Source of the DNA: Halothermothrix sp. | Lineage (GTDB): Bacteria > Bacillota > Halanaerobiia > DY22613 | DNA: 64,000 bases | Assembly (NCBI GenBank): GCA_016841825.1 | Contig: JAENYK010000014.1 | Location: forward strand, 1 to 64,000 | Direction: 5' to 3' | Shown here: piece after piece, positions 1-64,000 of the stretch | How the letters are laid out: the number at the start of each line of letters is the position of its first letter | Position numbering within the stretch: the stretch's first letter is position 1 | The notes under the pieces: generated by a model | Database searches by the model: none | Seen by the model: the letters and a program-made list of their open reading frames with translations, nothing else | What the model was told of the DNA's origin: nothing | Translations under genes and position numbers: made by a program

Positions 1-743
1 CCTCTTAACTGATAGGAAGTAACAAAACCCATTACCTTCTCACTCTCCTTTCGACCAAACTCAGCCTCTAATCGTCTCTCAATGATCAGTTCTTCTTGCT
101 CAGTAAGTGTCATCCCAGAATCGAAATAAGCTATAATCAATTCCACCTTCTCTGCTGGCAGCTCAAGATTAGCTATAATTCTTAAGTGAGCTAACTTGAC
201 ATCTATCCGCTCCGCAGGACTATACTTCATTCGGCTTAACATAGCAGCAGCAACGGGATTTAGACAATCTCGATAAGCTCTCCAGTCCTGCTTTTTTAAC
301 TGAACCTTCAAAAACTTGAACCTTAAGGTTTTTAAAAAAGGAAACTCCATTCTGTATTCATCCGTCTCCCGAATCTTCACCCCCGATGAAAAGACCACTA
401 CAGAGAGAATCTTCATCAGCGGATACTTTTCATGCAGCCGGATGAAGTAACTGAACATCTGACGATTATAATCCTTAATCCGCTGTTCTTGCCCTTCAAT
501 ATGCAAGATAACCTCTTCTTCCTCACCTCGCATCCGCAGTCGATAGACAAGGTCCGCAATTTTGGTTCTTACATCACCCCTCAGCCGTAATTCACAGTTC
601 TCCTCCTTAATACTATCCTGCTCAATCAGCAAGGCGATATCTGCAAAACATAAATCCATGAACTCTAACAAAAAATCACCCATCAACTGCTTGAACATCC
701 TGTCATAATCGGTATAAGTACCTGCTGAACTATTATTCACCAT
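1..743 (-). CDS. Rpn-family PD-(D/E)XK nuclease/transposase-like protein, C-terminus cut by window edge
   Basis: The frame is open from an ATG at 743 to the left edge (about 247 codons), preceded by an AAGGGGG ribosome site. The N-terminal part carries the FKQLMGDFLLEFMDL block, and residues around 80-110 read EEVILHIEGQEQR followed by a Tyr-rich helix and a KYPLMKILSVVVFSS strand. This is the layout of the Rpn (recombination-promoting nuclease)/PD-(D/E)XK transposase-like family, whose members are often mobile or multi-copy. The C-terminus is charged (LTEQEELIIERRLEAEFGRK), also usual for the family. Family assignment rests on motif reading only. No neighbouring gene points to a specific role. 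Confidence 0.7.
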   Translation of the reverse strand, partial: MVNNSSAGTYTDYDRMFKQLMGDFLLEFMDLCFADIALLIEQDSIKEENCELRLRGDVRTKIADLVYRLRMRGEEEEVILHIEGQEQRIKDYNRQMFSYFIRLHEKYPLMKILSVVVFSSGVKIRETDEYRMEFPFLKTLRFKFLKVQLKKQDWRAYRDCLNPVAAAMLSRMKYSPAERIDVKLAHLRIIANLELPAEKVELIIAYFDSGMTLTEQEELIIERRLEAEFGRKESEKVMGFVTSYQLR

Positions 744-1344
744 CTGTTTATACCCCCTTATAAGAAATAAGGTGGTTGGTTTAGTTAAGTTAGCATTGTA
801 AGATAAGGACTTCGTAGGTCAAGAGGGAGTTCTAAGAAGGTTATTTCGTCAAGATGAGTTATTACAGTCGGGGTATCTCGTGATGGTAAAAAGTAGGGAA
901 GTCAAAACATATCCTGCCTATCAGTGAACTCGTTCAGCTAAAGCTGAACCTCGGGGCTTCAGATGGAGATTCAACCCCACCTGAAGTAGAACAAGGCAGC
1001 TCTCACTTATAGAAGTGAGAGTCATAGAACTTAGATATATAACTATAATATCATTAAAGGATTTAATTGGCAAGAGTTTTTTGGCATAGTTTCATAAAAT
1101 TTAATATTTTGTCATAGGACAATATTAACAGATTAAATTATTGCTACATCATTTAGATAAATTGCTAAAGCTATAATGGTCTCCTTACGAACCAATCTTT
1201 CTTTCTGTTAATGATTAATTATACAATCACAATCCAGTGTCCATCAAAGTTGAGAATTATTCCCGGAACAGATCAGGTAACAAGGACCACAAAAATCTGT
1301 AAACTATTTTTCATTGTTTCCAGTGAAATTTGTGAATGATCCCT
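744..1344. other. Intergenic stretch with a hairpin element (914-999), no gene seen
   Basis: I see no convincing gene. A 41-codon plus-strand frame runs up to about 924 but has no start signal and no recognisable product. The stretch holds the hairpin element described at 914-999, followed by a further short inverted repeat at about 1001-1021 (CTCACTT...AAGTGAG). The rest is AT-rich. Confidence 0.5.
914..999 (+). repeat. Multi-hairpin element resembling an IS200/IS605 end
   Basis: An outer inverted repeat CTGCCT/AGGCAG (914-919, 994-999) encloses a perfect hairpin GTTCAGC/GCTGAAC (932-949) and a second hairpin CTTCAG/CTGAAG (957-986) with GGAGATTCAACC in its loop. The second hairpin is closely similar to one at 60770-60790. 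Subterminal hairpins with a loop of this kind are typical of IS200/IS605-group ends, and a TnpB relic of that group lies at 18279-18557. No transposase gene is attached here. Confidence 0.4.
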
Positions 1345-2466
1345 CTAAGACTGCTTAATTAAGCGCCCTACTTCATATCGTTGAAAATATTTCAGCGAAC
1401 CTAAATAAAGAATCAAGAATAAACCTATGAGGTAACCTATATATTTACTCAATCTCAATAAAATTGAACCTGTAGACTTTGGAGATCGATCACCAGTGAG
1501 ATATTCTCGGAAAAAGACCATCTCAGGTATAAATAAAGTCTTTTGAATCCGTTGAATTACTGAAGTCGGAGAGAGATAGATTAATTTATCTTCCAATTCT
1601 ACTCCTCCAGCTAAATAAGAAATTACATCTTCCCGATATTTGATCAGACGGTGATGATCATCTTTTATCCTTTCTAAATCTTCGGTGATCTGTCTGTTTT
1701 TTGAAACAAAAGCTAATACCTGATATGATTGGTTTACATATGGTTGAGTTGGAGCATAAGGGTATCTGCTCTGAGAAGTAAAATGAATAATTGATGGCAC
1801 TAAAAAAGAAACCACGATGATGACCAAAAGCATCAAATATCCAGTATTCCGATAATTTTCTAATACAAAATTCAGAATAATAAAAATCAAAAAGAATAGC
1901 ATGATGTATAACCACAAAAATAGTAAACTCAATAACAGAGCAATAAGCAGATCTATTGAAAATCCCCCAGATATTACTGCGTAAAGTATTGCTATAATTC
2001 CATATACTATCACAAAAATCAACCAATATGTACCTCCTGAAAACAGTTTACTTTTATAATACTCAATAATCGTCACTGGACAGGATAGAAGAGAGTTAAA
2101 AATCTTTTCTTCCCTTTCCTTAATTAAAAAGAAATACCCATAGATAATAATCAATAGAGCAACACTAAGTGGCCAGTAATCCGTCAACTCCATATACAGC
2201 AAGATAAAAGTAAACTTCTTTGCTTCATCTTCTGCAAGATCCCAAACCAGGGCATGTTTTAAGACGTTTTCCATCTTATAGATAAATGAACCTGAATTGA
2301 CAACTTTTATCACCGCTGCAGAATCTGATGTTTCATTTAATATTAATTGTTTTGTGTTTGTTGAAGTTATGGCAAAGACACTGATCACAATCAAAGCCAC
2401 TAACATCAAAAGTGTTACTTTTGAAAACAAGCTCCTTTTTAAGTCAAAAAGATAATATTTATACAT
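1345..2466 (-). CDS. ABC-2 type transporter permease (1)
   Basis: A 373-residue membrane protein with one TM segment near residues 15-35, a loop of about 60 residues, then roughly five hydrophobic segments (about 95-115, 140-165, 170-205, 210-230, 345-365). This is the pattern of ABC-2 export permeases of the NosY/NatB type. The protein opens with a basic stretch and ends in the cytosol. Its start overlaps the end of a second permease by 8 bp, and an ATPase gene follows 107 bp further upstream, so the three genes form one exporter operon. The substrate is unknown. The upstream radical-SAM remnant raises the possibility that a modified peptide was once exported. Confidence 0.75.
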   Translation of the reverse strand: MYKYYLFDLKRSLFSKVTLLMLVALIVISVFAITSTNTKQLILNETSDSAAVIKVVNSGSFIYKMENVLKHALVWDLAEDEAKKFTFILLYMELTDYWPLSVALLIIIYGYFFLIKEREEKIFNSLLSCPVTIIEYYKSKLFSGGTYWLIFVIVYGIIAILYAVISGGFSIDLLIALLLSLLFLWLYIMLFFLIFIILNFVLENYRNTGYLMLLVIIVVSFLVPSIIHFTSQSRYPYAPTQPYVNQSYQVLAFVSKNRQITEDLERIKDDHHRLIKYREDVISYLAGGVELEDKLIYLSPTSVIQRIQKTLFIPEMVFFREYLTGDRSPKSTGSILLRLSKYIGYLIGLFLILYLGSLKYFQRYEVGRLIKQS

Positions 2467-3532
2467 CAGATTTGTTAAACCTCCTTATAGAGATTGCATA
2501 TGGCACAATAATCCATAATAAGAATGTCAAATATTTAATTATACTTACTCGAAGAATCTTCTGAAGATTGATCGTCCCAAATGAAACAACCTGTCTGGCC
2601 CAACTTAGATCCAAATAATTAAATTGTGCAGCATAAGGCTGTAAAACCTCGGTAGAAAATTTTGCAAAACTACCGAGTGGATTAATGATATCAATGTAAT
2701 GAATATATCTATACCAACGTTTAACTAGCTGACTTTTTTCCGTAATAGTCAGATCATCGATCTTTTTACCCTCTGCCCAATATTGAATAACACTATATTC
2801 CATCACGTCTATCAACATAGGGATCAGAAAAGTTAATATCAGGAGAATCACAAGAGATTTGACTAAGACATAACCTGAATTACAATCTTTTGTCGATAGC
2901 ATTAACGTTAAATTATAAATAATAAACATAAATATTGAATAAGCACCATTATAACATAAAACCTGAGACAACTGAGTATCAGTAAATTGTATGTTTTTGA
3001 TCGCTGCTAAAAGAAATAGAATTAAACTATACGTAATAAATAATATTATAGACACGCTCAATCCTAGCATTACCTTCGCGTCAAGTAGGTTTTTCTTTTC
3101 AATCGGGCAGGATAAAAAAGTTCTCAAAGTTCCCTTTTCTCGCAGTTCAGATATCTCATTGTGTCCCAGTAATATCATTATAAAAGCACTCATCAAGAAG
3201 AGAAATAACTCATTTCCAACAAGAACATTCGTACTCTCGGGAAGGAAAATATATTTGACAATACCCTGATTTTTATCCGCTCCCCGCATCTCCCATCCTA
3301 AAAACTCCATAAAATAGCTACTTTTTTCAACTGGTTCAGTCAAAGGAATTCTCATAACATGAGAAAACGTTTCATCATACTCAGTTCGTTCATCAATCTG
3401 AACATAGTTATTGATATTCGCATAGACAAAAATGCCATAGAACAAAATCAGCGTCACGAGCGCCATTAGAATCTTTCTGTCTTTTAATAGTTTATATTTA
3501 AAATCTTTGCTGAATAAGTTCAAAGTGATCAC
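2459..3532 (-). CDS. ABC-2 type transporter permease (2)
   Basis: A 357-residue membrane protein with an N-terminal TM segment (about residues 22-40), an extracytoplasmic loop rich in charged residues, and five further hydrophobic segments. The cytoplasmic stretch REKGTLRTFLSCPIEK is closely similar to REEKIFNSLLSCPVTI in the neighbouring permease, so the two permeases are probably diverged paralogues acting as a heterodimer. The start is GTG at 3532 behind a GGAGGTGAG ribosome site. It is transcribed between the ATPase gene (3640-4392) and the other permease. Substrate unknown. Confidence 0.75.
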   Translation of the reverse strand: MITLNLFSKDFKYKLLKDRKILMALVTLILFYGIFVYANINNYVQIDERTEYDETFSHVMRIPLTEPVEKSSYFMEFLGWEMRGADKNQGIVKYIFLPESTNVLVGNELFLFLMSAFIMILLGHNEISELREKGTLRTFLSCPIEKKNLLDAKVMLGLSVSIILFITYSLILFLLAAIKNIQFTDTQLSQVLCYNGAYSIFMFIIYNLTLMLSTKDCNSGYVLVKSLVILLILTFLIPMLIDVMEYSVIQYWAEGKKIDDLTITEKSQLVKRWYRYIHYIDIINPLGSFAKFSTEVLQPYAAQFNYLDLSWARQVVSFGTINLQKILRVSIIKYLTFLLWIIVPYAISIRRFNKSDV

Positions 3533-3639
3533 AATTAACTCACCTCCACATATTTTTAAAATTTGGAGTTGAAAAGTTATGTACTAACTCAATAATCATC
3601 TATCTCAATCCCTTAAGTCATTTTGCAAATACCAATCCG

Positions 3640-4392
3640 TTAATGTCGGGTAAAATAGTCAAGAAACAGTTCTTCGTCAGTCGGATTTATTTCACTGCCC
3701 TGATACTCCTCCTTGAGTTGATTTATGAAATTAATCAGTTCTCCCTGATAGAGCAGACGTCCTTTAAATAATATACCAATAGATGTACATAACTGCATAA
3801 TCTCAGTCAGTTGATGTGAAGAAAAAAGTACTGTCTTCCCCTCAGAAGCAAGTTTTTTAATTAATTTTCTCAGCAGTTCAATTCCTTCAAAATCCAATCC
3901 AGACTGAGGTTCATCCATGATCAGAATCTCTGGCTGGTGGATTAATGCCTTGGCCAAACCCAGTCTTTGTCTCATTCCCAGAGAAAAAGTTTTCACACGT
4001 TGATCTGCAGCATAACTTAATGACACATATTCCAATAGTTCTTCAATTCGCAATTGGATTTTCTTTTTTGTCAGATCATAAAAACTTGCAAAAAACTTCA
4101 AATTATCTCGAGCAGTCATCAGCTCATAAAAACCTGTTCGATCAGGTAAATATCCCAGACTCTTCTTGTGATTTTTCTTATCTTTTGTCACATCCGTATT
4201 GTTAATAAATATTTTACCCTTAGTTGGCTGATAAAACCCATTGAGCATCAAAATTGTCGTTGTTTTGCCAGCACCATTCGGACCGATCAAACCAAAGATA
4301 TCCCCTTCTTTAATCTCTAAATTGAGATTATTTACGACCTTTGTTTCACCAAAATCTTTGCAGAGATTCTCAGTAACAATTATATCTTTCAT
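3640..4392 (-). CDS. ABC transporter ATP-binding protein
   Basis: A 250-residue nucleotide-binding domain with Walker A GPNGAGKTT (about residue 38), signature SLGMRQRLG (about 138), Walker B ILIMDEPQSGLD (about 158) and the switch histidine in FSSHQ (about 192). This is the CcmA/NatA class that energises ABC-2 permeases, and the two permeases follow directly downstream. The start codon overlaps the stop of a possible 32-residue ORF (ATGA overlap), and a GGGAG site lies 8 bases before the ATG. It supplies ATP hydrolysis for an exporter of unknown substrate. Confidence 0.85.
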   Translation of the reverse strand: MKDIIVTENLCKDFGETKVVNNLNLEIKEGDIFGLIGPNGAGKTTTILMLNGFYQPTKGKIFINNTDVTKDKKNHKKSLGYLPDRTGFYELMTARDNLKFFASFYDLTKKKIQLRIEELLEYVSLSYAADQRVKTFSLGMRQRLGLAKALIHQPEILIMDEPQSGLDFEGIELLRKLIKKLASEGKTVLFSSHQLTEIMQLCTSIGILFKGRLLYQGELINFINQLKEEYQGSEINPTDEELFLDYFTRH

Positions 4393-4487
4393 TTTTTCAA
4401 CTCCCGACCTTCTAATGTAACTGCACTTTTAAATTTATAATTTTTAGTTTCTACAAAAAATACTTTTTCCTCCAAAAAACTGGACAT
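4389..4487 (-). CDS. Possible 32-residue ORF coupled to the ABC operon
   Basis: ATG at 4487 lies one base after the stop of the radical-SAM remnant, and the TGA overlaps the ATG of the ABC ATPase. The product is short and charged: it begins MSSFLEEKVFFVETKNYK and ends GRELKK. There is no ribosome site of its own, so translation would depend on coupling. The DNA encoding its first half is present a second time at 8969-9046, where the frame is broken after about 15 codons. It could be a relic of a small gene linked to the radical-SAM protein, or chance. No function can be assigned. Confidence 0.3.
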   Translation of the reverse strand: MSSFLEEKVFFVETKNYKFKSAVTLEGRELKK

Positions 4488-4510
4488 TTTAAATTCTATA
4501 CAGATAAAAA
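4437..4510. repeat. Direct repeat copy A (partner at 8969-9046)
   Basis: About 75 bp nearly identical to 8969-9046 in the same orientation, running from ATAATTTTTAGTTT to CAGATAAAAA on the plus strand. Here it covers the last codons of the radical-SAM remnant and the first half of the 32-residue ORF. The second copy begins exactly in the T-run of a terminator, which suggests duplication with loss of the intervening gene. Confidence 0.75.
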
Positions 4511-4998
4511 TCTTTACCATAGTAAATAGGCCATCCAAAATAATTCACTAACTCTGGGGAATGATCAATAGAACAAAAGAGATTATTGATTATCTTATTA
4601 ATATCATCCCGATCACAATAATTTTTACAGGATATAGGAGGGTTGATTCCATTAATAACCTTATTTCGATATTTAACTACTTCATCTGCATGAGTTAGAA
4701 GCGGAGATGGAATACTCCATCCTATATAGTAGAAACATGGAAACACTCCTAAAGAGGTTAAAACCATTCTCAGATATGCAGCCCAACATAAGGAATAATC
4801 TTTTTCGTAATCCATATTGCATTGATCACAAATATAAGACAATGACTTAGGAGATCAATATACTTGAGAAACAAACTTGCGTTGAAAATGAGAGCCATAC
4901 GAAAATTTTGTTCAGCTAAATATTTCAGAACTTCATCAAATTTAGTATAGAGAGTTGGTGCTTCCCCACCAGTCATTTTGATTCCGCGGCATCCTCTT
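4489..4998 (-). pseudogene. Radical-SAM (SPASM-like) enzyme remnant, truncated and frameshifted
   Basis: Reading from about 4998, the frame shared with the upstream winged-helix gene gives CRGIKMTGGEAPTLYTKF, a radical-SAM core strand with the GGE motif (one extra Ala before the usual PTLY). Near 4845 the homologous frame shifts; the new frame reads SYICDQCNMDYEKDYSLC, then FPCFYY and ISCKNYC, a Cys-rich tail like the SPASM or auxiliary-cluster regions of peptide-modifying radical-SAM enzymes. The N-terminal CxxxCxxC cluster site is missing. It is therefore the back part of a broken gene. Its position before an ABC exporter fits an old RiPP-type locus, which is inference. Confidence 0.55.
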
Positions 4999-5843
4999 TC
5001 TTTCGGCTTCAAAAATTTTCTTTTGTCTTTATAACCCAATAATAGGGGATCAAAACCAGCTAAAAAGAGATATTTTGGGATGCTCCTAGCATTCATCTCC
5101 CTCGAATTGGGCAGATAATAGTATTCGCTCTTATGCTGCTCAACAATAGTATTGAGAGAAAGCGAAATCCTTTTAAAGAGTTTTTTAACTTCTGTTACCC
5201 TAAACTGAGTCCAATGGGCAATATCATTGATAGTAGCTGGCCCATATCCGATCAAATATCTCTCAATTAACTTAATCTTTGCAGCTTCCTCTTGAATTGG
5301 ATGTGAGAAGTCACATATTTGAAAATATGTTTTATCAGCACCTGCATAGATAATTTTCCCTTGATACGCTAAATCTTTTAATATCCCTCCCCATGATGAT
5401 AACGCAACTTTTATTAAATCCTTCATAATTATAGTGTCCGAAAAATGAGAAACCATCATCTCCCGATCAACAATTCCTCCCCGAATCAACTCATATATTT
5501 CAGCTTGCCATTGATTTCGTTCCTCTAGAGAAAAGTAGTTTTTTAAATATTTGCCCCATCTATCGAACCATTCATTGGTTAAAGCAGAAACAAATAAAAT
5601 CCAGTCATCTGCACTAATCAAATGTAAAGTTCCTCGAACAGTCCATGTTTTAACCAACTCTAGCAAAGACTGACGATTCATTTCTTTTTAATATCGGAGC
5701 TTTAAGGCATGTACAGCATTGTGAAAATATTGTACCTGTATTCCACATACATTTTTGGCGATCTGCTTAATGCTGTCCATTGGGGCTAGTAGATGTTGGT
5801 TGTTTAAGGATAACCACAAAATTTCTTCACTTAATAGAGTCAT
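4999..5843 (-). pseudogene. Winged-helix (HTH_42/YcaQ-like) protein, interrupted by a stop and 3'-truncated
   Basis: ATG at 5843 follows a GAGGTGAT site, and 51 codons read LSEEILWLSLNNQHLL... to LKLRY before an in-frame TAA (5688-5690). The same frame resumes immediately with MNRQSLLELVKTWTVRGTLH, which is the family's RTWxxRGTLHLV block. The region up to LFLAGFDPLLLGYKDKRKFL (about 5030) matches winged-helix DNA-binding proteins of the PF06224/AlkZ-YcaQ type, DNA glycosylases that unhook crosslinks. The family's normal C-terminal barrel ends here and is replaced by radical-SAM sequence. It sits 10 bp after an ABC permease gene. A shortened protein from 5681 could still be made, but loss of function is more likely. 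Confidence 0.65.
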
Positions 5844-5852
5844 TTTATCACC

Positions 5853-6650
5853 TCAAGAACCTGTACTTTGATACCGATTTATACCTTTTTTCCAAAGCGT
5901 AGTGGATAAGAGGAAAAAAATCACTGTTATAAGAATTGTGTACAGCACATAGAAAGGTATTTGAATATTTGTGACCTTATGAAGTAAAATTTTCGTTGGA
6001 TAGTAGTTGATTAAAGCGTATGGCAAAATACTGGAGACAAGATACTTAAAATACTTCCCAAAAATATCAATAGGATAATGTTGAACACTTTCTTGGATTT
6101 CCATCGTCCCATATAAAAATGGTCGACTTTTAATTAGCCAAAATGAAAGACTACTAATAGCAAGTAGTACGACACTGAATAAAACAGTTCCATTTAAAAT
6201 ATAGAGCAACAATATACCCCAATCTATAAATCCCCAATTTAAAGACAAGTTAGTATACGCAAGTGAAATTCCCACGAGGCCAAGCAAAAAATCTGATACT
6301 CCAGATTGGCTTACACCATTTCCTAGAAGCTGAAATAGTGGGTTCCATGGCCTAACTAGAAATCGATCGAATGTCCCATCCACAATATAATTTTCGAGAT
6401 TAATCAAATGCCGGAAAAATAGATTGTTTAAACCCAGACAAGTCAGATACAATGAATAAAGAAACACAATCTCCCAAAACGCCCAACCATTGAGATCTTG
6501 AAATTTCTCCAATAAGACCCAAATAAGTATTAATGATACTCCATTTACCATGATTAGACCAAACAATCCAGCAAAAAAATCAGAACGGTATTCTAAAGCC
6601 CTCAAGAAATTAATTCTTAGATATAGATAGTATAGTTTTAAGCCTCTCAT
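5853..6650 (-). CDS. ABC-2 family transporter permease (COG3694-like)
   Basis: A 265-residue integral membrane protein with about six hydrophobic segments and the motifs NLENYIVDGTFDRFLVRPWNPLFQLL and an IQESVQHYPIDIFGKY stretch, which are characteristic of the second permease of the COG4586/4587/3694 ABC export systems. The partner permease starts 4 bp upstream and the ATPase 15 bp further, so all three are one operon. It would form half of the membrane channel. The substrate is not known for this family in general and cannot be read from context. Confidence 0.8.
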   Translation of the reverse strand: MRGLKLYYLYLRINFLRALEYRSDFFAGLFGLIMVNGVSLILIWVLLEKFQDLNGWAFWEIVFLYSLYLTCLGLNNLFFRHLINLENYIVDGTFDRFLVRPWNPLFQLLGNGVSQSGVSDFLLGLVGISLAYTNLSLNWGFIDWGILLLYILNGTVLFSVVLLAISSLSFWLIKSRPFLYGTMEIQESVQHYPIDIFGKYFKYLVSSILPYALINYYPTKILLHKVTNIQIPFYVLYTILITVIFFLLSTTLWKKGINRYQSTGS

Positions 6651-6653
6651 CTT

Positions 6654-7451
6654 TTACCCCCCTTGAACTACAGTTCTTTTTAGGATCACTTTCCATAGAA
6701 GCCTGCCGATTAAAAACAAGATCAACACCCAAAAAACTTGAAAAAGCATAGAATGATATATGTTTAATCCGTTTATATCCCTAATGAAAATAGAAAGAGG
6801 GATATAGAAAACACTTTTGAACGGAAGTACATCAAGTATTCTTTGAAGATAACCCGGGAAGATCCAAAGTGGAATCAATTGCCCTGAAAAGAAAGCAATA
6901 ATTCCATGATAGGCATGTAAATACCCACTTAACTCTAAAGTTATAAAACTCAATAGTGCGAAGAGAAAATTTAAACAAAACAGCACTAAATAACCTAAAA
7001 AAACACTTACAAAAAACATGATCACGTGATGCACATCATGAAATAACCTGACATGGAAGAATACACTAGCCACTAGAAAAGTTGGAATCGTGTACAAACA
7101 AAAGTTAAGCAAAGCATTGCTAAAACCACGAACAAACATATGTAATTCAAAATCAATAGGTCGGAAAAGATCTAAAATGATATTTCCTTTTCTAACGTTA
7201 TTGGCAACATAAATATGAGGTCCATCCCACCATGTAAATGTTTGAGATAGAGCTACAGATGCTGTACTATAGGTAAGAATTTGCGGTAATGTAATGGCGA
7301 ATAACTCTCCCTTGGTATCGAATAAAATTGTCCATAACATTGCATAAGCATATATTTTGATAAATGTATTCAATATCGTCATCCAAAATGAAGTTCTATA
7401 CGCTGTCAAAGTATAAAAATGTTGTCGGAAAAAAGCAACTAGTAATCTCAT
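6654..7451 (-). CDS. ABC-2 family transporter permease (COG4587-like)
   Basis: A 265-residue membrane protein with six predicted TM segments. The cytoplasmic stretch NNVRKGNIILDLFRPIDFEL is the counterpart of VDGTFDRFLVRPWNP in the next gene, so the two permeases are related and likely pair. Positively charged N-terminus (RLLVAFFRQHF). The gene lies 15 bp after the ATPase stop and 4 bp before the second permease. The conserved three-gene set indicates an exporter rather than an importer because no binding protein is present. Confidence 0.8.
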   Translation of the reverse strand: MRLLVAFFRQHFYTLTAYRTSFWMTILNTFIKIYAYAMLWTILFDTKGELFAITLPQILTYSTASVALSQTFTWWDGPHIYVANNVRKGNIILDLFRPIDFELHMFVRGFSNALLNFCLYTIPTFLVASVFFHVRLFHDVHHVIMFFVSVFLGYLVLFCLNFLFALLSFITLELSGYLHAYHGIIAFFSGQLIPLWIFPGYLQRILDVLPFKSVFYIPLSIFIRDINGLNIYHSMLFQVFWVLILFLIGRLLWKVILKRTVVQGG

Positions 7452-7466
7452 TCTCTCAGACCTTTC

Positions 7467-8438
7467 TTAGCAGATTTTTTTTACAACTTCTTCAATTCCT
7501 GGGTCAGTTGTAGCAAAATCAATTATTGAATACTGAGTAAATAGGTTCTTAATAATATCTGCAACTGAATTTTTCCTATGGTCAAATCTAAACCATTTTA
7601 TATTGTCTTCCTCTCGAATAATCTCTAAGCACGGAATATGTAAAGAAGAAATATTGTTTCCGAACTCAACTTTTAAAATTCGATGAGAAATATATTTCTT
7701 CTTAACAGTATTCAAATCTCCATCATAGATTTTTTCACCATTATTAATAATAATAATTCTAGAGCAGAGTTCTTCAACATCTTTCATATCGTGTGTGGTT
7801 AATATAACTGTAATCTTCTTCTCCGCGTTGATTTCCTTAATAAACGCCCTCAGTTTTTCTTTAACGCCAACATCTAGCCCAATCGTAGGCTCATCAAGAA
7901 ATAGTACTTCAGGATCATGGAAAAGGGATGCAGCAAGATCACATCTCATTCTTTGTCCTAAACTTAACTGCCGAACCGGTGTATGCATAAGGTTCTTAAT
8001 ATCCAATATTTCAGAATAAAGAGATAAATTCTTTTCAAATTGTCTATCATCAATCTTATATAGTTCTTTTAGTAACCTATAACTTTCAATAACAGGTACA
8101 TCCCACCACAATTGTGATTTTTGTCCAAAAACAACTCCGATCTTCATTGCATTTTTAATTCTGTTTTTATAGGGAATAGAATCGCATACCGTCAACTTGC
8201 CAGCAGAAGGCACGAGCACACCTGTTAACATTTTAATCGTTGTTGATTTTCCTGCTCCATTAGGGCCAATATAGCCTACAATTTCCCCTTTATTAATCGT
8301 AAAATCTAAGTTATTTACTGCAACAATCTCTTTGCACCGGGGGAAAATCAAATTTTGTAAAATATTCACTATTCCCTTTTTCTTTTCATAAACTTTAAAA
8401 ACCTTTGATAAACCCTTCACTTCAATTACAGGATTCAT
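7467..8438 (-). CDS. ABC transporter ATP-binding protein (COG4586-like)
   Basis: A 323-residue ATPase with Walker A GPNGAGKST (about residue 58), signature LSLGQRMRCDLAA (about 158), Walker B VLFLDEPTIGLD (about 178) and switch TTHD (about 210). The insertion VFGQKSQLWWDVPV after the Q-loop and the roughly 75-residue C-terminal extension are typical of the COG4586 group, which works with the COG4587/COG3694 permeases found directly downstream. A consensus sigma-A promoter lies 140 bp upstream (8578-8606). The operon is therefore self-contained. Function beyond export is unknown. Confidence 0.85.
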   Translation of the reverse strand: MNPVIEVKGLSKVFKVYEKKKGIVNILQNLIFPRCKEIVAVNNLDFTINKGEIVGYIGPNGAGKSTTIKMLTGVLVPSAGKLTVCDSIPYKNRIKNAMKIGVVFGQKSQLWWDVPVIESYRLLKELYKIDDRQFEKNLSLYSEILDIKNLMHTPVRQLSLGQRMRCDLAASLFHDPEVLFLDEPTIGLDVGVKEKLRAFIKEINAEKKITVILTTHDMKDVEELCSRIIIINNGEKIYDGDLNTVKKKYISHRILKVEFGNNISSLHIPCLEIIREEDNIKWFRFDHRKNSVADIIKNLFTQYSIIDFATTDPGIEEVVKKIC

Positions 8439-8577
8439 TTTAAAATCTCACTCCCTTTTACATATTATTCATTAATAATTGTATAAACTGAATTCCAACT
8501 TTTTGATTTCCACACCAGCTTAACCAGTATTCACGTTCGAGGCAGACACCTTCTCCATAATGACATGATCTTAATCC

Positions 8578-8606
8578 ATTATAGTTATTTGTTGCCTAAA
8601 TGTCAA
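8578..8606 (-). promoter_or_regulatory. Sigma-A promoter of the three-gene ABC operon
   Basis: TTGACA (8606-8601), 17-bp spacer, TATAAT (8583-8578): a perfect consensus. It drives the ATPase-permease-permease operon with a leader of about 130 nt. The leader has a 41-codon open frame with no start signal (tail GNQKVGIQFIQLLMNNM) whose meaning is unclear. Confidence 0.85.
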
Positions 8607-9041
8607 CACATATATGGATTTTTAAAGTAAAAACGGTTTATATTTTATTTAGTTGTTTTAATTTATTATTTTATGATTTGTAATTTTTTGTCTTTTAATT
8701 ATCCCAAAAAATTTTTTTGTGGCTAAATAGAGCATACAAATTGTAGGTTCATCAATCTACCTAAAAATATCACTGTATTTTAATGATCATGTTCAAGACT
8801 TCTTGAATGCTTATAGCAAAATGAAAATGGTTCTTTCTACAGTTAGTTAAAGCAATTATTTTAAATTTACTTTTTTTTGCAAGTACACTTTACCATTACC
8901 AATATACCGGAATACTTTTCACCTTCCTTCAACTACTAACTCTTTAATTGACCAAAACCTTTGATATCATAATTTTTAGTTTTCCACAAAAAAAAATACT
9001 TTTTCCTCCAAAAAGCCAAACATTTTAAATTCTATACAGAT
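8607..9041. other. Gene-free, very AT-rich stretch between the peptide module and the ABC operon
   Basis: No gene is visible in either direction. The stretch contains repeat copy B (8969-9046) at its right end. The remainder has long A/T runs and no convincing ribosome site, and looks like decayed sequence left after loss of a gene. Confidence 0.5.
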
Positions 9042-9046
9042 AAAAA
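8969..9046. repeat. Direct repeat copy B (partner at 4437-4510)
   Basis: About 75 bp nearly identical to 4437-4510. On the minus strand it begins in the T-run of the terminator at 9042-9075 and carries a broken version of the 32-residue ORF (MFGFLEEKVFF, then a shift caused by extra T residues, stop after about 15 codons). Confidence 0.75.
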
Positions 9047-9075
9047 AAACCCACTTTGATGGGCCATCAAAGTGA
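9042..9075 (-). terminator. Rho-independent terminator of the TPR-peptide operon
   Basis: Stem CACTTTGAT/ATCAAAGTG (9052-9074) followed on the minus strand by eight T residues. It ends the transcript just after the secreted-peptide gene. Confidence 0.9.
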
Positions 9076-9092
9076 GGCGCGGATTTACTCTA

Positions 9093-9224
9093 TTACATAT
9101 CAGGATAGTTAACAATTGTCCTTGTTGGCTCAGTTCCCGGTAATGATCCAGGGTCAGCCCCCACCACTGTACTTCCTAAGAGCAAAATACCCAAGATCAA
9201 TATTACAGATAATACCTTATGCAT
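9093..9224 (-). CDS. 43-residue secreted peptide, possible signalling pheromone precursor
   Basis: ATG at 9224 follows a strong GGAGAGAGGGGGG site; TAA at 9093-9095. The N-terminus MHKVLSVILILGILLLGS is a signal peptide, with a probable cleavage site after VGA, leaving a 20-residue tail DPGSLPGTEPTRTIVNYPDM. The gene begins 21 bp after the stop of a TPR protein and is followed by a terminator. Order, size and composition match Phr- or NprX-type pheromone precursors, which are encoded directly after their TPR receptor. No family match is claimed: the signal sequence and the layout are seen, the signalling role is inferred. Alternatives are a small exported bacteriocin-like peptide or a membrane peptide. 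Confidence 0.7.
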   Translation of the reverse strand: MHKVLSVILILGILLLGSTVVGADPGSLPGTEPTRTIVNYPDM

Positions 9225-9245
9225 TAAGTACCCCCCTCTCTCCTT

Positions 9246-10166
9246 TTATAATTTGCCCCAAAAAGGTGTACCTTTAAAATCTATTTTCACTGCCTCTTTA
9301 AGGGCTTTTAAACGATCTACTTTATAATTATTCATCAACTCATTTATTTTTATCAGAGAATCAAATGCTAATGGATATGTTTCTACATCCTTAAAATGTT
9401 CAAAAGCCAGATACAAGGTATCAAGTGCTTCAAAAAACTGATCCGCTTTTAATTCTGACATAGCCTGAATATAAAAAGCTCTTGCCATTCCCAAACTATC
9501 CTCATATTTGTTAGCTAAAACTTCTGCTTTATGTGTATATTCTTTAATAATAGGAAAAACATCCTCATTCTCAAACATTAGGTAAATTTCTGCAAAATTT
9601 GTGTAAAGATGAGATAAATATTTTTCTTCACAAAATTCTACAGCTTTTTTAAGACTCTCAAGAGCTTGAGTATAGTCTTTTAAGTGATAATAATATAAAC
9701 AGTAGCCATTATAAATCTTCCATTTAAAATTATTCGGTATTATTTTGATATTTTGTACAGATGAATCCAGATATTCTTTGACTTCTTTCAACTTTGCTTC
9801 ACCTAAATGTTCTTTACCAATATGTAAATATAACCAAATTAAGTTCAAGTAGGTCTCGGTAAGCAATTGTTTATTTTCCCTTGTTTTCTGCAAAATTTCA
9901 ATAAATGTTTTCCTTGCTTGGTTAAATTCACCCACATAACCCAATGATACTCCATAATAAGATTTTAGTTTTAAACTTTCTTCCCCAGAACAATATTCCA
10001 ATGGAATCTTGATATACTCTATAACTTTTTTATGTTGAGAAAAGCTAAAATACCCTTTTGCCTTTAAAAAAGAAACTTTGGCCAATTCCATTTCATTGCC
10101 TTCAGCTAAAAGTTCTGCTTTGCTAATATTCGACAAAAATTCTGGAAAATCCTTTGCTTCTATCAT
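9246..10166 (-). CDS. TPR-repeat protein, Rap/RRNPP-like candidate peptide receptor
   Basis: A 306-residue all-helical protein. Successive 35-40-residue repeats can be read: SYYGVSLGYVGEFNQARKTF, ETYLNLIWLYLHIGKE, YNGYCLYYYHLKDYTQALES, LYTNFAEIYLMFENED and ARAFYIQAMSELKADQFFEA. There is no signal peptide and no DNA-binding domain in this frame, unlike PlcR or NprR and more like Rap phosphatases. The gene after it encodes a small secreted peptide. The ATG at 10166 has no ribosome site; a 17-codon frame with a good site lies directly upstream, separated by one in-frame TAA. Whether the protein binds the peptide and what it controls cannot be read from sequence. Confidence 0.7.
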   Translation of the reverse strand: MIEAKDFPEFLSNISKAELLAEGNEMELAKVSFLKAKGYFSFSQHKKVIEYIKIPLEYCSGEESLKLKSYYGVSLGYVGEFNQARKTFIEILQKTRENKQLLTETYLNLIWLYLHIGKEHLGEAKLKEVKEYLDSSVQNIKIIPNNFKWKIYNGYCLYYYHLKDYTQALESLKKAVEFCEEKYLSHLYTNFAEIYLMFENEDVFPIIKEYTHKAEVLANKYEDSLGMARAFYIQAMSELKADQFFEALDTLYLAFEHFKDVETYPLAFDSLIKINELMNNYKVDRLKALKEAVKIDFKGTPFWGKL

Positions 10167-10220
10167 TTATTTAGCTGCAATACAAAAATTTTGTACTCCA
10201 ATTGTAGAAGTCACTCCCAT
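10167..10220 (-). other. 17-codon upstream ORF in frame with the TPR gene (leader peptide or lost N-terminus)
   Basis: ATG at 10220 with an AAAGGGG site about 10 bases before it encodes MGVTSTIGVQNFCIAAK and stops at TAA (10169-10167), immediately followed in the same frame by the ATG of the TPR protein. Since the downstream ATG lacks its own site, either the short ORF couples translation or the TAA is a nonsense change that removed the N-terminus of the receptor. Confidence 0.55.
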
Positions 10221-10262
10221 CCTATATTGACCCCTTTCCACTTAAAATATTTATTCATTTCA

Positions 10263-10291
10263 AGTATATCATATATCTATAGGAAATTCAA
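10263..10291 (-). promoter_or_regulatory. Sigma-A promoter of the TPR-peptide operon
   Basis: TTGAAT (10291-10286), 17-bp spacer, TATACT (10268-10263). Transcription would start near 10256, about 36 bases before the 17-codon upstream ORF. Confidence 0.8.
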
Positions 10292-10818
10292 TAATATTTT
10301 ATATTTAAAGGAAAATATGGATTTATAATGTTTAAATGCGTTTTCCCTTATTTTTTAATATTTTTCATAGTTGTTCTTTTTCAAATAAAAAATTATTATC
10401 TTGTAAAGGTTGTGCGAGTCATGCATTAACAATATTACTTGAATGTGTACAATTGATAAATAGCTTTACTCAATTTTGATAGATACTCGAACATACTCTT
10501 GTAACATCCTGAAGTTTGTTTATCCGCAAAATTACTTCGTTTCTGCTGAACCAATTACTGGTACATCAAATTCAATAAGTCCACATATTCCCCTTTTTAT
10601 TCTGCTTATATAGATAAAAGCTATAGTTCTATAATCAAGATATCGTTTCTGTACTCGTACCCTTTTCGCCTGTTTTTATTTTGTTATAGTTTTTTCAACA
10701 AGTCAGACTCATATTAGGAGTCATTCATCACCCGTTCGTAAAGCAAATTCTGTCACTCAACATTCATATCCTCAGTCACTTCCATCGGGCAACTCCTTAT
10801 TGAGATGGCAATTCCCAC
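10292..10818. other. Gene-free stretch between the methyltransferase and the TPR operon
   Basis: AT-rich sequence with stops in all frames at short intervals. I see no gene, RNA or clear hairpin terminator. It separates two differently organised groups and could include regulatory sequence for the TPR promoter. Confidence 0.5.
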
Positions 10819-11574
10819 CTATACCTTCCTCACCACATAGTAAACCCGCTCCGACTCCTCACTTCCGGGAAATAAGGAGTAAGAATCATATTTTCTCTCT
10901 ATCGCAAATCCAGCATCTCCAAGTAGACCTTCAATCACCTGTAAGGAATAGGCTCGTTCAACATGGACCTCATCTTCCCGGTACATCTCATCATTCTCTG
11001 TTTCAATGAAAAAAGTCAGATAGACCTTCCAATAGGGAACTTCTGGCTCCAGTACATCTTTCCAGAAACAGTAATAACCTTCTTCTTCAAAGATCTTCCG
11101 ATTATCAAGAATCGTCCTCAGACGCTTGACAGTATTCATGTCAAAAATAAAATACCCACCTGGAACCAACGCCCGATGCACCTGTTGAAAAGCCTGGTTC
11201 AGATCTTTTTCTTCCAGAAGATAGTTCAAACTATCATATAGACAGATCACTAGATCTTGAGGCTCTGGAACAGTAAATTTTCGAAAATCTCCTTGAGAGA
11301 AAGGGATATTAAATCCTGCTTTTGCAGTCTTTTCTTTAGCTACATCAATCATCTGATGCGAACCATCTATCCCTATCATCTGATAACCCTGTTTAGCTAA
11401 TAAAAGAGTCATATTACCTGTTCCACAGGCCAAATCCAGAATCTTCTCAGGTCGATAACCAATCTCCCGAAAGATTAACTCCAGATATTCTAACCAATCA
11501 TCATAGGGAACATTTGACATGATATCATCATAGAATCGTGCAAAAACCGTATACGACTGTTTCTTTTTCACCAC
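10819..11574 (-). CDS. Class I SAM-dependent methyltransferase
   Basis: A 251-residue protein beginning YTVFARFYDDIM, with motif I ILDLACGTGNMTLLLA (about residues 42-57), the acidic loop GIDGSHQMIDVAKEK, and the post-motif DLVICLYDSLNYLLEEKDL. It matches the widespread Methyltransf_25/UbiE-like small-molecule methyltransferases of Firmicutes whose substrate is unknown. The start is GTG at 11574 (a second GTG at 11571) behind GAGGTG. It is transcribed last in a run of GNAT genes 20 bp downstream of one of them and so may share their transcript. Confidence 0.85.
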   Translation of the reverse strand: MVKKKQSYTVFARFYDDIMSNVPYDDWLEYLELIFREIGYRPEKILDLACGTGNMTLLLAKQGYQMIGIDGSHQMIDVAKEKTAKAGFNIPFSQGDFRKFTVPEPQDLVICLYDSLNYLLEEKDLNQAFQQVHRALVPGGYFIFDMNTVKRLRTILDNRKIFEEEGYYCFWKDVLEPEVPYWKVYLTFFIETENDEMYREDEVHVERAYSLQVIEGLLGDAGFAIERKYDSYSLFPGSEESERVYYVVRKV

Positions 11575-11594
11575 TTTACACCTCGGTCACTGGT

Positions 11595-12149
11595 TCAATA
11601 AGATCTTTCAAAAGGATAGCGCTGAAAATAATCTTCTTTAAAGATCGCCATTACATACTCTCCCCAATATCGCCCATCTTTAAAAACGGAACGCCGCACA
11701 TAACCTTCTTTTTTGAAACCAACTTTCTCATAAGCATTGATCGCCCGTTCATTATATTCATAAACCTCTAAAGCTACTCTCCGTAAATTATGTACACGGA
11801 AGACGTAACCCAAAAAAAGAACTAATGCTTCACTACCATAACCTTGACCCCAGTATTCCTTATCTCCAATATAGATACTTAGATCACCTTTACGACTCCT
11901 GACAGAGATTCCCTGGACACCTACTAATCCAATTGGTTTTTCTTTATCAGTAGTATAAATCATGAACATCTTCTCATCCGACTTACTCTGCAAATCGTCA
12001 TACCATTTCTCTAACTTTCTCATCGGAGTCGGATTAACCACCCCGGGCCAGATATATTTAACCAGATCAATATCGTTCATCCAACTATAAATATGTGGCA
12101 AATCCTCAGTCTCTATTGGCCTGATGTACACCTTATCACCTGTCATCAT
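11595..12149 (-). CDS. GNAT N-acetyltransferase, RimJ/RimL type
   Basis: A 184-residue single GNAT domain. It opens with VYIRPIETEDLPHIYSWMND, has the acetyl-CoA loop EYWGQGYGSEAL (about residues 97-108) and the C-terminal NERAINAYEKVGFKKEGYVR block, all features of the RimJ/RimL and SpeG-like Acetyltransf_3 family. The ATG overlaps the TGA of the preceding GNAT gene by four bases, so the two are translationally coupled. The substrate, a protein N-terminus, polyamine or antibiotic, is unknown. Confidence 0.85.
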   Translation of the reverse strand: MMTGDKVYIRPIETEDLPHIYSWMNDIDLVKYIWPGVVNPTPMRKLEKWYDDLQSKSDEKMFMIYTTDKEKPIGLVGVQGISVRSRKGDLSIYIGDKEYWGQGYGSEALVLFLGYVFRVHNLRRVALEVYEYNERAINAYEKVGFKKEGYVRRSVFKDGRYWGEYVMAIFKEDYFQRYPFERSY

Positions 12150-13009
12150 CTGCGAATCCCTCCTTCATACCTTAATAAATATTCAAAATCCTCTCTGACA
12201 AAACCAAACTGCTCATATAAAGCCCTGGCCTGAATATTCTCACCACGAACGAAGAGAAAAATCTGCTGAGCACCATTACGCTGTAATTGCCTAATTCCCC
12301 TGGCCAGCAACTGCCTCCCGATCCCCAATCCTTGATAATCCACATGTACAGCCAACCGTACCAGATGACCACTATCAGGTTCTCTCATATTAGTAAAGAC
12401 ATACCCTACTACCTGATTCATGACTTCTGCAATCACAAAATTGCTGTTCTTCCGTTCAATCATACTGATGAAGATCTCCCAATCATTCCAGAATTCAGGC
12501 ATAAAACATCCCTTTTCCAGATTAATCAATTGACCAATATCACTATGTTTAACCGGTCTAATCATCACTGGCATTCCGGTAACCTCAGATATATCATCAT
12601 CTCTTTTTGTATATTCAAGTAACTCTGTATAAATCTCGAAACCAGAATTCAATGCCGCCTTCAGCACAAATTCAGATCTGGTAAAGCAAAATAATCCTTG
12701 ATTAGAACAACCAGTAATATTATTCTTATGAACAAAATCCGATATAAACTGGATAAAATAATAAGTAAAGTCAACAGAATCTTCAGGCAAGACGGACCAG
12801 ACAGCAGTTATTCTGAGCACTTTCCTCCATGGTTTAATCAGGATGCCCATAAGAGGTGCACCGCCATCAGAGATCAGATATATCCCAAAAGGAGTATCGG
12901 GTGTACTCAGCTGATTTATCAATTCATCCCCGCTTATCTCCTCTCCCGATTGATAACATAACTCTTTCAATAATGGCAAATCTTCCAATTGACTCTTCCA
13001 GATGTACAT
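12146..13009 (-). CDS. GNAT N-acetyltransferase with an extra N-terminal GNAT-like domain
   Basis: 287 residues. The second half is a clear GNAT domain: IRPVKHSDIGQLINLEKGCF, then the acetyl-CoA loop YQGLGIGRQLL (about 218-228) and NIQARALYEQFGFV. The first half (residues 1-140) has GNAT-like length and strand pattern but no recognisable acetyl-CoA loop, so it looks like a degenerate duplicate. The gene is 6 bp after one GNAT gene and overlaps the next by 4 bp. Substrate unknown. Confidence 0.8.
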   Translation of the reverse strand: MYIWKSQLEDLPLLKELCYQSGEEISGDELINQLSTPDTPFGIYLISDGGAPLMGILIKPWRKVLRITAVWSVLPEDSVDFTYYFIQFISDFVHKNNITGCSNQGLFCFTRSEFVLKAALNSGFEIYTELLEYTKRDDDISEVTGMPVMIRPVKHSDIGQLINLEKGCFMPEFWNDWEIFISMIERKNSNFVIAEVMNQVVGYVFTNMREPDSGHLVRLAVHVDYQGLGIGRQLLARGIRQLQRNGAQQIFLFVRGENIQARALYEQFGFVREDFEYLLRYEGGIRR

Positions 13010-13015
13010 AAAAGA

Positions 13016-13570
13016 TCACTCATTTCCCACATAGTTTTCATAAATAGGCATAAACTCTTCCACCAGTACACCCATGATTAAGTCATCAACATATTCCCCA
13101 TCTACATATGAAGCACTTTTTTGCACAACCTCAACCTGAAAGCCACATTTTTCATATGACCTAATTCCCCGTTTATTAGTCTCATAGACAAAAAGTTGAA
13201 TTCGCTGTAGATTTAACTGGGTAAAGCCAAAGTGACATAATGCCATCAAAGCATCTGTCCCATACCCCTGACTCCAATATCTTCTATTCAAGAACAGCCC
13301 AACTGTAGCCTTGCGATTCTTCCAACTGATATCGTTAAAACCGATATTGCCCATATATTCACCTGTCTGCAGATTCTCAATAACAAGTGAGGAGAGCTGA
13401 TATTCGTTGGCCAGATAATTATCATACCACTTCTCTTCACAGCGTAAACTAATTGCAAAATAATGACCACCTAGAGGCATTGAAATTCCCGGATCATTCA
13501 ACGCAGCAGTCACCTGTGGCAGATCTTTCTGTTCAACCGCCCGTAATTTTACCTTTTTTCCCTGAATCAT
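13016..13570 (-). CDS. GNAT N-acetyltransferase, RimJ/RimL type
   Basis: 184 residues: VKLRAVEQKDLPQVTAALND at the start, acetyl-CoA loop YWSQGYGTDALMALCHFGF (about residues 97-115), and NKRGIRSYEKCGFQVEV near the end. It shares length and architecture with the GNAT gene at 11595-12149, so the two are probable paralogues. It has an AGGAGGG ribosome site and starts 6 bp upstream of the two-domain GNAT gene. Confidence 0.85.
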   Translation of the reverse strand: MIQGKKVKLRAVEQKDLPQVTAALNDPGISMPLGGHYFAISLRCEEKWYDNYLANEYQLSSLVIENLQTGEYMGNIGFNDISWKNRKATVGLFLNRRYWSQGYGTDALMALCHFGFTQLNLQRIQLFVYETNKRGIRSYEKCGFQVEVVQKSASYVDGEYVDDLIMGVLVEEFMPIYENYVGNE

Positions 13571-13680
13571 ATGACTATCCCTCCTCTTTTACATGGAACT
13601 TTAGATTAGTTAAAAAAATTATACCTAATATGACCAGATATATCAACCCTTTTTATTAAAGTTGCATTAACAGCAAGCTG

Positions 13681-14106
13681 TTAGGCTTTAACTCGTTCTA
13701 TCTCTTCAACTAATAACCAGTCGTCCATATTGCCAAATTCACTTCTATCAATAGCAAACGGGGCTATTTTTCTCACTGATTCAACTTCAATTAACACAAT
13801 ATATCTTTTACCAGCCCATCTCTTAACCTGTGCAGGTGTGAGTTGAAGTTTGGACTGATATTTTTTAACCAGATCCGAAGATTCTTCTTTACTCAATTTT
13901 TCAGAATTGAAAACCTCTCTGACCACAGATTTTGCCCTAATCATACCTTCACCATTATTATTGATAAAATATAATACATCCCCTGCAGCTACCCTACCAT
14001 AGGGCATCTTTCGACCTGCAGCCCCACGAATAACCATCGTCTTCGGTCCTTCCAGTAATTTTTCTAATTCTCCGGCTTTAGTATCCAAATATACAACATG
14101 ATCCAT
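13681..14106 (-). CDS. EVE/ASCH-like PUA-superfamily protein
   Basis: I chose ATG 14106, which has a GGGGTG site 8 bases upstream, over an upstream ATG at 14160 lacking one. The 141-residue product begins MDHVVYLDTKAGELEKLLEG and contains KMPYGRVAAGDVLYFINNNGEGMIRA, a PUA-like beta core seen in EVE and ASCH domains that bind modified nucleic acids, with KRWAGKRYIVLIEVESVRKI further on. The gene lies directly after a GNAT gene (stop at 14153) and before the other GNAT genes. Role unknown. Confidence 0.6.
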   Translation of the reverse strand: MDHVVYLDTKAGELEKLLEGPKTMVIRGAAGRKMPYGRVAAGDVLYFINNNGEGMIRAKSVVREVFNSEKLSKEESSDLVKKYQSKLQLTPAQVKRWAGKRYIVLIEVESVRKIAPFAIDRSEFGNMDDWLLVEEIERVKA

Positions 14107-14152
14107 ATAATTTTCACCCCATAATATAATATTTTGAGCTATATTTATCTTT

Positions 14153-15049
14153 TCAGTCATTCAATGATTTTTCTAGTATTTTGAAACTATCCAGACTTCG
14201 CACCTCTTTATAGCCCAAATTCGTATAAAAAGAGACAGGCTGCCAATTATGTCCGTCAGGAAAAGCCAATACTTCGATAGATTTATATCCCCTCTCGCTT
14301 GACTCCTCTTCCAGAGCCTTGACCAACTGCGATGCCAGACCATATCCAGTAGCTTCTTGCCGCACAGATAGACAAGTAATCATCAATCCTGTTGAAGAAA
14401 AGTTAGAAATACAAAAACCCATCTTTCTGGCTAAAGATACTGGAAAAGCTTCAATAAAACCCGCCAACTCATCCTGATAATAAGCCAGAAAGCCTAATAC
14501 CTCTCCCTTACTTAAAGATTTTTTTAAAAAGTTGCTCTTCTTATCCTCATAGGGTTGCCAGTAATTCTCATCAAAAGAGTCGGGAGATAAATAGGGATGA
14601 TGATGAGTACACAAACGGCTTACACTATACAGATTATCAACGTCATACTTCCGTAGAACAAAATTCTCCCGATCACATTTCCAATCTTCCCGTTCAACCT
14701 GTCCACGATAGCAAAACGAGTAGTTTTCCGGATCCCAGGTAAGCCCATTTTCCTCAAACGACTGCTGTAAGTGCTTTGGTGACGGTGGGAATCCGGGAAC
14801 TACTTTTCCCGCAAAGAATAATGTCCCATACAATAATGGACGATTCCCATTCTCCTCCCGTTCCCGCAGTATCTCTTCCTCTGCCGGAAACCAGGAATAT
14901 TCTGACTGTAGTTCATCCTGAGCCAGATTAAACACTTCAAAACAAAATATCTTATCATTACCGAATAATCTCTGCAGCTTATCCAGAGTTGCAAAATTCT
15001 CCGGACAGATCGGTGTATAGAAGTAACGTACGATTAAGGGTGTACTCAT
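14153..15049 (-). CDS. GNAT N-acetyltransferase with N-terminal YoaP-like domain
   Basis: 298 residues. The first 60 resemble a thioredoxin-fold/YoaP module (VRYFYTPICPENFATLDKLQ, without a CxxC pair). The GNAT part occupies about 130-298: NVY-type start VDNLYSVSRLCTHHHPYLSP, acetyl-CoA loop QEATGYGLASQLVKALEEE, and VSFYTNLGYKEVRSLD. The start at 15049 follows an AGGAG site. It is the first gene of the acetyltransferase run, 3 bp or less from the next ORF if that uses its long form. Substrate unknown. Confidence 0.75.
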   Translation of the reverse strand: MSTPLIVRYFYTPICPENFATLDKLQRLFGNDKIFCFEVFNLAQDELQSEYSWFPAEEEILREREENGNRPLLYGTLFFAGKVVPGFPPSPKHLQQSFEENGLTWDPENYSFCYRGQVEREDWKCDRENFVLRKYDVDNLYSVSRLCTHHHPYLSPDSFDENYWQPYEDKKSNFLKKSLSKGEVLGFLAYYQDELAGFIEAFPVSLARKMGFCISNFSSTGLMITCLSVRQEATGYGLASQLVKALEEESSERGYKSIEVLAFPDGHNWQPVSFYTNLGYKEVRSLDSFKILEKSLND

Positions 15050-15235
15050 TGCACCTTGCTCCTCTCATTTTGACAAAATCTTCACATTCCATTTACTGTT
15101 TTCTAATTATAATATCAGATCATCATCTCATAAGCCTGGGAGATCTATACAAAGAAATAGTCACCCCTCGCTCAAGCCGAGATCTCTCAAATGAATTATA
15201 GATTCTACAACTTTTTCAACAGACAAATCAAATAA

Positions 15236-15537
15236 TCAACGATATCTATAATGATTATCAATCCTAATAAACCCATTGATATTCTTTAATCTATTCCGTT
15301 GAAAAATACCAGACCTGTTCTCCACATTCCCTTCTGCTGTAGTCAAGACCCCACCCTGATAACCTAGAACAATACCGATATGATCATGGGGCTCAGTAGA
15401 GACAATCTGATCAAAAATAACAATATCTCCCCGCTCTGGAGAAAACATTGGATCATCACCCCGGTGATAAAAATCAATCTCTGGAAGTTTCGCCCATTCA
15501 AGCCAGGCGAGAACTGCGGCAAATCTACAGACTTCTT
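15236..15537 (-). pseudogene. Amidase/NlpC-CHAP-like C-terminal fragment
   Basis: From about 15537 the frame reads EVCRFAAVLAWLEWAKLPEI, then FSPERGDIVIFDQ, PHDHIGIVLGYQGG and LTTAEGNVENRSGIFQ. The Cys, the RGDIVIF strand and the HIGIV histidine strand are the usual order of CHAP or NlpC/P60-type cysteine amidases of cell-wall metabolism. The N-terminal part is absent: the sequence is fused in another frame to an HD-domain gene at about 15537. ATG 15448 could start a 70-residue product but would lack the Cys. Confidence 0.5.
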
Positions 15538-15944
15538 GAATAATTTACGGGGATCATCCAGATAGTGTTGGAAAAGATCAGCATCCTTTAATAACTCATC
15601 ATAAGGCTGGTGAATCAACTTTTTATCACTGTGGTGACAGATAGCAGAACAGATAATTCTCTGTTCATCGGCAGTGAACAGAGTAAGTCCCGTAGAATCA
15701 CCCTGACCTGTTCTGCACTATTAACTGCATGACATACAGTTAACCCTGTGGTATACACATATATATCATGAAACAGCCCTGCTATCCTAGCAATCTCCAG
15801 ATCCAATCCTCTTTTTAAAGCCAATAATCTACAGACTGCCGATACACCATACAGATGAACATATCCACACCTTCTACTCTCCTGATCTTGCTGCCTCAGT
15901 AGAAGATCGTCTACAATTTCCCGTATCTCTTCAAAGCGATTCAT
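15538..15944 (-). pseudogene. HD-domain phosphohydrolase, frameshifted and truncated
   Basis: ATG 15944 opens MNRFEEIREIVDDLLLRQQD; the HD pair is in IAGLFHDIYVYTTG and the first His in YVHLYGVSAVCRLLAL. Near 15690 the homologous frame shifts by one base: the family's expected continuation GLTLFTADEQRIICSAICHH and YDELLKDADLFQHYLDDP is read in the next frame. The sequence then breaks at about 15537 where it joins an amidase-like fragment. Two separate lesions make a functional product unlikely. Confidence 0.65.
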
Positions 15945-16007
15945 GATCAGCCTCCTTTTACAGCATTTCCGCTACATAACCATTCTTTCCAGCAAAAATT
16001 ATCGAAA

Positions 16008-17076
16008 CTAAACTTCAACTTTCCCTTCCAGATCTCTCCAGAAGATTACCCGATTCTTTCCCTTACCCTTTGCATGAAAATTAGCTTTCTCTGCTTTCAT
16101 AATCAGATCTTCTATCTCCACACCATCATCTGGATAGCTGGACACACCTATCGAAACAGTTATGGGGTATGACCAATCCAGAGTTTCTTCCTCTACAACA
16201 GACCTAACCCTCTCCGCTAACCTGTCAACATTCATCTGCCGCACATTATTCAAAATAACCAGAAATTCATCTCCAGATAACCAGCGGAAAACCTTATCCT
16301 CAGTTCTTATAGAATCAGCAATTAAGACAGATAATTTCTTAATCATCTCATTCCCGGCATTGTAGCTTATACTGTTATATCTTTTTAGATTATCGCCATC
16401 AATGAACAAAAGACTAAACTCAGCATTTTCAGTCAAATGATCTTTGACTATTTTCTCTAAATATAATCTGGCTGACCGATGATTTGGCAGTTTTGATATA
16501 TCATCGGTTAAGGCCAGTTCATAAGCACCATTCAGTAAAGCGATACTTTCTCTAATCTTATATGTAAAAGTTTCAACCATATGTCTGGTCCAATTTTTAT
16601 TTTCTTCTTTCTTAAATCCATTGGCCCAGGATTTCTTAAAAAACATTTCCAGGAATTCATACATACTCATAAGGTGGGAATAACCAACGATAAGATTATG
16701 TAGTCCTTTAATCTTAACCTGATGTTGAGCCATTAGCTGAACATATTTCTTTTCTATCAATTCAACCATTCTCTGAGCATCATTTAGTGGCGTCTCTTTT
16801 AATAATGATAAATTCATCACCACCAGTCCGAAAAATTTGCGATTTTTCATAAGCAACCAATTCCTGACTGAGTACCAGTGCTAATTCGAGTAAACATATA
16901 TCTCCCATTTCTCTTCCAAAATCTTCATTTATTTTAGAAAAATTAATCACATCTACAACAACAACTGACCCATTATCGCCACACATCTCTTCCATATCTG
17001 ATTCAATGAACTTGAAAAAATTCTCTAATCCCGTTAATGCGTCCACATATATCCCATTTAGAGACAAGTTTTTCAA
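16008..17076 (-). pseudogene. Tandem-GGDEF diguanylate cyclase, interrupted by a frameshift
   Basis: A TTG at 17076 behind GGAGG opens a first GGDEF domain (DALTGLENFFKFIE ... FRTGGDEFIIIKRD). It stops at 16780. Around an AAAA run near 16800 the reading continues in the next frame as ETPLNDAQRMVELIEKKY, followed by a helical linker and a second GGDEF domain (DDISKLPNHRSA ... FRWLSGDEFLVIL, ending VSIGVSSYPDDG). The first has a canonical GGDEF, the second SGDEF. Joined, the protein is about 355 residues without signal peptide or TM segments. A single indel separates the halves, so a sequencing error is possible; otherwise both halves are broken. Confidence 0.7.
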
Positions 17077-17202
17077 TTATAATTCCTCCTTACTGTTAAT
17101 TTGTACAATTACTATCTAACATGTTAATTTCGAGATTTATTATATTAATCCTTCAAGAAGGCAGAGATAATACGAAAAATATCCTAAATTTTACTTTTAT
17201 AA

Positions 17203-17247
17203 TAATTAAAAGGATTATCTCAAATATGGCACATTTGAGATAATCCT
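17203..17247 (-). terminator. Terminator after rarD
   Basis: A 15-bp perfect stem AGGATTATCTCAAAT/ATTTGAGATAATCCT (17211-17247), followed on the minus strand by TTTTAATT. It lies 55 bp beyond the rarD stop. Confidence 0.85.
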
Positions 17248-17301
17248 CTTCTTTCTGATCCACCCCTAACTTCTGCCAGGGATAATCCCGAGAACATTGT
17301 T

Positions 17302-18228
17302 TTACCTGTTCAAACCTACCCTTGTCATATTTCTCCTGGCTCGCATACTCCTGATTTGCGAAACAGAATAGAGCAATAAACCAACCCAGATGAATCCAAA
17401 ACTCAAAAAATGAACAAAAGTAAACCCTTCATTAAAAACAAATATCCCCAAAATCAAGCTAATACTGGGAGCAATATACTGTAAAAATCCCATACTTGAG
17501 AGAGGGATTCTCCGTGCACCATTGGCGAAAAACAATAACGGCAGAGCGGTAGCAATTCCAGAGCCAATTAAGATCAAAGTTGTGCTCATAGAAACATTAC
17601 CCAGAGCTCCAACTCCGCTAATCTGACGAAAAATTATATACCCCAGAGTTACTGGAAACAGCATAGCTGTCTCTATAGTTAGACCAACTGTGGAAGATAC
17701 AGGTATCATCTTCTTTAGCAATCCATATAGGGCAAATGATAATGCCAGAGTTAAAGAGATCCACGGTATCTGCCCAAATTGGATAGTTAGAATTCCAACA
17801 CCAATAGCTGCCATTATTAAAGAGATGATCTGCCAGCGATTCAACTTCTCCTTCAAAACTATTACACCCAGCAAAATAACGATCAATGGATTGATATAAT
17901 ACCCCATACTAGCCTCGACCACATGCTCTGAATTAACTGCCCAAATATAAACCCCCCAATTAACAGAGATAATAATCGTAGCACAGATTATCCGAATAAC
18001 ATTAACCCGATCGGCAAAAAAAACTTTACATTTAGCTAAATTCCCCTGCAAATAGACAATTCCTAAAACAAAGAAAAAAGACCACAAGATTCGATGGGCA
18101 AGAATCTCCAGAGGGGCAATAGTGTTCAGTAATTTCCAATAGAGTGGCAAAAAACCCCACAGAGTATAGGCAGCAATTCCATAGAGAAATCCTGCTACAG
18201 ATGAACCATCATGCTTAGTATTGATCAT
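17302..18228 (-). CDS. rarD: RarD-type EamA/DMT permease
   Basis: 308 residues with ten hydrophobic segments in two EamA repeats. The family block GIAAYTLWGFLPLYWKLL is at residues 18-35, followed by ILAHRILWSFFFV, and VEASMGYYINPLIVILLGV is the matching part of the first repeat; SSMGFLQYIAPSISLILGIF is the second. These are hallmark sequences of RarD, an inner-membrane drug/metabolite transporter named for chloramphenicol sensitivity, with true substrate uncertain. ATG 18228 has a GAGGTGAT site. It stands alone, with its own terminator. Confidence 0.9.
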   Translation of the reverse strand: MINTKHDGSSVAGFLYGIAAYTLWGFLPLYWKLLNTIAPLEILAHRILWSFFFVLGIVYLQGNLAKCKVFFADRVNVIRIICATIIISVNWGVYIWAVNSEHVVEASMGYYINPLIVILLGVIVLKEKLNRWQIISLIMAAIGVGILTIQFGQIPWISLTLALSFALYGLLKKMIPVSSTVGLTIETAMLFPVTLGYIIFRQISGVGALGNVSMSTTLILIGSGIATALPLLFFANGARRIPLSSMGFLQYIAPSISLILGIFVFNEGFTFVHFLSFGFIWVGLLLYSVSQIRSMRARRNMTRVGLNR

Positions 18229-18278
18229 ATTTTATCACCTCTAATAATATATAATATGTTACTCTCCGATTATATCAT

Positions 18279-18557
18279 TTAGTACAAAAAAAGATAAGTC
18301 CTATTGAACCTCTCGCGATTAATTAGTTGCGAGATTCCCGATTCATTGATCTGGTTATATCTCCGCGGGCTTAACTTCGGGTATAACCTACCATAGATTT
18401 GCTGACTTAACAATCTTAAGCCTTCATTTTTTATATTTATACTGGCATTATGATCTCGATCATGTTTACTTCCGCAATTTGAGCAAACCCATTCGCGGAT
18501 TTTGAGAGCTTTAATTTCTGGATTTTTTTCATTACATACATGACAACCCTCTCCGCA
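18279..18557 (-). pseudogene. TnpB C-terminal relic (IS200/IS605 family)
   Basis: A frame bounded upstream by TAG (18558-18560) reads CHVCNEKNPEIKALKIREWV, then CSNCGSKHDRDHNASINI and KNEGL. This is the zinc ribbon and the last RuvC motif (HDRDxNAxINI) of TnpB, the RNA-guided nuclease of IS200/IS605 elements. The first 300 or so residues are missing. The 3' end carries the hairpin CTCGC/GCGAG followed by GGTTCAAT, like an element right end. It lies between the cbi operon terminator and rarD, transcribed the same way. Clearly a dead remnant. Confidence 0.8.
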
Positions 18558-18625
18558 CTATTGTCTTAATAATTGGCCAAAACTAGATTTTTCCCTTCTT
18601 TACAGCTGATTATATTTCACAGAGA

Positions 18626-18668
18626 AATAATAAAACCTTGCCAGAATGCTTATAGCTCTCTAACAAGG
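18626..18668 (-). terminator. Terminator of the btu-cbi operon
   Basis: Stem CCTTGTTAGA/TCTGGCAAGG (10 bp with two G-U pairs, 18636-18668) followed on the minus strand by TTTTATTATT. It lies about 70 bp beyond the last gene of the cobalamin operon. Confidence 0.75.
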
Positions 18669-18735
18669 CTCATATCCAGAATCCGACCCAAAAATTCCGT
18701 AATAGCTGTATCTAATCAAAACCAATATCTCCCCT

Positions 18736-19497
18736 TCACCTATGTAAAATAGTCTCCAATTGCTTAAAATTTCGTACCACCTGTAAATAGGTCAGCCCAG
18801 GTCTTTCGATCAGCATCATTGGAATCCCACAACTAATTGCTGCCCCGATCTTTTCTTTGACTCCTCCCCGGGCACCGCTCTCTTTGCTGACCAATATCTG
18901 AATCTGATACTGAGTGATCACTGCCTCGTTCCATTCCCGTGAGAAAGGACCCTGACAGGCGATAATCTGTCCAGTAGGAATCTTCATCTCCCAGCAAAGT
19001 TGTAACGAACCAGGCAAAGGTAACACCCGAACGAAGATCTGCTTATCACCTGCTGCCAATAGCGGTGCATAGAGAGGAAGCTCTTTGCTCCCTACAGTCA
19101 ACAATATCCGTCGAAAGGGCAGATCACCTAACAGTTTTACAGCCGTCCGGGTATCCTGCACCCGATATATCTGAGATTCAGAAACAGCATCTTTCTCCAC
19201 TTCCTCCCGTTCCCACCTGATATATTCAATTCCAGTCCTTAATGCCGCCTGTTGTGCATTCGTTGAAGCCTCGACGGCAAACGGATGGGTGGCATCGATC
19301 AAAAATCGGATCTCCCGCTCCCGAATAACCTCACTCAAATCATCCTCATCCAGTGCCCCATTGATTGATTCAATTCCCACATCCAATAAAGAACCCGCAT
19401 ATTCAGAGACTGTTGTCACCAGTAGACGATAACCTCTTTCAGTCAATAATCTCGCCAATTCACGTCCCTCACTGGTTCCCGCCATTAGAAGAATCAT
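18736..19497 (-). CDS. cbiJ: Cobalt-precorrin-6A reductase
   Basis: 253 residues, the usual length for CbiJ/CobK. It begins ILLMAGTSEGRELARLLTER, the NAD(P)H-binding GTxEGR motif of the family, with LIDATHPFAVEASTNAQQAA (about 85-105) and ILVSKESGARGGVKEKIGAA (about 202-221), both highly conserved. It reduces the macrocycle of cobalt-precorrin-6A in the anaerobic corrin pathway. It is the last gene of the operon, overlapping cbiH by 4 bp. Confidence 0.92.
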   Translation of the reverse strand: MILLMAGTSEGRELARLLTERGYRLLVTTVSEYAGSLLDVGIESINGALDEDDLSEVIREREIRFLIDATHPFAVEASTNAQQAALRTGIEYIRWEREEVEKDAVSESQIYRVQDTRTAVKLLGDLPFRRILLTVGSKELPLYAPLLAAGDKQIFVRVLPLPGSLQLCWEMKIPTGQIIACQGPFSREWNEAVITQYQIQILVSKESGARGGVKEKIGAAISCGIPMMLIERPGLTYLQVVRNFKQLETILHR

Positions 19498-20228
19498 CGC
19501 TGATAACCCCGCGGAGTAACAATCACATCGCCAGAAATATACGATTCTGAGTTGCCAATTATTAAAGTGGCAAACATATTCACTTCTTCATGGGGAATCT
19601 TATCTAAAGTTGTAATCAATCTCCGCTCCTCAGCTCTGGTACTACTCCAGAGGATACCAACCGGTGTATCTACTGAACGATACTCCAGAAAAATCTTCTG
19701 AGCCTCCACTAGCTGCTGATGCCGCTGTTTACTGCGGGGATTATAGATGCCGACGACAAAATCCCCTTTGGCTGCTAAATGCAGACGGGTGACTATCTTC
19801 TCCCAGGGGGTCAACAGATCACTCAAACTGATGACCGCGAAATCATGCATCAGAGGAGCACCCAAACTGGCAGCAGCTGCCAAAATTGCCGTTACCCCCG
19901 GAATTACTTCAACCTCAATCTCTTCTTCCACCCTGGATAATAGTTCATATATCGGGCCAGCCATCCCATAGACCCCGGCATCTCCACTGCTGACGATTGC
20001 TACGTTAAGTCCTGTCCGGGCCAACTCCACAACCTCTGTGACCCGTTCCATCTCCTGCTTCATCCCACTGACCAACACTCTCTGTCGGTCAATCAGTTCC
20101 TCAATCAATTGAACATAAACCTTATAACCGACTACAACATCTGCCAGCTGAATAACTGCTCTAGCCCGTTCAGTCAGATAATCCAGATTACCCGGTCCAA
20201 TTCCAATAACGAATATTTTTCCACTCAT
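19494..20228 (-). CDS. cbiH: Cobalt-precorrin-3B C17-methyltransferase
   Basis: I start at ATG 20228 (MSGKIFVIGIGPG), since an upstream in-frame start at 20264 adds a stretch unlike the family. About 244 residues. Tetrapyrrole methylase features: VIGIGPGNLDYLTERA at the start, VSSGDAGVYGMAGPIYEL (about 78-95), EVIPGVTAILAAAASLGAPL and FVVGIYNPRSKQR. The NPRSKxR and SSGDAG motifs are specific to CobJ/CbiH, which methylates C17 and contracts the ring. It lies between cbiG and cbiJ. Confidence 0.92.
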   Translation of the reverse strand: MSGKIFVIGIGPGNLDYLTERARAVIQLADVVVGYKVYVQLIEELIDRQRVLVSGMKQEMERVTEVVELARTGLNVAIVSSGDAGVYGMAGPIYELLSRVEEEIEVEVIPGVTAILAAAASLGAPLMHDFAVISLSDLLTPWEKIVTRLHLAAKGDFVVGIYNPRSKQRHQQLVEAQKIFLEYRSVDTPVGILWSSTRAEERRLITTLDKIPHEEVNMFATLIIGNSESYISGDVIVTPRGYQR

Positions 20229-20288
20229 AATACTGTCACTCTTCTCTCTTTGAAAAAAGAGCAAACTCCTCCCTTCACATCCAATCTG

Positions 20289-21359
20289 TTAAACCATCTC
20301 CAGCAAACGAATTGCTACCGTTACTCCATCCAACTTCTCTTTGCGTAAAATCCACCTACCCTGAGGTGCTCCTAAATAGGCTGACGGCTCTGCCACCCCA
20401 CCAACTCCAATCGTCGCTTTGACAAACTTGGAGAAAGCAAACCGATCCTCTATCTCTCTAACCTCTGCTGTCGATACGATCTGCAACGGCAGCCCAAGCT
20501 TTAGACACAGCTCCTGTAAACCCTGTTCATCAGCCTTCCGGTCAATGGTCACGATCTTTGCTACTGAAAGGAGGCTTACCCCGGCCAACTCACAGCCCAA
20601 TTCCAACGCCCGTTGGAGTTCCTCTGTCCTTTTACCACGGCGTAACCCCATCCCGACCACCAGATTTACCGGTCGCAAAATCAATCCAGGGATAGCCCAT
20701 TCCTGCAGCTTATCTTCCGGGAGCCGCCGATGAGTGATCAGCACCAATCCATGCCAGCGGTTGTGCAGTGGATTTAGAGCCGCAAAATCATCCAGATCTC
20801 CCGCTACCTCCACCAGTGGATGCATTGGCCAGGGAAAAGAGAGATCGGTAAAACAACCAATTTTCTGACCATCAATTAGTCCTAAACTGATATACTTCAA
20901 ATTTTCAAGCCTTTCGATCTTCATTCCCGCCTCTTTAGCTAACAGATCGAAAGCCGGAACCTGATGCAAGTCTGTCGCTGTAGTTATCACTGGATGGGCA
21001 TCTAAAATCTCCGCCAATTGCCGGGTTAATTGATTGGCTCCACCGAGATGCCCTGATAACAGACTGATCACATTCTGGCCCAGATCATCAATTACCACTA
21101 CCGCAGGATCATATTTTTTATTTTGCAGATATGGTGCCAGATGGCGAACCACAATCCCTGCAGCCATTACAAAACACAGTCCGTCATATTGGGCAAAAAT
21201 TCTCCCGACAAAATCACTAAAGGGAGTGGTATATCCAAACTCCCGCTCATTTTCAATCAGCGATTCCTTAATATAGATGTCCAGATCCTGCAACTCAGCC
21301 TGCAGTCTCCGACAGACGGTAACTCCACTTTTACTCAGAGCGATCGCTGCCAACCTCAT
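20289..21359 (-). CDS. cbiG: Cobalt-precorrin-5A hydrolase
   Basis: 356 residues with the three CbiG regions: N-terminal domain ending in VMAAGIVVRHLAPYLQNK, the central DDLGQNVISLLSGHLGGAN block (about 93-111), and the C-terminal NLVVGMGLRRGKRTEELQRA ... GVGGVAEPSAYLGA. It opens the lactone of cobalt-precorrin-5A, releasing the C20 fragment as acetaldehyde. The start ATG overlaps the final base of the cbiF stop, showing tight coupling. Confidence 0.92.
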   Translation of the reverse strand: MRLAAIALSKSGVTVCRRLQAELQDLDIYIKESLIENEREFGYTTPFSDFVGRIFAQYDGLCFVMAAGIVVRHLAPYLQNKKYDPAVVVIDDLGQNVISLLSGHLGGANQLTRQLAEILDAHPVITTATDLHQVPAFDLLAKEAGMKIERLENLKYISLGLIDGQKIGCFTDLSFPWPMHPLVEVAGDLDDFAALNPLHNRWHGLVLITHRRLPEDKLQEWAIPGLILRPVNLVVGMGLRRGKRTEELQRALELGCELAGVSLLSVAKIVTIDRKADEQGLQELCLKLGLPLQIVSTAEVREIEDRFAFSKFVKATIGVGGVAEPSAYLGAPQGRWILRKEKLDGVTVAIRLLEMV

Positions 21360-22129
21360 TAATCTGTCACCTGATCAGAACACCCCTGCTTAAACCCATG
21401 GGTAAAATGCGAAGCATAGAGCATTGACTCCTCAGTACGTTCACTACGCAAAAAATCACCTACCAGGATCAGAGCAGTCCGTCTAATTTCCGCTTCTGTC
21501 ACCAATTGACAGATATTTTCCAGAGTTCCCCGAATAATCTGTTCTTCTGGCCAGGTTGCCTTATAGACCACTGCGACCGGTGTATTAAGTGGATAGGCAG
21601 TAGATAACTCCCGAACAACCTGTTCAATCAACCCAACACTCAAAAAGATCACCAGCGAAGATTGATGACTGGCGAGACTTGCCAGATTCTCACGTTCAGC
21701 CACAGGGGTTCTCCCTTCCAATCTGGTCAAAATCACTGTCTGCACCTTCCCGGGAATGGTCAATTCTCTCTTCAAGGCAGCTGTTGCTCCGCTAAATGAA
21801 CTGACTCCGGGAACAACCTGATACTCGATTCCGACCTGTTCCAGCTTCCACATCTGTTCCTGAATAGCTCCATAGATAGCCGGATCACCTGTATGCAGTC
21901 TGACCACTTTTTTGCCGCTTCTTTCACCCTCAACCATAATCTGAACCATCTCACTCAAATCCATAGCAGCACTATTATAGATCTCACAGTCAGCAGAAGT
22001 ATATTTCAACAATTCCGGGTTGACCAGAGATCCGGCATAGATAACCAGATCTGCCTCTTTTAGCAATCTCACACCTTTAACGGTTAATAGCTCCGGATCA
22101 CCGGGCCCGGCTCCAATAAAATAAATCAT
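21359..22129 (-). CDS. cbiF: Cobalt-precorrin-4 C11-methyltransferase
   Basis: 256 residues. It begins MIYFIGAGPGDPELLTVKG, with LVIYAGSLVNPELLKY, VRLHTGDPAIYGAIQEQM and QVVPGVSSFSGATAALKREL; these are the class III SAM-methylase motifs in the CobM/CbiF form. It adds the C11 methyl group. ATG 22129 overlaps the cbiL stop by 4 bp and its own stop overlaps cbiG. Confidence 0.93.
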   Translation of the reverse strand: MIYFIGAGPGDPELLTVKGVRLLKEADLVIYAGSLVNPELLKYTSADCEIYNSAAMDLSEMVQIMVEGERSGKKVVRLHTGDPAIYGAIQEQMWKLEQVGIEYQVVPGVSSFSGATAALKRELTIPGKVQTVILTRLEGRTPVAERENLASLASHQSSLVIFLSVGLIEQVVRELSTAYPLNTPVAVVYKATWPEEQIIRGTLENICQLVTEAEIRRTALILVGDFLRSERTEESMLYASHFTHGFKQGCSDQVTD

Positions 22130-22836
22130 CTCCTATCACTTCCTTTGTGAATAATCAAAGTCGTCAAATATGGAAATTTTTCATCTACAGCAAGAACTGA
22201 AAGATCCGAATAGACCTGCTCCTCCAACATCCCTACACTACTAACCAGATACGAACTCTTCAGCCAATCTTTTACAGCCAACAGCTGATATACTTTAGCA
22301 AATATTCGATTAACCTTTAAGATCACAACCGTATCAAACAACTCTAATATCTGCTCCAGTTCATCCAAATTGTCGGTTCCTGACAGGATGGCCAACCGCT
22401 CTTCACCCTGGACTAAAGGTCTTCCGGCAAGGGCACTGGCGGCCTGAAAAGAAGTTATTCCAGAAATGGTTGTTCCCGGATATCCTTTCTTTGTTAAAAA
22501 CTGATAGATATAGCTATAAGTACTGTAGACAAAAGGGTCACCCAGGGTCAAAAAGGCTACATCCAGACCCTCATCCAGATAACTGCTAATCTCCTGTTGG
22601 TTTGCCTGCCAGGCTTGATTTAATCTCCACTGATCATAGGACATAGGATATAGCTGTTCCACCACTGTTTTATCGGTGGAAATAAAAGGTTTAACGATCT
22701 CAAATGCCAGACTATGACTGCCAACTTTCTTTACTGGCACGATAACTACCTGCACCTGCTGCAATATCTGATACCCTTCCAGAGTTAACAGTCCACTTTT
22801 CCCCGGTCCTACACCAATTCCATAAAAACATCCCAT
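22126..22836 (-). CDS. cbiL: Cobalt-factor II / precorrin-2 C20-methyltransferase
   Basis: I start at ATG 22836 (MGCFYGIGVGPGKSGLLTLE), 8 bases after GGGAG; a GTG at 22845 is an alternative. The product is about 236 residues, with VAFLTLGDPFVYSTYSYIYQ (about 94-113) and TTISGITSFQAASALAGRPL, typical of CobI/CbiL, which methylates C20. It follows cbiT by 46 bp and overlaps cbiF. Confidence 0.92.
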   Translation of the reverse strand: MGCFYGIGVGPGKSGLLTLEGYQILQQVQVVIVPVKKVGSHSLAFEIVKPFISTDKTVVEQLYPMSYDQWRLNQAWQANQQEISSYLDEGLDVAFLTLGDPFVYSTYSYIYQFLTKKGYPGTTISGITSFQAASALAGRPLVQGEERLAILSGTDNLDELEQILELFDTVVILKVNRIFAKVYQLLAVKDWLKSSYLVSSVGMLEEQVYSDLSVLAVDEKFPYLTTLIIHKGSDRR

Positions 22837-22882
22837 CAGTTCCACTCCCTTTTACGAGCTGATATTAGATTCATCCATATCT

Positions 22883-23473
22883 CTAAAGACCTGGGGATCT
22901 ATAGGTCAGAATATGAATCGGATTCTCCCCCTGATACATAGAATAGCCACCTACTTCTTTTATTCGACTTACCTGCAGCATCAGTACCTGACAACTCAAG
23001 CCCTGATCTTTAAAAAATGAAACTGCACTATGCAAAGAATCTATAGTTACCGTATTCACCACCACAATGCCATCCTCTTTTAAGTGAGCAAGACTATAGC
23101 TTAAGTTCGCTTGCAGATCTCTTCCTGATCCACCGATAAAGATCCGGTCCCAGTTCCTTTCCGGAAGACAGATCGGCGCCCGACCGTGGATTAACTGACA
23201 GTTGGTTAGCACAAACTTCTGGAGATTAGCCTGGATCAACTCGACCCCCGCCTTCCGCTGCTCAACCGCTACCACCTGACCAGACTCCAGACGGCGGGCT
23301 ATCTCCACCGTCACCGTACCTGTGCCTGCCCCGATCTCCAATACCTGCTGTTCAGACAGCAGATCTAACTGGGCAATAGTCACCGCCCTGACTTCCGGCT
23401 TAGTCCAGGGGAGTTCACCAATTATTAGATCCTGCTCAGAGAGCATCCCGGTTCCAACAGTTCTAGCCCTCAT
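22883..23473 (-). CDS. cbiT: Cobalt-precorrin-6B C15-methyltransferase/decarboxylase
   Basis: About 196 residues, starting at ATG 23473 just inside the end of cbiE; a later ATG (MLSEQDLIIGELPWTK) also fits the family's length. SAM-binding motif VLEIGAGTGTVTVEIARRLE and IFIGGSGRDLQANLSYSLAH identify CbiT, separate from CbiE as in most anaerobes and unlike the fused CobL. It methylates C15 and decarboxylates the C12 side chain. Confidence 0.9.
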   Translation of the reverse strand: MRARTVGTGMLSEQDLIIGELPWTKPEVRAVTIAQLDLLSEQQVLEIGAGTGTVTVEIARRLESGQVVAVEQRKAGVELIQANLQKFVLTNCQLIHGRAPICLPERNWDRIFIGGSGRDLQANLSYSLAHLKEDGIVVVNTVTIDSLHSAVSFFKDQGLSCQVLMLQVSRIKEVGGYSMYQGENPIHILTYRSPGL

Positions 23474-24104
23474 CAATAATCACCACCGACATCTCAAAGC
23501 CCTCCATTTCAGCAATCTCTTCAACAGTGCCGCTGATAATCCGTTCTTCTGGATAAGATAAATTCTCCCCAACCACCACTCGATATGAGCTGTAAACTGA
23601 GTCTACAAGCTGCCGACAGATCCAGCTCGGATTCATTCTGGAATCTGTTAACAGAGATAATCTCCCATATCTCTGTAAAAGCTTTTGCAGATCATCAATC
23701 TCCCGACCATGACAGCTGGTAAGATGATAATTCTGCCATGGTATTCCCAGCCTGGCAAACAGATACTGATACGAGCTAATTCCCGGAATAACTTCAATAT
23801 TGTCAAAGGAGTAGTTCCTCCTTAGAAAAGCCAGCAAACTATAAAATCCCGGATCACCAGCCACTACAATCCCCAGAATCTCTCCCACTGTTCTCTGGAA
23901 CTGTTCTTGATAACAGTCAAAACTGCCCCTGAGAGCAGTTTTTTCCACTGACAGAGCAGCGAATAATTCCAGAGCACGTTCACTACCTATTAACAGATCA
24001 CATTCTGCTGCCCTCTCTGTAGCTATCGGTAATAAATATTCAGCGGCTCCCGGGCCAGCTCCAATCACATACACCTTTTCTTTCGCTATCAGCTCATTCT
24101 TCAC
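23463..24104 (-). CDS. cbiE: Cobalt-precorrin-7 C5-methyltransferase
   Basis: 213 residues of the tetrapyrrole methylase fold: VYVIGAGPGAAEYLLPIATE, IVVAGDPGFYSLLAFLRRNY (about 79-98), EVIPGISSYQYLFARLGIPW and LTSCHGRE. It methylates C5. It overlaps cbiD upstream by 11 bp and cbiT downstream by about 11 bp, so the three genes are translationally linked. Confidence 0.92.
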   Translation of the reverse strand: MKNELIAKEKVYVIGAGPGAAEYLLPIATERAAECDLLIGSERALELFAALSVEKTALRGSFDCYQEQFQRTVGEILGIVVAGDPGFYSLLAFLRRNYSFDNIEVIPGISSYQYLFARLGIPWQNYHLTSCHGREIDDLQKLLQRYGRLSLLTDSRMNPSWICRQLVDSVYSSYRVVVGENLSYPEERIISGTVEEIAEMEGFEMSVVIIDEG

Positions 24105-25236
24105 CGCAATTCCATCCTTCCTTAAGCCAGCTCTTCACCTGTCGACTTTCAGCCAATATACCCTTTTCAAAAGTAAAGACAACAACCTCCACTTCCAAAC
24201 TACGACCTACATACCTTTCACATCTCTCTTTGATTCTTTCTGCAATGTAGCTGTAGATCTCTTCTAAACCAGCATCCTGTTCATTGGTGATCAATTCCAC
24301 CATTCCATCTGTAGTTTTAGCCTGAAAGATCTCCCGGATCAATCTCTGTCCACCACCGTGCAGAGCTACATAACTGGTCATGATCTCACTTCGGGCATCA
24401 GCTGTCCGATTATGAGTATGGAAGATCCCTCCGGCAACCTTCAACAATTTCCCCAGGTGACCGATAATCAACACCCGTTCTAATCCCTGATCGGCTGCCA
24501 CATCCAGCAGATAACCAATAAAGTTACTGGTCTTGATAATATAACGTTCAGCAATCCCATACTCCTCAAAGGCAATCCTTTCACCATGATTTCCGGGGAC
24601 TAGCACCCCAAAAGTCTCTCCTTCTTCCCTTAACTGTTTGACCTTTAATGCCAGGGACTGGCGATAGGCCTCTTCTGACATCGGCTTCACAATCCCCGTA
24701 GTACCCAGAATAGAAATTCCACCAACTATCCCCAGTTGAGGATTGAAAGTCTTCAAAGCCACCTCTTCTCCACCCGGCACATAGATCTCTACCTGCACAC
24801 TCTTTTCCGACGGCAAAACTGATTCCACTGCCTGAATGATCATCTTGCGTGGAGCCGGATTGATTGCCGCTTCTCCAATAGGCAGCTGCAAACCCGGGCG
24901 GGTTATCCTGCCCACCCCAGAGCCACCTTTGATCACAACTCTCTCCGCTGAGTTAATCCAGCTAACTTTTGCATAGATACCCAATCCCGTAGTCACATCC
25001 GGATCATCCCCACCATCTTTCACCACACCAGCTGCTGCGGTAGTTTCTGAAAATGTACTATCTATCAGAGGTAGGGAGATTTTACTTCCCCCGGGCAGGG
25101 TTATCTGACACTCTGTCACATCCCGCTGTTCAAGCAGCATCAATGCAGCCCCTTTGGCAGCAATAGCTGCACAGGTTCCAGTAGTGTATCCCTGACGCAG
25201 TCTTTTTCCCTGTACCAAAACATACTCTTGCTCCAT
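24094..25236 (-). CDS. cbiD: Cobalt-precorrin-5B C1-methyltransferase
   Basis: I start at ATG 25236 (MEQEYVLVQGKRLRQGYTTG), 7 bases after AGGAG. 380 residues, normal for CbiD. Diagnostic motifs: GYTTGTCAAIAAKGA near the start, VVKDGGDDPDVTTGLGI (about 72), INPAPRKMI, and ILGTTGIVKPMSEEAY (about 176). It is the C1 methylase unique to the anaerobic route. It overlaps cbiE; the cbiC stop lies 12 bp before this start. Confidence 0.94.
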   Translation of the reverse strand: MEQEYVLVQGKRLRQGYTTGTCAAIAAKGAALMLLEQRDVTECQITLPGGSKISLPLIDSTFSETTAAAGVVKDGGDDPDVTTGLGIYAKVSWINSAERVVIKGGSGVGRITRPGLQLPIGEAAINPAPRKMIIQAVESVLPSEKSVQVEIYVPGGEEVALKTFNPQLGIVGGISILGTTGIVKPMSEEAYRQSLALKVKQLREEGETFGVLVPGNHGERIAFEEYGIAERYIIKTSNFIGYLLDVAADQGLERVLIIGHLGKLLKVAGGIFHTHNRTADARSEIMTSYVALHGGGQRLIREIFQAKTTDGMVELITNEQDAGLEEIYSYIAERIKERCERYVGRSLEVEVVVFTFEKGILAESRQVKSWLKEGWNCGEE

Positions 25237-25247
25237 AGTATCACTCC

Positions 25248-25889
25248 TCAAGGAGTTATATTTCCCCTTAGTTCATACAACACTGCATTGAGAATTGAGG
25301 CTGCCACCGTACTCCCACCCTTTCTGCCATCAATGGTGAAAAAGGGAAGATTTAATCTTTTCAGCAGTTCTTTCGATTCAGCTGCCCCAACAAAGCCCAC
25401 AGGAACACCGAGCACGCATCCCGGGGATGCTTCACCTCTGTTCATTAGCTCAGCTAACTTAAACAGAGCTGTCGGAGCATTACCGACCACAAGAATCGGA
25501 TGTTCCCAGCGTTGACAGGTCAGCTGCATCGCTGCCATCGAGCGGGTAATTCCCTCCTCTTTCGCCAGCTTCACCACCTCTGGATCTTTAATATAACAAT
25601 AATACTCCACTCCTAAAGCTTCTAATACCCGTTTATTTATCCCCGATAAAACCATCGTCGTATCAGCAATAAGGGGAGATTTTGCCAATAAAGATTCCTT
25701 CAGTTTAGTCAGAAAATCTGTACTATAGCTAACCAGATCTGCATATTCAAAATCTGCAGTCGTATGAATAATTCGTTTTATCAGTGGACGCATCTCCACC
25801 GGAATCTGGACAAGCCTGTCACCTAACTCTGAGGCAATGATCTCCATACTCCTCTGTTCAATTATTTCAGGATTAGTAATATAGTTCAT
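25248..25889 (-). CDS. cbiC: Precorrin-8X (cobalt-precorrin-8) methylmutase
   Basis: 213 residues. IKRIIHTTADFEYADLV (about 38-54) contains the catalytic His of CbiC/CobH, and VVGNAPTALFKLAEL with GVPVGFVGAAESKELL is the conserved C-terminal core. It moves the methyl group from C11 to C12, giving cobyrinate. The gene follows cbiA by 53 bp and runs directly into cbiD. Confidence 0.94.
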   Translation of the reverse strand: MNYITNPEIIEQRSMEIIASELGDRLVQIPVEMRPLIKRIIHTTADFEYADLVSYSTDFLTKLKESLLAKSPLIADTTMVLSGINKRVLEALGVEYYCYIKDPEVVKLAKEEGITRSMAAMQLTCQRWEHPILVVGNAPTALFKLAELMNRGEASPGCVLGVPVGFVGAAESKELLKRLNLPFFTIDGRKGGSTVAASILNAVLYELRGNITP

Positions 25890-25942
25890 TTTTCTCTCTC
25901 CTCACTGATCTTTCTTGATTTTATCCGCCTCAATTCGACCAC

Positions 25943-27328
25943 TCACCTTTTTTTAAGATCCTGATATTTTCTACACCGGGCCAACAGTGCTTCCGCTATT
26001 CGCAGATTACTATAAAAATGGAGATGAGGATAGCCGGCCAGAAGATTATCCAGCCCGATACCACAATCCCAACTCCGATCCTTGCGTTTAACCTGATAGG
26101 TATAATTCAACTCACAGGCTTCATCAGTCACCAACCGTGAATAATGAAATTCATGAGCTGGAATCTTTACTCCTTTTAGATCAAAGATGTTCTGAGCAAA
26201 TTCCACCTCCACATAGCCAAATCTCTGCAACTTCTCAGTCATCAGAGATACTGCAGGGATTACTCCGACCATCTCAAATCTCTCTCCTTCAAGATTTTCG
26301 ATTCCTCTGGTCAGATACATCATCCCTCCACATTCTGCGTATGTAGGAACTCCTTCTCCGATAGCCTCAGCCAGTGCTGAACGCATCCCATGATTATTCA
26401 TCAGCTGAGAAGCGAAAATCTCCGGAAATCCACCACCGATGTACAACCCATCTAGCTCCTCCGGCAATTTTCCATCAACCAATGGACTAAACTCCACCAA
26501 CTCAGCTCCCATCTCCCGCAATAGATCCAGGTTATCCTGATAATAGAAATGAAAAGCCTCATCCCTGGCCAGTCCGATTCGTACCATAGAGTTCATCTGA
26601 TTAACAGCCGATCTACTATTTAAAGTAGATTTCATCTCTTCAGCTGAGTCAGCCAGAGCAACCAGAGCGTCCAGATCAATAGTCTCCTCCACCAACTCCA
26701 CCAATTGCTTAGTCTGCCCTGCAAGACCTCTTACTTCAATCCCCGGAATTAACCCTAAGTGTCTGCTCTGCAAGTGGATCTGATCTGTTTTCTTCAGATA
26801 ACCAAAGCAGGGAAGATTGACATCCCGCTCAATTACCGTCTTTAGGAGCTGATAATGAGCTTCTCCGCTTACTCGATTAACTATCACTCCAGCCAGCCGC
26901 AGTTCAGGATCATAAAGCTTATATCCCAGGACCTGAGCTGCAATACTGGCAGCAACTCCACTCCCATCAACCACTAACACCACAGGAGCATCGACTACTT
27001 TCGCCAAATGAGCTGTACTGGCCTCACTCTTCGTTCCGCGCCCATCATACAGTCCCATCACTCCTTCAATTATTGAAATATCCTGCAGCTCGCTGTTTTT
27101 CTGCAGTAGATATAAAACCGTCTCTTCCTCTAATAACCAGAGATCTAAATTGCGAGAAGCGGTACCGGTCACCAGACTATGCAACCCTGGATCAATAAAA
27201 TCCGGTCCCACTTTATATGGGGCAACTTTTAGATTACGCTGACTCAAAGCAGCCATGATTCCCAGAGTAATTGTTGTTTTGCCCACTCCACTCCTACTTC
27301 CAGCAATAACCAGTCGTGGTATCTGCAT
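25943..27328 (-). CDS. cbiA: Cobyrinate a,c-diamide synthase
   Basis: 461 residues. N-terminal ATP-dependent amidoligase domain with VIAGSRSGVGKTTITLGI (P-loop-like) and KVGPDFIDPGLHSLVTG; C-terminal type-1 glutamine amidotransferase with the nucleophile Cys in YAECGGMMYLT (about 331-341) and the His in PAHEFHYS. It amidates the a and c side chains of cob(II)yrinate. It is transcribed between btuD and cbiC; a small GC-rich imperfect hairpin lies in the 78-bp gap before it. Confidence 0.94.
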   Translation of the reverse strand: MQIPRLVIAGSRSGVGKTTITLGIMAALSQRNLKVAPYKVGPDFIDPGLHSLVTGTASRNLDLWLLEEETVLYLLQKNSELQDISIIEGVMGLYDGRGTKSEASTAHLAKVVDAPVVLVVDGSGVAASIAAQVLGYKLYDPELRLAGVIVNRVSGEAHYQLLKTVIERDVNLPCFGYLKKTDQIHLQSRHLGLIPGIEVRGLAGQTKQLVELVEETIDLDALVALADSAEEMKSTLNSRSAVNQMNSMVRIGLARDEAFHFYYQDNLDLLREMGAELVEFSPLVDGKLPEELDGLYIGGGFPEIFASQLMNNHGMRSALAEAIGEGVPTYAECGGMMYLTRGIENLEGERFEMVGVIPAVSLMTEKLQRFGYVEVEFAQNIFDLKGVKIPAHEFHYSRLVTDEACELNYTYQVKRKDRSWDCGIGLDNLLAGYPHLHFYSNLRIAEALLARCRKYQDLKKR

Positions 27329-27406
27329 CTTTCACTCCCTCCTAATAAAAATCCCACTTCGCTAATAAAAGAAAGACCCCTGGTATAGAAGGGCCTTAAA
27401 TAGACA

Positions 27407-28177
27407 CTACTTCTTCATGGGAATTATATAGCGTCCATGAGGAGTATCAATCATATCTACATCAACACCATACACCTCTCTAATATTCTCTTTTGTCAAA
27501 ACATCCTCCGGTACACCGGCAGCATAGACCTTTTCTCGTCCCAGCAAAAAGATTTTGTCCGAATAGCGATTAGCCAGATTTAAATCATGAATAACAACCA
27601 CCACCGCTGTCTTGTCAGCTTGGGCCAGCTCCACTAAGATCTCCATAACCTCCAGTTGATGATTCATGTCCAGATTGGCTGTCGGTTCATCCAAAAATAT
27701 AATCTCCGGACACTGAGCCAACGCCCGGGCAATAGCCACCTTCTGGCGCTCTCCACCACTTAAAGTATCCACCTGTCTTTCAGCCAGATGAGTAATTCCC
27801 AGGCGGCTCAAAATCGATTCAACAATCTCTTCATCTTCCCTTTTAACTCGCCAATTAATATAAGGCCTTCTGCCAAGTAAGATCATCTCATAGACACTGA
27901 TCGTAAAACTTGCAGCCTCCTTCTGGGGAACATACCCCAATATCCGGGCCAGATTGCGCTGATCTATCTCGGTCAACAGCCTATCGTCCAGATAGATCAT
28001 TCCAGCCTTTGGATGATAGATATTGGACAGACACTTGAGTAAAGTCGATTTTCCCGCCCCATTAGGCCCGACAATACTATACAGTTGTCCCGGAAGGATC
28101 TCCAGACTGATCTCCCGAAAGATACTTCTTTTCTCATAGGCAAAATCTATCTGCTGACAACTCATTCTCAAGCCCAA
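27407..28177 (-). CDS. btuD: Cobalamin/corrinoid ABC importer ATPase
   Basis: 256 residues: Walker A GPNGAGKSTLLKCL (about 37), signature LSGGERQKVAIARALAQ (about 138), Walker B IIFLDEPTANLD (about 160), switch VIHD (about 194). This is the FecE/BtuD class. The C-terminal IREVYGVDVDMIDTPHGR is typical of iron-chelate and B12 ATPases. The start overlaps the btuC stop by 10 bp. Given the cobalamin riboswitch and cbi genes, a corrinoid is the likely substrate. Confidence 0.88.
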   Translation of the reverse strand: MGLRMSCQQIDFAYEKRSIFREISLEILPGQLYSIVGPNGAGKSTLLKCLSNIYHPKAGMIYLDDRLLTEIDQRNLARILGYVPQKEAASFTISVYEMILLGRRPYINWRVKREDEEIVESILSRLGITHLAERQVDTLSGGERQKVAIARALAQCPEIIFLDEPTANLDMNHQLEVMEILVELAQADKTAVVVVIHDLNLANRYSDKIFLLGREKVYAAGVPEDVLTKENIREVYGVDVDMIDTPHGRYIIPMKK

Positions 28178-29247
28178 TGTTTTCTCCTCCTCTGCAGTAG
28201 GATATAGATAAAGAATGGTGCACCAAAGATCGATGTAATAATCCCCACTGGCAGCTCTGTCGGATTAATAATTAGCCTGGCGGCAGTGTCAGCAGTCAAA
28301 AGAATAAACGCTCCCAACAGCCCTGAAGCAACCAGCAGATACCGATTGTCGTTACCAAAGATCATTCGACAAAGATGGGGGGTAATTAATCCGATAAACC
28401 CGATAATTCCAGTAAAAGCAACCACACAGCTGGTCAAGATGGCAGCCAGAATACTCCCCCTTCTTCTCAACTTATATACATCCACACCCAGATTTGTCGC
28501 AACTTCCTCCCCTGCATTCAGTGCATTAATATCCCAGGCTAGCCGCAGAATAAAGATTAATCCCAATACTAATATCGGAGTCAAAATGATTACATCCAAC
28601 CATTCAGATCGATATAATCCGCCCATTAACCAGACCGTTAATTCAGTCAACTCTTCGGGGTCGGCTATATACTTCAAAAATGAGATACCTGCTGAAAAAA
28701 GATAACTCAAAGCTACACCCGCCAGGATTAACGTCCCCACACCTCCACCTTTAATACTGGCTACAACATTGATCAGAAAGATTGTCAACAATCCCATCAC
28801 AAAAGCCCCAATGATCGTCAACCATGACCCATACTGCGCCATCAAAGATCCGTTAAGCAAATGATTTCCCAGGACAATAGTCAAGCCTGCTCCTAAAGCA
28901 GCACCTGAAGAAACTCCCAGAGTGTACGGACTGGCTAAGGGATTGCGTAGAATAGACTGCATAATTGCACCATTAGCTCCCAGAGAAATTCCCGCGATAA
29001 TCGCCAGCAACACTCTGGGCAATCTAATCTTTAGCACAATTCCACTAACAATTAATGGATATTCCTCAGTACCCAGACCCAGGATAGTTTTCAAGATCAC
29101 CCCATATACCTGTGAGATACTTATATTAGCAACTCCAAGGGTGATTGAATATAATGCCCCAAATAAAAGAAGGAGAAGCAGCAGCACCAGGAGAACAACC
29201 CGTTTTGTGATTAACCTGCCATACATACTATCTGACTTCGAAACCAT
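28168..29247 (-). CDS. btuC: Cobalamin/corrinoid ABC importer permease (FecCD family)
   Basis: 359 residues with about ten TM helices. FecCD-family motifs: RLPRVLLAIIAGISLGANGA, MQSILRNPLASPYTLGVSSG (about 110-129) and GFIGLITPHLCRMIFGNDNR (about 285-304), the last being the cytoplasmic coupling region. It transports a corrinoid across the inner membrane together with BtuD and BtuF. 32 bp after the btuF stop. Confidence 0.88.
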   Translation of the reverse strand: MVSKSDSMYGRLITKRVVLLVLLLLLLLFGALYSITLGVANISISQVYGVILKTILGLGTEEYPLIVSGIVLKIRLPRVLLAIIAGISLGANGAIMQSILRNPLASPYTLGVSSGAALGAGLTIVLGNHLLNGSLMAQYGSWLTIIGAFVMGLLTIFLINVVASIKGGGVGTLILAGVALSYLFSAGISFLKYIADPEELTELTVWLMGGLYRSEWLDVIILTPILVLGLIFILRLAWDINALNAGEEVATNLGVDVYKLRRRGSILAAILTSCVVAFTGIIGFIGLITPHLCRMIFGNDNRYLLVASGLLGAFILLTADTAARLIINPTELPVGIITSIFGAPFFIYILLQRRRKHWA

Positions 29248-29279
29248 TCCATATCACTTCTCCTTCAAAAATTAGTAGG

Positions 29280-30293
29280 TCAATTCCCAGAATAAATTAC
29301 CTGATTGGTTTTTATCGTATCAAAGAACTTTTCTAAAAGTTCCACATATACTTTTTCGGGATCAATATCTGTAAATAGTTCCGGATGAGATAGCTTTGCG
29401 TAATACAGATCGCCAGCAATTGACGGCAGACCATTATGTATATCCCAGGTAATGATATACACTTGATTGTTGCGCACAGCATCGGTCTCCTGTAGCCCAA
29501 CCCGACTGGTAATTTCCTGCCAGGACTCAACTAGACGCTCAAATGAAGATCCTCTACTCTCCATCCGGATGATAACCTCTGGATTCTCCTCAATGATATA
29601 TTCACTGGAGACCTGAGGATAATCACCTTCCAGATCAGCACAAATATTAACTGCACCAGCCATATCTATTGTCGGCTGGATTAAGGATGCAGAACTACCA
29701 CTCTTATAAACCTCTCTCCACTCCCAGTAAATCCTGGTTCTTTCTTCAATGGGCATATTTCCAACCCGTTCAACAATAATATTACGATATGTGGAGATGA
29801 AACTAATTAACTCTTCCCCTTTTTGTTCAGTTCCAGTTATCTTCGCCAATCGCCGAATAACCGTAAACAGATTGTCCGCATCTGAAGATCTTTCTGCAAT
29901 AGTTGGAATTCCAAAAGCCAGAAACTTATTCCTTGCTTCATCCTGAAGCATCGTATCTGCAATGACAATGTCAGGATTCAACTCCACAATCGCTTCAATC
30001 TGCGGCCGATAAGAAGAACCTGCAACCACCGGAACCTGTTCTAATACTGCCGGGAAAACACTGCTTTCATCACGTCCAATAACTTTATCGCTAACCCCCA
30101 GTGCCCCAAGAATCTCATTCAACGCAGAACTAATACAGACAATTCGTTCTACCGGAAGAGCAATCTCCACTTCAAATCCATCCGAATCCACTACCGTTAC
30201 CGACTCCTGAGCAAAAACATTCACTCCAAACCCCACCAGAACACAACATAATGCTGCAATAACCAGAATGCCTTTTGTTTGACGCTTTTTCAC
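29280..30293 (-). CDS. btuF: Corrinoid ABC importer substrate-binding protein
   Basis: I start at GTG 30293, which has an AGAGGTG site; the frame is open further upstream, but that stretch overlaps the riboswitch terminator. 337 residues: a signal peptide (VKKRQTKGILVIAALCCVLV, cleavage after VFA), then a helical-backbone binding protein with ERIVCISSALNEILGALG and LNPDIVIADTML, and EENPEVIIRMES. No lipobox Cys precedes the cleavage site. This is first in the cobalamin operon, which with the upstream riboswitch points to a corrinoid ligand. Confidence 0.85.
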   Translation of the reverse strand: MKKRQTKGILVIAALCCVLVGFGVNVFAQESVTVVDSDGFEVEIALPVERIVCISSALNEILGALGVSDKVIGRDESSVFPAVLEQVPVVAGSSYRPQIEAIVELNPDIVIADTMLQDEARNKFLAFGIPTIAERSSDADNLFTVIRRLAKITGTEQKGEELISFISTYRNIIVERVGNMPIEERTRIYWEWREVYKSGSSASLIQPTIDMAGAVNICADLEGDYPQVSSEYIIEENPEVIIRMESRGSSFERLVESWQEITSRVGLQETDAVRNNQVYIITWDIHNGLPSIAGDLYYAKLSHPELFTDIDPEKVYVELLEKFFDTIKTNQVIYSGN

Positions 30294-30330
30294 TATCCAA
30301 TTCACCTCTTGTAAATTTTTATTGTGAAAC

Positions 30331-30365
30331 AAAAAAAGCCACCTCCACTTAAAGTGAAGGTAGCT
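30331..30365 (-). terminator. Attenuator terminator of the cobalamin riboswitch
   Basis: A stem of 14 pairs (three G-U), AGCTACCTTCACTT with AAGTGGAGGTGGCT, followed on the minus strand by seven T residues, ending 38 bp before btuF. Its place between aptamer and gene indicates transcriptional termination when B12 is bound. Confidence 0.85.
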
Positions 30366-30429
30366 TAATAGGCACAAATGTACATATTATGTACATAAAA
30401 CACACATAATTCTAGCTAACTCCTCGCCA

Positions 30430-30612
30430 TCTCTAAGTCGGAGAATAAACGAAGTACACAACAAAGGCAAGTCTTCTGGCTCCCAGTCCCATTAATATAC
30501 CTTCCTTCCCGCTAAACAGTGCAAAGTATTGGGTAATACTGGTTACAGCTGCGACTACAGCAACGGCTTTTCACCGTTTTCCTTTTTAATCTCCATCCGG
30601 AGAACCATTGTC
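30430..30612 (-). promoter_or_regulatory. Cobalamin riboswitch
   Basis: On the minus strand the conserved blocks occur in order: AACGGTGAAAAGCCGTTGC, CTGTAGTCGCAGC, CACTGTTTAGCGGGAAGG and GAGCCAGAAGACTTGCC. These are the core of the B12-box aptamer. With the terminator at 30331-30365 it would shut off the btu-cbi operon when adenosylcobalamin or a related corrinoid is plentiful. Outer boundaries are approximate. Confidence 0.95.
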
Positions 30613-30663
30613 GGAGCACTCATATTTAATTAAAATCATTAAGACAAACTGTTAATTCTATAG

Positions 30664-30735
30664 TTTAACGATCTCAGAAGGAGATCAATACTCCTACCTA
30701 GAGGTTCGAGACTTTTCTTCTAAAATGTCGTTAAA
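30664..30735 (-). other. Stem-loop at the 5' end of the btu-cbi leader
   Basis: Outer inverted repeat TTTAACGA/TCGTTAAA (30664-30671, 30728-30735) enclosing a hairpin AGGAG/CTCCT. It would be the first structure in the transcript from the promoter at 30759-30787, ahead of the aptamer. It may protect the RNA 5' end. Confidence 0.45.
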
Positions 30736-30758
30736 GAACTTACAATCTTCTACAGACG

Positions 30759-30787
30759 ATAATAGCATAGGACAGACCACTTGTCAA
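30759..30787 (-). promoter_or_regulatory. Sigma-A promoter of the btu-cbi operon
   Basis: TTGACA (30787-30782), 17-bp spacer, TATTAT (30764-30759). It gives a leader of about 460 nt carrying a stem-loop, the cobalamin aptamer and a terminator. Confidence 0.85.
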
Positions 30788-30807
30788 TAAAAAATACAAA
30801 AAGATTG

Positions 30808-31458
30808 CTACTTTAAACTATTTTCAGTGCTGCCCACCAATGAATAATAAATTCCCTTTTGTTTCAAAAGTTCCAAATGTGTTCCCATTTCAGATACTCT
30901 TCTCTGGTCGAGCACAATAATCTTATCTGCTTCTTCGATCGTCGAAATTCTATGAGCAATAGTGATTACTGTTCGATCAATAGTCAAAGTTTCCAACGCC
31001 CGCTGCACCAGCTGTTCACTCTCAGAATCTAGTCCTGATGTAGCTTCATCCAACAAAAGAATTGGAGCATCTTTCAACAAAGCCCGTGCAATAGCAATCC
31101 GTTGTCTCTCCCCTCCCGAAAGACGAACTCCGCCTTCTCCAACAACTGTACTATACCCTTCAGGCATAGCCATAATAAAATCATGGGCATAGGCTGCTTT
31201 TGCCACTCTAACAATCTCCTCCTCTGTCGTTACCAGCTTACCATATCTGATATTTTCTGCGATTGTCGTATTGAACAGATGGGTATCCTGAGATACGTAA
31301 GCTAGCTCCCCTCTCAATTGTCCTAATGTATAGGCATTTTGAGAACTTCCTGCGATGATAATCTCTCCCTGAGTCGGTCGATAAAGACCTAACAGAAGCT
31401 TAAATATCGTACTTTTCCCACCACCACTGCATCCAACCAGGGCAACCTTTTCTCCTGC
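30808..31458 (-). pseudogene. ABC exporter (MsbA/LmrA-type) nucleotide-binding domain fragment
   Basis: The frame opens after an in-frame TGA (31459-31461) with GEKVALVGCSGGGKSTIFK (Walker A), then LAYVSQDTHLFNTTIAENIR, signature LSGGERQRIAIARALL and Walker B PILLLDEATSGLDSES, finishing with the H-loop TIAHRIST. This is the back half of a half-size ABC exporter whose membrane domain is absent. A 169-residue product from TTG 31317 would lack Walker A. It sits just after metH, and the metF-metH transcript has no visible terminator before it. Confidence 0.75.
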
Positions 31459-31526
31459 TCAAACATCCTTTTACCCCCTCTTTTCTACCACCAGTATTAA
31501 TTTCATGCTCTTCGATCAGATCACCT

Positions 31527-33863
31527 TTATTTCTCACTCCTTATCTCCACCATCAGGCGTTTACATAACTCCAGTGCCGTTGAGGCATTCTGGGCATACT
31601 CACAACCAAACTTTTCAGCCAGAATATAGTTCATCGACGCCCCACCGGCGATTAATCGAACTCTACTCTTTACCTCATTGAGTAATCTCATCATCTCTTC
31701 CACTCTGCCTACAGTTGTCGTCATCATCGCTGACAGACCCAGAATATCTGGTTCTTCTTCCTGGACTATCTGGAGAATCTGTTCAGCGGGCAGATCTTTA
31801 CCAGCATCAATTACCTGAAAACCACCGCTCTTCAAAACCGTCGCGACAATGCTTTTTCCAATATCATGAATATCCCCCTCAACCGTGGCCATCACTACTT
31901 TGCCCTGATAGTTCCTCTCTTCAGTAGTCAGAGTTTGCAGATGTTCAAAGATAGGTTGTGCTGTCTGCGAAGCCAGTAAGAGATGAGGCAGATAGATCTC
32001 TCCATCATTGTAAAGATTGCCGATAATTTCCATAGCCTTACCCAGAATAATTTCACTTATCTCCAGTGGCGTTCTATAAGTTAATTCCTCCTCAATTAAC
32101 TGCTGCAATTCCCGGACATCGCCAGCAAGCAAACTATCAACCAGGGGATCATCTGTCAGATACGATTCCTTCTCAACCAGACTCTCTCCCCGAATACTTA
32201 ACGCTCCAGTAAGACTTCCCATGACAAAACTATCACCAGAATTCATGATTGCTGACTTTACACCCTTTTCTACTGCCTGGGCCAGATAGGCACCATTAAT
32301 CTTCGAACGTTCAGGGAGTCCAAAACTCAGATTAGACAACCCCATTGTTGTTCTAACTCCTGCTTCACTCAAAAGCTCTATCGTCCGTAAAGTCCCCCGG
32401 GGATCTTTTTTCGCCCCCAGTGATAACACCAGCGGATCGGCAAAGATCCTTTCCCGCGAGATACCATTAGCCTCCAGAATGCTGATCCCCTCCATAACTT
32501 TATCAAACCTCTCCTCACCAGTCTCAGGTATCTTCTTACCCATCGCTAACAGAATCAACATTCCTCCATACTTTTTCAACAAATAGGTCGCTCTCTCCAG
32601 ACTTCTCTCTGTTACCTGGGCAGAATTAATCAGGGGTCGTCCAGGGAACTCTCGCAGTGCCGTTTCCAGATAATCAAAGGTCTGAATATCAAATGAGATA
32701 GGTAACGTTGATCGCCGATCCAACTCCAGGATAACCTCTTTAAAATGCTCCCGGGTGAGAAGTTTCTCCACCCCCAGATTTAAGTCTACTATCCCCGTCC
32801 CTTCTCTCTGCTGTCCGATCATCTCCCAGACAATGGTCTGATAATCCTGTGCAATTATCTCCTGCTGAAAATGTTTACGGGAAGCCGGATTAATTCTCTC
32901 TCCAATAATCGCAAAAGGATCCAGAGTCTGATAGATGGTTCTTGAGGCCAAAGCCTGAGTAAAGCTCCTCTCTCTAATGATAGGCTTCCGCTCCCGCCGC
33001 AGTAATGAACTCAAAGCCCGAATATGTTTAGGAGATGTTCCACAGCAGCCTCCCAGAATATTGACCCCCAGATCAATAAAATCTTCCATATATATAGCAA
33101 AATGCTCAGGTTGTAAGTTATAGACAAGATCAATCCCATCATATTCAGGTTGCCCGGCATTCGGCTCAACAGATAGTGGCTTTGTCGTATAATTAGTTAA
33201 TTCTTTCAGGACTGGAATCAACTCTGCAGGACCTAAAGAACAGTTAATTCCGATCACATCCACATCCAGATCTTCTAGAGTCGTCCCAAAGATAGCAACT
33301 GAAGTACCGGTAACTGTGCGCAGTGATTGATCAAATGTCATCTGGGCAATTAGCGGCAGCTCTTCCGATACAGACCGAATCCCCAAAATCGCTGCCTTTA
33401 ATTCTTTGAGGTCGGTCATTGTCTCAATAATAAATCCATCCACACCCGAGTCAGATAATATCTCTGCCTGCTCAGCATAAGCCCGCACTGAATCCTCAAA
33501 ATCCAGTTCTCCGATCGGCTGAGGGAACACACCCAAAGAAGATACATCTCCAAAAACCAGTGCCTGATCACCTGCCGCTTTGCGGGCAATAGCTACCGCC
33601 CGAAGATTGATCTCCCGAAAATAATCAGCATATCCTAGCGAGGACAGCTTGGGCAGATTGGCACTAAAGGTATTAGTCAAGATAATCCTTGCTCCAGCCC
33701 GCACATACTCCCGATGCAGATCTGCCACAACCTCCGGTGCCTGTAAGTTCAACACTTCTCCCGGAAGATGCCCATAGCCCCGTTTAAAAAATTCTGTTCC
33801 ATAACCCCCATCCAGTAATATAACCTTTTCCTCTAAAAGTTTTAAGAAATCTTCACGCCGCAT
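31527..33863 (-). CDS. metH: Cobalamin-dependent methionine synthase, short form
   Basis: 778 residues. Domains: homocysteine-binding barrel (about 1-290) with zinc Cys residues in NCSLGP and GGCCGTSP; pterin (methyl-THF) barrel (about 310-570) starting at FAIIGERINPASRKHF; B12 cap and Rossmann domains (about 575-778) with the axial His in VEGDIHDIGKSIVATVL. The C-terminal reactivation domain of the enterobacterial 1,200-residue enzyme is absent, as in many anaerobes. It makes methionine from homocysteine using B12 produced by the neighbouring operon. The start overlaps metF by 22 bp; both follow tandem SAM riboswitches. Confidence 0.94.
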   Translation of the reverse strand: MRREDFLKLLEEKVILLDGGYGTEFFKRGYGHLPGEVLNLQAPEVVADLHREYVRAGARIILTNTFSANLPKLSSLGYADYFREINLRAVAIARKAAGDQALVFGDVSSLGVFPQPIGELDFEDSVRAYAEQAEILSDSGVDGFIIETMTDLKELKAAILGIRSVSEELPLIAQMTFDQSLRTVTGTSVAIFGTTLEDLDVDVIGINCSLGPAELIPVLKELTNYTTKPLSVEPNAGQPEYDGIDLVYNLQPEHFAIYMEDFIDLGVNILGGCCGTSPKHIRALSSLLRRERKPIIRERSFTQALASRTIYQTLDPFAIIGERINPASRKHFQQEIIAQDYQTIVWEMIGQQREGTGIVDLNLGVEKLLTREHFKEVILELDRRSTLPISFDIQTFDYLETALREFPGRPLINSAQVTERSLERATYLLKKYGGMLILLAMGKKIPETGEERFDKVMEGISILEANGISRERIFADPLVLSLGAKKDPRGTLRTIELLSEAGVRTTMGLSNLSFGLPERSKINGAYLAQAVEKGVKSAIMNSGDSFVMGSLTGALSIRGESLVEKESYLTDDPLVDSLLAGDVRELQQLIEEELTYRTPLEISEIILGKAMEIIGNLYNDGEIYLPHLLLASQTAQPIFEHLQTLTTEERNYQGKVVMATVEGDIHDIGKSIVATVLKSGGFQVIDAGKDLPAEQILQIVQEEEPDILGLSAMMTTTVGRVEEMMRLLNEVKSRVRLIAGGASMNYILAEKFGCEYAQNASTALELCKRLMVEIRSEK

Positions 33864-34759
33864 CCTCTATTCCCCCTATCTCTGGTTTCTGTTGAGAGAC
33901 CTAATTGTTTAGTGATCTGACAGGCCTTCTCCACCTTATTCATTGTATACAAATGCACTCCTGCTACATCATTGCTTAATAAGTCACTAATCTGTTCTAC
34001 AGCATACTCAATTCCTGCCTGTTCCATACTCACGGGACAACATTCATAATCCAGAAGAAGCTTTCTCAGCTTCCCGGGAATAGAAGCTCCCGACAATTTG
34101 ACTATTCGTTTAATCTGTTTCACATTTAAAACCGGCATAATTCCGGCAATAATCGGTCTTTCTATCCCTGCAGCAGCAATCTGCTCCATGAAGCTATAAA
34201 AACCTGAATTATCGAAGAACAGCTGAGTGATAAAAAAATCCACACCTGCCTCCACCTTCTCCTGCATAAACCAAATATTCTGCTCCAGATCCTTATTCTC
34301 AACATGACCTTCCGGGTAAGCGGCCGCGCCAATAGCAAAACGACCATCTTTCTTGATAAACCCAATCAAATCTTTCGCATAACAAAAATCCTTCCAGGCA
34401 GCAGTTAATGGAACTCCTTCAGGTATATCTCCCCGCAATGCCAGAATATTTCTCACACCTTTCCAGTATAGGCTCTCCAAAATTTGTTCAATCTCCTCTG
34501 CCCCATAACCAACACTGGTCAGATGAGCCAGAGCCACAAATCCCTTATTCTGAATAAATTCCGCAATCTCTTCCACCCGATCTCTATTGCCACCTCCCGC
34601 CCCAAAGGTTACACTCACAAAATCAGGAGACAAAAAAGTCAATTTGTTTATACTATCAAATATATTTTCTAAATTATGATCATTCTCCTTTTTTGGTGGA
34701 AAGATTTCAAAAGAAAAAGTTTGCCTGTGCTTAATTTTCTCTTTGATAGTCTGAATCAT
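33842..34759 (-). CDS. metF: Methylenetetrahydrofolate reductase
   Basis: I start at ATG 34759 (MIQTIKEKIKHRQTFSFEIF); a GTG at 34771 is in frame but sits only two bases after the AAAGG site. About 305 residues: FSFEIFPPKKENDHNLENIF (the family's catalytic Glu region), VSVTFGAGGGNRDR, LALRGDIPEG, AAYPEGHVE and FFITQLFFDN. It reduces methylene-THF to methyl-THF, the methyl donor for MetH, which overlaps it downstream. Expression is set by two SAM riboswitches. Confidence 0.93.
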   Translation of the reverse strand: MIQTIKEKIKHRQTFSFEIFPPKKENDHNLENIFDSINKLTFLSPDFVSVTFGAGGGNRDRVEEIAEFIQNKGFVALAHLTSVGYGAEEIEQILESLYWKGVRNILALRGDIPEGVPLTAAWKDFCYAKDLIGFIKKDGRFAIGAAAYPEGHVENKDLEQNIWFMQEKVEAGVDFFITQLFFDNSGFYSFMEQIAAAGIERPIIAGIMPVLNVKQIKRIVKLSGASIPGKLRKLLLDYECCPVSMEQAGIEYAVEQISDLLSNDVAGVHLYTMNKVEKACQITKQLGLSTETRDRGNRGCGVKIS

Positions 34760-34819
34760 GCTTAACACCACATCCTTTCAATAATTTTTTATTCTATCCC
34801 TCAGAAAACTGCTCTATAT

Positions 34820-34849
34820 GAAAAAAACCACCTCTAAGAAGTGGTTTTT
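34820..34849 (-). terminator. Terminator of the gene-proximal SAM riboswitch
   Basis: Stem AAAACCAC/GTGGTTTT around a TTCTTAGAG loop, with seven T residues on the minus strand, 60 bp before metF. Confidence 0.9.
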
Positions 34850-34875
34850 GAAAAGCAATTAGATTTCATACCAGC

Positions 34876-34978
34876 TTCTTATCTTTCAGCTTACGCTGTA
34901 GGAATTGGCACATTTCCAGCTGTACAGCTGACTGTTGCCGGGCTTCATCGGGCCAGTCCCTCCGCCTCTCTTGATAAG
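34876..34978 (-). promoter_or_regulatory. SAM-I (S-box) riboswitch, gene-proximal copy
   Basis: On the minus strand: CTTATCAAGAGAGGCGGAGG, ACTGGCCCGATGAAGCCCGG, CAACAGTCAGCTGTACAGC, AATGTGCCAATTCC and closing GATAAG. These are the canonical S-box blocks with P1 CTTATC/GATAAG. It would terminate transcription of metF-metH when SAM is high. Confidence 0.95.
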
Positions 34979-35015
34979 AAAGATTCATTTTTATCAATAC
35001 TAATAGCCAAAATGC

Positions 35016-35040
35016 AAAAAACCACTTCCTAAGAAGTGGT
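35016..35040 (-). terminator. Terminator of the promoter-proximal SAM riboswitch
   Basis: Stem ACCACTTC/GAAGTGGT (35021-35040) followed on the minus strand by TTTTTGC. It separates the two aptamers, so each has its own terminator. Confidence 0.9.
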
Positions 35041-35058
35041 TGATGGTACCAAGTCTAC

Positions 35059-35163
35059 TTCTTATCTCCCAGCCTGATGACTGCAGGAATTAGCACATGT
35101 CCAACATTACTGTTGGCTGTTGCCGGGCTTCATTGGGCCAGTCCCTCCACCACTCTTGATAAG
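35059..35163 (-). promoter_or_regulatory. SAM-I (S-box) riboswitch, promoter-proximal copy
   Basis: On the minus strand: CTTATCAAGAGTGGTGGAGG, ACTGGCCCAATGAAGCCCGG, CAACAGCCAACAGTAATG, ATGTGCTAATTCC and closing GATAAG. All S-box core blocks are present. P3 differs from the second copy (AACA-rich versus CAGCTG), so the two are not a fresh duplication. Confidence 0.95.
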
Positions 35164-35173
35164 TATTTTCTCT

Positions 35174-35202
35174 ATTATAAGCTATTTTTAGCAATAGTGC
35201 AA
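35174..35202 (-). promoter_or_regulatory. Sigma-A promoter of metF-metH
   Basis: TTGCAC (35202-35197), 17-bp spacer, TATAAT (35179-35174). Transcription would start a few bases before the first SAM aptamer. Confidence 0.85.
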
Positions 35203-35475
35203 GAGATAAATGACTCTTTTTCTAAATAATTGATATTATTTATCTCCCAGATAAAAAAATCCCGAACAACAAATCCCATCCCTCTTAATGGAACTTACCG
35301 CCCGGGTTATATCCTCAATTTAAATATGTTACATAAAAGTCTTGTGACCAATATCTTATTTTAAACTATCATATGATAACCTCTGGATAAATATTCCTGG
35401 GTAACTCTCCTGAAATGTTGTTAAACAGAATTATATCATTTTTCCAATTATAGGTCAATAGTCTTAACACAAAAT

Positions 35476-36156
35476 TTACTTACTTTTTGGAAATCTTACA
35501 TGACCAATTATATTCCACCGTAAAAGTGCATCATCTTCAATCGTGCGAAAAGCGTTATGAATGACCAATGGAACCCCATTATAATTCTTTAGATCTGATA
35601 TCACCCCAGTATGATCTGCACCAGTTGACATCTTCCAATAGACTATATCTCCAGGCTGCCAGGTAGTTTTAGTCTCTTCAGTATACTCAGTAGGTAAAAC
35701 TATTCCATAACGTTCAAAAAACACCAATTGATTAGGCACTCGTCGATGGTCTATATTTGAATCTGGTTGAGTAGCCCCCCAGCGATTTGGATAAATCTCA
35801 AAGTTAGCCTGCATATCTTCATGAATCAACTGTTGTAAGTCATATCCTGCTTTACGCAAAGCCCTGATAACCACATCTGTACACGCACCAACTTTTGGAT
35901 CCACATCGCCATCAGGGTAAGAGATAGGCTGATAGCTGGCATCATATGTCACACGTTCAATAACTTCTTCCTTAGCTCCAATGACTATCCAATCAGCTAC
36001 CGTCCGCTGATCTACAGGTTTTTGAAAAGCAGGTGATTTGATTCGAGTAATCTCAGGATAGATCAATGATTGTACTGATGGAATGAAGTATACACCCAGA
36101 CCGACTAACACAAATAAAACAATCAGAATAACCGTCATATGTTTGAGTATTCGCAA
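35476..36156 (-). CDS. DUF1287 exported protein
   Basis: 226 residues. TTG start at 36156 behind GAGGTGAGG. An N-terminal TM anchor or signal (residues 8-28, VILIVLFVLVGLGVYFI) is followed by the DUF1287 core: GACTDVVIRALRKAGYDL (Cys about 92), NIDHRRVPNQLVFFERYG, WQPGDIVYWKMSTGADHTGV and PLVIHNAF. The Cys/His order resembles NlpC/P60-type amidases, so a cell-wall role is possible. No biochemical function is established for the family. It is a stand-alone gene upstream of the met promoter region. Confidence 0.8.
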   Translation of the reverse strand: MRILKHMTVILIVLFVLVGLGVYFIPSVQSLIYPEITRIKSPAFQKPVDQRTVADWIVIGAKEEVIERVTYDASYQPISYPDGDVDPKVGACTDVVIRALRKAGYDLQQLIHEDMQANFEIYPNRWGATQPDSNIDHRRVPNQLVFFERYGIVLPTEYTEETKTTWQPGDIVYWKMSTGADHTGVISDLKNYNGVPLVIHNAFRTIEDDALLRWNIIGHVRFPKSK

Positions 36157-36202
36157 AAAACCTCACCTCACTCTCAACCTGATTACTAGCTAATAATAAG
36201 AA

Positions 36203-36820
36203 CTAATCCTGCTTCAGTAGCGCCTCTTTTGCCAGACTATCAGCTTCATCATTATATTTATCTCCAGAATGGGCTGTCACTTTTTCAAATTGAATATCTA
36301 TCCGTCGATTAAACTTTTGAATAAATTCTTTATATTTCCGGGTACCGACCTGATTGGTTTTCCAATCACCTGTGGCCCATCTGGCAATACCTTCATAATC
36401 ATGATAGATAACAATTCGCTGATAGTTATTCTCATAGGCCCATTTGATGGCATTCATCGCACCCAATAATTCCCCTGCCACATTTCGCATATTCAACACT
36501 TCCAGACTATTACCTGACCCTGCAAGTGTCGCTTTAGTCTCTCCCAGCAATACACACCCGTACGAATACTTCTGCATCTCAGCTGAATAACTACCATCTA
36601 CATAAGCGGTTAATGTTTTCAGGTCATTATTTTTTACATTTATTCTACTTTTAGCAGTACCATTACTCAAATATGTTTCCGCATCCACACGGGTAAGAAA
36701 ACTCTTATATATCGCCCCACTAAAACCATCAATCTGTTTTTTGCATTCTGCCCAGGTATCAAAAACTCCTGTCTGACGACCTACCTTAACTGCATAATAT
36801 TTCTTCTTAGAAGCCACCAT
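36203..36820 (-). CDS. Ribonuclease H with N-terminal viroplasmin domain
   Basis: 205 residues. Residues 1-50 form a viroplasmin/RNase H1 N-terminal domain (KKYYAVKVGRQTGVFDTWAE ... IDGFSGAIYKSF), which binds RNA-DNA hybrid. The RNase H fold follows, with the catalytic acids in LTAYVDGSYS (Asp about 74), GELLGAMNAIKWA (Glu), IYHDYEGI (Asp) and KYNDEADSLAKEAL (Asp). It degrades RNA in hybrids. ATG 36820 follows AGGAGG closely; GTG 36817 is an alternative. 45 bp upstream of the DUF1287 gene on the same strand. Confidence 0.88.
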   Translation of the reverse strand: MVASKKKYYAVKVGRQTGVFDTWAECKKQIDGFSGAIYKSFLTRVDAETYLSNGTAKSRINVKNNDLKTLTAYVDGSYSAEMQKYSYGCVLLGETKATLAGSGNSLEVLNMRNVAGELLGAMNAIKWAYENNYQRIVIYHDYEGIARWATGDWKTNQVGTRKYKEFIQKFNRRIDIQFEKVTAHSGDKYNDEADSLAKEALLKQD

Positions 36821-36952
36821 TCATCCTCCTTTTTCTCCCAACCATTCAAAATGTCATTTCACTTCTTAAGATTTATTTCTCCACAAACGGAGCTCTTCCT
36901 GCTTATGGATTTCTTCGCATCCTTTCATAAAAACACCCAATTTATTAGATAT

Positions 36953-36990
36953 AAAGAAAACCGGATACTCTACAGTGTAGAGAATCCGGT
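36953..36990 (-). terminator. Terminator of the tig-to-engB region
   Basis: Stem CCGGATTCTCTAC/GTAGAGTATCCGG (36961-36989, one mismatch) with TTTTCTTT on the minus strand, directly after engB. Confidence 0.85.
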
Positions 36991-36998
36991 AATTATTT

Positions 36999-37583
36999 CT
37001 ATATATGATCCCGTACAAAGCTCCAGACCTGATCTTTCCCTTCTCCACTTTCAGCAGAAAAGAAAGTGAACGATTGCTCAGGAGGCATCTCCAGAGTCTT
37101 AAAGATCAGATCCTTTTGGGGTTTGCGATTACCCCGGGAAATCTTGTCAACTTTGGTCGCCGCAACAATAGTCGGCATCTCCATCTCCCTGAGCCAGTTA
37201 AACATCACCTGGTCATCACCAGTGGGTTTGTGTCTTGCATCAATCAACATAATTACTGCAGCAAGATTTGGACGTTGAATCAAATATTCCTCAATCATTT
37301 TACCCCATTGTTCCTTCACCTTTAATGGAACTTTGGCAAAACCATAACCGGGGAGATCAACAAAATAGAACTGGTTATCCATCTTGTAAAAATTAATCGT
37401 CTGAGTACGTCCAGGCTGCGAACTGGTTCTGGCCAATCCTTTACGGTTAATCAGTTTGTTAATAAGTGATGATTTGCCGACATTAGACCTGCCAGCCAGT
37501 GCAATTTCTTTGCGATCATGAGTGGGATATTGAGAGGCCTTAACTGCACTAATAATAAACTCAGGATTATGAACTTTCATCAT
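36999..37583 (-). CDS. engB: Ribosome biogenesis GTP-binding protein EngB/YsxC
   Basis: 194 residues from ATG 37583, which lies inside the end of lon and follows GAAGGTGAT; a longer frame to 37616 has no support. GTPase motifs: G1 [15 protein letters not shown] (about 31-45), G2 [15 protein letters not shown]3 DLPGYG, G4 ATKVDK, G5 FFSAESGEG. It acts in assembly of the 50S subunit. The lon-engB overlap is common in Firmicutes, and a terminator follows. Confidence 0.93.
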
Positions 37584-39987
37584 TATCACCTTCTCCGACT
37601 GCCTTATGCAACGCAATATCTAATACCTCATCCATGTGACCTACTAAGAAAAACTGAATATCTTTCTTCACCTGTGTAGGAATCTCATCCAGATAGCGTT
37701 CATTCTCCTCCGGAAGAATAATCTTCCTGATTCCGGCTCGATGAGCAGCCAAAACTTTGGTCTTAATACCACCTACAGGTAATACCCGACCACGTAAACT
37801 GATCTCACCAGTCATCGCTACATCACCGGCCACAGGTCGATTAGTTAGAGCCGAAATAATAGCAGTAGTAATAGTGATACCTGCTGATGGTCCATCTTTA
37901 GGTGTTGCTGCTGCCGGAAAGTGAATATGCAGATCATACTTCTTATGGAAATCTTCTGATAATCCAAACTCTTTTCTGCGGGTACGGGCATAACTCAGAG
38001 CAGCTTTAGCCGATTCTTTCATCACATCACCTAGTTGTCCAGTTAGCGTAAGTTCCCCTTTACCATCTACCACAGCGACTTCGACATCCAGAATATCTCC
38101 ACCGACTTCTGTATAAGCTAATCCGGTTACTACCCCGACCCGATCCTCCAAATTGGTTCTATCATATTTAAACTTAGCCACCCCAAGATATTTTTGCAGA
38201 TTCTGAACAGTAACCCGACTCAAAGTTTTTTTACCACTGACGATATCTTTTGCAACTTTGCGACAGATTGTAGCCAACTCCCGCTCCAGATTCCGCACAC
38301 CAGCTTCCCGGGTATACTCATGAATAATCTGAGTAATTGCTGATTCAGAGATAGAAACATTTTTGTCAGTCAAACCATGCTCCTGCATCTGCTTCGAAAG
38401 CAAATGCCTGATAGCTATCTGAACTTTCTCCTCATCAGTATAGCCAGGTATCTCCAGAACCTCCATCCGATCCAATAGTGGACGCGGAATAGGGTGAGCT
38501 ACATTGGCAGTAGTCACAAACATAACCTGCCGCAGATCGAAAGGCACTTCCAGATAATGGTCTGTAAAGGTTCCATTCTGCTCAGGATCTAATACCTCTA
38601 ATAACGCAGAGGCAGGATCTCCCCTAAAATCAGAACTCATCTTATCAATCTCATCCAACAAAAAGACCGGGTTTCTGGTTCCAGCATCTCTCATAGCATT
38701 AATAATTCGACCAGGACGAGCCCCAATATATGTCCTACGATGACCTCTAATCTCAGCCTCATCCCGTACTCCTCCCAAAGAGAGACGAACGAACTCTCGT
38801 CCAGTTGCCCGGGCAATAGAACGTCCCAGAGATGTCTTACCAACTCCCGGAGCACCAATCAAACAGAGAATGGGGCTTTTTAATTGACTTGATAACTGAC
38901 GAACCGCCAAAAACTCCAAGATCCGTTCTTTAATATCATGCAGACCATAATGATCGTTCTCCAATACCTCTTCTGCATACTTTAAATCCAGATCATCATC
39001 TGAAAGTTCATCCCACGGTAGATCAAGGATAGTATCCAAATATGTTCTGATTACAGCTGCTTCTGCGGCATTCCCAGGCATGTACTCCAGGCGGTCCACT
39101 TCTTTTATAGCTTTAGCTTCAACTTTCTCAGGTAACTTGGCTTCTTTAATCTTATCCCGATAGTCTTCAGCCTCAGTGCCATCATCACCACTGCCTAGTT
39201 CCTCTTTGATCGCCCTCATCTGTTCTTTCAAATAATATTCCTTTTGAGTCCGCTCAATATGTTTTCTTACACGACTGTGGATTCGCTTCTCGACCTCCAG
39301 AATCTCAGCTTCCCGTTCCAGAATGCCATATAAATCTTCCAGACGATCCACTGGATCAAAAGCCTCTAAAAGATTCTGTTGATCTGTTAATTTTAGAGTT
39401 AAATGAGAAACGATGATATCTGCCAGTCGTCCAGGAGAATCCACATTAACCACAGTATTCATAACTTCAGGCGGAATCCTACGATTAGATTTTATGTAAG
39501 ATTCGAACTGAGTGATTACAGCACGCATCAATGCAGTAACTTCAATACTCCTGGGACTAGGTTCCTCAAAAGCTTCATAAGTAGCTCTAAAATAAGGGTC
39601 TTCTTGAATAAAATCAGTAATCTTAGCTCTCTGTAAACCTTCAACAATAATCTTGATGGTACCATCAGGTAATTTTACTAATTGTTTGACTTCAGCTAAT
39701 GTACCTACAGTAAACAGTTCTTCAATGATCGGGTCCTCTGTGTCTTCTGTTTTTTGAGCTACCAGAAGAATCTTTCGGTCATCAACCATCGCTTCTTCCA
39801 GAGCACCAATAGACTTCTCCCTACCAATTAATAAAGGAAGAACCATATTTGGAAAGACAACTATTCCTCTTAAACAAAGAACGGGAATAATGCTCTCACT
39901 GAACATCTCCAAATCATCCGCCTCTTTATCCAGAGGAATAGTTACTATATCTTCATCCTGTAAATTAAAGGTACGATTTTCAGTCAT
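37567..39987 (-). CDS. lon: ATP-dependent protease Lon
   Basis: 806 residues from ATG 39987 ([14 protein letters not shown]; site GGAGGTG). N-terminal substrate domain ([20 protein letters not shown]), coiled helical region, AAA+ module with Walker [16 protein letters not shown] and Walker [12 protein letters not shown], and the S16 peptidase domain with catalytic Ser in [11 protein letters not shown] and Lys in [14 protein letters not shown]. It degrades damaged and regulatory proteins. It lies 166 bp after lonB and overlaps engB. Confidence 0.95.
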
Positions 39988-40080
39988 TACTTTCACCTCC
40001 AGTTTAAATACCCAACAATATTCATTTCTATTTAGTAATTCTCGTAAATTGACATAATTCCTGCAAATCTTCTAACTTAA

Positions 40081-40118
40081 ATAACGCCCATCACCAGATT
40101 TCCAGCAAAAGGGCGTCA
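40081..40118 (-). terminator. Possible terminator or hairpin after lonB
   Basis: GACGCCC/GGGCGTT stem with a 20-nt loop followed by a short ATTT tract on the minus strand. The T-run is weak, so lon may be partly co-transcribed with lonB. Confidence 0.35.
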
Positions 40119-40153
40119 TTTCCCTGATTGTACCAATCTTTAACAACTATTTC

Positions 40154-41839
40154 TTATACTGGAGTTATTCTCTGAGAGGAAGATGCAGATAATACCTGAA
40201 TATTACTGGGGAGAGTAATCTCAGGTTTTTTGACCACCAGAGCATGTTTTAAAACCTCCTCCAGAGTAGATACAGGTAATATCACTATATCATTAATCTC
40301 TCTAAAAATCTCCTGCCAGTTCTCTTTGGGTATGATAATCTTTTTCGCCCCGGCTCTTCTGGCTGCATCAATTTTGGCCACTACTCCTCCAATAGGTTTG
40401 ACCAGACCTCTAATCGAAACCTCTCCAGTCATTGCTATATAATTATCCACTGGGGTCGCCGTTAGAGCAGAGTACACAGCAGTAGCAATGGTCACACCAG
40501 CAGAAGGACCGTCAATGGGAATACCTCCCGGGAAATTAACATGAATATCATATTTCCGTGGATCTACCTCCATATATTTCCGCAAAACTGTAAGGACATT
40601 CTCCACAGAACCCCGGGCCATACTCTGGCGTTTGACAGTCCGCCCAGGTCCCCCCATCTCTTCCTCATCAATTACTCCTGTCACTTTAATCTCACCCTGT
40701 CCGTCAGGAGATTTTATTGCCGACACCTCAATTTCAATTATTACCCCCATATTTGGACCTGTTACTGCTAACCCATTAACATATCCAATCTGAGGTTCTG
40801 GAGGCACTTTCTTATCTGGACGTGGATTGTATTGACCACTATTAATGACCCGTTCCATATCCTCAACTCTAATCTCTTGACGGTTCTCTTCTAATGCCAG
40901 ACCTCCACCAATCTGAATCATGTTAACCGCTTCTCGCCCATTAGAACTATATTTGGTAATCACAGAAATAGCTTCTTCCCGAATCGCAAATTCCATCTTT
41001 TGAGCAGCATTCCTGGCGATAATTGCTATCTCTTCAGGAACCAATCCCCTAAAATATACCTCCAGGCAGCGACTTCTAATCGCTGGTGGTATCTCATGGG
41101 GCATCCTGGTTGTCGCTCCAACCAGACGGAAATCTGCCGGTAAACCATTCTGAAAGATTTCGTGAATATATTGAGGTACATTTGGATCTTCATCATTATA
41201 GTAAGCGCTCTCTAAAAATACTTTACGATCTTCCAATACCTTCAAAAGCTTATTCATCTGAATAGGGTGTAGTTCACCAATCTCATCAATAAATAAAATT
41301 CCTCCATGAGCTTTGGTAACTGCACCAGGTTTGGGTTGGGGAATCCCGGCAACCCCCATTGCACCTGCCCCCTGATAGATTGGATCATGTACAGAACCAA
41401 TCAACGGATCTGCAATACCCCGCTCATCAAACCGGGCTGTTGTAGCATCAATTTCAATAAATTTGGACTCTTCATTAAAAGGAGAGCGTGAATTTCCTTT
41501 CGCCTCTTCTAAAACCACCCTGGCAGCAGCTGTCTTGCCAATTCCCGGCGGTCCATAGATTATGACATGCTGGGGGTTAGGACCACATAATGCTGCTTTT
41601 AGTGCACTAATTCCCTCCTTTTGTCCAATAATATCTTGCAAAGTGGTTGGTCGTGTTTTCTCAGCCAAAGGCTCTGTTAAAGAAAGACGCCGTAAGCGCC
41701 GCAGTTTTTCCATCTCTTTTTTTGACTCTTTCTGAACTGCCACTTTAGTTCCCTGTTGAGATTTTAGCAGATTCCAGAAATAAAGTCCCATTACGATGAA
41801 TAAAAACAACTGTAACATCATGAACAAGCTACCACTCAT
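40154..41839 (-). CDS. lonB: Sporulation-type Lon-like protease LonB
   Basis: 561 residues. An N-terminal TM segment (MMLQLFLFIVMGLYFWNLL), then AAA+ domain with Walker A YGPPGIGKTAAARVV and Walker B GILFIDEIGEL, and a Lon protease domain with catalytic Ser in PIDGPSAGVTIATA and Lys in GGVVAKIDAARRAG. The substrate-recognition N-domain of Lon is missing. This matches LonB of spore formers, a membrane-anchored, forespore-linked protease. It lies between clpX and lon, the usual place. Confidence 0.93.
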   Translation of the reverse strand: MSGSLFMMLQLFLFIVMGLYFWNLLKSQQGTKVAVQKESKKEMEKLRRLRRLSLTEPLAEKTRPTTLQDIIGQKEGISALKAALCGPNPQHVIIYGPPGIGKTAAARVVLEEAKGNSRSPFNEESKFIEIDATTARFDERGIADPLIGSVHDPIYQGAGAMGVAGIPQPKPGAVTKAHGGILFIDEIGELHPIQMNKLLKVLEDRKVFLESAYYNDEDPNVPQYIHEIFQNGLPADFRLVGATTRMPHEIPPAIRSRCLEVYFRGLVPEEIAIIARNAAQKMEFAIREEAISVITKYSSNGREAVNMIQIGGGLALEENRQEIRVEDMERVINSGQYNPRPDKKVPPEPQIGYVNGLAVTGPNMGVIIEIEVSAIKSPDGQGEIKVTGVIDEEEMGGPGRTVKRQSMARGSVENVLTVLRKYMEVDPRKYDIHVNFPGGIPIDGPSAGVTIATAVYSALTATPVDNYIAMTGEVSIRGLVKPIGGVVAKIDAARRAGAKKIIIPKENWQEIFREINDIVILPVSTLEEVLKHALVVKKPEITLPSNIQVLSASSSQRITPV

Positions 41840-42007
41840 TAATTGTACCTCCTTAGCCTGATTCTATATAATTTCAATTGCTCAAACCTTACTTCATCCT
41901 CTGTTAAAGATTATCCGCCTTATTGAAAGTTTTGAATTTCTATATGTTAGTATAACCTGCTCATGCTTCAATCATCCTTAATCTGATGAATTATTCTGGC
42001 TCAAAAA

Positions 42008-42037
42008 GAAAAAACCTGTGGTCATAACCACAGGCTT
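42008..42037 (-). terminator. Terminator after clpX
   Basis: Stem CCTGTGGT/ACCACAGG with TTTTTTCTTTTT on the minus strand, 20 bp after the clpX stop. Confidence 0.9.
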
Positions 42038-42052
42038 TACTATTGCTTAATT

Positions 42053-43306
42053 TTATGCACTTTCTTCTTTTTTAGGATTAAGTCTTGTTAGTGTAGGCGG
42101 AGCTTTCTTTTCGATAACTTCATCTGTAATGGTAACTTTGCGAATATCCTCTTCTGAAGGAATGTCATACATAATATCCAACAAAATACCTTCCAGAATA
42201 GCCCGCAGACCCCTGGCACCAGTGTTTCGCTTTAAAGCCTGTGTAGCAATAGCTAACAGAGCATCTTCGGTGAATTCTAGATCCACTTCATCTAATTGTA
42301 GGAACTTCTGATATTGCCGCACAAGAGCATTTTTTGGCTCAGTCAAAATACGAACAAGATCCTGTTCTTTCAGTTCATGCAGGGTAACTATAATCGGGAG
42401 ACGACCAACAAATTCTGGGATTAAACCGAATTTTAACAAATCTTCTGGTAAAGATTGCTGCAGTAATTCACCAATGTTTTGGTCCTGTTTACTTTTAATA
42501 TCAGCACCAAATCCCATCACTTTATTGAAAGTTCGGGCTTTGATAATCTTATCAAGACCGTCAAATGCACCTCCACAAATAAAGAGAATATTGGTCGTAT
42601 CCAGTTGAATAAATTCCTGATGAGGATGTTTTCTTCCACCTTGAGGAGGTACACTGGCAACTGTACCTTCAAGAATCTTCAATAATGCCTGTTGTACACC
42701 TTCACCTGACACATCCCGTGTAATTGAAGGATTTTCCGATTTACGAGCAATCTTGTCGATTTCGTCTATATAGATAATCCCTCTTTCCGCACGTTCAATA
42801 TCATAATCAGCAGCTTGAATAAGTTTGAGCAATATGTTCTCTACATCTTCACCAACATATCCTGCTTCGGTTAAAGATGTGGCATCAGTGATTGCAAAAG
42901 GAACATCTAAAATTCTGGCTAAAGTCTGAGCTAAAAGAGTTTTACCACAGCCGGTTGGGCCAATCATCACAATATTACTCTTTTGCAACTCAGTATCCTC
43001 TACTTTCATGCCGGAATTAATTCGCTTGTAATGATTATATACAGCAACTGCTAAAGATCTTTTTGCTTGTTCTTGACCAATCACATACTGATCAAGAATA
43101 GATTTTATCTCTTTAGGTTTGGGAACGTTTTGTAGACCAAGATCCATCTCATCATTTAATTCTTCTTCGATTATCTCATTACAAAGCTCAATACACTCAT
43201 CACAAATGTAAACCCCAGGTCCAGCAACCAATTTCTTTACTTGATCCTGTATCTTTCCACAAAAAGAGCATTTGAGCTGGCCTTTCTCATCTCCGAACTT
43301 AAACAT
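42053..43306 (-). CDS. clpX: ClpX ATPase/unfoldase subunit of ClpXP
   Basis: 417 residues. N-terminal zinc domain with four Cys (CSFCGK ... CDECIELC), Walker [17 protein letters not shown], Walker [13 protein letters not shown], pore loop GYVGED, sensor regions and the IGF-like GFGADIK loop used for ClpP docking. It unfolds substrates for ClpP, encoded 20 bp upstream. Ordinary length. Confidence 0.96.
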
Positions 43307-43326
43307 TTCATCACCTCTTTAAAGAA

Positions 43327-43923
43327 TTACCCTTTTAGTTCATCTTGGCGAGTGATAATCTTATCAATAAGACCATACTCTTTAGCTTCTTTTGCAGACA
43401 TAAAGTAATCTCTTTCTACATCACGTCTAATCTGTTCAATGGATTTTCCTGTATGCTTTGATAGAATTTCATTTTGAATTTCGCGAATCCGTAGTAGTTC
43501 TTTAATAGCAATCTCAGCATCGGTGGCCTTACCTTGAGCACCACCTGCCGGTTGATGAATCATAATTCGAGAATAGGGTAATGAAAAACGTTTACCAGCA
43601 GCACCAGCCGATAATAGAAGAGCTCCGGCACTGGCAGCTTGACCCATACAGATTGTTGATACATCAGGCTTAATGTATTGCATTGTATCATACATTGCTA
43701 AAGCAGCTGTAGCAGATCCACCGGGACTGTTAATATAGAAGTGAATGTCCTTATCTGGATCTTCTGCTTCCAAAAATAGGAATTGAGCAATAATCAGATT
43801 AGCGACCTGATCATTTACTTCTGATCCCAAAAAGACAATCCGATCTTTAAGTAATCTCGAATAAATATCATATGACCTTTCCCCACGACTAGTCTGTTCC
43901 ACAACAATAGGCACCAAACCCAT
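43327..43923 (-). CDS. clpP: ClpP peptidase subunit
   Basis: 198 residues. Catalytic triad: Ser in [16 protein letters not shown], His in [12 protein letters not shown], Asp in [12 protein letters not shown]-terminal [20 protein letters not shown] is the conserved axial-loop start. It forms the barrel protease used by ClpX. It lies 64 bp after tig and 20 bp before clpX. Confidence 0.96.
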
Positions 43924-43987
43924 AATATCCCTCCTTTTTCCTCACTTATCACACTTTAATCTTACCCAAGTATTTGAGTTATTAAAC

Positions 43988-45274
43988 CTACTTTTCGTTC
44001 TTTTCCACCAGGAAATCGATGACTTTTTCCATTGTCCAGCCATTAATCAGACCGTCCATTCGGCCCTGTAACTCCATGAACTGCCGCAATTGAGCAGGAT
44101 CTTGATTACTATTTTTAGCCAGTTCTGCTATCTTACTATCTATTTCGTCATCTGTAACCATTATTCCTTCTTTTTCGGCGATTGCTTCCAGAGTCAGATT
44201 ACCGCGAACCTGCTTTTCAGCTTCTGCGTAGCTCTCTTCTCTCCACTGGTCTTTATTAGAGCCTGTATACTCCAGATATGTGTCCAACGGGATACCCTGT
44301 TGTTGAAAATCATACGCCAGCCTCTGATACATGAAATCAAGTTCATCTTGTACCATCTTTTCGGGGATATCAATTTGAGCATTCCCGGCAACTGTACCAA
44401 CTACCAGGTTTTCAAAATCTCGCTTAACTCTTTCTTTGGTGTTTTCTAATAGTTTATTCTGAATATCTTGCTTTAATTCGTCTAAAGTCTCAAACTCACT
44501 AACTTCTTTTGCAAAGTCATCGTCCAATTCAGGAATATCTCGAACTTTGATCTCTTTAATAGCAACTTTGAACATAACTGGCTTACCTGCCAAACTTTCT
44601 GCCCGATAATCCTCTGGAAAAGTAACATTAACCTCCAACTCATCACCAACATTCTTACCAATCAGCTGTTCTTCAAAACCTTCCACAAATGTGTTAGATC
44701 CAATCTCTAAAGCATACTCTTCACCACTACCACCTTCAAAAGGTTCCCCATCAACAAATCCTTCAAAATCAATAATCGCATAATCACCATTCTCCACAAC
44801 TGTACGGTCTGCAGCTTTTAACTGTGTATGACGCTGCTGCAGTAATTCTAACTCCCGATTAAGCTCTTCATCGGTTACAGCGACTCCTTCCCGCTGCAAA
44901 CTCAAATCAATGTATTGACCCAAAGTCACCTCTGGCTTAACCATAACTTTAGCCTTAAAAGTAAACGGTTGATCCGCTTCTATATGAAAATCTTCAATCT
45001 CTGGACGATCAATTGGTTCAATTCCTGCTTCCTCAACAGCGTGGGGATATGTGTCCTGGAAGAGATAATCCAGTGCATCTTCATATAAAACCTCAACCCC
45101 AAAACGAGCTTCTAGAATCTTACGGGGTACACGGCCTTTTCTAAAGCCAGGTACTTTGACATCTTTTACGATCTTTTTATAAGCCTTGTCTAAGGCCTGG
45201 GATACCTTATCAGTTCCAACTTCTACATTTAAAACTACCTGATTACCTTCCAATCTTTCATGAGTAACTTTCAT
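43988..45274 (-). CDS. tig: Trigger factor
   Basis: 428 residues. Ribosome-binding N-domain with the signature VKVPGFRKGRVPRKILEARF (about 36-55), the FKBP-type prolyl isomerase domain (about 150-240, GDYAIIDFEGFVDGEPFEGG) and the helical chaperone arms after about 250. It folds nascent chains at the ribosome exit. It is the first gene of the tig-clpP-clpX group, with a GGGGGAAG site. Confidence 0.96.
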   Translation of the reverse strand: MKVTHERLEGNQVVLNVEVGTDKVSQALDKAYKKIVKDVKVPGFRKGRVPRKILEARFGVEVLYEDALDYLFQDTYPHAVEEAGIEPIDRPEIEDFHIEADQPFTFKAKVMVKPEVTLGQYIDLSLQREGVAVTDEELNRELELLQQRHTQLKAADRTVVENGDYAIIDFEGFVDGEPFEGGSGEEYALEIGSNTFVEGFEEQLIGKNVGDELEVNVTFPEDYRAESLAGKPVMFKVAIKEIKVRDIPELDDDFAKEVSEFETLDELKQDIQNKLLENTKERVKRDFENLVVGTVAGNAQIDIPEKMVQDELDFMYQRLAYDFQQQGIPLDTYLEYTGSNKDQWREESYAEAEKQVRGNLTLEAIAEKEGIMVTDDEIDSKIAELAKNSNQDPAQLRQFMELQGRMDGLINGWTMEKVIDFLVEKNEK

Positions 45275-45477
45275 TCAAAACTTCCCCCTTGTCTAATTGT
45301 CTGTATCCTTTTTATAAGTTGCTGGTACCAAATAACTAAATTCTACACAGTGAGTATATTCCCTTCATATGTAAATATACTTAGTGAATATAGTGCCTGT
45401 TTATTATCACAGATTGCATAATTATCGGTTCAGTAGAGAAATAACTATCATTGTTGACTATTAAGAAATTTCTGTGA

Positions 45478-45518
45478 TAATAAAACAATCCTCGGCTGTT
45501 GTCAACCGAGGTTTTTTC
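45478..45518. terminator. Terminator after the tRNA pair (bidirectional-looking)
   Basis: Stem CCTCGG/CCGAGG (45490-45511) with a 10-nt loop. The minus side is followed by ATTGTTTTATT and the plus side by six T residues. It lies about 35 bp beyond tRNA-His. Confidence 0.6.
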
Positions 45519-45550
45519 AATACATAAATTAAAGAAGCGAAGTAGAAAAA

Positions 45551-45628
45551 TGGGGTGGTTGATGGGATTCGAACCCACGACCTCAGGAGCCACAATCCTG
45601 CACTCTAACCAACTGAGCTACAACCACC
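45551..45628 (-). tRNA. tRNA-His (GTG)
   Basis: Cloverleaf on the minus strand: an eight-pair acceptor GGTGGTTG/CAACCACC including the extra G-1:C73 pair that identifies histidine tRNA, anticodon loop TTGTGGC, T-loop GTTCGAATC and an encoded CCA end (45553-45551). Confidence 0.97.
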
Positions 45629-45632
45629 ATAA

Positions 45633-45709
<77 letters not shown>

Positions 45710-45737
45710 CCAAAGTGTTCTTGCTAAGAACATTAAC

Positions 45738-45766
45738 AGTATAACCGATATGTTAAAAATGGTCAA
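45738..45766 (-). promoter_or_regulatory. Sigma-A promoter of the tRNA-Arg-His operon
   Basis: TTGACC (45766-45761), 17-bp spacer, TATACT (45743-45738), about 25 bp before the mature 5' end of tRNA-Arg. Confidence 0.85.
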
Positions 45767-45836
45767 AAGTCCAAAATAGCGATTATATCTTTTTAGCTCT
45801 CTATTACTTAGATATTCTAACGTTTACACCATATAT

Positions 45837-46442
45837 CTAGTTATCTGTTTTCAATTTTCTGATCTCTTCTACTATGTTGCGAAATGCACAACCTCGGTGA
45901 CTAATTTTATTTTTGATCTCCATCGATAATTCAGCAAATGTAGCATTGTACTCTGGCACAAAGAAAAGTGGGTCATAGCCAAATCCACTCTTACCTCTTA
46001 ACTCTGTTAAGATAAGTCCCTCACAACTTCCTTCTACTACTTTTTCCAGACCATCAGGCATCACCAGAGCAATTACTGATTTAAAACGTCCGGTTCTCTC
46101 TTTTATTTCTGGATGATCTTTCAACAAAGACAATAATTTTTGGTTATTATCTAAATCAGTAGCCTTCGAACCTGCAAATCTTGCTGAATAAACCCCGGGA
46201 GCACTAGCTAGTAAATCAACCTCCAATCCCGAATCATCCGCCAAAGTAGGTAATTGAACTACTTTAGCCACTGAACGAGCTTTCTTCAAAGCATTAGCAG
46301 CAAAAGTATCCCCATCTTCCACCACTTCAGGCATATCTGGAAAATCCTCCAATGACAAAACCTGAATCTCCTCATCGTTAAGTAGCTCCCGTAGCTCCTC
46401 AACCTTATGAGCATTACGGGTTGCCAATACCAGTCTTTTCAT
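45837..46442 (-). CDS. rdgB: XTP/dITP diphosphatase (non-canonical purine NTP pyrophosphatase)
   Basis: 201 residues from ATG 46442 (MKRLVLATRNAHKVEELREL), 6 bases after GGGAG. Conserved SxNxxK-like TRNAHKVEE, ADDSGLEVDLLASAPGVYSA and GKSGFGYDPLFFVPEY with EIKNKISHRGCA at the end. It hydrolyses inosine and xanthosine triphosphates to keep them out of nucleic acids. It overlaps nothing but starts at the end of rph, a common pairing. Confidence 0.95.
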   Translation of the reverse strand: MKRLVLATRNAHKVEELRELLNDEEIQVLSLEDFPDMPEVVEDGDTFAANALKKARSVAKVVQLPTLADDSGLEVDLLASAPGVYSARFAGSKATDLDNNQKLLSLLKDHPEIKERTGRFKSVIALVMPDGLEKVVEGSCEGLILTELRGKSGFGYDPLFFVPEYNATFAELSMEIKNKISHRGCAFRNIVEEIRKLKTDN

Positions 46443-46443
46443 C

Positions 46444-47241
46444 TCAATCTCCCTCAACTACTACAGCATTTGGCTGTGGATAGACCGGATTAGCTATTTC
46501 TTTCTTGACAACCAACTTGACCAGATCACCTAATGATCTATGCTGAAATTCAACCAATTCCAGAACGCCCTTCTCTCCCAGAGCATATAACCGGTTTAAC
46601 TCTTCTCTGGTAAAAGGTGCTTCTTCACCTGTTCCCTGAAGTTCAATGATCTTACCATCACCGGTCATAATTACATTCATATCGACCTGTGCTGAAGAAT
46701 CTTCTTCATAACATAGATCCAGAATAGGTGTTCCATTAACTATTCCCACACTGGTAGCGGCCAGAAAATTATAGATCGGGCTCTCCAGTAATTTACCATT
46801 CTCAATCATCCAATTAATGGCATCAACTAAGGCAATAAATGATCCAGTAATTGAAGCAGTCCTGGTTCCCCCATCAGCTTGAATGACATCACAATCCAGA
46901 ATAATCGTATGGTCACCTAACTTTTTCAAATCTACTATAGAACGTAAAGCGCGCCCGATCAAACGCTGAATCTCCATGGTTCTTCCTCCGATCTTCCCTC
47001 TCATCGACTCCCTTTGTGACCTGCCATGGGTAGAACGAGGTAGCATTGAATATTCTGCGGTGATCCATCCTTGATCCTGACCTCTAAGCCAACCGGGTAC
47101 TTTATCTTCTACTGTTGCTGTACAAATAACTTTAGTATTACCAGTTTCTATTAAGACAGAACCCTCAGCATATCTAGTAAAGTTCCTGGTTATCTTAATT
47201 GACCTAAGTTGATCTGGCTTGCGACCGTCTATCCGTTCCAT
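46444..47241 (-). CDS. rph: Ribonuclease PH
   Basis: 265 residues. It opens [20 protein letters not shown]; phosphate-binding and active-site regions [40 protein letters not shown] and [18 protein letters not shown] are complete. It trims tRNA 3' ends by phosphorolysis. rdgB begins 1 bp after its stop, so the two form an operon as in bacilli. Confidence 0.95.
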
Positions 47242-47334
47242 TAATCAAAAACCCCTTTCTAACAATTTACTCTCCTCTAAGCGCCTAACATATACCCACT
47301 TGCTAGTTTTCCATATCTACTATAATTCCATTCA

Positions 47335-47688
47335 TTACTTTAATGAAATACCCTCAGCCCAATGCAATGATTTTGCATCACCAGCCAATTCACTAAAGTG
47401 AGTATCCCTGGAAGCTCTTATTAAAAGATTTTGTACAACTTCTGCAGATCGAGCAAATAGGGTAGCACTACCATTAGTCCCATCATCAAGCAATATGCCA
47501 TCAACTTTATAATCTTTATTAACCGATATGTAAAATGACCGATTTGCAGTCTGACCTATTCTCACCCAGTTAGTCCACTGACTTAAATATTGCTTCAATT
47601 CCTCGTCAGTTTGCTGTTCATTCCCGACGAATTCCTCCTGAATTTTGCTAATACTGATCTTATTTAGTTGGGTTCGTTGAATCATCAT
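47335..47688 (-). CDS. Hypothetical 117-residue protein
   Basis: ATG 47688 follows AGGAGGTC. A soluble protein beginning MIQRTQLNKISISKIQEEF and containing WTNWVRIGQTANRSFYISVN and GTNGSATLFARSAEVVQNLL. No signal peptide, TM segment or motif that I recognise. It lies between rph (93 bp downstream) and the LolA-like gene, on the same strand. It is clearly a gene by ribosome site and codon use, but its role is unknown. Confidence 0.6.
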   Translation of the reverse strand: MMIQRTQLNKISISKIQEEFVGNEQQTDEELKQYLSQWTNWVRIGQTANRSFYISVNKDYKVDGILLDDGTNGSATLFARSAEVVQNLLIRASRDTHFSELAGDAKSLHWAEGISLK

Positions 47689-47775
47689 TGACCTCCTTCT
47701 CTATACAACCATTTCCAAACTATTATATCTTTATTCGTTCAATAAATGCAACTTCCTTTTTTATTTCAAGAAAAA

Positions 47776-47806
47776 GTTGAAAAAGCCGCTAACTAAATAG
47801 CGGCTT
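47776..47806 (-). terminator. Terminator after the LolA-like gene
   Basis: Stem AAGCCGCTA/TAGCGGCTT (47783-47806) then TTTTTCAACTTTTT on the minus strand. Confidence 0.9.
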
Positions 47807-47828
47807 GAACTATCTTGCCAGTAGAAAC

Positions 47829-49133
47829 CTAAACTTCAGCAGGTGGTTCTTCTACTAATGGAATTTCTGCATATTCTGGCATCAAAACATTCTGATAAAT
47901 TCCCATACGCTTAATGGTATTGATCTGATAAATCAGAATTGGAGTAACATGAGCATCCTGCATCGAGCCTGTGCTTACATAATTAAACATAGCTTCTAAG
48001 TTAGCATTATCCCAAAATAACTTACCATAAACATTCAGTAACAGATAACCTTCATTCTCATGGAAGCTAAAGTTTTTAATAACCATATCAAAATATTTGC
48101 CACCCATATCAAAAGCTGTTATAAAGAAGTCATTACTCTGGACTGACATAACAAAGTTATCAATCACAAACTGTTTTTCTGGAGATTGTGCCACATACAG
48201 GGGCACATAGTCCTCTAACATTACCACTGCATCAATTGGCAATTCTTCGTATGCACTCAGGTCAAAATAATCATCACTGTACCCAGTAACCACATAACCC
48301 AGGAAATCATATGTGACAAAGAAATAAGATCTACCCATATCGGGTACGTCAAAGACTACGATCAATGGTGGAAAAACATTTGAATTTCTTCTCCGATAAA
48401 TAGTCACCGGCATTCTTGTTAACCATGGTAATTTAATAGTAGAGAATGGGCCATATTCCCATTGATTGATAATAATCTGCCTTTTGATCTCTTCTAACAA
48501 TGTTTCAACATATACTCCATATTCAGGACTATCAGCATCCCCTACAATCTCAAAACGTGGTAAAGTTGGAGCTGTAGGATAAAGGTCAAAGTCTGCTATA
48601 GCTTCTGGTGGCTTAGGTAACTGAAATACATCTTCTGGTAAAGGTGTATTGATAGAATGATACATAAATTCATCAATAATAATGTTCTGCCCCTCCTGAT
48701 TGATTCTATGAATCGGTAACATAGTATCTGGATCATACCAGATTGTTAAAGTGTACAATTTAAATCCCGGATACAATCTTCCTCCCAATTCAAAATCATC
48801 TACCGGATCAAGCGAATCAGCTTCCAAAAATTTAATCAGATCTTCCTGTAATTTATATAATTCACTTTCCACTTTAATAGTCTGTCTTGTCTGATAATAA
48901 ATTCTCTGTAAAATATCGTACTCCAAACGTTTCATGCCCAGATCGTTAAAAATCCTGGCATTCCACATAAGGACAAGTTGTTCAGATAACTCCTCTGGCG
49001 GAGCCTGTAATTGAACCTCATAAGCAATACCTCTGTTTACATCAAAATAGACATCATAAGTAACTAGCGCATTAACCAACCTTCCTGCCTGTAATGATGT
49101 AGTTTTTAAAGTATAATGTACAGTATTTAACAA
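47829..49133 (-). CDS. Unknown protein with a LolA/RseB-like segment
   Basis: 434 residues from TTG 49133 (LNTVHYTLKTTSLQ), 8 bases after GGGAGG; a GTG at 49142 would overlap the ribosome site. Residues about 140-190 read KLYTLTIWYDPDTMLPIHRI ... PLPEDVFQLPKPPEA, resembling the strand pattern and PLPxxxFxLP ending of LolA/outer-membrane lipoprotein carrier proteins. No signal peptide is visible, which is unusual for such a fold. The C-terminus is rich in Pro and Glu. It starts 6 bp after the SleB gene, so the two share a transcript. Function unknown. Confidence 0.55.
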   Translation of the reverse strand: MLNTVHYTLKTTSLQAGRLVNALVTYDVYFDVNRGIAYEVQLQAPPEELSEQLVLMWNARIFNDLGMKRLEYDILQRIYYQTRQTIKVESELYKLQEDLIKFLEADSLDPVDDFELGGRLYPGFKLYTLTIWYDPDTMLPIHRINQEGQNIIIDEFMYHSINTPLPEDVFQLPKPPEAIADFDLYPTAPTLPRFEIVGDADSPEYGVYVETLLEEIKRQIIINQWEYGPFSTIKLPWLTRMPVTIYRRRNSNVFPPLIVVFDVPDMGRSYFFVTYDFLGYVVTGYSDDYFDLSAYEELPIDAVVMLEDYVPLYVAQSPEKQFVIDNFVMSVQSNDFFITAFDMGGKYFDMVIKNFSFHENEGYLLLNVYGKLFWDNANLEAMFNYVSTGSMQDAHVTPILIYQINTIKRMGIYQNVLMPEYAEIPLVEEPPAEV

Positions 49134-49148
49134 AAAAGTCACCTCCCT

Positions 49149-49532
49149 TTAAGCATAAGCTCTGGCTCTGATAAATAGATGATTACCCAGATATTGAGTC
49201 GGTGGTGTCTGAGTATAATGCCATCTACAGGGGTTAACCTTGTAGGCGCAAAAATGGGTTTTTTGATTGACTGGATCTTCTCCTTGAAGTGCCCGTGATG
49301 CAGCCTGTTTGGCTTCAATGATCATGGGAGTAGTAGAACGATATGGTGCTTGCCAAAACCTATTGTTAGCATAAGCTTCAAACTGACCTGGAGCCTGAAT
49401 CACCTGAAGGACAGTCCTATTTTCCGCTCGGGCTTGATTTATAATTGACGCTGCAACACCGATCTTTCCTGTTAAAATTTCCGATTCAGCTTCTCCCCAA
49501 ACTATCCTGGTTAGAGCTTCTAGATCTGTCAT
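49149..49532 (-). CDS. SleB-type cell-wall hydrolase (Hydrolase_2)
   Basis: 127 residues, essentially only the catalytic domain: LTRIVWGEAESEILTGKIGV (catalytic Glu in WGEA), ASIINQARAENRTVLQVI, QFEAYANNRFWQAP and THFCAYKVNPCRWH. SleB family members cleave spore-cortex or vegetative peptidoglycan. No signal peptide is seen, so export would need another route or the protein acts inside the developing spore. 15 bp before the LolA-like gene. Confidence 0.85.
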   Translation of the reverse strand: MTDLEALTRIVWGEAESEILTGKIGVAASIINQARAENRTVLQVIQAPGQFEAYANNRFWQAPYRSTTPMIIEAKQAASRALQGEDPVNQKTHFCAYKVNPCRWHYTQTPPTQYLGNHLFIRARAYA

Positions 49533-49678
49533 ATAAGCCCCCCTCTCTAAAACTTTCTGTTCATAATAATATATGTTTATAAAGAGAGAGTGTTCTTATT
49601 TCATAGCATAATGTTTCTGTCTATTCTCAGTCACGCCTAAATTTTGGACTTAATCTTTTTTATTTCCCCATCTCGACA

Positions 49679-49711
49679 TAAAAAAACCGCCAACTTCATA
49701 TCAGCGGTTTT
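49679..49711 (-). terminator. Terminator downstream of the candidate ncRNA
   Basis: Stem AAACCGC/GCGGTTT (49684-49710) around a TGATATGAAGTTG loop, followed by T residues on the minus strand, between the candidate RNA and sleB. Confidence 0.8.
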
Positions 49712-49775
49712 ATCAAACTAATCGTAGAATAAAATTATCCCACTCTTTCTTTTCAGAAAGAATCTAAAACTTACA

Positions 49776-49906
49776 GTAAAAAACTTTTCTTTCCCTGAAG
49801 AGACTGTAAAAAGTGACCTGAGCCGAGGATGACGGAGACCGGTTTCTCTCACAGAGGTGGGGCCAGGATTGCACAGCGAACGACAAGTGGAAGGGAAAGA
49901 AAAGTT
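49776..49906 (-). ncRNA. Candidate structured RNA, 6S-like layout
   Basis: A 15-bp perfect stem AACTTTTCTTTCCCT/AGGGAAAGAAAAGTT closes an unusually GC-rich interior of about 95 nt with further short pairings (for example GAGA/TCTC), and the 3' arm runs into six T residues. On the minus strand, the 5' inner part holds GTCGTTCGCTGTGCAATCC. A long closing rod, large internal loop and apical stems are how 6S RNA is built, but length is short and I cannot confirm the family. No ORF fits. It follows murI on the same strand. Confidence 0.45.
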
Positions 49907-49960
49907 TAATAACGGCTTCTCGCACTACCCTTTCGCAAAAGAATTCTCTGACTCTGTCTG

Positions 49961-50770
49961 CTAAAATATATTAAATTCATGAAAATCCAGATTCAGCTCA
50001 AGCTTTTTCCCGGCTGCAGCTAAGAACTCTGGGGAGATCTTAGATAGATCGCTGGTCTGATAATTCTTCTTTCCATTCTCACCCGGGTTTAATAGGTTCT
50101 CAGTCTGCAAATAGGTTTTGATTTTCCCGGCAATCTCAGTCCCCGGAAAGATAATATCTAGACGTCCATCGCTAATTTTTTTAATCAGATCTATTAGATA
50201 AGGATAATGAGTACATCCCAGTACCACAGAATCACATCCGGCATTAAGAATAGGAGTCAGGAATTCATGAATCAAATGCTCTACTTTAGAACCATTTAAT
50301 TGACCAGACTCCACTATAGCTGCCAGACCAGGACAAGGCACTGCCACAGGAAAAGCGTCCGAATTAAGCTGTTTGATGGCATCCTGGTACCCTCCACTAT
50401 TAATCGTGCCTTCTGTGGCCAGAATACCAATCCTCTGATTTTTAGACAGATTTACTGCCTTATTAGCACCCTCTTCAACTGGGCCAATTATCTGAACATC
50501 AAAAACTTTTCGGGCTTCTTCCAGAGCTGCCACAGCAGCAGTATTACAGGCAATAACTATATATTTGGCATTCTGCTGATGCACTAAATAAGCTATAATT
50601 GTCAGAACATACCCTCTAACCTCTGATGCTGATTTTGGACCATAAGGGATGTGTAGGTTATCGGCATAATATATAATATTTTCCCCAGGTAAAATCTTGA
50701 CAACTTCTCCAGCTATGGTCAAACCGCCAACTCCCGAATCAAAAAAGCCAATTGATTGTTCTTTGTTCAA
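49961..50770 (-). CDS. murI: Glutamate racemase
   Basis: 269 residues from TTG 50770 (LNKEQSIGFFDSGVGG), 6 bases after AGGGGG; an upstream frame to 50881 adds a non-homologous stretch. Motifs: GFFDSGVGGLTIAGEV, catalytic Cys in VIACNTAAVAAL (about 75) and second Cys in VVLGCTHYPYL (about 187). It makes D-glutamate for peptidoglycan. It lies downstream of gerM and a UPF0316 gene, resembling the racE-gerM-rph order of bacilli. Confidence 0.94.
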   Translation of the reverse strand: MNKEQSIGFFDSGVGGLTIAGEVVKILPGENIIYYADNLHIPYGPKSASEVRGYVLTIIAYLVHQQNAKYIVIACNTAAVAALEEARKVFDVQIIGPVEEGANKAVNLSKNQRIGILATEGTINSGGYQDAIKQLNSDAFPVAVPCPGLAAIVESGQLNGSKVEHLIHEFLTPILNAGCDSVVLGCTHYPYLIDLIKKISDGRLDIIFPGTEIAGKIKTYLQTENLLNPGENGKKNYQTSDLSKISPEFLAAAGKKLELNLDFHEFNIF

Positions 50771-51094
50771 AGTAAATCCCCCTATCTCTAGTATCTGCAA
50801 TTTATAATGAATTAACCAAACAGGCATTTTGTGCCTAATATCAGATGAAACTAATAAAATATAGCTTAGTTGTATAAACAATTCTATATTATTCCGATAA
50901 CTTCCTGCTACTTTTATGGAAAGTAAGAAATTTTTTTTAGTTTGTTGAGTAAAACAAAAGTTTTTTCACGATTTTTTGCTGCCCAGAAGCATAAAAACTT
51001 TCCACACCAGCCTTTCAAATAAACTAATTTATCGACAGTCCTACATTTTTACGAAGCTATCCACAATCTGCAAAATACATTTTTTTCACAAACA
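50771..51094. other. Leader region upstream of murI, no gene
   Basis: The roughly 320 bp between the UPF0316 terminator and murI hold no credible ORF. The murI frame is open through the first 110 bp, but without a ribosome site. I see no riboswitch motif. Confidence 0.5.
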
Positions 51095-51131
51095 TAAAAA
51101 ACTCCGCTAAAATAGCTTATTAGCGGAGTTG
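51095..51131 (-). terminator. Terminator after the UPF0316 gene
   Basis: Stem AACTCCGCTAA/TTAGCGGAGTT (51100-51130) with TTTTTT on the minus strand, 12 bp after the stop. Confidence 0.9.
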
Positions 51132-51142
51132 AATTCAGTCAA

Positions 51143-51670
51143 TTATTTCTTTTTCGTCATCTTAATATAACCACCAATCGTAGAACGGGCATCCATGACG
51201 GTTATGAAAGAATCCTCTTCAACCGATTTAATCAAATCAATGATCTGCTGTAAATTCTTGCGTAGAGCAAAAATGTTCAGAACTTTTTTGGGACCTTCTA
51301 ACCCATAAGCATCAAAGATGGTCACACCAAAACCCGCTTCCCGGAGTAAGATAACCATGTCGTCATCATCAAGATGATTACTAATGGTTACCTGAACCGT
51401 CACATAACCCAACGCCAGTCTTTCTTCAATCTTGCTTCCGACAAGGATACCACTGGCAAATCCCAGTCCATAGGCGATCAAATTGATTATTTTATCAAGA
51501 TTCTGCACAATCATCCCCAGAGCGGATATATATATGATTACTTCCACAAAACCGATAATCGCGGCTTGCAGTCGTTTACCTCGTATTGTAAAAATAGTAC
51601 GAACTGTAGCCATAGATACATCCACTGTTCTAGCGATAAAAATAAACAATGCACCCAGCAAAAGTTCCAA
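51143..51670 (-). CDS. UPF0316/DUF2179 membrane protein
   Basis: 175 residues. Three N-terminal TM segments (LLLGALFIFIARTVDVSMAT, AAIIGFVEVIIYISALGMIV, LIAYGLGFASGILVGSKIEE) and a soluble DUF2179 domain (VTVQVTISNHLDDDDMVILL ... GKKVLNIF-like VLNIFALRKNLQQIIDLI). UPF0316 proteins are conserved in Firmicutes; the soluble domain resembles the cytosolic regulatory part of YitT-type proteins, with no proven role. 18 bp after gerM. Confidence 0.88.
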   Translation of the reverse strand: MELLLGALFIFIARTVDVSMATVRTIFTIRGKRLQAAIIGFVEVIIYISALGMIVQNLDKIINLIAYGLGFASGILVGSKIEERLALGYVTVQVTISNHLDDDDMVILLREAGFGVTIFDAYGLEGPKKVLNIFALRKNLQQIIDLIKSVEEDSFITVMDARSTIGGYIKMTKKK

Positions 51671-51688
51671 TTCTATTCATCCTTTCAG

Positions 51689-52171
51689 TTACTTAATCAA
51701 ATCCTCGTTCACAGTAAGACTATCCTCTAAAACAAAATGCCCCGCCAGTGTTTCAACCTTCCGACCTTCTATCAAAATTTGTACTCTAGTAACGTCATTA
51801 AACTGACATAAGGTATTAACAATTGAAAAAACTGTCAACAACTCTCCTGTACTACCACCCCAATGATTGGTAACCAATTTTTCACTAAAGTTAACTACCA
51901 CCAGATCTTCTACTTTTTTGACATTTAATAGTTCGACCTCTTTAGGGATGGTTGGAGATAAGTTAGATTTTTCAGGGCCAGCCAACAAAGCCTCTATAGC
52001 TCCTTCAAGCTGATCTCCCCTAATCTTACGATTTTCTGCACTTAGATACATCCCATCTTTAGTGGCAAAATATAATTTTACGCTGTTACCACTAAAGACA
52101 AACATCCATGCTATATAAATTCCAACTGCAATCAGGACTAAAGCTATCAGATATTTGAATTTTTGTATCAT
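51689..52171 (-). CDS. gerM: GerMN-domain lipoprotein-like/membrane-anchored protein
   Basis: 160 residues. An N-terminal membrane anchor (YLIALVLIAVGIYIAWMFVF) precedes one GerMN domain: VKLYFATKDGMYLSAENRKI, LEGAIEALLAGPEKSNLSPT, LLNVKKVEDLVVVNFSEKLV and GELLTVFSIVNTLCQF. GerM of B. subtilis has two such domains and takes part in spore formation and germination; here there is one and no lipobox Cys. It overlaps the amidase gene by 4 bp. Confidence 0.85.
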   Translation of the reverse strand: MIQKFKYLIALVLIAVGIYIAWMFVFSGNSVKLYFATKDGMYLSAENRKIRGDQLEGAIEALLAGPEKSNLSPTIPKEVELLNVKKVEDLVVVNFSEKLVTNHWGGSTGELLTVFSIVNTLCQFNDVTRVQILIEGRKVETLAGHFVLEDSLTVNEDLIK

Positions 52172-54252
52172 TGACTCTCACCACTTTCCATGAGTTCAGT
52201 AAAATAAGCTAAGATACCTTCATATATGCCTGTAATAGCTTTATTTAAGAACTCTGGATCTTTCAAAAGTTTTACTTCTTCCTTTTTAGAGACAAATGCG
52301 ACTTCTACTAGCACAGCAGGCATAGTGGTATGATTTAATACATAGAATCCTTCTGACTTGATTCCCCGATCAAAAAGCTGAATCATATCAACCAGATTAG
52401 TATGAATAGCAGCAGCCAACTCTCTATTGGTCTTTCGATAGGTCGGTGGGATAAACGTCTCCGTTCCTCCCGGGTCTTCTCCATTGAAGGAATTACAATG
52501 TAAACTAACAAAAATATCTGCGTTTAATTGATTAGCCAGGTCAACCCGTTCACCCAGGGTTGGATAGACATCTTTGTCCCTTGTCATAATTACAGTCGCA
52601 CCAGCATTTCTCAACATATCTTTCAACAGTAACCCCATCTCCAGAGTTACAACCTTTTCATGAAGACCTCCAATTCCTATGGCTCCAGGGTCTGAACCTC
52701 CATGACCAGGATCAATGATAATCACCTTACCTTCTAAGGGATTGTTCCCCAGTCCAATCTCAATAACCTGAGAACGGGATTCCGAAAGAATGTTATGACT
52801 AACATATTGGTTTAAATCAAAGACAACCCTTACCTTGTCGGGATATTGATGCATTCTAACATTCTTAATAATTCCTGCTCCCTGAGGAATCTGAGATGAA
52901 TTAATTCGCAATGTAGTTCCCTGTAAATCAACCACTAAGCGGTCAGGATTGGGAAGGTACCATGCATTGTAGTAAATAGGAGTGCTGGTTTTAATAATCA
53001 CTCGTTGGTTGATCCCCTCAGTAATCCCTATACTAACTAATTCATGATCTCCAAACTTTTGACCAACATCAATGATAACATACTCATCCTGAGTAGAGTC
53101 AGTATTCTTTGACAGGTCCTCTTGATTTGAAGATATTGGATCAGTTGGAGTAGTTCCTTCACCTGACTGCTCTGCCACAACAATCTCCTGGTTTGTATCT
53201 TCAATTTGAACAATTATCTCCTGTGCAGTTTGACCACGAAGTACATTATACTCGATTTTTTCCTGTAAGTCTAGTACTAAACGAGTTATTTTTGGATCCC
53301 AACTTAATTGGCTGGCTCTAACCTGCTTAACACAAGAATTATCAAGATTTAAAGAGTTTGTCTCCATCTGCAAAGTCTGATCTTCAAGATCGATTACCAG
53401 TCTGTCAGGATTGGACAACTCCATAATTGAATACTTCCCAATCTCACCCGAAGATTTAATCATTATCCCCTGGTTATCCTGATGAACATCCCTGATTCCC
53501 GGAGCGAAGACCACAATTACTTTAAATCCTTCCTGACTCTCTTCTTCAATTATCTGATACTGAACCTGATTATTTAATTCAATGACCACTCTGACCGTCT
53601 CCAGATCATACTGAGAAAGACGAACACTATTAAAAACATAAGTTTGCCAGAGAATATCAGAACTTCTGGAACTTAAAGAAGAATTCTGCAGATCAATTAC
53701 CAGCCTATCAGGTTGACCTAGAACATGGGAAACATAAGGAACTTTTTTCGTTGATGTAATGATTAATTTCTCACCCATCAGCCCTTCTTCAAAAGTCAGA
53801 TCTAAAACCCAGTTTGCAGGCTTAAATACTCGAGCTATCTTCTTCTCTTCATCCCATTTAAATAGTAATCCAAAGTACTCAACAAAATATTTTAAAGGAA
53901 CCATGGTCTGTCCTTCAACCATTCGCGGTGGAACCGGCAGTCTATCCACATTACCCCCGGGATTGATCGCAATTCGAACATTGTCAACTGACATCTTTAC
54001 CTCATTATCTTCATCAAATAAAACCCGTAAAACCTTTAATCCCCCATACCATTCTACTTTACCACCTAACTCTTCGAGAACCAGTCTGGCAGGGGCTAAA
54101 AGTTCACCATCTTCTATCATATAGGGAATGTTATTAAATTGCTTCTCCTGCATAAGTAATGTCATCTGGTCTACTGCAAAAATTTGTCCACTCCCCAATA
54201 GCAGTAAACCAAATATTATCAAAATATTATATATAAATTTATGATTTTTCAT
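52168..54252 (-). CDS. N-acetylmuramoyl-L-alanine amidase with Cu-amine-oxidase-N and AMIN domains
   Basis: I start at ATG 54252 (MKNHKFIYNILIIFGLLLLG), with AGAGGTG upstream; the frame is open much further but without support. 694 residues: signal peptide (cleavage after IFA), copper-amine-oxidase-like N domain (about 30-145: LLAPARLVLEELGGKVEWYG), three AMIN-type repeats with the PDRLVIDLQ/E motif (about 150-500), and an Amidase_3 domain (about 515-694) with zinc ligands in IIDPGHGGSDPGAIG, LEMG and SLHCNSF, Glu in VEVAFVSKKEE. It cuts the stem peptide from peptidoglycan. Confidence 0.9.
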   Translation of the reverse strand: MKNHKFIYNILIIFGLLLLGSGQIFAVDQMTLLMQEKQFNNIPYMIEDGELLAPARLVLEELGGKVEWYGGLKVLRVLFDEDNEVKMSVDNVRIAINPGGNVDRLPVPPRMVEGQTMVPLKYFVEYFGLLFKWDEEKKIARVFKPANWVLDLTFEEGLMGEKLIITSTKKVPYVSHVLGQPDRLVIDLQNSSLSSRSSDILWQTYVFNSVRLSQYDLETVRVVIELNNQVQYQIIEEESQEGFKVIVVFAPGIRDVHQDNQGIMIKSSGEIGKYSIMELSNPDRLVIDLEDQTLQMETNSLNLDNSCVKQVRASQLSWDPKITRLVLDLQEKIEYNVLRGQTAQEIIVQIEDTNQEIVVAEQSGEGTTPTDPISSNQEDLSKNTDSTQDEYVIIDVGQKFGDHELVSIGITEGINQRVIIKTSTPIYYNAWYLPNPDRLVVDLQGTTLRINSSQIPQGAGIIKNVRMHQYPDKVRVVFDLNQYVSHNILSESRSQVIEIGLGNNPLEGKVIIIDPGHGGSDPGAIGIGGLHEKVVTLEMGLLLKDMLRNAGATVIMTRDKDVYPTLGERVDLANQLNADIFVSLHCNSFNGEDPGGTETFIPPTYRKTNRELAAAIHTNLVDMIQLFDRGIKSEGFYVLNHTTMPAVLVEVAFVSKKEEVKLLKDPEFLNKAITGIYEGILAYFTELMESGESQ

Positions 54253-54445
54253 TACAACACCTCTTTTTTTCGTGCTATTACACGAATTACATACAAAATA
54301 AATACTTCTCTTTTTCATGGCAAATTTCCTTCTAACTTGCGGAAAATATAGACAATACTGCCCTGATTTGCGTAAACTTATGTACATATAGGATAACATA
54401 CACCTGTTATATTGTAGACGTAATATACTTAGAATTGTTCCCATA

Positions 54446-54488
54446 TTTCAAAAACCCCTACTATATTAATCTAATAGATAGGGGTTTT
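54446..54488 (-). terminator. Terminator after the XRE regulator gene
   Basis: Stem AAAACCCCTA/TAGGGGTTTT (54451-54488) around a loop of about 18 nt, T-rich on both sides; active on the minus strand. Confidence 0.85.
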
Positions 54489-54633
54489 AATAATTAAAAT
54501 TTGATATTCACTTTGTCGAACAGATTGTCGAAAGCTAAGTATAAAAAATCAATTTACATCCACAATCAGCTTATCTATAAATAAAATAAATAAAAAATAT
54601 GCTGATACAGCACATGTAAAATAGAATAGTTAA
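54489..54633. other. AT-rich 3' region of the XRE gene, no gene
   Basis: Part of a 380-bp gene-free interval between the amidase start (54252) and the XRE stop (54634). Besides the terminator at 54446-54488 and the presumed amidase promoter region (54253-54445), no gene or RNA is visible. Confidence 0.4.
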
Positions 54634-55146
54634 CTAATTTATTCTTTCTTCAATAAATTGAATAAGTTCTTCAATATCACCTGCATCCATATTAAAAATC
54701 ACCAGGCAAATCTCCCTGATAGTATTCAGGTGAGTACTGATAGCATCATTAAAATCAATAATACTTTTTCCTAAGATTTGAGCCACCCTCTGCAGTTCTT
54801 CTTTCTTTAGCCTGGCCTGTCCATTTTCCACTTTTAGTAAGTGGGCAGGTTCTATATCAGCTCTTAAAGCTAACTCTACTAAAGATATGCCTTTTGCCTC
54901 ACGAAAGGCATATATCTTTTCCCCATGACCAAAAAACATATTCTTTGTCTCCATTAAGAAGGTTGGGTCTACATCAAAATAATTAGAAAGGGCTGAGATC
55001 AATGAAAAAGATGGATTTCTCTTGCCATTTTCCAATTGGGAAATGTGACTACTCGTCACACCCACTCCTAGTGCTACTTCTTCCAACGATAAACCTCGAC
55101 TTTTTCTCAATTTGTGTAATCTGTCCCCAAAATATAAATTAGACAT
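54634..55146 (-). CDS. XRE-family regulator with two HTH domains
   Basis: 170 residues from ATG 55146, behind GGAGG. Two XRE helix-turn-helix units: LHKLRKSRGLSLEEVALGVG ... SHISQLENGKRNPS (about 8-50) and IYAFREAKGISLVELALRAD ... HLLKVENGQARLKK (about 75-117). A C-terminal helix, AGDIEELIQFIEERIN, may dimerise the protein. Tandem XRE arrangement is less common than a single one. A consensus promoter and own terminator make it monocistronic. Target genes unknown; the amidase and germination genes lie downstream. Confidence 0.85.
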   Translation of the reverse strand: MSNLYFGDRLHKLRKSRGLSLEEVALGVGVTSSHISQLENGKRNPSFSLISALSNYFDVDPTFLMETKNMFFGHGEKIYAFREAKGISLVELALRADIEPAHLLKVENGQARLKKEELQRVAQILGKSIIDFNDAISTHLNTIREICLVIFNMDAGDIEELIQFIEERIN

Positions 55147-55172
55147 TAAAATATAACCTCCCTTCAATTTAT

Positions 55173-55201
55173 ATTATATAGTTCAGGATAATTTTTGTCA
55201 A
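55173..55201 (-). promoter_or_regulatory. Sigma-A promoter of the XRE regulator gene
   Basis: TTGACA (55201-55196), 17-bp spacer, TATAAT (55178-55173). A perfect consensus, with a leader of about 20 nt before the ribosome site. Confidence 0.9.
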
Positions 55202-55451
55202 TAATATCAAGAATTGTTTAATAAAGTTAACTGTGTGTTAATTATTCGTAATTTTGTCGGGATTAAGATCATATGTTAATTTAAATTTAATTTCATGAAC
55301 TTATTTTTGGGTTTTAAACATAATTCAGATTTTAATTTAAGTGAGTAAGATTACACTTTTTAACTATGCAAATATTATATCCATATTTTGTCCTTATCTA
55401 CTAAAAAGCTTTCTCCAAAGAATTTTCTTTAAAGAAAGCAGAAATTTAGAA
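55202..55451. other. Gene-free AT-rich interval
   Basis: No gene seen between the XRE promoter and the stop of the second amidase. Very AT-rich, with a weak hairpin-like stretch near 55410-55440 (TTCTTTAAAGAA) that might end the amidase transcript. Confidence 0.4.
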
Positions 55452-56867
55452 TTAATTATCCTTTGTCGTATAATACCTGATTACTCCGTTCAGAATTCCT
55501 TCTGCAACTTTCTGACGAAATTCCGAATCTTTTAATAATGCCTCATCTTCTCGATTACTAAGATAGGCAGTTTCAATTAAAATTGCGGGAGCCTTTGTCT
55601 CTCGCAAAACCACAAAATCAGCTGCTCTAAGCCCTTTACTGGCTAAACCAGTATTTTTGATAATCTCCTCATGGACGTACCAGGCAAACGCCCAATTATC
55701 CTTAGTAGCATTATAATGACCATAAACTGTTGAACCATGGGTTACTTCTTTGGGATGAGCGTCAGCATGAATGCTAATAAATAAATCTGCACGATTTTCA
55801 TTGGCTATCTCTGCTCTCTCATAAAGACCTGGATCTTCATCACTTTTGCGAGTCATGATAGTATATGCACCGGCTGCCTGTAAAAGTTTTATTAATTTTT
55901 GAGCAATATCATAATTTACTTCACTCTCATAAAGCCCTGTGATTCCGATGGCTCCAGGGTTTTTGCCTCCATGCCCGGGATCAATAACGATAATCTTATT
56001 CTGCAAAGCCTTAATCGCCGGAGTTGAAGGTTGTGGTTCAGCGATATACTCTTCTATCTCTGTCCCAGGAGTAAATAGATCTATAACTAACTTTTGTTGT
56101 AAAGGCAGAACGTGGATTTGATAATCTATCTCAGCCCCAGACAGATCCAGAACTACCCTTACTATTGAAGGTTCTTTCTGAAACTGACTAACTCTGATAG
56201 AGGTAAGTAAATTATGATGTACTGTCAATAATTTGCGTTTCTGATTGTACTGGGTATCAGGAATATCAATTACTAGACGTTCAGGTTCATGTAAGCGAAA
56301 AGCTTCGTATTTCTCTGGATCTGTCAGTTCAAAGATTACCCTGACCTGTTCTTTATAACTTTCAAAAGTTATATCATTTAAATTACTACGTTTCACTCGA
56401 ATTAATTTCTCTTCCGGAAACCACTCAACCTCAGCTCTTAGAGCCTCAGCAATAAAACGCAGAGGTACCAGAGTTTGTCCACCTTCTAACATTGGTGGTA
56501 CATCTAATTGAACTTTATGACCATCAATATTAGCCTCTGAATCCCCAATCTTTAAAAATATCGGTCCAGATGTATCTTCAACCTTAATAATTCTGGTAGA
56601 ATCAAACCAGAGTACTGGAATTCCTAAAGAATCCGTAACTGTCTTCAATGGAACCATAGAACGCCCTGCAATAATCGTTGCTCCTTCGTTCTCAGAGATC
56701 AATTGCCCATTTATCTCTAACTTAACCGATGAACTCACCGTCCCCGCAGCAGCTAAACTATTTATGGGAGATAAGATCATTAATATACAAATAAGAGGCA
56801 ATAAATAAACCTGAAATTTCTGCAATTTGTCCAACATATTTTGCAAATACACCTTCCTGAGTACCAT
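55452..56867 (-). CDS. N-acetylmuramoyl-L-alanine amidase with Cu-amine-oxidase-N and AMIN domains
   Basis: 471 residues; ATG 56867 with AAAGGAG 9 bases before. Signal peptide FQVYLLPLICILMILS (cleavage after SLAAA), copper-amine-oxidase-like N domain (about 45-160: GRSMVPLKTVTDSLGIPVLW), one AMIN domain with PERLVIDIPD, and Amidase_3 (about 290-471) with IVIDPGHGGKNPGAIG, FISIHADAHP and ILIETAYLSNREDE supplying the zinc ligands and catalytic Glu. A shorter paralogue of the amidase at 52168-54252 with one rather than three AMIN units. Divergent from RNase J. Confidence 0.9.
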   Translation of the reverse strand: MVLRKVYLQNMLDKLQKFQVYLLPLICILMILSPINSLAAAGTVSSSVKLEINGQLISENEGATIIAGRSMVPLKTVTDSLGIPVLWFDSTRIIKVEDTSGPIFLKIGDSEANIDGHKVQLDVPPMLEGGQTLVPLRFIAEALRAEVEWFPEEKLIRVKRSNLNDITFESYKEQVRVIFELTDPEKYEAFRLHEPERLVIDIPDTQYNQKRKLLTVHHNLLTSIRVSQFQKEPSIVRVVLDLSGAEIDYQIHVLPLQQKLVIDLFTPGTEIEEYIAEPQPSTPAIKALQNKIIVIDPGHGGKNPGAIGITGLYESEVNYDIAQKLIKLLQAAGAYTIMTRKSDEDPGLYERAEIANENRADLFISIHADAHPKEVTHGSTVYGHYNATKDNWAFAWYVHEEIIKNTGLASKGLRAADFVVLRETKAPAILIETAYLSNREDEALLKDSEFRQKVAEGILNGVIRYYTTKDN

Positions 56868-57125
56868 TCTTATGTACTCCTTTCTATTCTATAGTAATAT
56901 TATTACGCATATAATTAAATTGTCTAATCTATTATATATATTATATAACATATGTCCGTTCTTTGCAGTAATTATTCTAAAGTAATTTCTGGTATCATAT
57001 TTACATAGATACTCATTCTTTAGGATTAAAATTAGGAATTTATGTTTATAATAGATTTAATCAAATTCGCACACAGTGCATAGAAGTTTTCGGATTTGTA
57101 TTTTTATAAGATTGGAGGAAGTCAA

Positions 57126-58796
57126 ATGTCAACACACAAAGATCCCACCATCTCAATAATTGCCCTTGGTGGACGCGGGGAAATTGGAGATAATATGTTA
57201 GTCATAGAAGATGATGAAAATATTATTGTTCTTGATTCAGGTATTATGTTCCCGGAAGATGACCAATATGGAATTGATCTGGTTATGCCTGATATTTCGT
57301 ACTTAGTTAGTAATAAAGATAAAGTCAGGGCTATTTTAATCTCCCACGGTCATGAGGATCATATTGGGGCAATCCCTTATGTATTACGGGATTTAAATGT
57401 TCCCATTTATGGAACCAGACTCACTCTGGGTTTGATCCAGTTAAAATTAAAAGAGTTTAATCTGAGCAGTACCACTTCTTTAATTGAGGTATCCCCGGGT
57501 GAGAAAGTACAGATAGCCACTTTTAATGTAGAATTCATTCATATGAATCACAGTATTCCCGATTCAATTGCTATGGTAATTAGGACAAAAGCCGGTACAG
57601 TACTATATACTGGAGACTACAAAATAGATCATACTCCAATTGATGGTAAACCTGCTGACCTTCAGAGACTTGGTCAGGTTGGTGCAGAAGGTGTTCTTGC
57701 ATTATTGGGAGATAGCACTAATGCAGAACGGGAAGGAACTACATTATCTGAATCTGTAGTCAGCAATACCATTGAAGAAACATTTAAACTGGTCAACTCC
57801 AGAATCATTATTTCAACCTTCTCCAGTAATATCCACCGGGTACAACAGGTCTTTCAGGCAGCCAATAAGACTGGTCGAAAAGTTGCCATCACAGGCCGAA
57901 GTATGATAAATGTAATCACCCTTGCTTCACAATTGGGGTATCTGGATATTCCAGATGGTATTATGATCGATATTCGTCAGATCCATAGCTTACCTCCGCA
58001 AAAAGTGGTTTTATTAATGACAGGTAGTCAGGGTGAGCCCATGGCAGCTTTAACCAGAATCTCCCGTGGTGACCATCGTCAAATCGAAATCCTTCCCGGT
58101 GATACTGTAGTACTTTCTTCCATGCCTATTCCCGGAAATGAACGTTCAATTGGACAGACCATTAACCAACTATATCGCCTCGGTGCAGAGGTTTTATATG
58201 ATGGGATGATTGATGCCCATGCATCAGGGCATGCCTGTCAGGAAGAGATGAAAACTATGTTGAATCTAATCAAACCCAGGTTTCTAATCCCGGTCCACGG
58301 AGAATATCGTCATCTTCACCATCACGCCAGGCTGGGTCGCCAGGTGGGAATTCCGGAAGAGAATATTTTCATCGTTGATAATGGAGTCAGGCTTAATCTG
58401 ACCAAAGATCGCTGTTGGATTGCCGGAAGTGTCCCCTCAGGTGATATCTTAATCGACGGTCTGGGTGTGGGCGATGTAGGAAATATCGTTCTCAGGGATC
58501 GCAAAATGCTTTCGGAGAATGGTATAGTCATTGTATCTTTGACCATCGAACGAAAAACAGCAAAAGTTCTGGCAGGGCCAAGTATCCTCTCCCGGGGATT
58601 TGTCTATATCAAGGAGTCTAAGGAATTGATCGAAGAGGCAGAGGGGCTGGCCCGGGAAGCCCTGCGTGAACTGGAAGTGAAAGGGGTTACCGATTGGGCG
58701 ACTATCAAAAAAGTTGTTATCGATTCTATAGATAATTATCTCTATCAAAAAACTAAACGCAATCCAGTGATTTTACCGATTATAATGGAAATCTAA
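57126..58796 (+). CDS. rnj: Ribonuclease J
   Basis: 556 residues from ATG 57126 behind GGAGG, close to the 555 of B. subtilis RNase J1. Metallo-beta-lactamase motifs: ILISHGHEDHIGAIPYVLRD (zinc ligands), VEFIHMNHSIPDS, LYTGDYKIDH; beta-CASP motifs: GDSTNAEREG, STFSSNIHRVQQV, GSQGEPMAAL, HASGHACQEE and FLIPVHGEYRHL. The C-terminal domain (after about 450) is complete. It performs 5'-3' exonuclease and endonuclease decay of mRNA. Confidence 0.95.
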   Translation: MSTHKDPTISIIALGGRGEIGDNMLVIEDDENIIVLDSGIMFPEDDQYGIDLVMPDISYLVSNKDKVRAILISHGHEDHIGAIPYVLRDLNVPIYGTRLTLGLIQLKLKEFNLSSTTSLIEVSPGEKVQIATFNVEFIHMNHSIPDSIAMVIRTKAGTVLYTGDYKIDHTPIDGKPADLQRLGQVGAEGVLALLGDSTNAEREGTTLSESVVSNTIEETFKLVNSRIIISTFSSNIHRVQQVFQAANKTGRKVAITGRSMINVITLASQLGYLDIPDGIMIDIRQIHSLPPQKVVLLMTGSQGEPMAALTRISRGDHRQIEILPGDTVVLSSMPIPGNERSIGQTINQLYRLGAEVLYDGMIDAHASGHACQEEMKTMLNLIKPRFLIPVHGEYRHLHHHARLGRQVGIPEENIFIVDNGVRLNLTKDRCWIAGSVPSGDILIDGLGVGDVGNIVLRDRKMLSENGIVIVSLTIERKTAKVLAGPSILSRGFVYIKESKELIEEAEGLAREALRELEVKGVTDWATIKKVVIDSIDNYLYQKTKRNPVILPIIMEI

Positions 58797-58825
58797 AGCT
58801 TCTGGAGAAAAAATTCTGATAAACA

Positions 58826-58856
58826 AGACAGGACCTGACCCATGGTCAGGTCTCTC
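58826..58856. terminator. Weak hairpin after RNase J gene
   Basis: Perfect GACCTGACC/GGTCAGGTC stem (58832-58852) around CAT, without a real T-run. It lies between two convergent genes. Confidence 0.35.
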
Positions 58857-58891
58857 AGACCCAGTTTACTATTATTACAAAATCTCTCTAC

Positions 58892-59035
58892 CTAATCCAA
58901 CCCCCGTCCATCTCCAGAGATTTCATCAAAGTAAAAGTATAATTCATCGATCTCTTGACTGGGAAGAGGATAAAAAATCTGTGAGCTTAAATTATACCTC
59001 TGTATAGTAATAAGATATTTTTCCTTTTTTGACAT
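58892..59035 (-). CDS. Small hypothetical protein, 47 residues
   Basis: ATG 59035 is preceded by AAAGGAGATG, TAG at 58892-58894. The product begins MSKKEKYLITIQRYNLSSQI and contains LPSQEIDELYFYFDEISG; it is acidic toward the C-terminus and soluble. A good ribosome site and sensible codon use argue for a real gene, though nothing identifies its function. It stands alone, opposite in direction to its neighbours. Confidence 0.5.
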   Translation of the reverse strand: MSKKEKYLITIQRYNLSSQIFYPLPSQEIDELYFYFDEISGDGRGLD

Positions 59036-59168
59036 TAACAGCATCTCCTTTGAGTTATTTTAATTTTGCATTACTGGTATACCCTGATTTCTTCTATCCT
59101 AAATATCTGGACAAACAAATTTTTTTTGAAATAGGCAGGAGATTCTTCAAAAAAGAAGAAATAAGTAA

Positions 59169-59183
59169 TAGTAATAATTATTA
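59169..59183. promoter_or_regulatory. PerR-box-like palindrome upstream of the flavodiiron gene
   Basis: TAGTAATAATTATTA contains the 12-bp perfect palindrome TAATAATTATTA and agrees with the PerR box TTATAATAATTATAA at 12 of 15 positions by eye. It lies about 75 bp before the flavodiiron start. A role in peroxide or oxygen response is inferred. Confidence 0.35.
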
Positions 59184-59256
59184 ATAAGCTCAATCGAATT
59201 TATTATTTACATTGATGATGTAAGTTAAAACTTTTAGCATTGAAAGGGTGGTAAGT

Positions 59257-60453
59257 GTGAAACCGGTAGAGATTAAAAAAGATATTTACTGGGTAGGAGG
59301 GTTAGACCCTACTTTAGAGATTTTTGACATTGTAATGGAGACTGAACATGGCACTACATATAACTCATATCTTATCCAGGGAGATAAGATCGCACTTATT
59401 GAGACTGTCAAAGAGAAGTGCTTCGCGGAGTATGTACAAACTTTGCAAACGATTATTGATCCAGCTGATATTGACTATATTGTTCTTAATCATACTGAAC
59501 CTGACCATACAGGAAGTCTAAGATTATTATTAGAAAAAGCACCTGACGCTACTGTAATCTGCTCACAGGCTGCATCCATATATCTCAAAGAGATGCTTAA
59601 CCAGGATTTCCCTGTTCAGATTGTTAAGGAAGGCGATTCTCTTGATTTAGGGCAAAATAAAGTTTTAAAATTCATCAGTGCCCCTATGCTTCACTGGCCA
59701 GATTCTATCTATACCTATCTTGAATCTGACAAGATTCTTTTTAGTTGTGACTCTTTTGGCTGTCATTATTGTGAAGGGGAAAGTATCTTCAATGACCAGA
59801 TTAAAGATACAGAAGAGCTGTTAGCTGCCCAAAAGTACTATTTTGACGTCATTATGAAACCGTTTAGTAACTACGTTATCTCCGCATATAATAAGATCAA
59901 GAATTTGGAGATCTCCATAATCTGTCCCGGTCATGGACCGATTTTGCGCTCTGACCCCTGGAGAGTTGTGGAACTCTTCAAAACCTGGGCTGAGATTAGT
60001 TTTGACATTGCTCCTCAGGGTAAAGTCTTTATTGGATATTGTTCAGCCTATGGATATACAGAAAGAATGGCCCAGACCATCAAAAAAGAGTTGGAAGCAG
60101 CCAGATTAGAAGTGACTATGTTAAATATTGGGGAATGTGACCCAACCAGGATTAATCATAGCATTAACAATGCTGAAGCTATTCTTATTGGTTCTCCTAC
60201 CATTAATCAGGATACAGTTCCGCCGGTCTGGACTACCTTATCTCAGATTTCACCAATCACACAACGGGGTAAAATAGCTGGAGCTTTTGGGTCATATGGT
60301 TGGAGTGGAGAAGCAGTTGGGATGATTACCGATCGCTTAAGAAGTTTGAAATTAAAAGTAGTCGATCCTTTGCGAATAAAATTCGTCCCATCTGAAGACC
60401 AGTTAGAAGAATGTCGTGCATTTGCACGTAAAATTATAAAAGCTTTAAAATAA
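59257..60453 (+). CDS. Flavodiiron protein (FprA, oxygen/NO reductase)
   Basis: 398 residues from GTG 59257 (another GTG at 59248 is in frame) after GAAAGGG. Metallo-beta-lactamase-like domain with the diiron ligands: NHTEPDHTGS (HxExDH), APMLHWPDS, FSCDSFGCHYC and CPGHGPIL. Flavodoxin domain after about 250: VFIGYCSAYGYTERMAQTI, GSPTINQDTVPPVWTTL and FGSYGWSGEAVG bind FMN. It reduces O2 to water in anaerobes, with electrons from rubredoxin, whose gene follows 23 bp downstream. Confidence 0.93.
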   Translation: MKPVEIKKDIYWVGGLDPTLEIFDIVMETEHGTTYNSYLIQGDKIALIETVKEKCFAEYVQTLQTIIDPADIDYIVLNHTEPDHTGSLRLLLEKAPDATVICSQAASIYLKEMLNQDFPVQIVKEGDSLDLGQNKVLKFISAPMLHWPDSIYTYLESDKILFSCDSFGCHYCEGESIFNDQIKDTEELLAAQKYYFDVIMKPFSNYVISAYNKIKNLEISIICPGHGPILRSDPWRVVELFKTWAEISFDIAPQGKVFIGYCSAYGYTERMAQTIKKELEAARLEVTMLNIGECDPTRINHSINNAEAILIGSPTINQDTVPPVWTTLSQISPITQRGKIAGAFGSYGWSGEAVGMITDRLRSLKLKVVDPLRIKFVPSEDQLEECRAFARKIIKALK

Positions 60454-60476
60454 ATAATCATAAAGGAGGTAGTTAG

Positions 60477-60641
60477 ATGGATAAATATATCTGTACCGTC
60501 TGTAGCTATGTTTACGACCCAGAGAAAGGTGATCCCGATAATGGTGTTGCTCCCGGTACACCTTTCGAAGAGTTACCTGATGACTGGGTATGTCCTGAAT
60601 GTGGTATGGGCAAAGACGTTTTCGAAAAATATGATGACTAA
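60477..60641 (+). CDS. Rubredoxin
   Basis: 54 residues from ATG 60477 behind AAAGGAGG. Two CxxC iron-binding pairs, [16 protein letters not shown] and [15 protein letters not shown], and the aromatic residues of the rubredoxin core are present. It carries single electrons, here most likely to the flavodiiron protein encoded 23 bp upstream, for oxygen detoxification. Confidence 0.96.
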
Positions 60642-60686
60642 TTATTAATTAAAGCTGAAGATTGCTTCAAATTTGGAAACTATGTA

Positions 60687-60800
60687 ATTTTAACAACATT
60701 GCAGAAGGGAAGTCTCCCAACCTTTATAGGTGAAAATATAAATACCTGATTGGTACTTACTTCAGTGGAGATACAAATCCCACTCTAAAGTTGTTAAAAT
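60687..60800 (+). repeat. Structured intergenic element with outer inverted repeat
   Basis: ATTTTAACAAC (60687-60697) and GTTGTTAAAAT (60790-60800) are exact inverted repeats enclosing several small hairpins, one of which (CTTCAGTGGAGATACAAATC) is closely similar to the hairpin at 957-986. It could be a non-autonomous IS200/IS605-type relic or a structured RNA in the tail of the flavodiiron-rubredoxin transcript. A palindrome AACAGCTTGCTGTT (about 60820) follows. Confidence 0.45.
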
Positions 60801-60837
60801 CAAGCGTTAACAGCTTGCTGTTGAACTTTAAGCTTAC

Positions 60838-60878
60838 AAAAAAGCGTTTTCTCCCGCCAGTGGAGAAGACGCTTTTTT
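60838..60878 (+). terminator. Terminator after the flavodiiron-rubredoxin operon
   Basis: Stem AGCGTTTTCTCC/GGAGAAGACGCT (one mismatch) with six T residues on the plus strand. Confidence 0.9.
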
Positions 60879-60969
60879 ATAATCAGGATAAAACCAACAG
60901 TATAGATTATCCCCTCTGACAGAAACTAGTTTTAAACAGCATTTTATCTGAAGAGAGGAGGAGATTATA

Positions 60970-61167
60970 ATGCGGAGAACTCGTAATGATCTTAGAGCAT
61001 TTAAAGGACTCATCCAATCAAAGAAATTGCACGATTTAGAGACTGCCGAAATTTACGAATTAATGGATGATGTTGAGATGAATCAACATTTAGCAGATCC
61101 CGAAAAAGCCACTCCGCGACCGCGCAGTGATTTACCAAAAAATCATCATCATGATCCAATCGAATAG
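60970..61167 (+). CDS. Hypothetical 65-residue protein
   Basis: ATG 60970 follows the strong site AGAGGAGGAG, TAG at 61165. The product is charged and helical, beginning MRRTRNDLRAFKGLIQSKK, with YELMDDVEMNQHLADPEKA and a Pro/His-rich end, NHHHDPIE. No signal or known domain. It is flanked by terminators on both sides and so is its own transcription unit. Strong translation signals suggest abundant expression; function unknown. Confidence 0.65.
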   Translation: MRRTRNDLRAFKGLIQSKKLHDLETAEIYELMDDVEMNQHLADPEKATPRPRSDLPKNHHHDPIE

Positions 61168-61199
61168 AAAAATCGTCCTCTGCAGAGGGCGATTTTCCA
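61167..61199. terminator. Bidirectional terminator between convergent genes
   Basis: Stem AAAATCG-CCTCT/AGAGG-CGATTTT (61169-61196) with one internal mismatch. T-rich on both strands; it can end the 65-residue gene (plus) and the HD-GYP gene (minus). Confidence 0.85.
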
Positions 61200-61221
61200 C
61201 CTTCATATCATTGAATTGAAA

Positions 61222-62220
61222 CTAGAACATTCTGGCGATCTTGATTTCGTCAGTTTTGGATAGGTCAATAAAACCATCCTCTGTCTGAATCAATGGCGAA
61301 AAAGGCCGATAAGGATTTTTAAACACAATTCTTCCCACCTGATTGTTAGATAAAAGAACCTGTTCTCCTACAAGAATGTCCAACATATGTTCCGTAAAGA
61401 TCCTTAATAATCTTAAGTCAAACTCCTGATACTGGTTATGCATAAATTGTAAAACTTCAAAAAAATCTTTCTTATCCCGATAAGATCTGTCCGAAGTAAG
61501 GGCATCAAAAACATCAACAATCGCCAAAATCCTGGCTAATTCAGGTATCTTATCACCTTTAAGACCTTGAGGATAACCTGTACCGTCACTCCTCTCATGA
61601 TGATAAAGCACAGCTGCCAGAACTTCTTTTGAAAGGTCACCGCTTTGCAATAAGATGTCATAACCCAAAAAAGAATGCCGTTTCACCTCTCGCCATTCCT
61701 CTTCAGTCAAATCACCAGGTTTATTTAAAATATCCTGACCCACCTTAATCTTTCCTAAATCATGACATAACCCCGCCAGTGCAGCATCATTTGGATTAGA
61801 ACCCGACCATTTAGCCAACATCATTGCCAAATAACAGACATTCAGAGAATGTTGATAGGTATAGTGGTCAACTTTACGAATCCCATTAATATATTTGAGA
61901 AGTGAACTATATGAGTGGGTATTGGAAAACTTTTCAACTATATCAGTAATCTGTTCCATATCTATCGGTTTGTCATCGCGAACCATCTTAACCAGTTTAT
62001 CAAAAGCTTCATAATTCTGTTGATAAATCTTGAAATTCTCTGTATGGATCTCCTCATTAATCCAGACATGAAAAATTTTGTTGTGGATAAACTGTCTTAC
62101 CATCTTCGCCGTTAAAATTGTCCCTTTGGCTACTAACAAAATCCCATCTGCCTCAATATCTCTAGCTAACTCCATCCCCTCTTGTAAGAACTGTGTATGT
62201 ATTAGTATCTCTTTCACCAT
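61222..62220 (-). CDS. HD-GYP domain cyclic-di-GMP phosphodiesterase
   Basis: 332 residues from ATG 62220 behind GGAGGGG. An N-terminal module (GMELARDIEADGILLVAKGT) typical of HD-GYP proteins is followed by the catalytic domain (about 125-290): HQHSLNV-type YQHSLNVCYLAMMLAKWS, the HD pair in GLCHDLGKIKVG, LGYDILLQS, HHERSDGTGYPQGLKGDKIP (GYP) and VDVFDALTSDRSYR. All metal-binding residues are present. It hydrolyses cyclic di-GMP. There is a further C-terminal PilZ-like strand region. Only one intact c-di-GMP enzyme remains in the window, since the GGDEF gene is broken. Confidence 0.92.
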   Translation of the reverse strand: MVKEILIHTQFLQEGMELARDIEADGILLVAKGTILTAKMVRQFIHNKIFHVWINEEIHTENFKIYQQNYEAFDKLVKMVRDDKPIDMEQITDIVEKFSNTHSYSSLLKYINGIRKVDHYTYQHSLNVCYLAMMLAKWSGSNPNDAALAGLCHDLGKIKVGQDILNKPGDLTEEEWREVKRHSFLGYDILLQSGDLSKEVLAAVLYHHERSDGTGYPQGLKGDKIPELARILAIVDVFDALTSDRSYRDKKDFFEVLQFMHNQYQEFDLRLLRIFTEHMLDILVGEQVLLSNNQVGRIVFKNPYRPFSPLIQTEDGFIDLSKTDEIKIARMF

Positions 62221-62394
62221 TTTTATCCCCTCCAAATACCCTAATCTAATATTTTTTTAATTCGTTACTTTCATTAAAATTCCCTGCAATTTTCAGGTAG
62301 TTTCCCCCAAAAACAGAGTTTTTTTTAACATTCTGGCTGCTTTGAGAGCAATTTAGACTTAAGATAACCATCATTCATCTTGAAAAAATTTTTT

Positions 62395-62450
62395 ATGAAA
62401 AAACCACTATCAATATTTGTTATCCAATGACAACAATTACATAGTGGTTT
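62395..62450 (-). terminator. Terminator after the DUF4129 gene
   Basis: Stem AAACCACTAT/ATAGTGGTTT (62401-62450) with an inner ATTGTT/AACAAT-like pairing and TTTTTT on the minus strand. Confidence 0.85.
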
Positions 62451-62518
62451 TCAGATTACCGCCAACACCCGGATAACATTCTGCCAGTGTGTCAACAACT
62501 ATAACTTTTATCCTATTT

Positions 62519-63910
62519 TTAGTCAGATTGACCTTCATCTGGTTTATTCTTTGCAACAGTTACCATCTTCTCATAAGCATGTTGAATCTGCTCCAGTTCT
62601 TCTCGACTTACTTCAGAGCCATATCTGGCCTGTTCATAACTGTGAGTAATCTGTTCCAGAGTAACAGTCTGATCTGGGTAAAGTCGATTAATTTTTTCTT
62701 TATATTCTTCAGGGGTATAATGAGTTTCAAAAGGTGATATCTCATAGAAAAATCGCAAAAACTGGTAATAAATCTTCCTAATTCTAATGGCAATACTAGA
62801 ATCGTCATATATAGATCTATCTGATTTCTTACGACGAAATCGGTTTTTCAATGATTCCAGCAAACGTCTAATATCCTGCTTTAAATCTGTAGTTTCAAAG
62901 ATAGATTCTCTTAATTCCTCATAGCCTAACTCTCGTTTTCGCGATTTCCAATAGCGTTTAAGAAAGTACCACACGATTAATAATACACCAACCACTATCA
63001 CAACCCTGACTATCAATCCATAAATAGAGCTATTATCTGTAAATTTGGCGGTGTTTCTGGCAGTCCTATCCTGCAATTGTTCAGCCAAACTATTTTCCAT
63101 ACCTTCCTGTTCTGGCAATACAAAGGGAGGAAGAATTCCTTTCAACCATGTCAGTATTGGTTCAAGCATAACCAATCCAAATAACAAGAGTTCCAAAAAG
63201 ATATTGGTTAATAAATTCCCTAAAAACAGGATAGGAGCTATGACAATTGCAATAGTTTCTGTCGTTAATCCATAAGTCAGCAGGATAGCGAAGATCGAAA
63301 TAAAAAGCACTACAGATAAAGCTACGCCTATCCAGGATGTTTGACTACCATTGTTCTCTTTTACACTCATGTATTTAAACAGAATTGAGAGTATAGCTCC
63401 ACTCAAAAAGAAAAGTAACACCTGGTTGATTGGAATATAAAGACCGATACGTGCTTTTACAAACAGAGTGAAAAGCATAAATATCGCTCCTCTACTATAA
63501 TCAACATTAAAGTCCATCTCTCCGGAAAACAATTTATTAAAGCGTAAACCAATCATCTGAAAGACCACCATCATAACCAGACTCAGTTCAAAGGTAGACA
63601 TAGAAGTCAAATCTATTGGTACTCTCAGAGAATTAGTCAGTAAAGTACATAAAATATTTGCTATAACCAAAAATAAAAGAGCAGCTAATCTGGAAAGAAA
63701 ACTATTATTAATCTTTTCTGATATTTGTAAAATAATTCCACTAAGAAACATCGCTAACCCATATATCCAGATAGTCTCTGGATTGTACTCTTCCTGACTC
63801 AAAAGTTGGATAATCAAGAATACCCAGGGGAAAATAAGCAGAGTATAGAAAAAAGAATATAAAGCTCTACCCAATAGATCCTCAAACAAATTGGATGTTT
63901 TTAATCTCAC
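62519..63910 (-). CDS. DUF4129-containing membrane protein
   Basis: 463 residues. About nine N-terminal TM segments (residues 15-265), one further TM segment (about 308-330, VVIVVGVLLIVWYFLKRYW), and a cytosolic tail with the DUF4129 signature SIAIRIRKIYYQFLRFFYEI and THYTPEEYKEKINRL. Such proteins usually sit with DUF58 and transglutaminase-like genes in a putative envelope or protein-processing cluster. Its start overlaps the end of the upstream gene by about 28 bp. Function unproven. Confidence 0.8.
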   Translation of the reverse strand: MRLKTSNLFEDLLGRALYSFFYTLLIFPWVFLIIQLLSQEEYNPETIWIYGLAMFLSGIILQISEKINNSFLSRLAALLFLVIANILCTLLTNSLRVPIDLTSMSTFELSLVMMVVFQMIGLRFNKLFSGEMDFNVDYSRGAIFMLFTLFVKARIGLYIPINQVLLFFLSGAILSILFKYMSVKENNGSQTSWIGVALSVVLFISIFAILLTYGLTTETIAIVIAPILFLGNLLTNIFLELLLFGLVMLEPILTWLKGILPPFVLPEQEGMENSLAEQLQDRTARNTAKFTDNSSIYGLIVRVVIVVGVLLIVWYFLKRYWKSRKRELGYEELRESIFETTDLKQDIRRLLESLKNRFRRKKSDRSIYDDSSIAIRIRKIYYQFLRFFYEISPFETHYTPEEYKEKINRLYPDQTVTLEQITHSYEQARYGSEVSREELEQIQHAYEKMVTVAKNKPDEGQSD

Positions 63911-64000
63911 TCCTTAACCCCTCCTCATCCACAAGATATACCTGTATACCAGGTAATTGATTTATAAGTTCCCTTTCACTCTGCCCAATTTTAATAACTG
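63882..64000 (-). CDS. C-terminus of an upstream gene (possibly DUF58), cut by window edge
   Basis: Open frame from the right edge to TGA at 63882-63884: VIKIGQSERELINQLPGIQV, then YLVDEEGLRSEIKNIQFV. The end of the gene overlaps the DUF4129 start, indicating an operon. DUF58 genes commonly precede DUF4129 genes and end in a similar short strand-helix unit, but only 38 residues are visible. Confidence 0.5.
   Translation of the reverse strand, partial: VIKIGQSERELINQLPGIQVYLVDEEGLRSEIKNIQFV

Follow-up and report, generated by a model that had tools for sequence, protein, structure and literature searches.

A TPR protein and secreted peptide gene pair with a damaged receptor start, a member of an expanded, putative receptor-pheromone family

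Gene arrangement at the locus

The window analysed here is the whole 64,000 nt stretch of DNA, and the locus lies on its minus strand, with the following features in order of transcription.

10263..10291, minus strand: promoter TTGAAT-17-TATACT with a TG-extended -10 element, the same motif being found family-wide
10239-10231, minus strand: ribosome site GGAAAGGGG of the receptor gene, preceding ATG 10220
10167..10220, minus strand: interrupted receptor N-terminus, ATG 10220 followed by 17 codons (MGVTSTIGVQNFCIAAK) and an in-frame TAA (10169-10167), from ungapped alignment to intact paralogues
9246..10166, minus strand: TPR-only receptor, 306 aa in its present form, with matches to TPR-type families and an all-helical TPR model
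9231..9245, minus strand: ribosome site AAGGAGAGAGGGGGG of the peptide gene, G-rich and in the same place in other pairs
9093..9224, minus strand: propeptide of 43 aa, consisting of the signal peptide MHKVLSVILILGILLLGSTVVGA and the tail DPGSLPGTEPTRTIVNYPDM; such an ORF lies at -3..+53 nt in 19/24 family receptors
9050..9076, minus strand: intrinsic terminator, a hairpin with a 12-bp stem, 3-nt loop and T8 run (RNA fold z = -3.0)

The elements reported in the initial annotation, namely the promoter, the TPR-only protein, the 43-residue secreted ORF with its ribosome site and the terminator, are all present. The peptide ORF starts 21 bp past the TPR stop codon and carries a VGA cleavage box immediately before its tail. 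It has no match to any Pfam or NCBIfam family. Among the 57 long ORFs of the window, the receptor is the only one followed by a signal-peptide-like short ORF at -10..+60. The ABC exporter operon noted next downstream is real in so far as ABC-2 genes are found at 8438-5853, but a functional link to the pair is unsupported, as they lie ~600 bp beyond the terminator. The exporter was rejected as a partner for this reason, and because a comparable two-permease operon occurs near only one other pair (L070); exporter genes are not a general neighbour of family members.

Judged singly, the window promoter is no better than chance, since 11 such sequences were found in this AT-rich region against 8.2 expected in random sequence. 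It becomes credible because the motif recurs before family members: TTG-N17-TGnTATA(A/C)T is present upstream of 14/15 of them, in both genera that carry the family, compared with 1/507 control genes, although paralogues of common ancestry are not independent events in such a count. The sequence flanking the motif has diverged among family members.

The start of the receptor gene is damaged. Its homologues begin at a position corresponding to ATG 10220, and in the window this frame is broken by a TAA inside helix 1. Ahead of ATG 10166 the reading frame encodes MGVTSTIGVQNFCIAAK*, which matches the starts of the paralogues residue by residue, the TAA occupies the position of a helix 1 residue in these proteins, and the family profile match continues through the stop, counting one TAA. 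Since ATG 10166 directly adjoins the TAA and has no ribosome site, production of the 306-aa protein needs re-initiation. Intact paralogues are ~320-345 aa long; the closest are 44-45% identical to the window receptor, which groups with L007 in the tree (93/92, not starred). Damage is also seen elsewhere, with an internal TAA in L017 and truncations in L014, L016, L023 and L024.

These broken copies, together with the stop in helix 1 and the lack of a ribosome site at the next ATG, could mean that the family consists of true receptor-pheromone pairs but that the window copy is a relic in decay, its receptor function ended by the stop codon and at most its peptide gene still functional. We take this possibility seriously but do not favour it, as the remaining receptor frame is open for 306 codons and is confidently modelled, and the promoter, ribosome sites, peptide and terminator are all intact. 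The adjacency of TAA and ATG would also permit re-initiation, and the stop itself is possibly a sequencing error. The window locus is a genuine member of the expanded, putative receptor-pheromone family, with a damaged receptor start.

A multiplied family of receptor and peptide genes

About 20 close homologues of the receptor, counting fragments, are present in the window genome (G000), and a further four in G001, a genome of the same family but a different genus, assembled as one contig of 3.56 Mb. One fixed rule was applied to all genes in the fetched regions (ORF of 30-75 aa, start at -10..+60, basic N-terminus, hydrophobic core and ribosome site), and by this rule a secreted peptide ORF lies directly downstream of 19/24 homologues, compared with 6/528 non-family genes. 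The associated Fisher p of ~1e-25 is indicative only, because the family had already been inspected once when the rule was fixed. Three of the six control matches come from two TPR genes and an HTH gene that adjoins a TPR gene, which puts the real background below 6/528. Looking for the pair in related genomes and aligning the tails, as proposed in the initial annotation, bore out the arrangement, with signal parts that are alike and tails that have diverged. Receptors lacking a peptide ORF, which had been seen as a potential argument against it, do occur alongside the 19 that carry one, and comprise four receptors of one tandem array and one fragment. The array (L063, contig C14 of genome G000, 6718-11854) has five receptor genes and a lone peptide gene behind the first receptor; it holds one complete pair only, so a single peptide is shared by five receptors at the most.

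Given how widespread TPR genes are, and how often AT-rich DNA contains short ORFs, the receptors might be considered ordinary TPR proteins followed by chance or untranslated ORFs. Such an explanation is scarcely credible in view of the pairing frequency relative to control genes, and of the ribosome sites, starts, signal parts and cleavage boxes that the downstream ORFs have in common.

Searches of whole genomes give the firmer basis for distribution. Strong matches were confined to the window genome and G001 (2/59) among genomes of the class, a third genome giving one weak generic TPR match, and a phylum-wide search likewise found strong matches in 2/398 genomes. Contig scans and searches of plasmid, phage and viral-contig collections returned zero relatives, a result that says little about distribution.

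Two closely similar ORFs (MVNNSSA..YTDYDRMFKQL...; L062:1553-2629 and L064:10917-11861), transposase- or nuclease-like by eye, adjoin TPR-peptide pairs and are a possible vehicle of pair duplication. Genome G000 also has 114 matches to NRPS condensation domains, a very large nonribosomal peptide repertoire. The pairs L065 and L066 adjoin NRPS genes, and a rough estimate shows no clear excess of such neighbours that would mark NRPS clusters as a target.

Nearly all propeptides have an MKK-like start, a single hydrophobic stretch and a box of V-F/L-A or A-X-A type, followed by 14-37 residues; the signal peptides were called from hydropathy and the cleavage box. The tails can be sorted loosely into two groups, DP..PG...T.(I/V)(I/V) and (I/V)VTT..P.PD.(D/E). 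Alike signal parts combined with divergent tails are as would be expected of pheromones. Distances between receptors and between their tails are correlated (Mantel r = 0.295, p = 0.006; r 0.376, p 0.011 within the window genome only), as would be expected if pairs had been duplicated as units, a correlation that does not prove binding.

The diversity of the tails would also suit a secreted peptide that is a separate product, for example a small antimicrobial, with the TPR protein acting alone or as a cytoplasmic partner or immunity protein, and the evidence joining the two genes consists of adjacency and co-inheritance. We consider this unlikely. The tails are short, often acidic and Pro-rich, and nothing in them evidently points to a bacteriocin. 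Genes for modification or dedicated export do not recur beside the pairs, and the layout and sizes fit RRNPP systems. In addition, the distant relatives L110 and L091 show tandem-repeated tails of the kind carried by known pheromone precursors. In L110 (2619-2969), a 116-aa secreted ORF with near-repeats of DPQNGGD(E/D)PF lies upstream of a distant TPR gene and looks like a multi-copy pheromone precursor. The ORF of L091 (3173-3385) contains GPIQKPV and GPIQRPV, a single copy of each.

Receptor structure and comparison with known systems

Above family cut-offs, the 306-aa protein matches TPR-type families only, and Pfam TPR_12 is found in 18/19 members. Neither RapH_N nor any HTH family was among the Pfam matches of the members, and the intact paralogue L007 (326 aa) has no room for an HTH. 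Both proteins are predicted to be all-helical TPR structures (pLDDT 90.8 for the window protein and 92.7 for L007), and the L007 model has one extra N-terminal helix (10-22) and is otherwise TPR from end to end. The absence of a DNA-binding domain, as initially annotated, therefore holds.

The models superpose on NprR (5dbk, Z 22.4-23.1; rmsd 4.2 over 289 at Z 23.1), RapI (4i1a, Z 22.1; 3.7 over 261) and RapJ (4gyo, Z 21.8), and the window model on AimR (5y24, Z 18.5). Eukaryotic TPR proteins do as well or better (TSK, Z 26.7; LGN, Z 24.1), so the fold match is unspecific and permits, rather than demonstrates, RRNPP identity. A sequence search of solved structures likewise gave generic TPR proteins only. 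The window model matches mainly the TPR domains, beginning near residue 57 in most Rap chains and residue 122 in NprR. The resemblance to Rap and NprR in the initial annotation does not extend beyond this domain, as the family has no N-terminal effector domain, and membership of either group is ruled out by the absence of both a three-helix bundle and an HTH in intact L007.

Among the described systems, Rap-Phr of Bacillus shares with the window family the lack of an HTH, a TPR superhelix, a Sec propeptide just downstream, numerous paralogues and orphan receptors. Rap proteins differ in having an N-terminal three-helix bundle, which is their phosphatase or anti-activator domain, whereas the window family has neither the bundle nor a RapH_N match. 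In NprR-NprX the TPR domain superposes and the receptor precedes the propeptide, but NprR has the HTH and three-helix bundle that are missing here. The arbitrium receptor AimR is likewise a peptide-sensing TPR protein, and a distant Mu-like prophage version of the window family sits in a repressor operon (see below); AimR, however, has its own HTH, and here the HTH is a separate protein. AloR-AloP of the Paenibacillaceae, with up to 40 receptors of which 27 have peptides, is similar in its large paralogous expansion, immediately downstream peptide and degenerate members, and differs in lineage and in the HTH of AloR (PMC7425212).

The signature used by RRNPP_detector is a receptor of 250-500 aa with TPRs and a propeptide of 10-100 aa at -60..400 bp with a Sec signal (PMC10075063). 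At the window locus, the receptor has 306 aa (~320-345 when intact) and the propeptide of 43 aa lies at 21 bp, with its signal recognised from hydropathy and an A-X-A box. These sizes and spacings, together with the pairing across the family, are in keeping with the RRNPP receptor-pheromone layout first proposed.

The lineage was said to be one in which few such pairs are described, which is right, but a computational candidate already exists. From RRNPP_detector output, the main text of Moi et al. (2025) describes an HTH-less RRNPPA candidate subfamily, number 17, in Anoxybacter fermentans (PMC12700828). As described there, it resembles the window family in combining an HTH-less TPR receptor with an adjacent propeptide, and A. 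fermentans belongs to the Halanaerobiales, the order inferred also for the window genome. G001 could be A. fermentans, in which case the window family is probably the published subfamily 17. That main text has nothing on copy number, the promoter, the lack of an effector domain, HTH genes next to the pairs or a version in prophages, and the literature searches turned up no experiments on systems of this kind in Halanaerobiales. New here are the copy number, the common promoter, the occurrence of Cro/CI-type HTH genes as separate neighbours of several pairs, and a distant version within the repressor operons of Mu-like prophages.

Proposed signalling and candidate partners

In two genera, a single transcription-unit layout has been co-inherited, with the family promoter, a TPR protein and a Sec-type propeptide directly downstream. 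The locus is probably one copy of a multiplied RRNPP-type receptor-pheromone unit, in which binding of the peptide by the receptor is predicted. Following the RRNPP pathway, the propeptide would be exported by Sec and cut after the A-X-A box, and a short C-terminal piece, in the window copy within TRTIVNYPDM, would re-enter the cell via one of the genome's oligopeptide permeases and bind the inner, concave surface of the TPR receptor it is paired with. The ten strong SBP_bac_5 oligopeptide-binding proteins of the genome indicate no more than the possibility of import. Because the receptor has neither a DNA-binding nor a Rap-like domain, it would exert its effect by contacting another protein, the likeliest target being a separate regulator, for example one of the neighbouring Cro/CI-type HTH proteins described below. 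The window receptor would lack helix 1 and be made, if at all, by re-initiation, and its intact peptide gene could still signal to paralogous receptors. If this is true, one cell would hold a heavily expanded peptide-signalling repertoire of ~15 pairs, and receptors with no known output domain raise the question of what a bare TPR sensor acts on. Neighbouring HTH genes and Mu-like prophage operons supply concrete candidates for such a partner.

Cro/CI-type proteins of ~170-175 aa are encoded within ~0.6 kb of receptor genes at several loci in both genomes, including a truncated copy at L066 in addition to those listed.

L063, 6149-6676: Cro/CI-type HTH gene
L074, 8463-8987: Cro/CI-type HTH gene
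L075, 8955-9479: Cro/CI-type HTH gene
L077, 8744-9256: Cro/CI-type HTH gene, G001
L079, 11207-11716: Cro/CI-type HTH gene, G001
L122, 1486-2007: Cro/CI-type HTH gene, G001

Strong matches of one HTH family lie this close to receptors in 4/5 cases in G000 and 3/6 in G001, and smaller HTH proteins (68-89 aa) are encoded near four loci. The Cro/CI-type neighbours are possible DNA-binding partners acting in trans. Such a partnership is only a lead, because members of that HTH family are also found on their own (L117, L119, L120 and L121) and most pairs, including that of the window, have no HTH gene nearby.

A distantly related version of the module was found in two Mu-like prophages.

L089, contig C35 of G000, 848-4663: Mu-like prophage
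L090, contig C4 of G000, 836-4659: Mu-like prophage

Both carry a MuA-type transposase (on the C35 copy, Pfam DDE_2, Mu-transpos_C and HTH_Tnp_Mu_2), accompanied by a ner-like HTH gene, and a divergent operon with the order Cro/CI HTH, secreted peptide of 65-68 aa and TPR receptor of 306-311 aa. No relative was detected in the phage or viral collections. By analogy with arbitrium, the operon suggests that a peptide may control lysogeny. More broadly, and tentatively, the family could represent a split form of RRNPP signalling, in which effector-less TPR receptors would each sense a private peptide and control separate Cro/CI-type HTH regulators, and in which the same module, placed in Mu-like repressor operons, would let a peptide set lysogeny and allow cross-talk between prophage and chromosome; we would sooner doubt than adopt this extension. 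The tail of the prophage peptide, DPGIVSTNAPGFDDDEE, resembles the chromosomal tail DPIVTTSNWPGFSED of L022.
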